Shown: one piece after another, positions 1 to 37,323 of the stretch
Position numbering within the stretch: the first letter of the stretch is position 1
Layout of the letters: each line of letters begins with the position of its first letter
Virus record (IMG/VR): IMGVR_UViG_3300020146_000003
Coordinates: 1 to 37,323 of that record
DNA: 37,323 nt
Source of the DNA: a virus
Reading direction: 5' to 3' (one strand)
Notes under the pieces: generated by a model
The model's database searches: none
What the model was told of the DNA's origin: nothing
Seen by the model: the letters and a program-made list of their open reading frames with translations, nothing else
Program-made: the position numbers and the translations under genes

Positions 1-23
1 GACACCCTGAGGAGGAGATGACA

Positions 24-299
24 ATGACAGTAGTACGGGAGGCTATCCAATGGTTCAGGCAGCTGTTCAACCTGGAGACTGAGCAGCAGAAGGCCCTCAA
101 GGCTCTGCGGGCTCAAGGGAAGGACACGGTGGGGGAGTTCGTAGGCCCCTGGAATGGCGTATGCCCAGACTGTGGGTCAACCAGGTTCTACGAAGGGCCT
201 GAAGGTGGGATATGCGTGAACATCATGTGCGCTGACGAGAAGTGCAGCTCCAAGTTCAATTGGGCGCGCCCTCCGGTTAACATGATCCAGAGGATCTGA
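24..299 (+). CDS. small zinc-ribbon-like protein, function unknown
   Basis: A 91-aa protein with a basic, helical N-terminal half and a cysteine-rich C-terminal half. The motif CPDCGST is followed about 20 residues later by paired cysteines (C-V-N-I-M-C and then E-K-C), which suggests a single zinc ribbon. I recognise no family. I chose the second of two close ATG codons because the GGAGGAG at 11-17 lies 6 nt before it, while the ATG at 18 touches the ribosome binding site. The next gene starts 2 nt after the stop, so the two are probably co-transcribed. Such proteins in phages often bind nucleic acid or host factors, but nothing here shows which. Confidence 0.7.
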   Translation: MTVVREAIQWFRQLFNLETEQQKALKALRAQGKDTVGEFVGPWNGVCPDCGSTRFYEGPEGGICVNIMCADEKCSSKFNWARPPVNMIQRI

Positions 300-300
300 T

Positions 301-411
301 ATGGCTATGGTTGAAGTACCTCTCGGCATGATGATGTTCGGAGCCTTCATTATAGGCCTGATGATTGGGATAGGAATAACGTACCTATCCATGGAGACCT
401 GGCGTAAGTGA
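301..411 (+). CDS. 36-aa single-pass membrane protein
   Basis: A very short ORF (36 residues) beginning MAMVEVPLG, followed by a run of about 20 hydrophobic residues (M/F/I/G/L rich) and a short polar tail ending METWRK. This reads as one transmembrane helix with a positively charged end inside. AGAGGA at 289-294 sits 6 nt before the ATG, and the start is 2 nt after the preceding stop, so translation is probably coupled. I cannot assign a function; tiny early phage membrane proteins may act on host envelope or defence targets. It is the last gene before the large control region. Confidence 0.5.
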   Translation: MAMVEVPLGMMMFGAFIIGLMIGIGITYLSMETWRK

Positions 412-715
412 CTCCCACCCCACGAACCACCACTGCGAACCGGCGCCCGGCGAGCGCGGATTCAGTAGGATCCTCTTGATATTATTAGGACACTACTGAT
501 CGCCGTATTCTACGGGAGGCCGGTGCCAGTGGTGGGTAAAAAATTTTGCCTTGTTCAGGACCTACTTACTGCCTTGCGGCAAACCTAGGAATTTGATAGT
601 CCTTTATAGTTTGCCTAAAGAATTTCCTTGATCACCCTATATGACCTATGTTATAATGTTGGTATAGATTGTGAGAGCAGGCGTGATGTCTGCACCCGAG
701 ACGGGATTAAGGTGA
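412..715 (+). promoter_or_regulatory. intergenic control region upstream of the replication/preQ0 gene block
   Basis: About 300 bp without a convincing gene. The right half (about 540-690) is much richer in A and T than the coding DNA around it, and it holds the extended -10 promoter described separately. A nine-codon ORF (ATG at 686, stop 713-715) ends immediately before the nuclease ATG and could be a leader peptide, but its ribosome binding site is weak. A short TGCC/GGCA hairpin near 575 is too weak to call a terminator. I see no tRNA and no clear iterons that would mark a replication origin. Confidence 0.55.
628..657 (+). promoter_or_regulatory. sigma-70-type promoter with extended -10
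   Basis: TTGATC at 628-633 and TATAAT at 652-657 are separated by 18 bp, and a TG at 649-650 gives the extended -10 form TGtTATAAT. Transcription would begin near 664, leaving a leader of about 50 nt before the nuclease ATG at 716. The hexamer is a perfect match and lies in the only AT-rich gap of the + strand arm, which makes it the best promoter candidate for the early operon. It would be read by the host RNA polymerase. Confidence 0.7.
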
Positions 716-1933
716 ATGGCAGAGTCCTCCAATGTAGAGTCATTCGGCGGATTGCTCGACTTGAGCGACCGGCCAGACTTTGGTGGTGACCGCACCCCAG
801 GCAATTACGCCTACATCCGGACCTCCGACCGTGTACTATACAAGCGCTGCAAGCAGAAGTGGGACTGGGCGTGGTCTGCTCGGGGTAACCGAACGGCTGC
901 CCTCAAGAGCAACCCCTTGTGGTTTGGGTCGGGGTTCCACTTCGCGATGGAGGACTTCCATGGCGCAAAGCGATGGCCAACTGCTGCAGACGCTTTTGAG
1001 GCTTACGCCCGAGCAATACGAAAGGTGGAACAGACACCTGCGGACTACGCCGAGCTTCTTGAGCTTGGTCGGGGAATGTCCGACTACTACGAGGAGTGGC
1101 TCAAGAGTCGAGAGCCCCTTCAGACTTTCCGGGACCCCCGAACCGGAGAGTACTGTGTCGAGCTACGATTCCAGATCTTGCTTGATCTCGACCGAGATTG
1201 GCTCGCTGCCAGAGGACTTGATGGAGTCTATTACACGGGCACTCTTGACCGAGTTATTGTCGATGACTATGGTCGGCTTTGGATATTGGACTACAAGACA
1301 GCCAAGACCATCCAAACCGGACATCTCGATACTGACCCCCAAATCACCGCCTACTGCTGGGCCCTATCCCAGGTTTTTCCAGATTACCACATAGCCGGAT
1401 TCGTTTACCAGCAGCACCGCAAGCTGCTCCCGCACGAGCCAGCATTCCTGAAGTCTACTCGGATGTTCTCGTGCAATAAGGCGCAGGTGACTACACGCGC
1501 TCTGTACCGCAAGGCTCTTGTTAACCTGTACGGTGAACTTGATCGAGCCCCTCTGGCTAACAGGCAGTTCCTCCAGTGGCTGGGGGAGAATGAATCGGAG
1601 AAGGCGGACATGCTGGTGAATCGGCAGTTCGTCGAGCGCTCCGAGTCCCGGATTGAATATGAGTACGACCTGATCCACATGGAAGCATACGACATGCTTA
1701 ACCCGGATCAGTACATCTACCCCAACTTCACCCGTGACTGTTCTTGGGATTGCGACTTCCGTCTCCCGTGTCAGCATAAGTGCGACGGTGGAGACTGGGA
1801 GTTCGAGCTGCAAGAGAGCACTGTAGACCGTCAAATGTCAGGAGAACCCGAATCATGGCGACCACACCTGGAGCTTCCGGAACCCCAAGTCCGCAACCTG
1901 CAGGCGGTTCGTCGCCGGCGCCCGGGCCGGTAA
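716..1933 (+). CDS. PD-(D/E)XK nuclease, Cas4/RecB family, with Fe-S cysteines
   Basis: A 405-aa nuclease of the RecB/Cas4/AddB type, expected to resect or process phage DNA ends beside the ATPase and ssDNA-binding protein that follow. Visible motifs are YxRCKxKWDWAW with C45, a conserved GSGFHFAMED helix (about 71-80), D178 in GTLDRV, the LDYKTAK core (D192, K194) and the QxxxY motif (Q209, Y213). Near the C-terminus are C342, C346, C352 and C356. Together with C45 they match the one-plus-three cysteine pattern that holds a 4Fe-4S cluster in Cas4 and AddB. AAGGTGA lies just before the ATG. There is no CRISPR array nearby, so this is a recombination enzyme rather than a CRISPR adaptation protein. 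The 3' end overlaps the next gene by 79 nt. Confidence 0.85.
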   Translation: MAESSNVESFGGLLDLSDRPDFGGDRTPGNYAYIRTSDRVLYKRCKQKWDWAWSARGNRTAALKSNPLWFGSGFHFAMEDFHGAKRWPTAADAFEAYARAIRKVEQTPADYAELLELGRGMSDYYEEWLKSREPLQTFRDPRTGEYCVELRFQILLDLDRDWLAARGLDGVYYTGTLDRVIVDDYGRLWILDYKTAKTIQTGHLDTDPQITAYCWALSQVFPDYHIAGFVYQQHRKLLPHEPAFLKSTRMFSCNKAQVTTRALYRKALVNLYGELDRAPLANRQFLQWLGENESEKADMLVNRQFVERSESRIEYEYDLIHMEAYDMLNPDQYIYPNFTRDCSWDCDFRLPCQHKCDGGDWEFELQESTVDRQMSGEPESWRPHLELPEPQVRNLQAVRRRRPGR

Positions 1934-3039
1934 AGCCTCCTGTACAGACTGCTCCTCAGCCCGCAGTTGCCAAGGACAGCGCAGTCCAGCCGGCCTTCCA
2001 GGGAGCTACGCCGTTCCAGATTGAGAACGTCGGCTCGAAGCTCCGGTACTTCAAGGGGCTGATCTACGGTGACTATGGCACCGGCAAGACGACTCTACTG
2101 GGAACTGCCAGCTCGGACGCGATGATGCGTGACGTGATCATCATCTCCGCCGAGTCCGGTGACATGGTGCTGGAGGCCGATCCGGAGAACCCCCTCACCC
2201 AGTACTTCGGCCAGATTGACGTCATCAAGACTACGGACTACAAGACGATCGGCCGCATCTACGAGTTCCTGAAGCTGCACTGCTTCCTGCGTGATGCCTA
2301 CATGGCAGGAAACGCTCCTATGCGTGTTCCGGTCCCGGGCAAGGAAGGCCAATACATGGAGCGGACGCCTGAGGAGCGGCTGATCGCTCTGCAGGGCATG
2401 TTGATGCCGCACGCTCGAGACCCCAAGCGACTCCGGCTGTACCGCACAGTTGGTCTCGACTCGCTGACCGAGACCGAGGTGTACTGCATGAACCAGCTGC
2501 TGGGTGTCAACGACGCCACGAAGCTGGACGAGGAAGTGCAAGGCGCCGAGTGGGGCGAGTTCAAGAAGCAGCACGGAATGGTGCAGCGCCTAGTGCGGAA
2601 CTTCCGAGACCTGCCAATGCATGTGTTGTTCACCTGTTCTCGTGCGTACATCCAGAACGAGAACAAGCAGCAGATCTACTCCCCGATGATGACCGGCAAG
2701 CTCGCCTCGCAAGTGCAGGGCTTCGTCGACATGGTCGGCTACTTGGTGATTGGAGCTTCACAGGAGGAGGGCAAGGCTCCTCCTCGCCGCATGTACGTAG
2801 TAGGGCAGCCTCGGTTCGCTGCCAAGCATCGATTCGCCCGGTTCAAGGGCACCCACTTCGACAACCCTAACATCCCGGGGATCCTCCGAGCTGTAGGGTT
2901 GGCGGACTCACTGTCACCTCCCTCCCCAGCAGCGGCTTCAGTAACTGCTGCCCCGACACCCGCCAAGCTCACGAATCAGAGCTCGGCGACGGAAGGCAAG
3001 AGTGGGGACAGTGCAGGCGTCGCGTCTGCCGGCGACTGA
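1855..3039 (+). CDS. Sak4-like P-loop ATPase (phage recombinase/nucleotide-binding protein)
   Basis: A 394-aa protein. Residues 1-55 are a disordered Pro/Ala/Gly-rich tail. A RecA-like core follows, with Walker A GDYGTGKT at 72-79, a hydrophobic strand ending in SAESGD (about 98-103) and a Walker B-like VGLDS (D202). This matches phage AAA/RecA-core proteins of the Sak4 group, which promote single-strand annealing or strand exchange together with an SSB. The ORF is open further upstream, but the ATG at 1855 has AGGAGA at 1840-1845, and the upstream extension is the overlapping nuclease gene in another frame. The C-terminal 50 residues are again low complexity. Its position between a nuclease and an SSB supports a recombination role. 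Confidence 0.8.
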   Translation: MATTPGASGTPSPQPAGGSSPAPGPVKPPVQTAPQPAVAKDSAVQPAFQGATPFQIENVGSKLRYFKGLIYGDYGTGKTTLLGTASSDAMMRDVIIISAESGDMVLEADPENPLTQYFGQIDVIKTTDYKTIGRIYEFLKLHCFLRDAYMAGNAPMRVPVPGKEGQYMERTPEERLIALQGMLMPHARDPKRLRLYRTVGLDSLTETEVYCMNQLLGVNDATKLDEEVQGAEWGEFKKQHGMVQRLVRNFRDLPMHVLFTCSRAYIQNENKQQIYSPMMTGKLASQVQGFVDMVGYLVIGASQEEGKAPPRRMYVVGQPRFAAKHRFARFKGTHFDNPNIPGILRAVGLADSLSPPSPAAASVTAAPTPAKLTNQSSATEGKSGDSAGVASAGD

Positions 3040-3087
3040 GCGCAGATGACCAAACCCAACTCAACCCAACCAAGCTAGGAACACAGC

Positions 3088-3648
3088 ATGAGCAACGAGA
3101 TGACTGTCGGTGGTGAGGCGAACGGAGTCTTCGAGAACGGTGGTCAGCAGGCTGCCGGCGCCACGATGGAGACCGAAGACGGCGAGGGCATGATCGTCGA
3201 CCTCGGTGGGGTCAACGAGAATGCCGGTTACGAGCCCGCGCCGCGCGGCGTCTACGACTGCATCGTCGAGAACCTGGAGTACGGCAAGAGCCAGCGCTCC
3301 GGCAACAAGATGTGGTCGTGGACTCTGGCGGTCGAGTCCGGCGAGTTCGCCGGCAAGAAGAAGTTCTTCTACCACACGACCTTCAACGAGGGCGGCATGC
3401 CGCGCGTCAAGAAGACGCTCGCTCGGATCAAGACCGAAGACGGGTACGAGAAGCAGCTCCTCGCGGGGCCCTTCAACCCGAAGACGGTCGCGGACGAGGG
3501 GCGTCTCCTCGGTGCTCGGTGCAAGGTGCGCGTCGACATCCGCGTGTACGAGGGCCAGAAGCGCAACGACGTGAAGGACATCCTTCCGCCGGGCGTTGGT
3601 GGTGCCGTGGGTGGTGGCGCTGCCGCTGCAGGATTCGCTGGCGTCTGA
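3088..3648 (+). CDS. DUF669-type single-stranded DNA-binding protein
   Basis: A 186-aa acidic protein. The central part (about 48-165) reads APRGVYDCIVENLEYG, then alternating beta strands (MWSWTLAVES, KKKFFYHTTF), a PRVKKTLARI helix and a closing strand CKVRVDIRVYEGQKRNDV. This pattern fits the DUF669 OB-fold SSB family, commonly encoded beside Sak3/Sak4 recombinases. The C-terminus is a Gly/Ala/Val tail with no clear acidic tip. AGGAAC precedes the ATG at 3088. The 48-nt gap before it is A/C-rich (repeated CCCAAC/CCAACC) and looks unstructured. It would coat single strands during phage replication. Confidence 0.75.
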   Translation: MSNEMTVGGEANGVFENGGQQAAGATMETEDGEGMIVDLGGVNENAGYEPAPRGVYDCIVENLEYGKSQRSGNKMWSWTLAVESGEFAGKKKFFYHTTFNEGGMPRVKKTLARIKTEDGYEKQLLAGPFNPKTVADEGRLLGARCKVRVDIRVYEGQKRNDVKDILPPGVGGAVGGGAAAAGFAGV

Positions 3649-3677
3649 TCGATCCCGCGCGCCAGCGGATAAGGCGG

Positions 3678-3701
3678 GTGGGGGGTCTTCGGACTCCCCA
3701 C
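3678..3701 (+). terminator. 10-bp hairpin with UUCG tetraloop, attenuator or mRNA-end candidate
   Basis: The stem 3678-3687 pairs with 3692-3701 (nine Watson-Crick pairs and one G-T) and is closed by a C(TTCG)G loop, one of the most stable RNA tetraloops. There is no run of T after it, only TTCCC, so a full intrinsic terminator is unlikely. It lies between the ssDNA-binding protein and the next ribosome binding site, so it may set relative expression or stabilise the upstream mRNA. Confidence 0.5.
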
Positions 3702-3720
3702 TTCCCTAGGAGGGACTAAC

Positions 3721-3825
3721 ATACCACCCATCCTGATTATGTTCCTGTTGATAGCGTCCTCACTAGTGGGTCTAGCATTGTTTATGCACTTCCTTTGGAG
3801 CCATTTGCTGATACTACCTACTTAG
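3721..3825 (+). CDS. small membrane protein with a possible ATA start
   Basis: A 34-codon ORF (28 codons if started at the ATG at 3739) that encodes almost only hydrophobic residues: PPILIMFLLIASSLVGLAL, then FMHFLWSHLLILPT. It is one transmembrane helix. A near-perfect ribosome binding site, AGGAGGG at 3708-3714, stands 6 nt before ATA at 3721, the spacing expected for a start codon. The first in-frame ATG is 24 nt away. Either ATA is used as a rare start or initiation reaches the ATG inefficiently. It lies between the hairpin and queC. Function is unknown. Confidence 0.45.
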   Translation: MPPILIMFLLIASSLVGLALFMHFLWSHLLILPT

Positions 3826-3842
3826 CAGGAGAGGAAGGTATC

Positions 3843-4553
3843 ATGATCACGCGAGCATTCGTTCTTCACAGCGGCGGTATCGACAGCTCGACCACCCTGG
3901 CGATGGCTGTTGCCGAGTTCGGCGGAGACAACGTCATAAGCGTCGGCGTCAACTACGGCCAGCGGCATTCCATTGAGATGGAGTACGCCTCCAAGTTCGC
4001 TGACAAACTCGGAGCCAGGCGGACTATGCTGCGACTGGGGCCACAGCCGACAAGCATGCTGACGGACGACTCGATCGAGATCCCCAAGAAGTCCTATGCA
4101 GATCTGGAGCCAGGGATCAGTCCCACCTACGTGCCGTTCCGCAATGGCCAGATGCTGTCGCTCATCGCAGCGTATGCGCATCATTGGGTCAGTGACATCG
4201 CCGGCTACCGCCAGGGCGATGACGAGCAGATCTCTGCGCAGATCTGGTTCGGAGCGCATGCCGAAGACGCGGCGAATTGGGCGTACCCTGACTGTACTCC
4301 TGAGTTCGTCGGCGCGATGGCTAACGCCATCTTCATCGGCACGTACCAGACAGTTCGGCTGGTGACTCCGTTCATCCATTCCACCAAGGACGAGATCGTG
4401 CGGCGCGGCGTCAAGCTCGGCATCGACTACAGCTTAACCTGGTCGTGCTATCATGGTGGCGAGATCCACTGCGGCGAGTGCCCGACTTGCATTGCGCGCA
4501 AGGAGTCGTTCGCCAAGAACCACATGCAGGATCCCACCCAGTACGCCAAGTAG
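3843..4553 (+). CDS. queC: QueC, 7-cyano-7-deazaguanine (preQ0) synthase
   Basis: A 236-aa cytosolic enzyme that converts 7-carboxy-7-deazaguanine to preQ0 using ATP and ammonia. The PP-loop signature SGGIDSS (10-16) binds ATP. The C-terminal zinc site is complete: C202, C210, C213 and C216 in CYHGGEIHCGECPTC. Length is normal for the family. Starting at the ATG at 3843 keeps the conserved N-terminal strand directly before the PP-loop, with GGAAGG just upstream; the frame is open 48 nt further up but that part has no family match. It heads a run queC-queD-queE-folE, the complete set for making preQ0 from GTP. Combined with the DpdA-like gene at 8914, the product is most likely destined for phage DNA rather than host tRNA. 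Confidence 0.95.
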   Translation: MITRAFVLHSGGIDSSTTLAMAVAEFGGDNVISVGVNYGQRHSIEMEYASKFADKLGARRTMLRLGPQPTSMLTDDSIEIPKKSYADLEPGISPTYVPFRNGQMLSLIAAYAHHWVSDIAGYRQGDDEQISAQIWFGAHAEDAANWAYPDCTPEFVGAMANAIFIGTYQTVRLVTPFIHSTKDEIVRRGVKLGIDYSLTWSCYHGGEIHCGECPTCIARKESFAKNHMQDPTQYAK

Positions 4554-4574
4554 CGCGAGGCGGGCGATCAGGTT

Positions 4575-4592
4575 GCAGTCGCAGTCGCAGTC
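4575..4592. repeat. three tandem copies of GCAGTC
   Basis: Three exact hexamers in a row in the 57-nt gap between queC and queD, 18 nt before the queD start and just before its ribosome binding region. The gap is too short to hold a promoter plus operator, and the repeat may be simple slippage. It could alter spacing or structure before queD. Confidence 0.6.
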
Positions 4593-4610
4593 CAATGGGA
4601 GTAGCACGAC

Positions 4611-5084
4611 ATGCACTTCTCGACAAAGACCTATACGCATGCAGAAGGGCTGTCGTGTTGCTTCCGGCAGTGGAGAGCTAGTCACTCGCACTGCCAGTAC
4701 CTGCACGGGTATGCGATAGAGGTTAAGTTCCAGTGGGAAGCTACTGAGCTGGACGCTCGGAACTGGGTGGTAGACTTCGGCGGGTTGAAGCACGTCAAGG
4801 AGTGGCTGAAGGAAACCTTCGACCATAAGCTCCTCGTCGCCAAGGACGACCCTAAGCTGGAGGAGCTACATGCCCTGAACCTGATGGGGCTTGCTCAGGT
4901 AGTAGAGGTGGAGGCCGTAGGCTGCGAAGCCTTCGCCAAGATGATCTACGACTACGTCAACTCCTGGACGCGTCACAGCTTCCGCAGGCTATCAGTTGAC
5001 GGGATATACGTGTATCCCGTCAAGCTGGTCCAGGTTGAAGTGCGAGAGCACGGAGGAAACTCAGCCGGCTACAGGAGGGATTAA
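4611..5084 (+). CDS. queD: QueD-like 6-carboxy-tetrahydropterin synthase
   Basis: A 157-aa member of the T-fold PTPS/QueD family, which turns 7,8-dihydroneopterin triphosphate into 6-carboxy-tetrahydropterin, the second step to preQ0. The catalytic cysteine region SHCQYLHGY (C28), the WVVDFGGLK strand (52-60), the catalytic DH pair (D71-H72) and the late VREH glutamate are all in place. The usual CxxxHGH has become CxxxHGY (Y34), so one canonical zinc ligand is replaced. Extra histidines at 25 and 27 may compensate, and I believe a longer subfamily with this HGY form exists. It is longer than E. coli QueD (about 120 aa) through insertions around 10-25 and 75-100. GGGAG lies upstream. queE starts 5 nt after its stop. 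Confidence 0.88.
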   Translation: MHFSTKTYTHAEGLSCCFRQWRASHSHCQYLHGYAIEVKFQWEATELDARNWVVDFGGLKHVKEWLKETFDHKLLVAKDDPKLEELHALNLMGLAQVVEVEAVGCEAFAKMIYDYVNSWTRHSFRRLSVDGIYVYPVKLVQVEVREHGGNSAGYRRD

Positions 5085-5089
5085 CCGCA

Positions 5090-5902
5090 ATGCAGAGCAC
5101 GACACGAGAAGAGCAGGACTCTGTCCAGATAAAGGCTGCACTGGACAAGAAGCTCCCGCTCATGGAGATGTTCGGCCCTACGATCCAAGGAGAGGGGGCC
5201 GTCATTGGGGCAGTAAGCTACTTCATCCGACTCGGCGGATGCACGTACCGCTGCTCCTGGTGTGACAGCATGCACGCTGTCGACCCCAAGGAGATCCATG
5301 CACGAGCTGAGTGGCTGACGCAGGCGGAGATCGCCGACAGGCTGCTCGCAATGCATCGGGAGAAGTCGTACGGCTTCTGGGAGACGCAGATTGCCCAGCA
5401 AGAGCCGTTCGTGACCATCTCAGGCGGCGACCCACTGATGTGGGACCTATACGACATGGTCAGCCTCCTAGGTGAGAACTTCCGTGTTGCCGTCGAGACG
5501 CAGGGAGCATTCTACAAGCCCTGGGTCAGGCTGTGCGACGTGGTGACTGTCTCGCCGAAGCCGCCGAGCTCCAAGATGGACGGCCGGCTGGACTACAATG
5601 TCCTCTCGAAGTACCTCGACCTGGGTAAGCAGCTCAGCTTCAAGGTGGTATGCTTCGGCAACGAGGATATCCAGTTCGCTCGCGATCTTCACCAGAAGTA
5701 CCCGCAGGTCCCTATGTACCTGAGTTGCGGTACGGATCGTCCTCCGGGCAATGCCAAGATCGGCATTGTCGGAGTCCAGCAGGCCATCTTCTGGAAGATG
5801 GACTGGTTGACGAAGGCAGTCTTCGAGCTCCCAGACCTTTGGGACTGCCGTGTTCTTCCGCAGCTCCACGCGCTGATGTGGGGCCACAAGCAAGGAGTAT
5901 AG
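5090..5902 (+). CDS. queE: QueE, 7-carboxy-7-deazaguanine synthase (radical SAM)
   Basis: A 270-aa radical SAM enzyme that rearranges 6-carboxy-tetrahydropterin to 7-carboxy-7-deazaguanine. The substrate loop MFGPTIQGEG (27-36) is typical of QueE. The cluster motif CTYRCSWC (C51, C55, C58) is the canonical CxxxCxxC that holds the SAM-binding 4Fe-4S cluster. TISGGDPL (about 108-115) is the SAM-binding GGE-like strand. AGGAGGG inside the end of queD, about 11 nt upstream, serves as ribosome binding site. It is part of the tight queC-queD-queE-folE run, so the four enzymes should be made together. Confidence 0.93.
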   Translation: MQSTTREEQDSVQIKAALDKKLPLMEMFGPTIQGEGAVIGAVSYFIRLGGCTYRCSWCDSMHAVDPKEIHARAEWLTQAEIADRLLAMHREKSYGFWETQIAQQEPFVTISGGDPLMWDLYDMVSLLGENFRVAVETQGAFYKPWVRLCDVVTVSPKPPSSKMDGRLDYNVLSKYLDLGKQLSFKVVCFGNEDIQFARDLHQKYPQVPMYLSCGTDRPPGNAKIGIVGVQQAIFWKMDWLTKAVFELPDLWDCRVLPQLHALMWGHKQGV

Positions 5903-5908
5903 GCTGCT

Positions 5909-6646
5909 ATGTCTAAGACCGTACGGATCAAGCCGGGCCCGAAGAGTCCGGTAGTCGAGCGGGTCAATCGGCTCCTGGAGGAGCAGGCCCAGAAGATGGT
6001 CGACCCTCGCTACGAGGCGATCAGGAAGTTCCTGCCGCAACTGCCCTACCAGAACTGGCAGAGCGCTAAGGGCCTCCTGGAGTCGGCTCTCTCCCTCCTC
6101 GGGATGCAGCAGAGCCGAGACAACATCGAGACGCCGGCTCGCTTCCTGCAGTACATCGGCGAGTTCATCAACCCCTCGCACGACCCGAGCTCGGTGGTCG
6201 CCCTCTCAGAGGTGTTGGGCAATCCCTTTCCTACTCCTGCTACCGAACGGGACGGGATTGCGGGTATGGTCGTCCAGACGAACATCCCGTTCCGGATGGC
6301 TTGCGGTCACCACCTACTCCCCGCAATGGGGCACGCTTCGATCGGGTACATCCCACGTAACTTGGTAGTCGGGCTGTCTAAGCTCGCTCGCCTGGTCGAC
6401 TGGGTGGCCACTCGAGAGCCGGGCATGCAGGAGAAGATTGGCAACGACATCGCCGACGGTCTACTGAGGTACCTCGAGCCGATCGGCGTGATCGTAGTGA
6501 TCTCCGCGGAGCATACCTGCATGGGCTGCCGCGGCGTGGCCTGTCCTGACGTTCCGACGATCACCTCTACCCTCAGGGGGGCCTTCCGTGACAACACCCA
6601 AGCGCGGGAGGAGTTCTTCAACCTCATCAGCACCCACCGCCGATAG
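5909..6646 (+). CDS. folE: FolE, GTP cyclohydrolase I
   Basis: A 245-aa T-fold enzyme that opens GTP to 7,8-dihydroneopterin triphosphate, the entry step of both folate and preQ0 synthesis. Zinc ligands are visible as C132 and H135 in ACGHHLLP and C204 in SAEHTCMGCRG. The motifs IGYIPRN, VVGLSKLAR and IETPARF match family I. The usual CEHH is CGHH here, so the glutamate after the first zinc cysteine is lost. AAGGAG stands about 12 nt before the ATG. A phage-borne copy bypasses host control of GTP use and supplies the QueD substrate; it may also help folate supply for the ThyX-like enzyme downstream. Confidence 0.93.
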   Translation: MSKTVRIKPGPKSPVVERVNRLLEEQAQKMVDPRYEAIRKFLPQLPYQNWQSAKGLLESALSLLGMQQSRDNIETPARFLQYIGEFINPSHDPSSVVALSEVLGNPFPTPATERDGIAGMVVQTNIPFRMACGHHLLPAMGHASIGYIPRNLVVGLSKLARLVDWVATREPGMQEKIGNDIADGLLRYLEPIGVIVVISAEHTCMGCRGVACPDVPTITSTLRGAFRDNTQAREEFFNLISTHRR

Positions 6647-6683
6647 CGCTCTCGACCTGGCTTGAGCTAAGCGGAGGGTGAAG

Positions 6684-6908
6684 ATGCCAAGGCGAGTCAG
6701 ACTCCTTCTAGGTTATAACCTCAGTCGGCTCTTCAAGGGAGTCGGCCTCGTGATGCTGATATGCATCGGCCTCTACGGAGTCTGGCTTGTCTTGGTTCCC
6801 TTGATACTGGGGGCTGTATGCTTGTGGGGAGTCCTCGTGCTGGAGGATTGCCAGCAGGAGTATGCGCAGGAGCTGCAGGAGCATGACTACCATCGAGATG
6901 CCGAATGA
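6684..6908 (+). CDS. membrane protein with two hydrophobic segments, unknown
   Basis: A 74-aa protein with a basic start (MPRRVRLLLGYNLSRLFKG), a long hydrophobic stretch split by a proline (VGLVMLICIGLYGVWLVLV, then PLILGAVCLWGVLVL) and an acidic C-terminal tail rich in Glu, Gln and His. It reads as a helical hairpin in the inner membrane. I chose the ATG at 6684 because GGAGGG at 6673-6678 lies 5 nt before it, rather than the GTG at 6678. It follows folE by 37 nt and overlaps the next gene. I recognise no family. It is unlikely to be the main holin, since it sits in the early arm. Confidence 0.6.
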   Translation: MPRRVRLLLGYNLSRLFKGVGLVMLICIGLYGVWLVLVPLILGAVCLWGVLVLEDCQQEYAQELQEHDYHRDAE

Positions 6909-7152
6909 GACCCACACAGAGGGTAAGTACCTCATTCGCAGGTTTACTCCTCCAGTTGGCGAGCCTGGGATCATCATCGAGTGGCGAGAAGGCGACGAGC
7001 AGTACGCAGTTGCTCGGCAGGGCAATCGCTACTGGATGTACTCCTCCGTACTCATTGGCGGCGCAGTACGCCACGAGGAGTTCGTCGAGCAGTCGGCATC
7101 TGAGATAGGGCAGAACATCCTCCAGGCGCTGACCGATGCCGTCGGCTCCTGA
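6883..7152 (+). CDS. hypothetical protein, 89 aa
   Basis: A small soluble protein with alternating strands (KYLIRRFTPP, GIIIEWREGDEQYAVAR, RYWMYSSVLIGG) and a C-terminal helix (SEIGQNILQALTDAV). I recognise no family. The start is uncertain: ATG codons at 6862, 6883 and 6898 are all in frame and none has an ideally spaced ribosome binding site. The gene overlaps the one before by 26 nt and the next by 17 nt, which points to translational coupling. Confidence 0.55.
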   Translation: MTTIEMPNETHTEGKYLIRRFTPPVGEPGIIIEWREGDEQYAVARQGNRYWMYSSVLIGGAVRHEEFVEQSASEIGQNILQALTDAVGS

Positions 7153-7336
7153 AGACCTTCTGAGACACAACCTAGGTGTCAGCGAAGCAGCGGACGCCGT
7201 TCGAAGGGCTGCAGAGTACAGAGCCAGCATCGTGTGGTCATGCATCGACCCGACTGAGCAGGCCCCTCTGTGGTGGGTTAAGGGGTACGAAACCCTGGAG
7301 CAAGCCATACAGGAACACTGGAGGGATCACCTATGA
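7136..7336 (+). CDS. hypothetical protein, 66 aa
   Basis: A small protein of mixed charge. The N-terminal half is helical (EDLLRHNLGVSEAADAVRRAAEYRASI) and is followed by WSCIDPTEQAPLWWVKGYETLEQAIQEHW. No recognised domain. It overlaps the upstream gene by 17 nt and shares ATGA (7333-7336) with the downstream gene, so it belongs to the same transcript. A role cannot be assigned from sequence. Confidence 0.5.
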   Translation: MPSAPEDLLRHNLGVSEAADAVRRAAEYRASIVWSCIDPTEQAPLWWVKGYETLEQAIQEHWRDHL

Positions 7337-7761
7337 CACAAGGCATTACTATGACGACCATCCTTGCGGACGACTACCGCAATGACTTCAAGGAGGCCAT
7401 GAACCCCAAGCGGATGACCCTCAACCCGGCGCCTCTAGCGCTGAAGCTGATTGAGGAGGCCATCGAGGCGGCCCTCGCTGCCGGCATCAAACTAGAGCAG
7501 GTCGAAGCTGCCTGCCAGATCTTCGTCGGGCGGGAGAAGCTTCGGCTTGATCCGACTAAGGACGGCATCTTTAACTACAAGGCTGCCCGCGATGAGCTGG
7601 CCGACTGCGACATCGTCCACCGCACGATGCGAGGACTACTCGGCATCAGCGACGGCCTCCTAGGGGAGTCGGTGATCGAGAAGCGCCTGGTGAACCGCAA
7701 CCGCCTCTGGCGCGTCAACGAGTTCGGAACCCTCTCCAACATGGGCCTCAAGGATGGTTAG
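7333..7761 (+). CDS. MazG-like all-alpha NTP pyrophosphohydrolase candidate
   Basis: A 142-aa helical protein with the metal-binding signature of all-alpha NTP pyrophosphatases: EEAIE (E41, E42, E45) and, 43 residues later, ELAD (E88, D91). Members hydrolyse (d)NTPs to the monophosphate and pyrophosphate; phage versions are thought to clear unwanted nucleotides or lower ppGpp. Here it sits among nucleotide genes (folE before, thyX-like after), so cleaning or reshaping the dNTP pool for a phage with modified bases is a reasonable inference. The gap between the two halves of the motif is longer than usual, so this is a candidate only. GGAGG stands before the ATG. Confidence 0.6.
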   Translation: MTQGITMTTILADDYRNDFKEAMNPKRMTLNPAPLALKLIEEAIEAALAAGIKLEQVEAACQIFVGREKLRLDPTKDGIFNYKAARDELADCDIVHRTMRGLLGISDGLLGESVIEKRLVNRNRLWRVNEFGTLSNMGLKDG

Positions 7762-7846
7762 CCGATGGTATTACTGGGCCCTAGCCGGTGCTGTATGCGG
7801 CATCACACAGGCCATCATGACGGATATCCTCCACCGGCTCTTCTAG
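7754..7846 (+). CDS. 30-aa single-pass membrane protein
   Basis: A short ORF beginning MVSRWYYWALAGAVCGITQ and ending AIMTDILHRLF: one hydrophobic helix flanked by charged residues. It overlaps the preceding gene by 8 nt, and its stop ends 12 nt before the next start. The ribosome binding site (AAGG touching the ATG) is poor, so translation would depend on coupling. It is plausible because it fills the only gap between two genes and resembles the other tiny membrane proteins of this arm. Confidence 0.35.
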   Translation: MVSRWYYWALAGAVCGITQAIMTDILHRLF

Positions 7847-7858
7847 GAGACTGATACC

Positions 7859-8860
7859 ATGCCGGAGTATTCTGCCCAGATCATCAAGGACTCAGTCAGC
7901 CCTGATGGGTACCGACTGACTACAATGCGCCTGCGCTACTGGCGCGCCATCCATGACGAGTTGATGACGCACCGAGTGTTCACCCGAAATGCCAGCTCGT
8001 CTCGCGCCGTCCCTGTGGTCAAGATGATTGAGGAGGCGCAGCGCGACGACTTGCGTGCCGGCCCAATCGAATGGCACAAGGATCAGAAGGGCATGCAAGG
8101 CACCATCCCGCTGATTGGTGCCGAGGTAGACGAGGCTAAGCGGCAGTGGCGCCTCGCTGCCTGCGATGCAGCCTCTCGAGCCTCGTTCATGGTGAATCGG
8201 GGGCTGGGGCATAAGCAGACGATCAACCGCCTCCTGATGCCCTTCACCCACATTAACGTCCTGGTAACGTCAACCGACTGGCAGAACTTCTTCGGGCTCC
8301 GACTAGATTCGGGGGCTGCTCCTGAGATGCGACTGCTGGCGCAGAACATGTGGAAGGCCTACATCAGCTCCTCCCCCAAGCTGCTCCAGCCTGGGCAGTG
8401 GCACTTACCGTTCCTGGATGATGAGGATCTTAGCCCTCTGATGGATGCCCTCGGAGGGCTTCGGCAGGAGAGGCTCCCGACGGGAGCTGACTTCATGGAG
8501 CTATGCAAGAAGGTCTCTACGGCTCGCAATGCGAGAGTCTCGTACACGTCATTCGAGACGGGACAGCGATCTGAGCCCGCGGCGGATATCGGCCTGCATG
8601 ATCGCCTCGTCGGCTCACGGCCCTTGCATGCCTCACCGGCAGAGCACTGCGCCACCCCTGACAGTAAGGAGTGGGACCCTGAGATTGGCTCGATGTGGGA
8701 GCATCGTCAGGAATGGGGTAACTTCTACGGCTGGAGGCAGTACCGCAAGGCGCTCCCAGGGGAGAATGCCGCGGCGCTTCCGCCGGAGTATGAACAGGAA
8801 CTCGAGGAGTACATCCACAAGGAAGAGCAGCGTCTCGGGTTCCGCCTGCGCCTACGTTAG
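7859..8860 (+). CDS. thyX: ThyX-like flavin-dependent thymidylate synthase
   Basis: A 333-aa protein related to ThyX, which methylates dUMP using methylene-tetrahydrofolate, FAD and NADPH. The signature RHRxxSxxxxSxR appears as THRVFTRNASSSR (37-49): H38, R39, S47 and R49 are kept, while the first Arg is Thr and the first Ser is Thr. A second conserved block, NFFGLRLDSGAAPEMR, matches the ThyX region near the active-site arginine. It is longer than bacterial ThyX (about 220-250 aa), with an extra C-terminal 100 residues. AGGAGA at 7844-7849 supports the start. The changed motif leaves open that it acts on another pyrimidine. Its neighbours on both sides concern nucleotide synthesis and base replacement. 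Confidence 0.72.
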   Translation: MPEYSAQIIKDSVSPDGYRLTTMRLRYWRAIHDELMTHRVFTRNASSSRAVPVVKMIEEAQRDDLRAGPIEWHKDQKGMQGTIPLIGAEVDEAKRQWRLAACDAASRASFMVNRGLGHKQTINRLLMPFTHINVLVTSTDWQNFFGLRLDSGAAPEMRLLAQNMWKAYISSSPKLLQPGQWHLPFLDDEDLSPLMDALGGLRQERLPTGADFMELCKKVSTARNARVSYTSFETGQRSEPAADIGLHDRLVGSRPLHASPAEHCATPDSKEWDPEIGSMWEHRQEWGNFYGWRQYRKALPGENAAALPPEYEQELEEYIHKEEQRLGFRLRLR

Positions 8861-8913
8861 TGCGAGTGCAAGTGCAGTCTGGTTTGGATTGGTTAACATG
8901 GAGGGCCGATAAC

Positions 8914-9699
8914 ATGGGGAAGTATGCACCGGTAGCGCCGTACCCACTGCTCAAGGATCTGGCCAGCAGGCAAGCCCTAGAGCGGTATCACTTGCTGCTC
9001 GCCCATGAGGTGGCAGCTCACCCGTACGAGTACAACTCGGTCATCCCGGGGGACTCGTTCATCATCATGGACAACTCAGTCGTCGAGCTCGGAGCGCCAG
9101 TGAGCTGGGACATTATGTCTAGAGCCATTAGGACCTTCGAGGCCTGCCAGATGGCTGTCGTCCTTCCCGACGTCATGCTAGACAGTGCGCAGACTGTCGC
9201 TATGTCTCGACAGGCAGCGAACATCTGGATGCTCCCTCCGAACAGCTGCTACATGGCAGTCCCTCAAGGCCGCACGTTTGATGAGGTCGTCAACTGTGCT
9301 CGAGCACTTGCGGGGATCCCTGGCGTAGGGTATCTTGCAGTGCCCAAGTGCGTCGGAGACCTCGTCGGAGGCCGATCGCAGCTGGTGGAGGCTCTCTCCA
9401 ACATCCAGCTGCCGATCCCGATCCCGGGAGCTCATATCCATCTGCTCGGCTTCACCGACAACCTTGAAGACGACATGCGCTGCTGCCGCATGGATGCGGT
9501 GATGGGCATCGACTCGGCGGTCCCTATCCGTATGGGTATGGCTGGACACTACATGCACCTGGAGATGAAGGGTGACTACGCAGGTAGGCGCGGAACCTTC
9601 TGGCAGGACTACTCAGCCCCAACCTCCAGGCTGACCCGCCAGGCGCTGCAGAACGTCCACATGATTCGTACGTGGGCGTCACGCACCTACGGCCTGTAA
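8914..9699 (+). CDS. dpdA: DpdA-like DNA 7-deazaguanine transglycosylase (TGT fold)
   Basis: A 261-aa protein whose motif order matches tRNA-guanine transglycosylase and its phage relative DpdA, which replaces guanine in DNA with preQ0 or a derivative. Visible are FIIMDNSVVELG (D53, the general-acid position), LPDVMLD (85-90, like the TGT DxMxxxD strand), VPQG (116-119, like TGT VQGG), HLLG (176-179) and GIDSAVPIR (198-206), where D200 aligns with the TGT nucleophile Asp in FDCVxPTR. I chose the ATG at 8914, which has GGAGGG at 8900-8905; the frame is open 54 nt further up. There is no zinc-site cluster of three Cys and one His like that of tRNA TGTs, which fits the shorter phage DpdA. With queC-D-E and folE it completes a base-replacement pathway. 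Confidence 0.78.
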   Translation: MGKYAPVAPYPLLKDLASRQALERYHLLLAHEVAAHPYEYNSVIPGDSFIIMDNSVVELGAPVSWDIMSRAIRTFEACQMAVVLPDVMLDSAQTVAMSRQAANIWMLPPNSCYMAVPQGRTFDEVVNCARALAGIPGVGYLAVPKCVGDLVGGRSQLVEALSNIQLPIPIPGAHIHLLGFTDNLEDDMRCCRMDAVMGIDSAVPIRMGMAGHYMHLEMKGDYAGRRGTFWQDYSAPTSRLTRQALQNVHMIRTWASRTYGL

Positions 9700-9742
9700 C
9701 AACACACTACCACCTGGCGCCCCGACGAAAGGCCGCTGACCA

Positions 9743-12400
9743 ATGCCTGTCACCGATGTAGTCGTCCAGAATGCCGTAGCTCCTGAGCAGCCGAAGATTA
9801 TCCTCGCAGGGCCGAAGCCGAACCACCCCTCGGTGATAGGCAAGTGCGAAGGATGTCCTTACGGTGGGGGGAGATGCGGGTCGAGAGGGAATCCTGCAGC
9901 TCCTATCGTATTCATTGCAGAGGCTCCGGGAGCACAGGAGATTAGGTGGAAGCTGCCACTCGTCGGGCCGTCAGGTAAACTGTTCTGGGGTACCTTCCCC
10001 AAGAGCCTCAGGGAGTGGGGAATCTCGCCAGAGGATGATGTACTGATCCTGAATGCTGTTCAGTGCTTACCTCCCCGAGTCAAGAACGACGCAGCTAAGA
10101 CTACCGCAGCCATCTCCAAGGGAGCCACAATCTGCCGTCCGCGCCTGTTGCAGCAGCTACAGGAACACCCTAGGAAGCTGATTGTAGCAATGGGGAATCA
10201 CGCCACGCGCTCAACTCTGGGACTGGCGGACTCCAAGATTACTCAGATCCGTGGGCAGCTGATACCTTCCCCGCTGGCCGAGATTGGCGTAATCCCCGTA
10301 CTGCATCCTGCGGCGCTGCTTCGGGGCACAGGTAACTACAGGCAGTTCAAAGAGGACCTAGCCTACGCATTCGACCTCCTGAGGGGACTGCCGCCCAAGA
10401 AGCCGATCGAGTCTCGCTGGCAGATCCTAGACAGCGAGGGTATGATCGCCTACGCAGTGAACAACGTCCTGCTTCACCGTAAGGAGATTGCCTGTGATAC
10501 AGAGACTGGTGGATTTGATCCTCTCCTTCATGAGCTGCTCTGCCTCACCATGTGTGCCGATCCTGAACATGTATATGTGATTCCAGGGCCGCTAATCGCC
10601 AAGAGCGCCTCTCTCCGGAAGCTGTTCTCCCGCGAGGACATTCGCTTCACCTGGCAGAACGGCAAGTTCGACATGCGCTTCATGCGGCGCGACGTAGGAG
10701 AGATGTGCCGAGTAGACGATGACACTATGCTCATGTCGTATGCTCTGGACGAGCAGGGAGGCATTCACGACCTTGAACAGATTGCCGGCGACCTGATCGG
10801 AGCACCGGATTACAAGCATATGTTGAAGCCATACCTACCGAACAAGCAGACTTCGTACCGCGTAATCCCTAAGCCTGTCCTGTATCACTACGCGGCACTT
10901 GACACGACTAATACGCGGCAGATAGCCCAGATAATGCTACGCCGCATCATGGATGACAAGCATACTAGTAAGGCCTACCGCAGGGTGCTTATACCCGCAT
11001 CAGAGTTCCTGTACTGGATTGAGAAGTACGGCATCCGGGTTGATACCAAGAAGCTGGATAAGCTCCACCTGGAGTACATGGGTAATGCAGATCTGGTTAA
11101 GCAGGGGAAGATCCCCCCTGAGGAACTGGTAGTAGGTGAGATCCCGGAGGCCCTAGCTAAGGTGCAGGAGGCAGTCCGCGCTATGGGGGTCAACCAGGAG
11201 ATCAATCCTGGTTCGTGGCAGCAGGTAGCCTATATCCTGTGGGATGTCCTGAAGCTCAAGTCGCCTTGGGGACTAGGCAACAGATCGACCGACAAGTTCG
11301 TCCTAGAACGTATTCCGCAAGTACCCTTTGTCAAGGCGCTTCGTGACTACCGCAAGGCCGCCAAGGCTTATGCAACGTATGTCAAGGGGATCCGCAATGC
11401 AATACGCATTGATGGCCGTATTCATGCTACATATAAGATCCACGGTACCCGTACCGGCCGGCTATCTTCGGCAGAGCCTAACATGCAGAACATTCCGCGC
11501 GGTCCTAGGATCCGTGGGGTATTCTGGGCTGGGCCCGGTAGAGTATTCATCAAGGTGGATCTTAACCAGGCTGAACTCCGCTCGCTGGCTCTCCTCTCGG
11601 ATGACCCCTTCCTCAAGCCGCTCTACATTGAAGGGATTCGTTCTCTGCATGACGAAGCTGCCAAAGACGCATACCCGGCCTATGACAAGACCAAGAAGAA
11701 AACGGAGCCGCATGAGTCGTGGCTGATGCGGGCGAAGGCGGTGAACTTTGGTATCGTATACGGGCGAGAGGCTGCGAGCATTGCAGAGGAGTTCGGCATC
11801 CCTCTGGCTGAGGCCCAGCATATCATCGACCGGTGGTTCATCAGATCACCTGGGGCTAAGGCATTCATCGACGAGTGTAGGCAGGCACCTCTGAACAACC
11901 AGACCCTGATTACGCCGTTCGGCAGGAAGAAGCGACATCACGTTGTCACCGTCGAGAACCTCCATGCTCTCCAGAACGAGGCTAGCAATTTCCCTCATCA
12001 GTCCATTGCCTCTGATATTTGCCTCCTGGGGGCGGCAAAAGCCAGACCCATCCTCAGACCTTTTGACATACATCCTGTTAACGTTGTGCATGATGAAGCT
12101 ATGTTCGAATGCCCCGACCACGTGGAGCTCATCTCCTGGGCGAAGTTCGTCATCGAGCGCTGCATGGAGTCTATCCCCATCGAGTGGGGGCTCACCGGAG
12201 TGCCGTTCAAGGCAGAGGGCGACGTTGGAGAATACTGGGCTGTATACCGAGACTCCAAGGAGCACCCCTATGACTACACTCCCCCCGACCCCTCCAACCC
12301 ACTTGCGCCTCCTGAATGGCTCAGAAGGTTCCTGCATGAGTCCCCCAACTATCCCACCCCCGAGTTTGCGAGACCGCACCAGGAAGTATTGGCTGGTTAG
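9743..12400 (+). CDS. DNA polymerase: uracil-DNA glycosylase domain + 3'-5' exonuclease + family A polymerase
   Basis: An 885-aa replicative polymerase with three parts. Residues about 30-215 are a family-4-like uracil-DNA glycosylase: CEGC (35, 38), NAVQC (108) and C131 give the four Fe-S cysteines, with AEAPG (59-63) and LHPA (187-190) as active-site motifs. Residues about 245-405 are a 3'-5' exonuclease: DTET (252-255), NGKFD (306-310) and YAALD (383-387). The C-terminal part is family A: motif A VDLNQAE (D606), motif B RAKAVNFGIVYG (K665, F669, Y673) and motif C VHDE (D784, E785). The arginine that precedes motif B lysine by four residues in E. coli Pol I is Leu here, with Arg at 663 instead. 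There is no 5'-3' exonuclease domain. The phage SPO1 polymerase is a known case of a UDG-like domain joined to Pol A. Confidence 0.95.
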   Translation: MPVTDVVVQNAVAPEQPKIILAGPKPNHPSVIGKCEGCPYGGGRCGSRGNPAAPIVFIAEAPGAQEIRWKLPLVGPSGKLFWGTFPKSLREWGISPEDDVLILNAVQCLPPRVKNDAAKTTAAISKGATICRPRLLQQLQEHPRKLIVAMGNHATRSTLGLADSKITQIRGQLIPSPLAEIGVIPVLHPAALLRGTGNYRQFKEDLAYAFDLLRGLPPKKPIESRWQILDSEGMIAYAVNNVLLHRKEIACDTETGGFDPLLHELLCLTMCADPEHVYVIPGPLIAKSASLRKLFSREDIRFTWQNGKFDMRFMRRDVGEMCRVDDDTMLMSYALDEQGGIHDLEQIAGDLIGAPDYKHMLKPYLPNKQTSYRVIPKPVLYHYAALDTTNTRQIAQIMLRRIMDDKHTSKAYRRVLIPASEFLYWIEKYGIRVDTKKLDKLHLEYMGNADLVKQGKIPPEELVVGEIPEALAKVQEAVRAMGVNQEINPGSWQQVAYILWDVLKLKSPWGLGNRSTDKFVLERIPQVPFVKALRDYRKAAKAYATYVKGIRNAIRIDGRIHATYKIHGTRTGRLSSAEPNMQNIPRGPRIRGVFWAGPGRVFIKVDLNQAELRSLALLSDDPFLKPLYIEGIRSLHDEAAKDAYPAYDKTKKKTEPHESWLMRAKAVNFGIVYGREAASIAEEFGIPLAEAQHIIDRWFIRSPGAKAFIDECRQAPLNNQTLITPFGRKKRHHVVTVENLHALQNEASNFPHQSIASDICLLGAAKARPILRPFDIHPVNVVHDEAMFECPDHVELISWAKFVIERCMESIPIEWGLTGVPFKAEGDVGEYWAVYRDSKEHPYDYTPPDPSNPLAPPEWLRRFLHESPNYPTPEFARPHQEVLAG

Positions 12401-12551
12401 CCTAGCCTGGAACAATAGACGTCAGGCGCCTGATCTGACTGTGGAGAAGGCTCTAGACCTGCTCCGCGACGCCATGGGAGATGACAAGCTAGGCGACTTG
12501 GTAGCTAGACTGCGTAACCAGGTAATCATCCTGAAGAGGAAGGGCAAGTAA
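12393..12551 (+). CDS. small helical protein, start uncertain
   Basis: An open frame that ends in TAATG, overlapping the next start. Its last 40 residues (APDLTVEKALDLLRDAMG, then DDKLGDLVARLRNQVIILKRKGK) look like a real two-helix protein and cover a stretch with no other gene. No good ATG exists. A CTG at 12393 has AGGAAG at 12381-12386 six nt before it (52 aa), and a GTG at 12441 is an alternative (36 aa). The function is unknown. Confidence 0.4.
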   Translation: MVSLAWNNRRQAPDLTVEKALDLLRDAMGDDKLGDLVARLRNQVIILKRKGK

Positions 12552-12814
12552 TGGCAAATGTAATCGGCAACCACAAGTGCGGCAACTGCTTCTGGGGTAA
12601 GGTGCAGCCTGGGAGTGTCCCAGGGCAGACTCCTGACATGTCTCAGCGGCTCTGCAAGCGCAACCCCCCGCAGAAGACTACTGTGTTGATTCCGTCTCCG
12701 AAGCCGCCTGGGTTTCAGCTGGTGGACTCTCATGGCTGGCCTACCGTCAAGGCGACGGACGAGGCCTGCGGCGAGTACAAGGACTCCCGCCAGAATTCTC
12801 TGGCGGCAACCTGA
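12551..12814 (+). CDS. cysteine-rich small protein, probable zinc ribbon
   Basis: An 87-aa protein with CGNC near the N-terminus, an isolated LCKRNPP in the middle, and a WPTVKATDEACGEY end. The four cysteines (CxxC, C, C) could bind one metal ion. The pattern CxxC, then C-R-x-P-P, then WPxV and CGEY recurs in many phage and bacterial small proteins, but no function is known to me. The start is fixed by the TAATG overlap with the upstream frame and by GAGGAAGGG upstream. Confidence 0.7.
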   Translation: MANVIGNHKCGNCFWGKVQPGSVPGQTPDMSQRLCKRNPPQKTTVLIPSPKPPGFQLVDSHGWPTVKATDEACGEYKDSRQNSLAAT

Positions 12815-12829
12815 GGAGCTAACCTGCCT

Positions 12830-13357
12830 ATGAAGATCTACCTTGCAACCAGCTGGAAGAACCCGTACTACCCTCGGGTACTCCAGGAGCTGAGGAGCCT
12901 TGGCCATGAGGTCTACGACTTCCGCGACCCGGAATATGCCTTCAAGTGGGACCAGGTCGGATTATCTGAACAGCGTCCGCTCCCACTGTCGGAGTACATC
13001 CGCGGCCTTGAACATCCTCGCGCTCGCAAAGGCTTCAAGCGAGACATGGATGCTGTTCGCTGGTGCGATGCCGTGGTGGTGCTTCTTCCTAGCGGGCGCT
13101 CGGCCCACATGGAGTTCGCCTGGTGCATCGGCGCAGGCAAGCCCGGCGTTATCTTCTGCCCGCAGACGTCGATCGGAGCCCTTGCTGAAGTCCCGGCGAT
13201 CGACGACCCGGACCTGATGTACTGCATGGCCGGTGAGCCGCGGGATATCTTCGTCCACACGGCTCTTCAGGCACACGAGCGGCTTACGTGGGCTCTGCTG
13301 AGCAAGGAAGGTACGGAGGCTCATGAGAGCCTCCGTACTCGCCCTGGAGTTGACTAG
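12830..13357 (+). CDS. nucleoside 2-deoxyribosyltransferase-like protein
   Basis: A 175-aa Rossmann-like protein. The N-terminal strand MKIYLATSWKN and the later WCDAVVVLLPSGRSAHMEFAW (79-98, catalytic-type Glu at E95) fit the nucleoside 2-deoxyribosyltransferase / dNMP N-glycosidase superfamily. Such enzymes break or exchange the N-glycosidic bond of deoxynucleosides. In this genome it could recycle or remove deoxynucleotides alongside the MazG-like and ThyX-like proteins; the exact substrate cannot be read. GAGGAG at 12813-12818 is the ribosome binding site, with long (11-nt) spacing. It is the last + strand gene. Its stop shares CTAG with the stop of the convergent endolysin gene, and its 3' end contains a perfect 12-bp hairpin. 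Confidence 0.68.
   Translation: MKIYLATSWKNPYYPRVLQELRSLGHEVYDFRDPEYAFKWDQVGLSEQRPLPLSEYIRGLEHPRARKGFKRDMDAVRWCDAVVVLLPSGRSAHMEFAWCIGAGKPGVIFCPQTSIGALAEVPAIDDPDLMYCMAGEPRDIFVHTALQAHERLTWALLSKEGTEAHESLRTRPGVD
13311..13338. terminator. 12-bp perfect hairpin at the convergence of the two arms
   Basis: GTACGGAGGCTC at 13311-13322 is followed by the loop ATGA and its exact reverse complement at 13327-13338. It lies inside the last codons of the + strand gene and 17 nt from where the convergent - strand endolysin ends. The position suits a bidirectional terminator between converging transcripts. No T run follows on either strand, so termination may be inefficient or may need a factor. Confidence 0.6.
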
Positions 13358-13716
13358 TTCTTGACGCCAAGGGCTGCTCGAGCGGAAGCGAAGTACTTCT
13401 CCCGTTCGGGCAGCCCATTGAGGCCACCGTTGATCCTTCGGGTGGTCGCTTGAAGATCGCCCTTGCAGTCCGAGAGCTTGCGCTCCTTCCAGAACCAGGC
13501 TGCTGAGAGCGCGGCATTCACCGGCTCCAGAAGCAAGTCTGGATCCTCGACGAGATCTAGCTTGAGCGCCTCGCCGCACTTCTTGTAGTTCGCCTTACCT
13601 GTGAGTTGGAAGATACCGCGACCTCGATACTTCCAGCCGTCACCGGGCTGATCGTTGCCCAGATCTTCCCTGAAGCCGTAGACGAAGTTGGCGATCTCTA
13701 CCGGCTTCCGCTGCAC
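13354..13716 (-). CDS. GH19-type endolysin, C-terminal part (frameshifted)
   Basis: The distal 120 aa of a chitinase-like (GH19) lysozyme that cuts peptidoglycan. RKPVEIANFVYG and GDGWKYRGRGIFQLTG are the standard middle block of phage GH19 endolysins, where substrate-binding residues lie. The natural N-terminal half, including the catalytic HE, is encoded just upstream in another frame (13640-13957), offset by +1. A GTG at 13716 could start this part alone, but it lacks an obvious ribosome binding site and would miss the catalytic Glu. I therefore read the two frames as one gene broken by a frameshift between about 13717 and 13746. A sequencing error, a real mutation or programmed frameshifting are all possible. 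Confidence 0.75.
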   Translation of the reverse strand: MQRKPVEIANFVYGFREDLGNDQPGDGWKYRGRGIFQLTGKANYKKCGEALKLDLVEDPDLLLEPVNAALSAAWFWKERKLSDCKGDLQATTRRINGGLNGLPEREKYFASARAALGVKN

Positions 13717-13957
13717 TCTCCGTCCTGACTCGTGTGGGGAAGGTATTCATCAGCCCCCGCCACGAGTAGTTGAGGTTCTCGACCAGCCTGGAGAGCTCGA
13801 CGGACTCGTGAGCTGCCTGAGCTAAGAACATGGCTTCCAGGAGGGGTTTCCCGTCAATCGCCGCGTAGGCGAAAGCCCGGCTAAGCGGATCAAGCCATCG
13901 ATCCAGATGGGGATTCGATGGCATGACCTGCTTCAGTTGTACGACCGAGAGCGTCAT
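13640..13957 (-). CDS. GH19-type endolysin, N-terminal part (frameshifted)
   Basis: The N-terminal 75-80 residues are a real GH19 endolysin start: LDRWLDPLSRAFAYAAI, then LEAMFLAQAAHES (H50, E51 with the first catalytic Glu) and ENLNYSWRGLMNTFPTR, a block that in relatives runs straight into YAxxPxxIAN. Here that continuation is in the +1 frame, and the last 25 residues of this frame (Arg/Gln-rich) are out-of-frame translation. The start overlaps the previous stop as TGATG. The lysis cassette context (holin and lipoprotein upstream) supports the assignment. Confidence 0.75.
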   Translation of the reverse strand: MTLSVVQLKQVMPSNPHLDRWLDPLSRAFAYAAIDGKPLLEAMFLAQAAHESVELSRLVENLNYSWRGLMNTFPTRVRTESAAEAGRDRQLRLRLQGRSGQRSAR

Positions 13958-14235
13958 CAGTCCTGCTTGTTGGCCTCTGAGGCGTCCCAGTCTTTGCCGA
14001 CCTGAACCGCCTCGTCACGAGTCTTCAGCCAGTCAGCCCGCATCTGCTGGCGCTCTTCCTCGGTCGGCGGGTTCTCCCCAAGGAGACGCTCGAGAGATCG
14101 AGACATAACCGGCAGAGCTGAGATGGCGCCAGCAACAGCAGCTCCGTACGGCGGAGCTATTGCAGACAGTGCAGGAGTGATCACCGAAGAGGCGACCGGG
14201 TTCTCCAGCACGCTTAGTGCGTCACTGATCTTCAT
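13957..14235 (-). CDS. small protein of the lysis region, unknown
   Basis: A 92-aa protein. Residues about 12-45 are hydrophobic and rich in Ala, Gly and Pro (NPVASSVITPALSAIAPPYG, then AAVAGAISALPVM), and the rest is a charged helix (TEEERQQMRADWLKTRDEAV). It could be a membrane-associated partner of the lysis proteins or a small virion protein. No family was recognised. AGGAAGG precedes the ATG. The 53-bp element at 14257-14309 ends 21 nt upstream of the start, and the endolysin follows as TGATG. Confidence 0.6.
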   Translation of the reverse strand: MKISDALSVLENPVASSVITPALSAIAPPYGAAVAGAISALPVMSRSLERLLGENPPTEEERQQMRADWLKTRDEAVQVGKDWDASEANKQD

Positions 14236-14256
14236 GCTGATCCTTCCTTCTACTGT

Positions 14257-14309
14257 AAGACCGTAAACGGCCCGGCGCGTTCAGCGGGCGGTCGGGTCGC
14301 AGTGTTGGT
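14257..14309 (-). repeat. conserved 53-bp element, copy 1
   Basis: This stretch aligns without gaps to 25936-25988 at 41 of 53 positions. The ends are the most conserved: AAGACCGTAAACG at one side and GGTCGCAGTGTTGGT at the other (as read on + strand). Both copies lie just upstream of a late - strand gene, 21-24 nt from its start codon. This copy can fold as GACC / GGTC around GCCCG / CGGGC with a ten-base loop. Function unknown: a late promoter, a processing site or a factor-binding site are candidates. Confidence 0.7.
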
Positions 14310-14331
14310 GGGTTTGATTTGGTCGGACCTC

Positions 14332-14736
14332 CTATTTCGGGGTCGGGACAGGAGTGCTCGGAGTGATCCCCTTCCGAGCAAGCAAGGCCCAAAGTTGCTT
14401 GACGCCTTCGTTCACGACGACCTTGATCAGGACGTCCGAGGTTGGCGGTTCCTCACCCTTCTCGCAGATCTCCGCACCAATCACCCGGCGAGCGTAGCCG
14501 ACCTGCTTGCGCTCGCTGGCGTCAAGCTTGCCGGCCTCGTTGAGGGGGATGATGTGCTTCATGGCTTTGTTGTAGCCAGTGCACCCCAAGATGGCCGTCT
14601 CCTGGACGACCAACTCGCGGCGGTCAGGATCTCGGAGGGTATCGCACCCGACAAGGAGGATACCTCCCCCTATCAGCACGACCGGGATGAGAGCCATCCC
14701 GATGTATTTACGCACCGTCATCGTCATCGACGCCAT
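14332..14736 (-). CDS. lipoprotein of the lysis cassette, spanin candidate
   Basis: A 134-aa protein with a bacterial lipoprotein signal: basic start (MTVRKYIG), a hydrophobic core of about 18 residues (ALIPVVLIGGGILLVG) and a lipobox LLVGC with the lipidated cysteine at C31. The mature part is mostly helical and ends in a Pro/Thr tail. Its place between a holin candidate and the endolysin suggests an outer-membrane spanin role. It does not look like a classic proline-rich Rz1, and no separate Rz partner is evident, so a unimolecular or atypical spanin is possible. AAGGAG supports the start. It overlaps the upstream gene by 29 nt. Confidence 0.6.
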   Translation of the reverse strand: MASMTMTVRKYIGMALIPVVLIGGGILLVGCDTLRDPDRRELVVQETAILGCTGYNKAMKHIIPLNEAGKLDASERKQVGYARRVIGAEICEKGEEPPTSDVLIKVVVNEGVKQLWALLARKGITPSTPVPTPK

Positions 14737-15085
14737 TGGCAGTCTCCTTCTGAGCGGGCCGTTCGATAGGCTTTCCTGTCAGCTGAGCCCGCTCTTCAGC
14801 TGTCCAGATGCGCTTGGGAGTAGACGGGATGTAGTGCGTCAGCAGTGCCTGAACTACCGACTGGAAGTAGGATAGGCAGCCGGCAAGCAAGCAGCTAGCC
14901 GCCGTGGCCGTTTCCATATCCATGTCGTAGCCGTGAGCTCCGGCCGCCCACTTAACGACTGGAGCGAAGGGTATCCCGGCGGCACAGCCCGCGACGAATC
15001 CACCTACGGAGCCCAGTACGATTGCCCGATCCATCTTGTGCGCATCAGGATCCTTAGGCAGTACGGGCTTGGGTTCACTTGACAT
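14708..15085 (-). CDS. holin candidate, two transmembrane segments
   Basis: A 125-aa protein with a charged N-terminus (about 1-20), two hydrophobic Ala/Gly-rich helices (about 21-48 and 58-84) and a hydrophilic C-terminal tail ending in four consecutive Asp. This topology, with position two genes before the endolysin, fits a holin that opens the inner membrane at lysis time. No holin family motif is decisive. It overlaps both neighbours (by 11 nt upstream and 29 nt downstream). Confidence 0.6.
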   Translation of the reverse strand: MSSEPKPVLPKDPDAHKMDRAIVLGSVGGFVAGCAAGIPFAPVVKWAAGAHGYDMDMETATAASCLLAGCLSYFQSVVQALLTHYIPSTPKRIWTAEERAQLTGKPIERPAQKETANGVDDDDGA

Positions 15086-15284
15086 TCAGCAGCTCCTTTA
15101 GGCTAGGGAAGACTCGAGTTGCAGCCTCACGGATAAGTTCGTCAGCAGGCTCGAATTCATCGCAGCTGTCTGAAGGCTGGCGAAGTTCTCCCCTAGACGA
15201 GCATCGTGACCGCTCCTTATCGAATCCTATGCAGTTCCTGCACTTGCGTGCGAAGTCATGGTAGTCTTCATCCTTCCTAGGCAT
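15075..15284 (-). CDS. small zinc-finger-like protein
   Basis: A 69-aa protein beginning MPRKDEDYHDFARKC. The spacing CRNC, then SRCSS, then DSCDEF gives four or five cysteines typical of a small zinc-binding fold. A helix at the C-terminus (DELIREAATRVFPSLKELL) follows. I chose the ATG at 15284, which overlaps the upstream stop, over an in-frame GTG at 15314. No function is recognised. It lies between a coiled-coil protein and the holin. Confidence 0.55.
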   Translation of the reverse strand: MPRKDEDYHDFARKCRNCIGFDKERSRCSSRGELRQPSDSCDEFEPADELIREAATRVFPSLKELLNVK

Positions 15285-15582
15285 TAGTCGACCCCCCGCT
15301 ATTCTCTGTCCCACCAGACAGCTGGCTCTTCAGGAACCTGATCTCAGCCATCAGCTCCTCGATCCTAGACGCTGCCTGGTTCATAATTCGGTTGGCCTCT
15401 CGTTGCTCTTGCGCTTGTTGGTCGGTTACATCCTCCAGCTTCATCTCCAGTTGCTTGATCCACACCTGCATGGAGACGATCGCCTGCGAGTACTCAGCTA
15501 GGCGACCCCCCTTTCCTCCCGACATCCTTGCGTAGGCCGCAGCATCTTTAAGCACCTCCGCAAGGCTTCTCTGAGCTGCCAT
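15277..15582 (-). CDS. coiled-coil protein, 101 aa
   Basis: A strongly helical protein. Residues about 30-90 show heptad-like spacing of Met, Ile and Leu with many Glu, Gln and Arg (e.g. WIKQLEMKLEDVTDQQ and IEELMAEIRFLKSQL), ending in a Gly/Ser tail. It may be a tail or lysis accessory protein. GAGGAG stands just before the ATG. The gene overlaps the next one by 8 nt. No family recognised. Confidence 0.6.
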   Translation of the reverse strand: MAAQRSLAEVLKDAAAYARMSGGKGGRLAEYSQAIVSMQVWIKQLEMKLEDVTDQQAQEQREANRIMNQAASRIEELMAEIRFLKSQLSGGTENSGGSTNA

Positions 15583-15638
15583 ATCATCTCCTCAACTAAG
15601 CTGGGCAGCCGTTAGAACGAAGCCGTACGTTAGGTACT

Positions 15639-16658
15639 CTACGGTAGCGGATCTTCCCACCCACGAGTCATTGACGACAAGTGAGGAGTAGTTGCGCTAG
15701 ACCAGTACTCCAACTGGGACGAGGTATTCGTGCGGATGCCACTCCACTGGCCGTACATAGTGTCGCCCGATCCAGTAGATGGGCCAGACAGCCTTGTACT
15801 TGGCCCCGAGTTGGGTAGCTGGTCTCCGGCACTGGGAGTCCGGAAGTTCATCAGACCGTTCTGGCCGCTTGATCCGGAGCCGTTCTGGAACAGACCGAAG
15901 GGGATCGTCACAAACCCCACAGGCGTGAGAAGAGTCCAGGCAGTCCAGGTAGCTGAGACGCCAGGAGCTGCATTGAGATCCAGGCTCGGGACGTTCCACC
16001 AGAACTTGTTGCCCAGATTGGTGAAGGCTTTAATGACACCACCCGAGTCACGGTAGATCGACCCACGGCGGCGGAAATGTGTATATCCTGCCGGCTTGTT
16101 CGCCGCGGAGGCTGAGGTGTCGAAGTAGTAGTCCACCGCTCCTGTGGTGTCATTCCGGATCATGTAGCAGTGGTACCATGTCGAGGTAGACAGCGAGACT
16201 GCTGAAGCTCGTCCTCCCTGATTGGTACCTGCGGCGAACGTAGCATCGAGTCGCTTAGTCATCGTTGCCAGGTTCTCCATCAGGTACGCACCTGTGGAGT
16301 CCACCATAGCACCAGGAGCGAAGTCGATGTCGTTCGTGGCGTCGCTCACGTTGTTCGATAGATCACCGCCAGACCAGAACCCTCGCGGAGTGACTAGAGT
16401 AGCCGTTCGGGCTCTATTCGTGCTGGCAATAAGCCGCCATATCTCGATCCAGTCAGCGCCATCGTACATCTTCAGGATGTGGTTATCTGACAGGTTGTTG
16501 TCGTACCAGAACTGAGCCTGAACAGGTGTATCCGCACTCGGAGCTGCAGCTCCTGAGTTGTTGGACCGTAGAGCGGCCAAGGCCGTATTGATGTAGCCCT
16601 GCTCCTGTAAGCCCGTGATAGTCCCCACGACAGGGAGGATTGTTGAGCCTTGTGACAT
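15639..16658 (-). CDS. tail fibre protein, receptor-binding candidate
   Basis: A 339-aa protein. The N-terminus (about 9-75: VVGTITGLQEQGYINTALAA, a SGAAAP segment, QFWYDNN and ILKMYDGADWIEI) is a common attachment segment of phage tail fibres. The rest is rich in Ser, Thr, Gly and Asn with beta-strand patterns and aromatic repeats, as expected for a trimeric fibre head that contacts the host surface. It lies directly after the tail-tip J-like gene in transcription order, the usual place for a receptor-binding fibre. The C-terminal half is likely the variable, host-range part. Confidence 0.7.
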   Translation of the reverse strand: MSQGSTILPVVGTITGLQEQGYINTALAALRSNNSGAAAPSADTPVQAQFWYDNNLSDNHILKMYDGADWIEIWRLIASTNRARTATLVTPRGFWSGGDLSNNVSDATNDIDFAPGAMVDSTGAYLMENLATMTKRLDATFAAGTNQGGRASAVSLSTSTWYHCYMIRNDTTGAVDYYFDTSASAANKPAGYTHFRRRGSIYRDSGGVIKAFTNLGNKFWWNVPSLDLNAAPGVSATWTAWTLLTPVGFVTIPFGLFQNGSGSSGQNGLMNFRTPSAGDQLPNSGPSTRLSGPSTGSGDTMYGQWSGIRTNTSSQLEYWSSATTPHLSSMTRGWEDPLP

Positions 16659-16672
16659 GTGACCCTCTGCCT

Positions 16673-19600
16673 CTAGTAGCCTTGCGCGACGATGTCGCAG
16701 GTTCGAGCGACGCCTGTGCCGCCCGAGTCGAAGACCCTCACATTGACGCTTGTGAGGGTAAGGGAGCTGATGACGGGAGTGTCCCCCGCGGCAGCATTAC
16801 GTATGTTGACCTGGATCAGGGGGACTACAGCTGCATTCGGGCCTCCATTGAAGGGAGTCGGACTCCCTCCGTTAGGCGTGAACGTGATTGTAGTCCCTCC
16901 GGCAGCAATCGACTGTCCCATGTAGTGATCTACGCGGTCGGGAACGTCCACAGTCACAATCAGCTCGTCCAGCACAGCCTTGGAGATGCCGTCTAGAGAC
17001 TCTAGCTGCATCCTGACCTTGACCTTCTTGAAGGTGTAGGCTCCTGTGGTGTACTTCTGATAGGCTGCGTATGTCGTCCCATCCTGGGAGAGAGCGATCT
17101 CCGGATAGACGTTGACTGCTCCTGACAGACCGAAGATGAGCAGGTCTGTCATTCCTAAGAAGTCGTTAGCCGACAGGAAGTCCTCGTCGGGAGACACGCC
17201 AAAGGACGTATAGTCTATCAGCACCAGAGAGGTCTGAACCCGTCCCTGATCAATCCAGTGCCCGCTAGGCAGCTCGTAAGAGCCGTTCCCCATTGAGCCC
17301 GAGTTCAGGAGGTCAGGCTCCGCTAGGAAGTCCGCGATGTCTAGGAAGTTACCATCGTACGAGGTCTCGACATTCCCCGAGATGATAACTGCAGATCCTC
17401 CTAAGGTTCCGGTCCACCCGGTTGCGCCTTCATCCCAGCTCTCTAGGACGTTGGTAGCCAAAGCTGAGCCTGTAATGACGATCGAAACCGGCGTCTCCGA
17501 GTAGATCAGGCGATCTGGTACCGGCTCAGCGACGGCTGCAATCCAGTAGGTCCCGTCACCCTGAGTCATGAACGGCGGATGTGCTTGGCGCGCTATGAAC
17601 TGAGACTGCTCCCAGGTCGGGCCCTTGCGGAGCTCGTACTGGATCACGCGGAAGTCAGTAATCTCGTCCCAGGTGAGGTGGGTAAAGGTGCCGATGAAGA
17701 CCGACCGGAAGTTGGGAATATCCGCCGGAGGATAGAGGAGAGCAGCGCCAGTAATCTTGTAGGAGTACTGCTTAGCATCGGCAAGAGACTGCAGGCCGCC
17801 GCCGAACTGGTTGTAGGAGCAGAACTTAACGTAGATCGTCTGGCCGATCTGGTTTGCGGTGAACGGGATCTTGAAGATTGCCTCGTCCAGCCGGATGAAC
17901 CTCTCACCTGCAAGATGCGCGACGTTATCAGTACCATACTGGCCTCGAATTAGCTGCGACAGCGCGTAGCGGTTCGTGCCCAGCAGGTTCGCGTTAACAT
18001 AGGACAGGAGCTCGTTGCCGATCAGGGAGATAGTACCTCCAGCTAGAGCAGCATCGACGTCAGCGCCTACCAGAGTGCCTCGAGACTCTGTGAGGTTGAC
18101 GTTAGCGGTATTCGATTGGTCATAGTCCTGTGTGGCGGCGGGTAGTGCGTTCTCGATGGTCCCCATGCGGGCCCCATACGATATATGCCCGGCTTGCTGG
18201 AAGGTCGCGCCATCCGTGGAGATGTATACGTCGCACGCTCCCCAGTTCGCGTTGGGGCCGCTGACAGCGGCCCATACCTCAAGGGCTCCGGCTAGCGAGT
18301 ACGGCGGCTCGAAGAACTGGGGGATGTTGACGCTTGGGGCTTCCGCATTGTAGTCTACGGAGAAGCCTTGACCGTCATTGAAGTCGAACCGCGGAGGAGC
18401 TCCTGTCCCTAGAGGCCACTCCTCGGCTTCAAAGGTGAAGGTGCCGTCATCGTTCTCCTGGATGGAGTTGATGGAGACTAGGGTATTATTCAACCCCAGG
18501 TTAGAGTCGGTCAGGCCGACCAGATCGAGCGGATCCAGAAGGACATATCGTCCGTCTAGGGTGAAGGTGTAGGTATTTCGAACTCCCTGGCGAGACAGCT
18601 GCAACTGTGCGCTAACCTTACCAGCATTCATGTCGCAGAACATGTGGGCTTGCTGCGAGCCTGAAGTGCGTCGACCGTACGTATCAGCTGCCGCCTGGTC
18701 AGTCGCCTCCACCATGGAGGGGTTGTACTTGTTCGCCCTGTTCAGGACCTCCAACTGCACCGTGTTGATCTGATCAGCCGGGCGCTTGCGGGTGAGGGTG
18801 ACAGGATCCTCGCTGTCGCTGGTGATGATGTAGTCATCATCATTCAGGCTGTACTGCCCTGCTGATGGCGCCGTATAGGTATAACCGTTAGCCGACTTGG
18901 ATTGAGCTCCGTACGGTACCAACCGAAGAACGCCGCTCGAGAACACGAACTCTGCGTTGGTGTTCTTGGCAATCTCCGCCAGAGCCTGAGATGCCTGAAT
19001 CTGCTCGGTGTAGGCAGGCGAGATCCAGAGGCCTACGGCACCGCAGTAGTTGCGGTAGTCGGTGAAGTCTCCGATCCTGGCTTCAGGGAATCCTGCGCCG
19101 CAGATCCTGTCTGCAAGGAGGTTAAAGACTACCTGAGACGGATCCGCATCCGGGACGCCTGCAACGAAGGCAGCTTGGAATCGGCCGAAGACCTCGAAGT
19201 TGTGGTTAGGTAGCTGGGCTGAGGATCCCAGATCATAGGGGGCTCCAGCTACGTACGCGATTCCTGAGTACGGGCGAGCCTCATCTGGGTGAGTAGTCTC
19301 GACGTAGGGCCATGCAGACTGCGTGAAGGAGCCATTGAACTCGTTGAGGTTCAGAGCCGATAGGGTAGTCTCCGTCTTGGATGCCCATACAGTTCCAATG
19401 CCGGCGATCTGTCCCTCGCACAGAGCTAGGATGACAGCGCAGTCATAAGTGTAGGTAGTGCCCCCGCCTCCTGATCCGCCCTTACCACCACCGCCTCCAC
19501 CGACTACGCCGCCCTTACCTCCACCCCCTCCTGCCGGAGCCTGAGCATGTGCATGCTGGCGAAAGTCGTTGTACCAGATCAGGTTAGGAGCTACACGAGT

Positions 19601-19723
19601 GCGGCCATAGACGATAGGGATAACTTTGCCGTAGGTAGACGACTGCAGCTGCAAGCCTGCGACGGCAGGAGCTGCCTGTGCCTGCTCGGGCTTCTTGCCG
19701 CGTAGACCGAGTAACCCTGACAT
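16673..19723 (-). CDS. tail tip / central fibre protein (J-like)
   Basis: A 1016-aa protein of the lambda J / GTA host-specificity type that forms the tail tip and may contact the cell surface. The start is typical (LQSSTYGKVIPIVYGRTRVAPNLIWYNDFR) and is followed by a run of 24 residues, almost all glycine with a few Lys, Val and Ser (about 65-88), then TYDCAVILALCEGQIAGIG. The middle holds the hub domains (VVFNLLADRICGAGF, ISPAYTEQIQASQALAEIA) and the C-terminal part has fibronectin-like beta modules (FTHLTWDEITDFRVIQYELR). It follows the NlpC/P60 gene without a gap and precedes the fibre gene, the standard order. Confidence 0.88.
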   Translation of the reverse strand: MSGLLGLRGKKPEQAQAAPAVAGLQLQSSTYGKVIPIVYGRTRVAPNLIWYNDFRQHAHAQAPAGGGGGKGGVVGGGGGGKGGSGGGGTTYTYDCAVILALCEGQIAGIGTVWASKTETTLSALNLNEFNGSFTQSAWPYVETTHPDEARPYSGIAYVAGAPYDLGSSAQLPNHNFEVFGRFQAAFVAGVPDADPSQVVFNLLADRICGAGFPEARIGDFTDYRNYCGAVGLWISPAYTEQIQASQALAEIAKNTNAEFVFSSGVLRLVPYGAQSKSANGYTYTAPSAGQYSLNDDDYIITSDSEDPVTLTRKRPADQINTVQLEVLNRANKYNPSMVEATDQAAADTYGRRTSGSQQAHMFCDMNAGKVSAQLQLSRQGVRNTYTFTLDGRYVLLDPLDLVGLTDSNLGLNNTLVSINSIQENDDGTFTFEAEEWPLGTGAPPRFDFNDGQGFSVDYNAEAPSVNIPQFFEPPYSLAGALEVWAAVSGPNANWGACDVYISTDGATFQQAGHISYGARMGTIENALPAATQDYDQSNTANVNLTESRGTLVGADVDAALAGGTISLIGNELLSYVNANLLGTNRYALSQLIRGQYGTDNVAHLAGERFIRLDEAIFKIPFTANQIGQTIYVKFCSYNQFGGGLQSLADAKQYSYKITGAALLYPPADIPNFRSVFIGTFTHLTWDEITDFRVIQYELRKGPTWEQSQFIARQAHPPFMTQGDGTYWIAAVAEPVPDRLIYSETPVSIVITGSALATNVLESWDEGATGWTGTLGGSAVIISGNVETSYDGNFLDIADFLAEPDLLNSGSMGNGSYELPSGHWIDQGRVQTSLVLIDYTSFGVSPDEDFLSANDFLGMTDLLIFGLSGAVNVYPEIALSQDGTTYAAYQKYTTGAYTFKKVKVRMQLESLDGISKAVLDELIVTVDVPDRVDHYMGQSIAAGGTTITFTPNGGSPTPFNGGPNAAVVPLIQVNIRNAAAGDTPVISSLTLTSVNVRVFDSGGTGVARTCDIVAQGY

Positions 19724-20221
19724 TCAGCACCATCCCTTGTAGCGGAACAGTTTCATAGGACGCTCCGAGCCATCCCGCTCGTGCGTCAAGAACTTTGCCT
19801 GCTCGAGGTTTTCCTCTAGCACTGGCCGGCGAGCATAAGCGTGGATCACGTTAGGCCACGAGCTCACCAGAGCACCGTGAGAGAAGCACTTGCCGAACTT
19901 CCATAGCACCACATCGCCCGGAGCGGGATAGTTACCCTCCAGAGGGATTTCGGACGCGTGCAGTACGACTCCCGTGATATAGCGCTCGGCCTCCTGATGC
20001 AGCATGAAATCCGGTGGGTAAGGAGGGACCTCTACATCCCGGAGTACCCCAGCCTCTTCATAGGCAGCGACAATCAACTGGATGCAGTCGACACCTGATC
20101 CCTTCACCCTAGCGCGGTGATGGAAAGGAGTGCCGATCCAGGATCGAGCACACTGGATGACTAGCATCCTCTGGTCTATGCTGTTGGAAGCAGGCTGTTG
20201 CGGCTGTTGCTGCAGCATCAT
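19724..20221 (-). CDS. NlpC/P60-type tail peptidase
   Basis: A 165-aa cysteine peptidase of the NlpC/P60 family found at the tips of many siphophage and GTA tails, where it can cut cell-wall peptides during DNA entry. The catalytic Cys is C46 in GSGVDCIQLI and the catalytic His is H115 in CFSHGALV, with a second His at 127. The frame is open far upstream, overlapping the preceding gene, but the ATG at 20221 lies 1 nt after that gene's stop and keeps the normal family length. An internal ATG at 20167 would also preserve the domain. Confidence 0.82.
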   Translation of the reverse strand: MMLQQQPQQPASNSIDQRMLVIQCARSWIGTPFHHRARVKGSGVDCIQLIVAAYEEAGVLRDVEVPPYPPDFMLHQEAERYITGVVLHASEIPLEGNYPAPGDVVLWKFGKCFSHGALVSSWPNVIHAYARRPVLEENLEQAKFLTHERDGSERPMKLFRYKGWC

Positions 20222-20222
20222 G

Positions 20223-21095
20223 TCACACCGCGGTCTCAGGGACTGGGATGAATGGGAAGCCGCGATAACGGGCGGTATTAGAGAACTTGGCGCACCCATT
20301 ACTGCCGAATGTCTTATCACACCCTGGGTAGGTGGTAAAGGTATCAAACGGGCTAGGAGCTGAAGGGAAGGGGTTAAGCAGCTCGATATGCGAGCCCCAC
20401 CGCACGATTGTGCGTGATAGACCCGATAAGGCTCCGGAGGTCATCAATACCTTACCCTGCTCCCAGTACTGGGAGATTGAGGGGTTGGGCGCCTCGATCT
20501 CCCATACACTGGCGGTGATTACGGTGCCGTTGTGGGCAAGGGGAGTCAGATTCACACCGCAGGCCGGGTCTCCTAGGCTGTTGACGCAACCCGGAGTATA
20601 GACGTTCCGAGGAATATCCTGGTTGAGCAGCTCTACATGGGAGTTCACGGTGAAGGTGGCTACAGAGCGTGAGGCGCTCACCTCAGCTACCCTACCGACG
20701 AACATTGACACGGTACCAGCTACAACAAACGTCAGCCCGTTCATATAGCCGTAAGCTCGGCTCATCGATAGGTCAGCCCCATCGAACAGTCCTAGCCTGA
20801 CGCAGTTGAGGAACGTATTGCCGAAGAGTGTAGCGGAGCCGGGGATGACGTCAAAGGTGAGAGTACTGACTTCCAGCCCCTTCTTCCAGTTCACCCTAGC
20901 GCGGCGCGAGGACCTATCGATGTACGGCCCAGTTACGCCGCCACACAGGAAGTTGTATGCGCCTGCGGAGATATCCTGGTCGAAGTTCGTATAGGCCGCT
21001 GAACCCCCTCCGACGAACTGGAAGGCGAACAGATCAGCTTGGACCCACTGACGGGACTCTAGTAGGTCGATCACTGCAGCGGAAGCCGATTTCAT
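20223..21095 (-). CDS. tail hub protein, DUF2163/BR0599 type, probable Fe-S site
   Basis: A 290-aa protein of the type that sits between the distal tail and the tip in GTAs and many proteobacterial siphophages (comparable to lambda L). The N-terminus (MKSASAAVIDLLESRQWVQADLFAFQF) and the C-terminal block YPGCDKTFGSNGCAKFSNTA are typical of DUF2163 and BR0599. Cysteines C170, C179, C259 and C268 form two pairs; in lambda L and in the GTA hub protein such cysteines hold an iron-sulfur cluster, so the same is likely here. It overlaps the small gene upstream by ATGA. Confidence 0.82.
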   Translation of the reverse strand: MKSASAAVIDLLESRQWVQADLFAFQFVGGGSAAYTNFDQDISAGAYNFLCGGVTGPYIDRSSRRARVNWKKGLEVSTLTFDVIPGSATLFGNTFLNCVRLGLFDGADLSMSRAYGYMNGLTFVVAGTVSMFVGRVAEVSASRSVATFTVNSHVELLNQDIPRNVYTPGCVNSLGDPACGVNLTPLAHNGTVITASVWEIEAPNPSISQYWEQGKVLMTSGALSGLSRTIVRWGSHIELLNPFPSAPSPFDTFTTYPGCDKTFGSNGCAKFSNTARYRGFPFIPVPETAV

Positions 21096-21328
21096 GGCTG
21101 CGCCCTCCGTAGGGCAGTGCGGAGCACCATTGGCTGCTTAGCTTGCGGATCATCACCCGCCGGGTCTATCAGCACACGATCAGGAGTCCCGTCCGTGTGG
21201 AACATGTCGAGGTCGATCCCCATCTCCCTCCGGATCGCCTGCTTAACCTCGTCTCGGGTGTAAGCCTGCACCAAGGCAGTTGCTAGGTCACATCTCTCCG
21301 AGGTTACGTTTACCATCCATAGCCGCAT
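21092..21328 (-). CDS. small tail-region protein, unknown
   Basis: A 78-aa soluble protein (starts MRLWMVNVTSERCDLATALV). It has a beta-alpha start and a polar C-terminus with DPAGDDPQAKQ. It is placed between the DUF2460 and hub genes. In this position other phages carry small assembly proteins, but no family was recognised. ATGA overlap with the next gene indicates coupling. Confidence 0.55.
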   Translation of the reverse strand: MRLWMVNVTSERCDLATALVQAYTRDEVKQAIRREMGIDLDMFHTDGTPDRVLIDPAGDDPQAKQPMVLRTALRRAQP

Positions 21329-21337
21329 GGCAGTTAC

Positions 21338-21979
21338 CTACTTCAGGCTGATGAACTTCACGCCGTCAGCTGCCCACAGCTGGTGCATGAAGTTCTCGAA
21401 GGTTATCTCCGGGTCTACGAACCGGCAGCCCCAGTAGAAGTCGAAGGTCGCAATCAGCGCAGCCCCATTCGCGGGAGCGGAATTGAATCTGATCTGGCCT
21501 TGCGTAGCTCCTGCATTAAGGCTTCCGTCAGCTCCCCACGAGCTGACATTGTAGGCTACGGTAGGAGTCCCCGCCACGGTAACTGGTCCAGGAATCAGTA
21601 AGCTGCCGTCGTTCTTCGGAGCCAACACAGGCTCGACGAAGCCTCCGAATGTGCGGACTAGCTGCCAGATGGTTTGACTGCCATTACCTGTTCCGAACTG
21701 TTGGGCTACCGCCTGATAGTCTGCAGCGTCCTGGTACAGGAAGCTATCAAACTGCCCTTGGCGGGCATTGAAGAAGCCCAGGAGACTGGCGAGATCCTGG
21801 TTGGTGGGAGTCTGCCTCAGGAAGTCGAACTTCAGGGTCCATTCGTACCTGGGGTAGGTCCAGCGAGCCTGCCGAGCCTCCTTGCCTGATACGTTAGTCT
21901 GTATCTGCGTAGACCACATAGGCTTACGCTGTACGGACCAGCCCAGACCTAGCAGAGTGGGGAAGATTGCGGTTGACAT
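21338..21979 (-). CDS. distal tail protein, DUF2460 family
   Basis: A 213-aa protein with the DUF2460 pattern: FPTLLGLGWSVQRKPMWSTQIQ at the start, the conserved RYEWTLKFDFL strand (about 44-54), GFFNARQGQFDSFLYQD (about 68-84) and a C-terminal FDFYWGCRFVDPEITFENF. In the gene transfer agent of Rhodobacter the equivalent protein is the distal tail ring that joins tube and baseplate hub. Here it directly follows the tape measure gene, as expected. GAGGA lies 6 nt before the ATG. Confidence 0.85.
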   Translation of the reverse strand: MSTAIFPTLLGLGWSVQRKPMWSTQIQTNVSGKEARQARWTYPRYEWTLKFDFLRQTPTNQDLASLLGFFNARQGQFDSFLYQDAADYQAVAQQFGTGNGSQTIWQLVRTFGGFVEPVLAPKNDGSLLIPGPVTVAGTPTVAYNVSSWGADGSLNAGATQGQIRFNSAPANGAALIATFDFYWGCRFVDPEITFENFMHQLWAADGVKFISLK

Positions 21980-21980
21980 G

Positions 21981-24900
21981 CTACGTCCTCGAGTTCCGCA
22001 TGTACGGACTAAAGTTGCGCATTGCTAGCTGCACCTTCCGGGCGATCTCATCTGGAGACGCGTTGGTGCCATGCACTTGTACTAGAGGCCCATTGACAGT
22101 CACAGACCGAGTATCTCCTCCACCCCCACTCATGGCGGCTGGAGAGTCTCCAGAGAACTGCCCTTTGGTGATCATCGACCGCAGCGGAGTAGCTATACCT
22201 GCAGGCAGGACCATCTCGTTCTTGTGCAGCTGAGCAATCTGATCTCCCGGGACCTTACCCCAGCCACCCTCCGCCGAAGCAATCGAGGATCCCACAGCCA
22301 TGACTGCGGCGAGAGCGCCCGCAGCTGCTGCCGGAGCTAGGAAGGGCCCGACGTAGGGGATGGCGGAGATCGCCGCATACACGTTGGCGAAGGTCTCATA
22401 GGCCTTGATGGCGATATGCTTCAGAGCACTGCCTACAGTGATGAGGAGGCTCTCAGCGGCGCCAGCCTCTTCTGCGCCAGTCCTCGCGGCAACTCCTCCT
22501 ACAGTAGCTGCTGTCTTGGATGCCTCAGCAATCTGGTGCGCAATGGTAGTCGCTATGTCTCCGCTGACCTCGACGCCCGTCTCTGCTGTAATAGCTCCCA
22601 TGCGGATGGCAATAGCCGTCAGTGTAGCATTAGTCTTAGCGGTTTCAGCGGCCAGGTGAGCTGCAACGCTTCCTGCTGCCTGCGCCTGTGCATAGGACTC
22701 GCCGACGACGTAATTGATGATCTGCTGGTTGAGCCAGGCCTGGCCCATCTTAACGAACAGCATAATAGTGTTGTCGATCATGTCCGCGATGATCGATCGG
22801 AACCCCTCAGCCAGGGTCTGAGACCCACGGAGCATCGAACCAATGCTGGAGTTGAACCCGCCTTCCAGGGACTCCAGAGTCTTCAGCCAGTCCTGACGTG
22901 TCTGGCGGGAGACAGTCAGCTGCATGTTCTGCATTGCCTGCTGGAACTTGGCAATCTCCACTACCTGAGCATTCAGAGCCGCAGCTATCTGCGTGGGATC
23001 CAGCGCAGCTTCCTGCTGGGCCTGAAGGGTCTCCATCGCCAGGCGGTGAGCCTCGACGATCTGAGCCATCTGCTCTCTGAACTGTTCCGTGCTATCCTGG
23101 CCGCCCAGGAGAGACAGCATTGTCGGGAATCGAGCACCCTGAGCCTGCTGGAACCTCGCCAGCTGAACCGCCATCTGAGTCTGGATACTGCTTACCTGCC
23201 GCTGAGCAGCCGCCTCCATCTTCAGGATGTCGGCACGCTGCTGAGCTCCTTGCCGAGCAAGCTCAGTCCGCTTCTGCATCTCCTGCTTGTACTGTAGCGT
23301 ATCCTCGCCGTAGTGCTGCTTGATGAGTGCCAAGATCTCATCCTGAAGGAGTATCTGGGTGTTGAAGTTCCCGCGCAGAGCCTCCTGTTCAGTCCGGATG
23401 GCTGTGATCTTCTCGGCTACCTCTCGGTTGGCAGCCTGCCGCTGATAGTTCTCCAGCCGGTTGATCTCTTCCAGGTGCTGTACAGTACCTCCCTTTCCAG
23501 CGTCCTCGACAGCCTTTACTCGGCGCTTGGCAATCTCTACCAGCCGGTCGGAGTGATCTCGCTGCCGTTGTTCTTCCTGCCCTAGGATCAGTAGCTTCTG
23601 CTGCAGAGCCTGATCGGCAGCCTGGCGCTCTTGCTCGGCGAGCTGCCTACGAGCCTGACGCACCTGAGGGGTTTCAGCCCCTTTGGAGAACTCCAGCTCC
23701 AGAGCCAGGATACGCTTAGCCACCGCAACGCGCTTGTCAGCCCAGGCTTGATACATATTCATCTCGGACTGCAGCTGCCCAAGACGCGCCTCGTGTCGGT
23801 CTGTCTCCTGTGGGGTATGCAGCAGGCTGATCTCCCGCCGCAAGTTGAACATGGCGGACTCAATCCGATGAATGCCCTCTTCGTCCTCGGCGTTGAGCAT
23901 AAGGCGCCGTGTGGCTAACTGATTGAGTTCGTCCTGCATAGAGCGCCGCTTGCGCTCTGCCTCTATGTTCCTCTGGATCAGCTCCAGATCCTGCTCTAGC
24001 TTGAAGTCGCGAGCAGGGCGATCAGGGACCTGAACCTCACCAATCGAGCGTCTAGCCTCCTTCTCGTCGGTGAAGGGGAGGTCTCCTGCGCCCGCGGCGA
24101 CTGCAGGCCTGAAGGCCTCGTCCTTCATGAACTCCTTGAGCTTACCTTGAGCCTTAGCAATAGCAAGGCCTTCGTTGTAGAACCGCTCGGTGGCAATCTG
24201 GACTATCCGGTTGATCACCTCCAGCTCTCGTCCAGCTTTGGCCATATCCTGGAGCTCGAACTTAGCTCCGGCAGCCTCTCCCGAGAACAGTCCTAGGTTG
24301 TCAGCCCACTTGAGGGCTCCAGCTGCTCCATTGTTGAAGGCGGTCACCATAGGCCCGGCGACCTTGTCAGGATCTTCTCTGACAAGCTTAGCCTGAGCCT
24401 TAGCTAATTGATCGATCTCCTTGCTGAATGCGGCTGCAGGTCCCTTCAGACCGCCAATGATGATCGCCAGGTCAGCTGCTTCACCTCCCCACATCCTCCA
24501 GGTCTTCTTAGAGTCCTGTATCTGTGTACTGATCCCTGCAAGAGACTCCCGGCTGAGGTTGCCGGAGATCAGTAGCTGCCCTGAGGTCTGTCGGATAGCT
24601 GCGTGAACGGCCAACCAGTTCTGGGCTACTTGGTAGGCAGCATACCCAACCGCACCTGTAGCCGCTGCCATAATACCAAGCAAGATGTTAGCCTGGCCGA
24701 GAGTGCCTACGACGTTAGTGAGTGTGCCTGAGAGGGCTGACCACCGGCCTGCGGCGATTTCATCTGCAATGGCGACGATCTTACGGGAGGTGAACTCAGC
24801 GGTGACTCCGGCCTCTCTGAGGGAGGTAGCTAGGTTGTTAGTCTTAACCGTGGTGTCGTTCAGGCTCTTGGCGATGCCACCTATGGCCAGAGCAGCAGCC

Positions 24901-25160
24901 GCTCCAGAGGTCTCCCGCAGAACGCGGTTGTAATGCTCGGCCTTAGCGGTTGCAGCCTGAAGAGAGTCTGCGAGCTTACCGACCTCCTCCCTAGCCTCCT
25001 TCGAGCGAACACCCTGCACCATCGCCTGGACTAGGGCAGCTCGAATGCGAGCAGCCTGAACCTCGGTGTTCTTAGCTGTCGCCTCGAACTCAGAGCGGAA
25101 CTGGACAGCATCCAGCTTGAGCTGGGCAACCAGATCCGACATCTTGAATTGGGTGGCCAT
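21981..25160 (-). CDS. tape measure protein
   Basis: A 1059-aa protein that sets tail length and is threaded through the tail tube. The N-terminal 100 residues are helical (VAQLKLDAVQFRSEFEATAK, typical of tape measures). Hydrophobic stretches occur at about 150-175 and near the C-terminus (about 870-1005, including IPYVGPFLAPAAAAGALAAV). The middle (about 370-780) is a long, highly charged coiled coil rich in Gln, Glu and Arg. It is the largest gene of the window and sits directly after the tail assembly chaperones, the standard order. AGGAGC stands 8 nt before the ATG. At roughly 1.5 angstrom per residue the tail would be about 150 nm, a rule-of-thumb estimate. Confidence 0.93.
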   Translation of the reverse strand: MATQFKMSDLVAQLKLDAVQFRSEFEATAKNTEVQAARIRAALVQAMVQGVRSKEAREEVGKLADSLQAATAKAEHYNRVLRETSGAAAALAIGGIAKSLNDTTVKTNNLATSLREAGVTAEFTSRKIVAIADEIAAGRWSALSGTLTNVVGTLGQANILLGIMAAATGAVGYAAYQVAQNWLAVHAAIRQTSGQLLISGNLSRESLAGISTQIQDSKKTWRMWGGEAADLAIIIGGLKGPAAAFSKEIDQLAKAQAKLVREDPDKVAGPMVTAFNNGAAGALKWADNLGLFSGEAAGAKFELQDMAKAGRELEVINRIVQIATERFYNEGLAIAKAQGKLKEFMKDEAFRPAVAAGAGDLPFTDEKEARRSIGEVQVPDRPARDFKLEQDLELIQRNIEAERKRRSMQDELNQLATRRLMLNAEDEEGIHRIESAMFNLRREISLLHTPQETDRHEARLGQLQSEMNMYQAWADKRVAVAKRILALELEFSKGAETPQVRQARRQLAEQERQAADQALQQKLLILGQEEQRQRDHSDRLVEIAKRRVKAVEDAGKGGTVQHLEEINRLENYQRQAANREVAEKITAIRTEQEALRGNFNTQILLQDEILALIKQHYGEDTLQYKQEMQKRTELARQGAQQRADILKMEAAAQRQVSSIQTQMAVQLARFQQAQGARFPTMLSLLGGQDSTEQFREQMAQIVEAHRLAMETLQAQQEAALDPTQIAAALNAQVVEIAKFQQAMQNMQLTVSRQTRQDWLKTLESLEGGFNSSIGSMLRGSQTLAEGFRSIIADMIDNTIMLFVKMGQAWLNQQIINYVVGESYAQAQAAGSVAAHLAAETAKTNATLTAIAIRMGAITAETGVEVSGDIATTIAHQIAEASKTAATVGGVAARTGAEEAGAAESLLITVGSALKHIAIKAYETFANVYAAISAIPYVGPFLAPAAAAGALAAVMAVGSSIASAEGGWGKVPGDQIAQLHKNEMVLPAGIATPLRSMITKGQFSGDSPAAMSGGGGDTRSVTVNGPLVQVHGTNASPDEIARKVQLAMRNFSPYMRNSRT

Positions 25161-25177
25161 CCTCAGCTGCTCCTACT

Positions 25178-25911
25178 CTAGCCTATGTGTTTACCGCCGC
25201 CGGCCCTTATCTGCTGCAGGATCTTCTCCCACTGTTCTCCCTCAACCTGCGCCCCTTTAGGCCCTTGGGGCACTGTCGACGCGGCCTTAGGAGGCTTGTA
25301 GCCCAAGTAACGCGACACTAGGAGTGCGACCGGAGGTAAGTGAGCCCACTGAGCCTTGAGGAGACGATAGCGCCTCAGTGTCATAGTCTCCTCGATGCGG
25401 TCCCACGATCCTCCCTCTACCCCCAGCGTGACTAGTTCAGCAATGAGGGGGCCGAAGTCTCCGTCGAACCCGAGCCCATCACCTCCTTCAGGTTCTCCTT
25501 CAACTCCGACCCCGGAGCTTCCCCCGTCTTGGCTACCTCGAAGCCGGAAATCTCCAAGAGGCGGTTGAAAACCATCGGCAGCTTCTTCGCCTGATCTAGG
25601 GTCAGCTGGTCGGCAATCCCGTCGTACGAGGTATTACCGTGAGCAATGACCAGCACCTTAATGATGATGTCCAGCCGTTGCTGGAAGTTCATGATGGCGA
25701 CATCCTCCTCGACATCCTGCTCTAGGCGGAGCAGGTCGAGAATCTGCCTGTCGATCTTCCGCATCTCTGCGATCAGAGGGTAGCAGCGTGACAGCTTACC
25801 CCAACGCATGGCTTTGAGGACCAACACTCCATCGCCACATTCGACGGTGATTGTCTCGTCATCCTTCCGGAAGTCCTTTTCCGGAGGAATAGTGGGAGTC
25901 TGGGCAGACAT
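25178..25911 (-). CDS. tail assembly chaperone, -1 frameshift (GT-like) product
   Basis: The frame that ends at 25178 has a 68-aa ORF with its own ATG (25384), but it is open well upstream of it, without stops, into the 3' part of the preceding gene in the -1 frame. The joined region reads PLIAELVTLGVEGGSWDRI, then EETMTLRRYRLLKAQWAHLP, which looks like a natural continuation. This is the arrangement of lambda G and GT, where a fixed fraction of ribosomes slips -1 to make a longer chaperone that loads the tape measure. Candidate slip sites are GGCCCCC (25453-25447, seven codons including the stop before the G frame ends) and GGGGGAA (25525-25519). Neither is a perfect XXXYYYZ, so the exact site is not proven. 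Confidence 0.65.
25432..25911 (-). CDS. tail assembly chaperone (G-like)
   Basis: A 159-aa, mostly helical protein with an N-terminal beta part (ETITVECGDGVLVLKAM) and helical blocks (IAEMRKIDRQILDLLRLEQD, LDIIIKVLVIAH). It lies between the major tail protein and the tape measure gene, exactly where the short tail assembly chaperone is found in long-tailed phages. The last 20 residues (MGSGSTETSAPSLLN) are low complexity, where the -1 frameshift would divert translation. GAGAGG with AAGG follows the 53-bp element upstream and serves the ATG at 25911. Confidence 0.75.
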   Translation of the reverse strand: MSAQTPTIPPEKDFRKDDETITVECGDGVLVLKAMRWGKLSRCYPLIAEMRKIDRQILDLLRLEQDVEEDVAIMNFQQRLDIIIKVLVIAHGNTSYDGIADQLTLDQAKKLPMVFNRLLEISGFEVAKTGEAPGSELKENLKEVMGSGSTETSAPSLLN

Positions 25912-25935
25912 TCCTTATCCTCTCTGTTGAACTTG

Positions 25936-25988
25936 AAGACCGTAAACGACTTTGCGGCTTCGACGGGGCGACCGGTCGCAGTGTTGGT
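25936..25988 (-). repeat. conserved 53-bp element, copy 2
   Basis: The second copy of the element at 14257-14309, with 41 of 53 bases identical and no gaps. It ends 24 nt before the start codon of the G-like chaperone gene. In this copy the conserved GGTCGCAGTGTT end also forms one arm of a perfect 14-bp inverted repeat (see 25972-26021), and GCGACCGGTCGC (25968-25979) is a perfect 12-bp palindrome. Between the major tail protein and the chaperone gene, expression must drop sharply, so a role in transcript termination, processing or re-initiation is plausible. Confidence 0.7.
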
Positions 25989-26021
25989 TCACATTTGCAT
26001 AGCACAAAACACTGCGACCGG
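25972..26021 (-). terminator. perfect 14-bp inverted repeat after the major tail protein gene
   Basis: CCGGTCGCAGTGTT (25972-25985) and its exact reverse complement (26008-26021) enclose a 22-base AT-rich loop. The repeat begins 31 nt downstream of the stop codon of the major tail protein on the - strand. There is no T tract after the stem, so it may be an mRNA-stabilising 3' structure or a factor-dependent terminator that reduces read-through into the chaperone genes. It overlaps the 53-bp element. Confidence 0.6.
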
Positions 26022-26052
26022 CCTCCCGACGAGAGCGCGACGGACCGACCTA

Positions 26053-26805
26053 CTAGTTGGTAGGCCCAGTCCACTCGAACACGTTGCCCGCCGAATTGGC
26101 GAACGCCGCGAAGTCGAGCTCCGGGATGTTCCAGTCATCCAGCTTGGTGCTGAACGGCGTGATCTTCGAGCTGACGCAGTTGAACAGAGTCAGCACGAGC
26201 TCGGCACCGCCGTAGGTGGCGTAGAAGGTAGCCGCCCAAGACGGAGTCACACCCATGAGCTGGTTGGGCATGAGGAGGCCGTTACCGGTGCTGGCCGCTC
26301 CGTACTGGTAATCGATGGAGACACTGTTCGTGGTGTCGGCAGCAGCGAAGGTGTACACACCGGCTGCAACCGAGTACTGCCCGGTAGCGGGAGCGCTCGC
26401 CACCTTGGTCATCGCCTTGCCCGTCGTGTTGTTGTACACGCCGAGGTCGGTCTCGAAGGTAGCCGAGCCAGTAACCGTGATCTGGTACGGAGTGCCCGGA
26501 ATGGTTGAGGTCTCGCGCTCCTTGACCCGATTCTGGCCCGTAGTGATCGAGCCGCCGAAGAACAGGTCGTTGAAGTCCTTGACCGAGATATTGGCCATCT
26601 GAGCCTTACCCATGATCTGGGTCTTGCCGCGGGCCTGAGCCACCGGGTACTGGTACTGCCCGAACAACGGCTTGATCTCGCCGTCGAAGCTAACCTCGAC
26701 GGACTGCACCGTACCGAACTTGGTGGGAGTCACGACAGCCGGGGCATTCGAGTCATTGCGGATGCCCCACAGCACTCCTGAGCCGAAGGTATAGGTTTGC
26801 GACAT
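26053..26805 (-). CDS. major tail protein
   Basis: A 250-aa beta-rich protein that should form the tail tube. Start MSQTYTFGSGVLWGIRNDSN, then VQSVEVSFDGEIKPLFGQYQYPVAQARGK, a pattern typical of tube subunits. Residues about 107-170 form an extra module (NTTGKAMTKV, APATGQYSVAAGVYTFAAAD, SVSIDYQY) closely resembling a segment of the connector protein encoded at 27856-28683. Its position between the tail terminator and the chaperones supports the call. It is followed by the strong 14-bp hairpin, as expected for a highly expressed gene. A promoter of its own is not visible. Confidence 0.85.
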   Translation of the reverse strand: MSQTYTFGSGVLWGIRNDSNAPAVVTPTKFGTVQSVEVSFDGEIKPLFGQYQYPVAQARGKTQIMGKAQMANISVKDFNDLFFGGSITTGQNRVKERETSTIPGTPYQITVTGSATFETDLGVYNNTTGKAMTKVASAPATGQYSVAAGVYTFAAADTTNSVSIDYQYGAASTGNGLLMPNQLMGVTPSWAATFYATYGGAELVLTLFNCVSSKITPFSTKLDDWNIPELDFAAFANSAGNVFEWTGPTN

Positions 26806-26852
26806 GTGCTCTCTCCTTTGCCTTTCCTACGCTGTTTACCGGGGCAGCCGGC

Positions 26853-27299
26853 TTACGGGAAGCTGATGTTGACGGGAATCATGATCAGGGCCTGACCATC
26901 CAGGTCACCTGGTTCGCGCAGGACCCTTCCCTCGATCCAGCAGTTGTAAACTCGGCCGTCAATGGTGAACGTCGTGCCTGCTTGCTGCCCCCCATCAGGG
27001 GTGAAGGCAGCTTCGACCGCTTCCAGGAGCTTATTCACTACCTGGTCTCCTACCTCGCCGTCCTGGATCCGGGCGTAGATGTAGATGTGGCCCATCATAT
27101 CCATGTTGCGAGGAGTACCACGCTGAGTTCGCCGGTGATCCTCCTCATGAGCCGTCAGGAAGAATGCTGGCTGGTCTTCATGCGGAACCTGATCCCACAT
27201 CTTCAGCTTGCGGCTGAACGTCTTGAATAGGGGGGCCAGGTTCTGCTTGAAGTGAGACAGCAGAGCCTCCAGCACCTGTTCTCGGGGAGTCGGGATCAC
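26853..27299 (-). CDS. tail terminator / completion protein
   Basis: A 148-aa alpha/beta protein (TPREQVLEALLSHFK, then WDQVPHEDQPAFFLTAHEED, HIYIYARIQDGEVGDQVVNKLLEAVEAAF and a closing VNISFP). The pattern and the size match minor tail (terminator) proteins of the lambda U / HK97-type group that cap the tail tube. It lies between the neck protein and the major tail protein and overlaps the neck gene by 4 nt. The 47-nt gap after it has no strong terminator. Confidence 0.7.
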   Translation of the reverse strand: MIPTPREQVLEALLSHFKQNLAPLFKTFSRKLKMWDQVPHEDQPAFFLTAHEEDHRRTQRGTPRNMDMMGHIYIYARIQDGEVGDQVVNKLLEAVEAAFTPDGGQQAGTTFTIDGRVYNCWIEGRVLREPGDLDGQALIMIPVNISFP

Positions 27300-27856
27300 G
27301 AGGAGCTCCTACCTGTGAGGCGCGATGCCTCATTCATTCCGGACTGCACTGCCTTCTCGACCGACTCCATGAACTCAGCTCTCGTCTGCTCAATAGCGCG
27401 GGAGATATAGTTCTTGGCGCGGATGGTGGCGCCGGGATGGTTGACGCTCGGAAGTACTTGGCGTGCGATAGCAAACCTGATTCCGGTCCCGCTTCGGCGC
27501 ATCCACAGGAATGCAAGGGCCTTACGGTCGCGAGGGAAGATTCGGTGAGCTCGGATTCGCCCACCCTCTTCTTGGATCCTAGCGTAGGGGACTCCACGTA
27601 CACCAAGCTCGACGGTAACCTGATCGTCATCAGCGGATACTCTGGTGTAGAGGTTGGCTGCCAGCCGCCCGCTCTTCGACTGGATGTTCGAGGCTGCAGC
27701 AGCCTTCGCCCTCATGGCATACCGAGCCATCTCCAGCCTCAGGTAGTGAACCACCGCCTTGGGAGCAAGCTTGAACTGCTCCACCAAGGTGTCTACCCCG
27801 GCGAATGAAGATGAGACCTGGAAGTCTCCGCCTGATGACGAAGGACGCCGCGCCAT
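27296..27856 (-). CDS. neck protein, HK97 gp10-like
   Basis: A 186-aa protein with the HK97 gp10-like pattern: an N-terminal helix (FKLAPKAVVHYLRLEMARYAMRAK), then KSGRLAANLYTRV and GVPYARIQEEGGRIRAHRIFPRDRKALAF, and a C-terminal helix. Members join the head completion protein to the tail tube. Genes around it (connector upstream, tail terminator downstream) give the standard neck order. It is longer than typical (about 110-150 aa). The start overlaps the connector stop by 1 nt. Confidence 0.75.
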   Translation of the reverse strand: MARRPSSSGGDFQVSSSFAGVDTLVEQFKLAPKAVVHYLRLEMARYAMRAKAAAASNIQSKSGRLAANLYTRVSADDDQVTVELGVRGVPYARIQEEGGRIRAHRIFPRDRKALAFLWMRRSGTGIRFAIARQVLPSVNHPGATIRAKNYISRAIEQTRAEFMESVEKAVQSGMNEASRLTGRSSS

Positions 27857-28683
27857 TACGGGGCGTCCTGCGACAGCGGGAGGATCAGGGTGTACGGCAT
27901 GAGCTCCCCGCGGTACTTCTCCATAGGATCCATGTCGTACGAGGATGTCTCCTGGCCAGCGAGCGAGGCGCTGCGTATGCCGTACCGCTTGCGGCGAGAT
28001 AGCAGCTCACCTACCATGTCCAGAGTCACCTGCTCGACAGCATAGGGGACGTACGTGTACAGGATCTGAACAGTTACGCCGTCGTTGGCGGCGGCAAACT
28101 CGTACTGCGCATATACATCCTGACTGATCTTGTACTGACCAGCCGCTGGAGTCCCAGTCACCTGGGTGAAAGCGGCTCCCGTAGCCTTGTTGGTGACCTC
28201 GACACTCCGCATCCACAGGCCGTAGGTCTGTGCCGGAATGAACTGCCTAGGGGAGGCAATCGTGTACTCCTCAGTAACCGTGTACCCGGCGGCGTAGTCT
28301 ACTTGACACCATAGGCCTTCCTGCCAGGAGTAGCCATTGAGGATCAGAGCCTGAGGCGAGCCGGGGGGTATACCATCCCAAGCTTCCAGCCTCCAGCCTG
28401 GCAGGTCCAGATCGCCCTCTGCAGCCTGTGTGATGGTCTCGTCTCCCGTAATGACCTGAGTCACCTCGAGGACGGGCCAGTTACGGAGCGTAATGCCGTT
28501 GGTGTTCTTCCCCTGGAACTTCCTGGAGTACTCCCGGTAGTACAGGGTAGGACGATTCAGGCAGCCAAGGATCTGACCACTGACGCGAGTGATCAGGCTG
28601 CGGAGGGTGGCATCGATCGAGGTCGAGTCTCCTCCCAGCCATTCCTTCGCGCGTGCGAGTGTGGTCAGATCGTTGTCAGCCAT
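27856..28683 (-). CDS. head-tail connector protein with an extra beta module
   Basis: A 275-aa protein. The N-terminal helices (TLARAKEWLGGDSTSIDATLRSLITRVSGQILGCLNR, 8-44) are the standard gp6-like connector start that docks on the portal. Residues about 150-213 (TNKATGAAFTQV, TPAAGQYKISQDVY, TVQILYTY) are a module shared with the major tail protein. The C-terminal part (AVEQVTLDMVGELLSRRKR to YTLILP) returns to the connector fold. The ATG at 28683 has AAGGAGAGGG upstream and removes the stretch that would read through the hairpin at 28707-28732. It is the first gene after the capsid gene. Confidence 0.78.
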   Translation of the reverse strand: MADNDLTTLARAKEWLGGDSTSIDATLRSLITRVSGQILGCLNRPTLYYREYSRKFQGKNTNGITLRNWPVLEVTQVITGDETITQAAEGDLDLPGWRLEAWDGIPPGSPQALILNGYSWQEGLWCQVDYAAGYTVTEEYTIASPRQFIPAQTYGLWMRSVEVTNKATGAAFTQVTGTPAAGQYKISQDVYAQYEFAAANDGVTVQILYTYVPYAVEQVTLDMVGELLSRRKRYGIRSASLAGQETSSYDMDPMEKYRGELMPYTLILPLSQDAP

Positions 28684-28706
28684 TAATCTTACCCTCTCCT
28701 TAGGTA

Positions 28707-28732
28707 GTGGGTGGGGAGTTACCCCCACCCAC
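28707..28732 (-). terminator. perfect 10-bp GC-rich hairpin after the major capsid gene
   Basis: GTGGGTGGGG (28707-28716) pairs with CCCCACCCAC (28723-28732) around a six-base loop. It lies between the end of the capsid gene (28759) and the ribosome binding site of the connector gene. No T run follows in the direction of transcription. It probably protects the capsid mRNA 3' end or attenuates read-through, since capsid protein is needed in large excess over connector. Confidence 0.6.
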
Positions 28733-28758
28733 CCATCTCGAACTCGACCGGCCCTGCC

Positions 28759-30282
28759 CTAGCTGGTCTTGTTCGCGATGTTCGAGATGATGCCCATCGC
28801 GAATGGAGCGTACACGCCGAGGACTTCTTCGGCGTACACGCCGTACTCCCGCATGCGGGTGCGCAGCGGCCAATCCATCCGGTAGTAGTCGCGGCGCAGG
28901 AGCACCTCGGCCACGTTCGGGACGGAGTTGGACTGGTACCACGGCGGCAGCTTCTCGCACCAGCAGGCGATCGTGCCCGGCGGAAGATCCGGGTGGATCT
29001 TGACTGGGATCTTGTAGCCACCGTCCACGGAGAACGGGTTGTAGTAGTAGTCGATCACGCCGCCGGCAACAAGGCCGTAAGCCTGACCCGGAGTGGTGGG
29101 CGCTTCGTAGCGGAGCAACGGAGCATTCGTGCCACCGCTCAGGACGGTGGTCGTGATGTTCTTCTGCTCCTGGCTGTTGACCCAGATCACCGAGGGCCCC
29201 AACCGGTAGTTGTCCCACATGGTCTGCAGCATCGTGTCGATCTCGACGCAACTGCCGCGGCCGCTCGCCGTAAGGCCCGTGCCGGTGCCGTCCGAGGTGT
29301 TGTCCAGCCACCGCACGTAGGCGTTGTTCGCCGCAGTGAAGGCGTTGGTGAGCAGGCCATCGAACGAGTAGTTGGCGTTGCGAGACATGTCACCGGTGAT
29401 CGCGGTCGCCGCCTGGCCAGTGCCAGCCAGCGGAGCCGAGAACACCGCCTGCGCACGAGAGGTGATCGCCTCGAGCTTCTCTGCCCCCGCCAGGCCGACG
29501 TACCAGGCGTAAGCCACTGCACCACGGACTGGAGCGACCGAGCAGCGCAGCTCCTCGCCGATGGTGATCGCCTGCGTAGCGGCAGCCGACTTGTTGGACG
29601 AGCCACCGTTCAACGTGAACGTCTGGCCGTCAGCCCCGGTGATCACCTTGCTGGTGGCGACGCCGTTGGCCACTGAGGAGTTCATGTACCCCTCGAAGGA
29701 CAGCGCGACGACGATCACCGAGTAGGTGGCAGTCGGCAGGGTCTTACCCGTACCACCAGCCGCCAAGGTCGGAGTAGCCGGCGTGCCGAGAGCGAGCGTA
29801 GCATTGCCGCCCAGGAGCGCCATCTCCTCCTTCCGCATCATCTTCTGCAGCAGGCGGAAGGTGACCATGGCGTTCTCGTCCTCGAAGCCCTGGGCTGCCG
29901 CCTCGGCTTCGAAGGTGAGCGCGTCTTCCTCGCCCATCGTGCGGTAGGCGAATGCCATGTCTTCAGCCTGGTAGCTCATGCGAGCCGACCGCTGACCTTC
30001 CGGCACCCAGCCCATCGCATCCCAGCCGCTGCCGGTGATGGCCGTGATCTTCTTCCAGTGAGCCGCATCGCCCGGGTTCTGCCGACGAACGCGCGGCAGG
30101 ACGTTGCGGATCGGCGTGATGGTCGGATAGAGCATCTTCGCCGGAGCCTGGAGGTCGTAGGCGACCAGGCCGGTGGAGACGGTGACCGTCTTGCCGAGGT
30201 TGTCTTGAGAACCCCCCAGGGCTCCCTTCATCATGTCGAAGGTCTCCTTGCTAATGGAGCCTCCTGCGAGCAACGGATGCAT
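28759..30282 (-). CDS. major capsid protein, HK97 fold with inserted domain
   Basis: A 507-aa capsid subunit. The N-terminal part (PAKMLYPTITPIRNVLPRV, then WKKITAITGSG) and the long helix region (DENAMVTFRLLQKMMRKEEMALLGG, 135-159) followed by later blocks (CVEIDTMLQTMWDN, VIWVNSQEQKNIT, VAEVLLRRDYYRMDWPLR) fit HK97-fold capsid proteins. Residues about 166-295 are an insertion rich in Gly, Ala, Thr and Ser with beta-strand pattern, resembling an Ig-like or fibronectin-like surface domain. It follows the protease/scaffold gene and is followed by a hairpin and the connector. AGAGAGG stands before the ATG. The upstream leader is A/C-rich with CCTAACCTAA. Confidence 0.88.
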   Translation of the reverse strand: MHPLLAGGSISKETFDMMKGALGGSQDNLGKTVTVSTGLVAYDLQAPAKMLYPTITPIRNVLPRVRRQNPGDAAHWKKITAITGSGWDAMGWVPEGQRSARMSYQAEDMAFAYRTMGEEDALTFEAEAAAQGFEDENAMVTFRLLQKMMRKEEMALLGGNATLALGTPATPTLAAGGTGKTLPTATYSVIVVALSFEGYMNSSVANGVATSKVITGADGQTFTLNGGSSNKSAAATQAITIGEELRCSVAPVRGAVAYAWYVGLAGAEKLEAITSRAQAVFSAPLAGTGQAATAITGDMSRNANYSFDGLLTNAFTAANNAYVRWLDNTSDGTGTGLTASGRGSCVEIDTMLQTMWDNYRLGPSVIWVNSQEQKNITTTVLSGGTNAPLLRYEAPTTPGQAYGLVAGGVIDYYYNPFSVDGGYKIPVKIHPDLPPGTIACWCEKLPPWYQSNSVPNVAEVLLRRDYYRMDWPLRTRMREYGVYAEEVLGVYAPFAMGIISNIANKTS

Positions 30283-30337
30283 ACTGTACCTCTCTTAGGT
30301 TAGGTGGTGATGGTGATCTAGGGGGTCCCGTCTCCGG

Positions 30338-31963
30338 TTAGCCCGCGATCGCTACGCCCTGACGGAGGCTGGCCTTCATCAGCAGACGCGCCTGGTCCTC
30401 CGGGCTCATGGCGGTGAACTTCTTGTTGAACTCGTCGTCGGACATCAGAGCAGGACCTCCATTGTCCTGCACCTTGTGGACACCGCGCAGCTGCCCCTTC
30501 GCAGGCTCAGGCTGCGCGAGGAATGCCGTGACCTTCTTGCCGAGCTCCTCGACCTGCGTGACCACCTTGGTGAGCACGCCTTCGAGCGCCTCGTTCTTCG
30601 CCAGCACCTTGGCGATCGGCTCCGGCAAGTCCGGGTTGTCGACCGTCAGATGGCCGCCGGTGACCTTCTTCAGCTCCTCGAGGAGGGTCATGCCCTTCTC
30701 GACTGGAGGGGGTTCGGCATCCTTGCGCTTCTGCACTTCGGCGAAGGCCGCAATGAAGTCCTTGTGGATGCCCTCGATCGCCTCCAGGGTCGCTTTGGCC
30801 TCGAGATCCTGGTAAGTAACAGCCTTGGCAACCATCATCATCTCGGTGCCAGACATCACCTCTGCAGTCTCCTCGGCGACGAGCTTGCGCAGGAACATGC
30901 ACAGGCCGTCGATCATCTTCTGGCACTCGTCGACCATGGGAGAGGAATCACCCTCGACGACCTTCTCGTACTCCAGATCCGACTTGAGCCACACCAAGTC
31001 GCGGATCATGCAGGCGAGCCGTCCACAGTCGGTGATGTACTTGGAGAGCTCCTTGGGGTCGAAGGACTTGCGTACGCCCTTCTTCTTGTCCTTCTTGCCC
31101 TTCTTCTCGCCTTCGCTTGTGTCCTCGGCGGTCTCCTTGGTCTCCTTGGTCTCCGGAGCCATAGCCTTCTCGACGTCGCTGACGACCGTGTCGACCTTGC
31201 CAGTAAGCTTGGCGACTTCAGCCTCAGCCTCGATCTTGCGGTTGTGAGCTACGGCTTCGGCCTTCTTGGAGAAGGTCTTGCCGTCCTTCGCCTTCCAGAC
31301 CTGCTCGGGGTCAGAGGTTGCGGCCTGCTGAGTCCCAGCCTCGCCCTCGCCGTCTCCGTCTCCGCCATCCTTGTTCTCGCCGGAAGCCGGATCGGCGCCC
31401 TTGACGAACGCTTCATAGGCCTTCTGGACCTCTGGCTCTTCGGCGACGGTCTTGAAGGTCTTGGTCATCTTCTCCTCAATCCCCGAGCCGACGCCCTTGA
31501 CGACCTCAAAGGTCGCCGTCGGCAGGCAGGGAAGATCGACCAGGGAGATCTCGGAAGGCGCCGCGGTGTAGCGCTTGAGATTGGGGTTGTTGGCGTCTGG
31601 CCAGCGCTTCGCGTAGGAGCCCCCCTGCGAGAAGCCAGTGTAGACACCTTCCTGGACCTTCTCCCACTCACCGTCGTCCACCACCTTGGCACAGATCGAG
31701 ATGCGCTTGTTGACGTCGTCGAAGTTGATCTCGGTCAGCTTGCCTGCTGCAATCTTCCCGTGCATCGCACGGAGGTTGCCCAACGACTTGCCGTCGGAGG
31801 CCTTGGCAATCTCCTCCGACCAGGCCTTGTAGTAGGGGACAGTCGACTCGTAGTCGCAGATCTCCCCCGTACGGTCAGGCGTCTCAGCAGTCGCAACACC
31901 GTAGACCAGCCGGTTGACGGCGTCGATCTTGGTGATGGGGATGAACATGTTCAGCTTGGTCAC
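30338..31963 (-). CDS. XkdF-like prohead protease fused to scaffold
   Basis: A 541-aa protein. Residues 1-155 look like an XkdF-type capsid maturation protease: LVYGVATAETPDRTGEI at the start, H68 in RAMHGK, FSQGG (S112) and a closing SEISLVDLPCLPTATFEVVK that is typical of head proteases. Which Ser is the nucleophile is not certain. Residues about 165-540 are a long, charged, mostly helical region with an acidic Gly-rich stretch (about 195-210) and a Lys/Glu-rich stretch (about 265-305), ideal for a scaffold that fills the prohead and is then degraded. A fused protease-scaffold directly before the capsid gene is common in siphophages. Confidence 0.75.
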   Translation of the reverse strand: MTKLNMFIPITKIDAVNRLVYGVATAETPDRTGEICDYESTVPYYKAWSEEIAKASDGKSLGNLRAMHGKIAAGKLTEINFDDVNKRISICAKVVDDGEWEKVQEGVYTGFSQGGSYAKRWPDANNPNLKRYTAAPSEISLVDLPCLPTATFEVVKGVGSGIEEKMTKTFKTVAEEPEVQKAYEAFVKGADPASGENKDGGDGDGEGEAGTQQAATSDPEQVWKAKDGKTFSKKAEAVAHNRKIEAEAEVAKLTGKVDTVVSDVEKAMAPETKETKETAEDTSEGEKKGKKDKKKGVRKSFDPKELSKYITDCGRLACMIRDLVWLKSDLEYEKVVEGDSSPMVDECQKMIDGLCMFLRKLVAEETAEVMSGTEMMMVAKAVTYQDLEAKATLEAIEGIHKDFIAAFAEVQKRKDAEPPPVEKGMTLLEELKKVTGGHLTVDNPDLPEPIAKVLAKNEALEGVLTKVVTQVEELGKKVTAFLAQPEPAKGQLRGVHKVQDNGGPALMSDDEFNKKFTAMSPEDQARLLMKASLRQGVAIAG

Positions 31964-31978
31964 GATGTCTCTCCTATT

Positions 31979-32314
31979 CTATCGTGGCGTCTTGCAGGGC
32001 CAATGCGCGTACAGGTTCTTCTTCTGCCCATCGCTGAGCACGGCAAGGCATGATACGGTATACGTTACGCCACCGATCATGCCTCCGAACTTCTGGATCA
32101 CAGCCTGATCGGGCAGAAGTGACCGGGGTGATGGTATGATCTGACGTGCCCCCAGTATACGGTCGTTAACATTGGTGTCCTGGCCTGCGTACACCTGGAT
32201 GCTGATGGTGGCATCAGCAATCGTCAGAGTAGGGCCTATGAACCAGAAGTCGAACGTGACGTTCTCTTCTTCAATCGTGGCATCGATCTCGGACAGGTCA
32301 GAGCTCCTAGACAT
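31979..32314 (-). CDS. beta-rich virion-region protein, 111 aa
   Basis: A small protein with alternating strands (ENVTFDFWFIGPTLTIADATISIQVYAG, then GVTYTVSCLAVLSDGQKKNLYAHW). It resembles the one-domain beta sandwich proteins often placed among phage structural genes, but no exact family is recognised. The ATG at 32314 has GGAGGG six nt upstream and overlaps the previous stop as TGATG; a GTG at 32317 is also in frame. It stands next to a repeat-rich protein and may be its partner. Confidence 0.6.
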   Translation of the reverse strand: MSRSSDLSEIDATIEEENVTFDFWFIGPTLTIADATISIQVYAGQDTNVNDRILGARQIIPSPRSLLPDQAVIQKFGGMIGGVTYTVSCLAVLSDGQKKNLYAHWPCKTPR

Positions 32315-33327
32315 CACTGACCCTCCGTTAAGGTGCGAATTCGGACTGTAGCGGAGACAACTCGGATCCTCAGCTCGGTCGTGACAGTCCGGAGGCTCTC
32401 GCCGGTTACGATATACTTGGGGTTGACAGCCAGTGGAGTGAGATCAATCCCCTCGAACTCCAGCTGCCCTAGAAAGCTCACAAGTGCAGTCAGCACTGTC
32501 TCAGCCGGAGTGTTGAAGTCTCCTTGGACCCGGAGCACCAGCTCGACAGGACCATTCCACTGAGTCAGAGTGTTCGCAAGGTTCTCGTTCTGTACCAGGA
32601 AGTCGGTTAGCGTCGACCTCAGGGCTTCGATCGAGGCCTGGTAGTCCCTATACAGGTTGAACGAGGACTCCACGGGGATCAGGATATCCGTACGCGGCGA
32701 GCCCAGGTTCTCTATGGCAGTGATGCCATCCATCGTGATCTGCAGGACCCCCTCGAATTCTAGCTGTCCTGAGTTATCTGCCCTAGGAGTGGCTAGCGAT
32801 TCTAAGGAGGCCGCCAAGCTAATCTCGGCTGCCCGGAGGATCTCGATCTGCATGCCAGAGGAGGTCTGAGTTGTCGCTGTGCTCTCAGCGGGGAGTGCCT
32901 TATCAGACCGAGAGGTAGCCGTAGCCTCTGTTTGCAAGAGGCGATCTAGCTGCTGCGAGGCTAGGCTCTCCACAGGGGTATTGATGTCTTGACGGGGCGT
33001 AGACAGATTCTCGGCCTTAAGCGGAGCATCCTGAGCTGGTGAGCTCAGTGCTTCCGTAGGCATCAGTCTGTCAAACCTGGTCGTCATCAACTCCTCACCT
33101 TGGAAGCCCATTCCTACCTGCAGCGTCGCTACTGACTCAATCCTCATGAGCGGGTTACTCTGCGCAGCCTCCGTGAGGCCCTCTACTGCCGCTATAAGGT
33201 CACACGTAACCGTAGTACCGCCAGCCGCCTGGTCTGCAGCACCACCCCATGAACTTACCCACTGGCCAGCTACACTCGCATCCTCGTCGCGAGCGCCTCC
33301 CCAAGAAGATACCCACTGGCCTGCCAT
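32314..33327 (-). CDS. repeat-rich structural protein with duplicated WVSSWGG motif
   Basis: A 337-aa protein of unknown family. The first 30 residues hold two copies of AGQWVSSWGGA, 19 residues apart. Residues about 65-300 consist of degenerate 14-15-residue units of the form PxExLxxxxxD (examples: PTEALSSPAQD, KAENLSTPRQD, PVESLASQQLD, PAESTATTQTS), which suggests an elongated helical or solenoid shape. The C-terminal 60 residues are beta-rich (KYIVTGESLRTVTTELRIRV). It is likely a virion fibre or decoration protein. The start lies 1 nt after the upstream stop. Confidence 0.65.
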   Translation of the reverse strand: MAGQWVSSWGGARDEDASVAGQWVSSWGGAADQAAGGTTVTCDLIAAVEGLTEAAQSNPLMRIESVATLQVGMGFQGEELMTTRFDRLMPTEALSSPAQDAPLKAENLSTPRQDINTPVESLASQQLDRLLQTEATATSRSDKALPAESTATTQTSSGMQIEILRAAEISLAASLESLATPRADNSGQLEFEGVLQITMDGITAIENLGSPRTDILIPVESSFNLYRDYQASIEALRSTLTDFLVQNENLANTLTQWNGPVELVLRVQGDFNTPAETVLTALVSFLGQLEFEGIDLTPLAVNPKYIVTGESLRTVTTELRIRVVSATVRIRTLTEGQ

Positions 33328-34899
33328 CTATGCCGCCTTGTGCGCGTCTACGTAGACAATGGTGCTGGGCTTAGCCAGCACCGGATACAACAGTAGCGGG
33401 CCTGCCTCCTGTGGCGTAAAGCTCGGCTTGAGCTTCTGCTTCACGGGGGAGGCGATGCTACCTGTCGACCAGGACGCTGAGCTGCTCTCTTGGTTGGTCG
33501 TAGACGGGAAGGCAACGTTTGAGCCGCCGTTATCATTGGCGAAGGTACCAAGCGGGAAGCCTGACGTGCCTAGATACTCGACTTCAGCCCACGCTTCGCC
33601 CTCCTTGAGAGTAACCCCGTCAGTGATGGTCTCCAGAGCTGGCGTCATTGCAGACAGCGTCGTGTTCCAGACTGCTCGGCGCAGCTTCTCGCTCGGGCAG
33701 AGAGGATACATAAAGCTGGCGTTGGTGCTCTCCATCTGCATTGAGTAAGCCGTACCGCTCGGAGTGGTTGATCCGCCAGTCCTCACGATCGTCGTCTCGA
33801 CAGTAATGTTGCCGGCGTAGCTGCTCTCCTGGAATCGATAGTTGGTATCGGCGCTGTCGCTGTTGAGGAGGGTGACGACGCCCGAATGCGGCCCGTTCGG
33901 CGTACCCAGGACCAGCGGAACTCCGCTGGCGATCTTGCAGTTGTGGAGGGTAAGCTGCAAGTTCCCAGTGTTCCAACGCGCGAGCGAGGCCGTATTGTTG
34001 ACCCCAGACATATCGACGCCATATACGTCAACAAGACCAACACCACTGTTACAGCGAAACAAACCGTTTGTCGTCGGTTGCGCGTTGGCGATCACAGTAC
34101 CGCCACGCCAAACCACTCGACACCGCGAGTCGATAACATGCTGGACACTGTTGAGTTCAATGTTGGTGTTGACTAGCTCGACGTACTGCGCCGTATTGTT
34201 GTTGCCGCTACCCCCGAATACGTAGTTCGACGATCCAGTCTGTCGCAGCCCCAGCACGCAGTCCACCATCTTGATCCAGCATGCACCAGTCGTGTTGGCA
34301 AGGTTTAGGCTTTGGTTTCCACCGACCCCTGACCCCCACCAAAGCTCTACGCCAACCATATAGACGAAGCCGATGATGAACATCCCGCTTCCCGCTGTGG
34401 ACGTAACTTTCTCGATAAAGCCAGTCGTTACGGCGCTGAACCCTGAAGCTCCGTTCGGCGTTACGGACAGCACTTGGATTGGCGCGGCCATCGTGCCGGC
34501 CGCAAACGTGTAGGTCGTTCCGAACGGGTTGCCGACGTTGACCGGGCTCGGGTTCCCGGCATCGCACAGGATGCGGTCGCCAGCTGCAGCCCCTGGGTTG
34601 TTCGACAGATGGCGTATCCACAGTGTTGCCTTGGCCCAGGTATCCGGCTTGCGCGCCAACCAGACGACGCCGTTCTGCGTCACAGTCGTCGTGTCGTAGG
34701 TAACGCTCGCCGGCCATGCAGGCGTCGCCGTCGATGAGCCACCAGTCGTGCATTCCCACAGGACAGGTCGGGCTACCTCGTTATTGGCGGTGGCGTCGTT
34801 GAAGACCGGCACCATGTACTCGCCGGGCGTCCATGGCCGGTTGGAGTACGGGAACTTTGTGGTGTTGTATCCGGCGCCGGAGACGAACCAATCAGCCAT
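33328..34899 (-). CDS. beta-helix-like virion protein (tailspike/head fibre candidate)
   Basis: A 523-aa protein rich in Gly, Asn, Ser and Thr. The N-terminal part (VPVFNDATANNEVARPVLWECTTGG and QNGVVWLA) resembles attachment segments of phage fibres. The middle (about 150-390) has short strands with recurring Asn and Val, a pattern common to right-handed beta helices. No catalytic motif of a polysaccharide lyase is obvious. It lies among virion-type genes before the protease, an unusual place for a tail fibre, so a head fibre is also possible. Its start overlaps the upstream stop by 1 nt. Confidence 0.55.
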   Translation of the reverse strand: MADWFVSGAGYNTTKFPYSNRPWTPGEYMVPVFNDATANNEVARPVLWECTTGGSSTATPAWPASVTYDTTTVTQNGVVWLARKPDTWAKATLWIRHLSNNPGAAAGDRILCDAGNPSPVNVGNPFGTTYTFAAGTMAAPIQVLSVTPNGASGFSAVTTGFIEKVTSTAGSGMFIIGFVYMVGVELWWGSGVGGNQSLNLANTTGACWIKMVDCVLGLRQTGSSNYVFGGSGNNNTAQYVELVNTNIELNSVQHVIDSRCRVVWRGGTVIANAQPTTNGLFRCNSGVGLVDVYGVDMSGVNNTASLARWNTGNLQLTLHNCKIASGVPLVLGTPNGPHSGVVTLLNSDSADTNYRFQESSYAGNITVETTIVRTGGSTTPSGTAYSMQMESTNASFMYPLCPSEKLRRAVWNTTLSAMTPALETITDGVTLKEGEAWAEVEYLGTSGFPLGTFANDNGGSNVAFPSTTNQESSSASWSTGSIASPVKQKLKPSFTPQEAGPLLLYPVLAKPSTIVYVDAHKAA

Positions 34900-35138
34900 T
34901 ACTCACCCGCCTCGGCCAGGAAGCTGGCCTTGATCTGTGCTTGGCGATCTACGCGAGTACGCAGTGCCGTAAGGGCGGCTGAGGGGTTGTTGAGGTTGAA
35001 GATGTTGGCGAGTTGAGCGTTGCTTAAGGTCGAAAGAGCGGCTCCAATACGAACGGCCTCGCGTCCCGTCGCGAAGATATAGCGCTGGCGCACGCGCTGG
35101 CGCATCTGGCCGATTGTCGAGTGGTTAAAGGTCGGCAC
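34899..35138 (-). CDS. small helical protein with GTG start
   Basis: A 79-aa protein (MPTFNHSTIGQMRQRVRQRY, then GREAVRIGAALSTLSNAQLANIFNLNNPSAALTALRTRV). The frame is open up to 35330, but GAGGAG at 35146-35151 lies 7 nt before a GTG at 35138, and the upstream part overlaps another gene, so the GTG is the best start. Basic and helical; no family recognised. It overlaps the previous gene by 14 nt and shares one base with the next. Confidence 0.6.
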   Translation of the reverse strand: MPTFNHSTIGQMRQRVRQRYIFATGREAVRIGAALSTLSNAQLANIFNLNNPSAALTALRTRVDRQAQIKASFLAEAGE

Positions 35139-35361
35139 CAAGGAACTCCTCGATGTTGGCCTCGATCTCGACGTCGGCGAGTTGTGCCTCGATCTGCGCA
35201 GCGTGCGCAGTAAGTCCGGTCTGAGCATCGTAGTCAGCTGACACCCAAACCGGACCATACCTATGCGCCTTGCCGAGGTGATCGGTGTGCGCCTCGACGA
35301 GTCGACGTCGACCGTCAACCTGTGGCGCATCCGCGATCACCGTGCTCTGGACTATAGGCAT
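35125..35361 (-). CDS. small conserved-looking virion-region protein, 78 aa
   Basis: Begins MPIVQSTVIADAPQVDGRR, then VEAHTDHLGKAHRYGPVWV, then an acidic helical end (QIEAQLADVEIEANIEEFLG). The V-x-A-H-T-D-H-x-G pattern recurs in small phage proteins near virion genes, whose role I do not know. The start overlaps the preceding stop as TAATG, which selects the ATG at 35361 over the longer open frame. It is coupled to both neighbours. Confidence 0.6.
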   Translation of the reverse strand: MPIVQSTVIADAPQVDGRRRLVEAHTDHLGKAHRYGPVWVSADYDAQTGLTAHAAQIEAQLADVEIEANIEEFLGADL

Positions 35362-36455
35362 TAGACAGTCTGCCCTTGGGCCCGGATGGTGGCAGCTCCC
35401 TTGTAGGCTGCAGCCCCTGCTGGCAGCAACAGAGAAGCCCACACGCCCAGAGCGTTCGCAGCGGTGCCGCCTCCAGGGATCGCTCCACCGCCCGCAGAGA
35501 CACTCTGCGATTGCGGAGGTGCTCCTGCCGTGAAGGTAAGGGCACCGCCTCCCTGGTTGGTAGGCAGAGTCTGGCGGTTGGCTGCAGTCGCGTTGTCGTT
35601 GAAGGCCGAACATGTGGCAATCTGCAGCGCAGCGCCTGAAGGAAGGGCCGGAGAGATTGCCTGGATTGCGACGGACGCACCTGTGAGGGAGAGCGGCGTA
35701 GCATTCTGGTTGGACAGGAAGAACTTCTCGTAGAAGGTGCGAGACGAACCTCCCAGAGCATCAGCCGCCGACGTGGCAAACATCCGAGTTACCGCGCGGA
35801 TCGGCTGCGGCAGGATGTCGCACAGCACGCCTCGCAGCACCTCGTAGGTGGTGGAGGAGCTGGGAACCGTACCCCAGTCGCGATTGACGTAAGCGACGTC
35901 GCCTGAAAGGGCTACGATCTCGCGCAGCTGGAATTGGACACCCGAGGGGGTGTTGTTCAGAATGCGGATGATCATGCCAACGGAGCAGCTCGCGCCGTCT
36001 CCGCTCTGGAGAGTGATCGAAGCCGGAAGGCTGGCAGTTTCGGCTGCACCCGCCTGCGCAGTCCGCGACGACAGCACGCGGGTATTCGCGTGCACGCATA
36101 CGTCACCAACCGCGTTGGTGCCACCAGGATCGGCAATACCTGCGATCGACCCGCCAGAGATGACCACCGCCTGGATTCGTTCAGCGTTGGTAGCTGAGAT
36201 CTGGACGGCGGTAGTACCTGTGAGGGTTACGAAGGCTGGCGTCACAACGACACCGGTTGCGTCTCGGAATCGGGCAATGCAACGCGTCGCGGTGTCTGAA
36301 GCCGAGCTAGACACTACGTCTAGCGTGCCGTTCGCAGCCAGGTCACTGAACGTGACCTTCCGGTTGAAGTCGACGACTCCGCCGACTGTCGCACCGTCCG
36401 CCTCCGGCATGCTGGCGCAGCCGTAAAGCTTCAGGTTGGAAATGATCACGCTCAT
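35361..36455 (-). CDS. beta-rich structural protein, unknown
   Basis: A 364-aa protein rich in Ala, Ser, Thr and Gly. It starts MSVIISNLKLYGCASMPEAD and contains strands such as RKVTFSDLAANGTLDVVSS, FVTLTGTTAVQI and AERIQAVVISGG, then a less repetitive centre (IRAVTRMFATSAADALGG) and a Gly-rich C-terminal region. It has no signal peptide or transmembrane part. It reads as a virion decoration or fibre-base protein. The opening NLKLYGCASMPEAD is seen in similar phage proteins, but I cannot name a family. A strong hairpin precedes it. Confidence 0.6.
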   Translation of the reverse strand: MSVIISNLKLYGCASMPEADGATVGGVVDFNRKVTFSDLAANGTLDVVSSSASDTATRCIARFRDATGVVVTPAFVTLTGTTAVQISATNAERIQAVVISGGSIAGIADPGGTNAVGDVCVHANTRVLSSRTAQAGAAETASLPASITLQSGDGASCSVGMIIRILNNTPSGVQFQLREIVALSGDVAYVNRDWGTVPSSSTTYEVLRGVLCDILPQPIRAVTRMFATSAADALGGSSRTFYEKFFLSNQNATPLSLTGASVAIQAISPALPSGAALQIATCSAFNDNATAANRQTLPTNQGGGALTFTAGAPPQSQSVSAGGGAIPGGGTAANALGVWASLLLPAGAAAYKGAATIRAQGQTV

Positions 36456-36480
36456 TGGGATCTCCTCTCCTTACCACCAA

Positions 36481-36517
36481 CTCCCTGGATGCATTCCCAC
36501 CAGACGCATCCAGGGAG
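36481..36517 (-). terminator. perfect 12-bp hairpin between two structural genes
   Basis: CTCCCTGGATGC (36481-36492) and its exact reverse complement (36506-36517) enclose a 13-base loop. It is 24 nt downstream of the stop of the 224-aa protein gene on the - strand. There is no T run after it. Its place resembles that of the hairpins after the capsid and major tail protein genes, so it may mark the 3' end of an abundant mRNA. Confidence 0.6.
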
Positions 36518-36540
36518 GACAGCACCCCCGAGCCGCAGGA

Positions 36541-37215
36541 TTAGCTCGGGATGACGCCGTACCGGTAGTAGAAGCCGAAGTTGCGGGAAGCGTTCGCTGC
36601 CGAGGTCGGCGAGACAGTACCTGCGACGGTATCAACGCCAGCAACCGCTTCGTTGGCGTTGTTGACGTTGGTCTTGAAGACCGACAGGCCCGCGAAGCCC
36701 GGAGGCAGCGGCAATCCGAGAGCTGCTCCGACGCCGATCCCCAGGGTGCCGTCACCGCCGCCTACCAGGCCGCTCACTGTCGCAGAGGTCACGCGTGCCC
36801 ACGCCTCGTTGGTGACGACCGTCCGAGTTGAGGACGCAACCAGGGAATACTCCTTGGTGATCGTCTCGCCGCGGTTGTTGACGCCTACAAGCGTGAGGAT
36901 ACCCGCGGTGATCGCCGTGACGATGACCTGGCGGATCTGCAGCGTACGCGGATAGTCCGGCTGGCCCGCAATAGTACGAGCGCCGTTGGCCGCCACCGCA
37001 GCTGCGTTGATCGACACAAGCTCGGCGGCGATCGGAGCCGTATACCAGACGTAGCCCGTCTGCAGAACGGAGGGTAGGCACCCCATGTTCAGCATGTCCA
37101 TCACATCGCCGTTGGCGACGTTATTGACGAGACGAGCGGAATCCGACTGGTACTCATTGCCCGAGCGGCACTCAAACCGCTGGTAGGCTGCGGGGGCAAG
37201 CATATCGACGGCCAT
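36541..37215 (-). CDS. structural protein, possibly abundant in the virion
   Basis: A 224-aa protein beginning MAVDMLAPAAYQRFECRSGN. The middle is beta-rich (YVWYTAPIAAELVSINAAAV, LQIRQVIVTAITAGILTLVGV, ITKEYSLVASSTRTVVTNEA) and a Gly-rich segment follows (VGGGDGTLGIGVGAALGLPLPPG). It has no transmembrane helices or enzyme motif. The start is supported by AGGAGATC just before the ATG. Its A/C-rich leader and 3' hairpin resemble those around the capsid and tail tube genes, suggesting high expression; a head decoration or head-fibre role is possible. It is the most upstream late gene in the window. Confidence 0.6.
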   Translation of the reverse strand: MAVDMLAPAAYQRFECRSGNEYQSDSARLVNNVANGDVMDMLNMGCLPSVLQTGYVWYTAPIAAELVSINAAAVAANGARTIAGQPDYPRTLQIRQVIVTAITAGILTLVGVNNRGETITKEYSLVASSTRTVVTNEAWARVTSATVSGLVGGGDGTLGIGVGAALGLPLPPGFAGLSVFKTNVNNANEAVAGVDTVAGTVSPTSAANASRNFGFYYRYGVIPS

Positions 37216-37266
37216 GTTGATCTCCTGTTAGTGTTGCGACTCGACTGGCGAGCAGTGTGATCGTGC

Positions 37267-37280
37267 TAGGTTAGGTTAGG
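37267..37280. repeat. short TTAGG-type tandem repeat in the leader of the 224-aa protein gene
   Basis: TAGGTTAGGTTAGG: three imperfect copies of the TTAGG unit. A two-copy form, TAGGTTAGG at 30296-30304, lies before the capsid gene. On the transcribed (-) strand both read as CCTAACCTAA, an A/C-rich, probably unstructured leader. The rest of 37216-37323 holds no gene that I can support. Confidence 0.5.
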
Positions 37281-37323
37281 TTTGGATCAGGGTCGTCCTT
37301 CGACGGCTTGTTGGGCTGATCCG

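Follow-up and report, generated by a model that had tools for sequence, protein, structure and literature searches.

Does the virus represented by the 37,323-base IMG/VR record IMGVR_UViG_3300020146_000003 (hereafter the window) place a 7-deazaguanine in its own DNA, and if so, which enzyme puts it there? Phage DNA carrying 7-deazaguanines is a known camouflage against bacterial DNA-cutting enzymes. A first-pass annotation of the window had proposed that a complete set of genes for 7-cyano-7-deazaguanine (preQ0) and a DpdA-like protein encoded at 8914-9699 replace guanine with dPreQ0 or a derivative. We consider it likely that the phage makes preQ0 and that the 8914-9699 enzyme inserts it at part of the guanines of the phage's own DNA, blocking some restriction enzymes. 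The presence of 7-deazaguanine in this DNA is a well-supported prediction of a kind already known, made here for a compact enzyme branch that has so far been unannotated.

The four pathway genes lie in the order queC-queD-queE-folE at 3843-6646, all on the + strand and separated by gaps of 57, 5, and 6 bases. The coordinates in the first-pass annotation were all correct, and FolE, QueD, QueE, and QueC are intact, each confirmed by a family match. queC (3843..4553, +) encodes a stand-alone preQ0 synthase without an amidotransferase fusion (PF06508, E=2.4e-50). Its motifs SGGxDS, YGQRHSIE, VPFRN, and YPDC and cysteines C202/C210/C213/C216 represent the motif set described for canonical preQ0-making QueC, which includes YxQxHxxE, VPxRN, and YPDC (PMC13329287), and the protein is 62% identical to QueC of the relative G001/L018. 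queE (5090..5902, +) encodes a radical SAM 7-carboxy-7-deazaguanine synthase of the B. subtilis type with the CxxxCxxC motif, scoring 221.7 bits against TIGR03365, above the curated cut-off of 206.1. folE (5909..6646, +) encodes GTP cyclohydrolase I (PF01227, E=4e-43), and its zinc and catalytic residues C132, H134, H135, H202, and C204 are retained.

The product of queD (4611..5084, +) is a variant subtype of 6-carboxy-tetrahydropterin synthase, matched by PF01242 (E=3.2e-16) and by the PHROG QueD family phrog_2389 (E=7e-39). In its motif SCCFRQW..HC..LHGY, the usual AAH...HGH has become CCF...HGY, so that two of the three usual zinc histidines are replaced; the catalytic residues C28, D71-H72, and E106 are retained. 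The atypical metal site is a point against the proposed reading. QueD variants of this HGY type are also encoded by MaInes, MiCath, BcepGomr, and others, adjoining other preQ0 genes.

The candidate transglycosylase gene (8914..9699, +; 261 aa) starts 2267 bp past folE, in agreement with the 2.3 kb of the first-pass annotation. The interval between the two contains a ThyX-like gene (7859-8860) and small ORFs. Past the candidate gene lies one for a DNA polymerase of family A that carries a uracil-DNA-glycosylase domain at its N terminus (9743..12400, +; PF00476, 4.1e-61; PF03167, 8.7e-21; PF01612, 2.3e-12). Searched on its own, the 261-aa protein had no match among the Pfam, NCBIfam, PADLOC, or PHROGs families. 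A tblastn search of phage records found no relatives other than those in Brevundimonas phages MaInes and StAshley (33%), Weizmannia phage Youna2, and the Bacillus BSP7/BSTP group. Scanning IMG/VR with an alignment built from these relatives brought up 80 loci. A megablast search of phage records with the window's first 25 kb gave no match, and neither an Rfam nor a tRNA scan of the window gave a hit. Alignment of 54 family members revealed seven invariant residues (D53, N54, E58, H176, G179, D200, and N247, each in 54/54 sequences) and three nearly invariant ones (D86, Q118, and R154). The two aspartates singled out by the first-pass annotation are both in the first group, D53 within IIMDNS and D200 within GIDSAVP.

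Gene neighborhoods tie this family to preQ0 synthesis. We gathered 84 related viral loci solely by the sequence of the 261-aa protein; some are near-duplicates, and the loci therefore do not represent 84 independent events. At least one of queC, queD, queE, and folE occurred in the fetched stretch at 76 of the 84 loci and all four at 47, and every one of the 237 preQ0 genes lay on the strand of the transglycosylase gene. Of the eight loci without preQ0 genes, seven end within 2.5 kb upstream, where these genes usually sit; the eighth, L067, has none within 10 kb. folE and the transglycosylase gene nearly abut in most close relatives, and the latter adjoins PolA in most of the related loci. In MaInes, Youna2, and BSP7, it sits between the queC-D-E genes and polA. 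The E-values and the recurrence of these genes together, on one strand, in dozens of viral contigs establish that the gene set and its linkage are not due to chance.

Two neighboring genes raise the possibility that preQ0 enters DNA as a triphosphate, made via a deoxyribosyltransferase-like protein and incorporated by the polymerase with full replacement of guanine. A nucleoside-deoxyribosyltransferase-like gene is found at 12830-13357 (phrog_12607, E=4e-34), and there is a weak dATP/dGTP pyrophosphohydrolase-like match nearby. Neither gene was found in the 84 related loci, however, and such a route would leave the base-exchange enzyme without a role; we judge it highly improbable. The ThyX gene likewise does not recur in the 84 loci.

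Relationship to known enzymes emerged when family profiles were used in place of the single sequence. In an hmmsearch of the whole PDB, the family profile had one credible match, the DpdA structure 7UI4 (E=1.6e-4), and a second family alignment reached the same entry at E=4.8e-5; the match covers the D200 region. This bacterial enzyme, which inserts preQ0 into DNA, shares the HLLG motif and the second catalytic Asp region with the window protein; its chain has 436 residues versus 261. By hhalign, the family aligned with six phage DpdA proteins (those of CAjan, 9g, Dp-1, Saguaro, and Mufasa8 and a phiSM protein) with 94% probability and an E-value of about 1e-7 over 158 columns, compared with 0-0.5% for the controls QueC, QueD, QueE, FolE, PolA, and the reversed family. 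Residues D53, H176, and D200 of the window protein were paired with D63, H187, and D206 of CAjan DpdA. H176 also aligns with DpdA His196 (9g numbering), a residue that, by published description, DpdA conserves and DpdA2 lacks. Comparison of the family with the DpdA2 of Vibrio phage nt-1 gave 12.6% and 15.5%.

In further support of a DpdA-like identity, PADLOC DpdA models matched six of the 54 family members; when whole phage records were scanned with such a model, CAjan was the only one hit. The family HMM reached CAjan DpdA at only E=0.27. The match to a lone E. coli TGT sequence was not significant, and too weak to be used by itself, yet was collinear at the nucleophile, D200 meeting the TGT nucleophile region. 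Kinship to classical DpdA (phrog_887/phrog_7068) is at the profile-profile level only, and PHROGs gave no match to the window protein itself; the relatives fall in phrog_20335 and phrog_19058, both without assigned function, and DpdA2 is phrog_10773. By these sequence criteria, the protein lies outside the classical DpdA and DpdA2 families, in a separate compact branch of about 260 aa.

An AlphaFold2 model built on the family alignment (mean pLDDT 92.5, pTM 0.91) predicts a TGT-type TIM barrel. The first-pass annotation had made its assignment depend on the fold, and the best matches to the model are indeed TGT and DpdA: the top four Foldseek hits in the PDB were the TGT entries 7a3x, 1wkd, and 1p0b and DpdA 7ui4. 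TM-scores to TGT and DpdA were modest, at 0.39-0.62, with other TIM barrels close behind at weaker E-values. In a viral structure library, the matches included phiST M4SLA5, the DpdA2 of nt-1, and phage proteins that carry a queuine tRNA-ribosyltransferase annotation. Taken with the profiles, residues, and linkage, the predicted fold makes a DpdA-like enzyme the most likely identity of the 8914-9699 protein. The label proposed in the first-pass annotation is thus retained for profile, fold, and residues, and is not to be read as placing the protein in the sequence family of either classical DpdA or DpdA2.

The predicted TGT fold could also belong to a TGT-like protein acting on tRNA, or in base salvage, with the cluster serving host tRNA queuosine during infection; preQ0 is a source of queuosine in many hosts (PMC6884629). 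Several features argue against this. The C-terminal zinc site of TGT (three Cys, one His) is absent, the window protein having no Cys after residue 191, its profile is nearest to the DNA-acting DpdA and not to TGT, and its gene adjoins a DNA polymerase gene in most loci. Furthermore, the substrate of bacterial TGT is preQ1, and with no QueF, the phage makes none. A role on tRNA therefore appears improbable to us.

We propose that FolE, QueD, QueE, and QueC of the phage would convert GTP to preQ0 and that the 8914-9699 enzyme would exchange it for guanine at a subset of DNA positions by TGT-type chemistry. D200, the putative nucleophile, would attack the deoxyribose C1', releasing guanine; D53 would serve as general acid/base; and preQ0, held in a pocket that may include D53, D86, and Q118, would be joined in guanine's place. 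The expected outcome is partial replacement of guanine by dPreQ0, which would block some host restriction enzymes.

The closest functional parallels are the group 2 dPreQ0 phages, such as Escherichia phage CAjan and Mycobacterium phage Rosebush (Hutinet et al. 2019, PMC6884629), which likewise combine FolE, QueD, QueE, and QueC with a TGT-fold DNA enzyme. As here, these phages lack an amidotransferase, and their genes lie in the replication region, near the polymerase in CAjan (PMC6884629). The window differs in its compact, 261-aa enzyme and in its family A polymerase with a uracil-DNA-glycosylase domain. In phages with classical DpdA, dPreQ0 accounts for about 28% of Gs in Rosebush and 32% in CAjan, where deletion of dpdA abolished it (PMC6884629). 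The first-pass wording that such phages replace guanine was therefore too broad: the prediction of dPreQ0 is supported, and "replaces a fraction of guanines" is the appropriate reading of 28-32%. Its statement that the DNA resists restriction enzymes similarly applies to some enzymes, as protection is enzyme-dependent, and EcoRI and SwaI cut CAjan dPreQ0 DNA fully (PMC6884629).

Neither QueF nor a glutamine-amidotransferase domain, alone or fused to QueC, was found in the 37,323-base record, in relatives G001-G004, or in the complete genomes of MaInes, Youna2, and BSP7, and QueC is stand-alone in all of these relatives. On this basis, dPreQ0 is the simplest product, which is also what the first-pass annotation had concluded from the window. 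That annotation had also allowed for further changes by genes outside the window, and this caution was justified. Capsid-like, head protease, tail, and endolysin genes were identified in the window but no terminase or portal; the record is therefore probably incomplete, and tailoring genes that would modify the inserted base may be missing. The many further genes of bacterial dpd islands were not seen in the window.

Insertion into DNA could then proceed as proposed with a final base other than preQ0, either because an off-contig or host enzyme converts it to dG+, dADG, dPreQ1, or another base, or because an earlier intermediate is inserted. Among more distant relatives, two have QueF and two have an amidotransferase-QueC fusion, and Cellulophaga phage phiST has a family enzyme with FolE, QueD, and QueE and no recognizable QueC, which suggests that enzymes of this family are not necessarily tied to preQ0. 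With relatives G001-G004 and the complete genomes pointing the other way, we consider an altered final base rather unlikely, and dPreQ0 remains the preferred product. Strong QueF matches occurred only in G012 and G021; weak ones in many other relatives were set aside as short T-fold matches, located inside folE where checked.

Comparisons with nt-1 and phiST help to place the compact branch. The DpdA2 of nt-1 (YP_008125322) is a fold match to the window protein, and preQ0 genes lie in the neighborhood of the gene in both phages; it is 464 aa long and by published description lacks the conserved His, whereas the window protein keeps H176. phiST protein CGPG_00065 (AGH56763) belongs to the same compact subfamily (E=7.7e-44) with its motifs retained, and its gene adjoins folE, queD, and queE; the window differs from phiST in having queC. 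7-Deazaguanines have reportedly been found in phiST DNA by Cui et al. 2023 (NAR, gkad657), which, if true, would be the nearest experimental support for the branch. The literature searched contained no published DNA activity for any member of the compact subfamily. A search for "DpdA3" gave nothing relevant; Cui et al. 2023, which may have named the branch, was outside that search.

When 84,980 bacterial and archaeal genomes were scanned for one motif, a single relative was found, in a MAG contig, so the family seems to occur mainly in viruses. Somewhat speculatively, these proteins might form a compact third branch among the DNA-guanine transglycosylases of phages; such a branch would be essentially confined to viruses, would have its own DNA-sequence specificity and a looser choice of base (preQ0, preQ1, or, as in phiST, an earlier intermediate), and would mark dozens of phages not yet annotated for it as carriers of 7-deazaguanine DNA. 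Recognition of the branch would extend the prediction of modified DNA to further phages of Brevundimonas, Weizmannia, Bacillus, and Cellulophaga and to many uncultured viruses. The DNA of these phages may be refractory to typing or cloning by restriction, and the branch offers a small, easily assayed enzyme. The isolate members named here are annotated as hypothetical or inconsistently, and none of the profile libraries used names the branch. In the family tree, the window protein grouped with those of loci L017 and L018 and of MaInes.

The phage QueD encoded on the + strand at 4611-5084 belongs to a subtype in which the common AAH...C..LHGH pattern gives way to SCCFRQW..(S/T)HC..LHGY. Substitution removes two of the three zinc histidines but leaves the catalytic Cys, Asp-His, and Glu in place, possibly reflecting a remodelled metal site. 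This subtype also occurs in L002, L105, L106, L107, and L108 and in many of L050-L095, and was found repeatedly among unrelated phages. In Stenotrophomonas phage Moby, which also encodes it, no other que gene is annotated within 4 kb.

Among relatives, a true QueF is encoded by L040 (G012) and L066 (G021), and these are therefore predicted to form dPreQ1 rather than dPreQ0, with the transglycosylase family unchanged. Amidotransferase-QueC fusions were present in L030 (G005) and L033 (G006). On the 168-kb contig L067, the gene of the transglycosylase family has no preQ0 gene within 10 kb; the preQ0 for its product may be supplied by the host. In Cellulophaga phage phiSM, CEPG_00053 (L100:3129-3851), annotated as hypothetical, lies near QueF and QueC. 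Its sequence can be aligned to the classical DpdA motifs DSGAF, HALG, and VDS, and it is thus likely to be the phiSM DpdA.

A nucleoside 2-deoxyribosyltransferase-like gene (12830-13357; phrog_12607, 4e-34) was not detected in the related preQ0 loci. On the - strand, an endolysin (phrog_181; 13354-13957) occupies two overlapping frames (13640-13957 and 13354-13716), reflecting a frameshift, a sequencing error, or a two-part gene. The + strand gene at 9743-12400 encodes a DNA polymerase I-type enzyme with a uracil-DNA-glycosylase domain fused at its N terminus, and its relative in locus L005 appears to have the same make-up.
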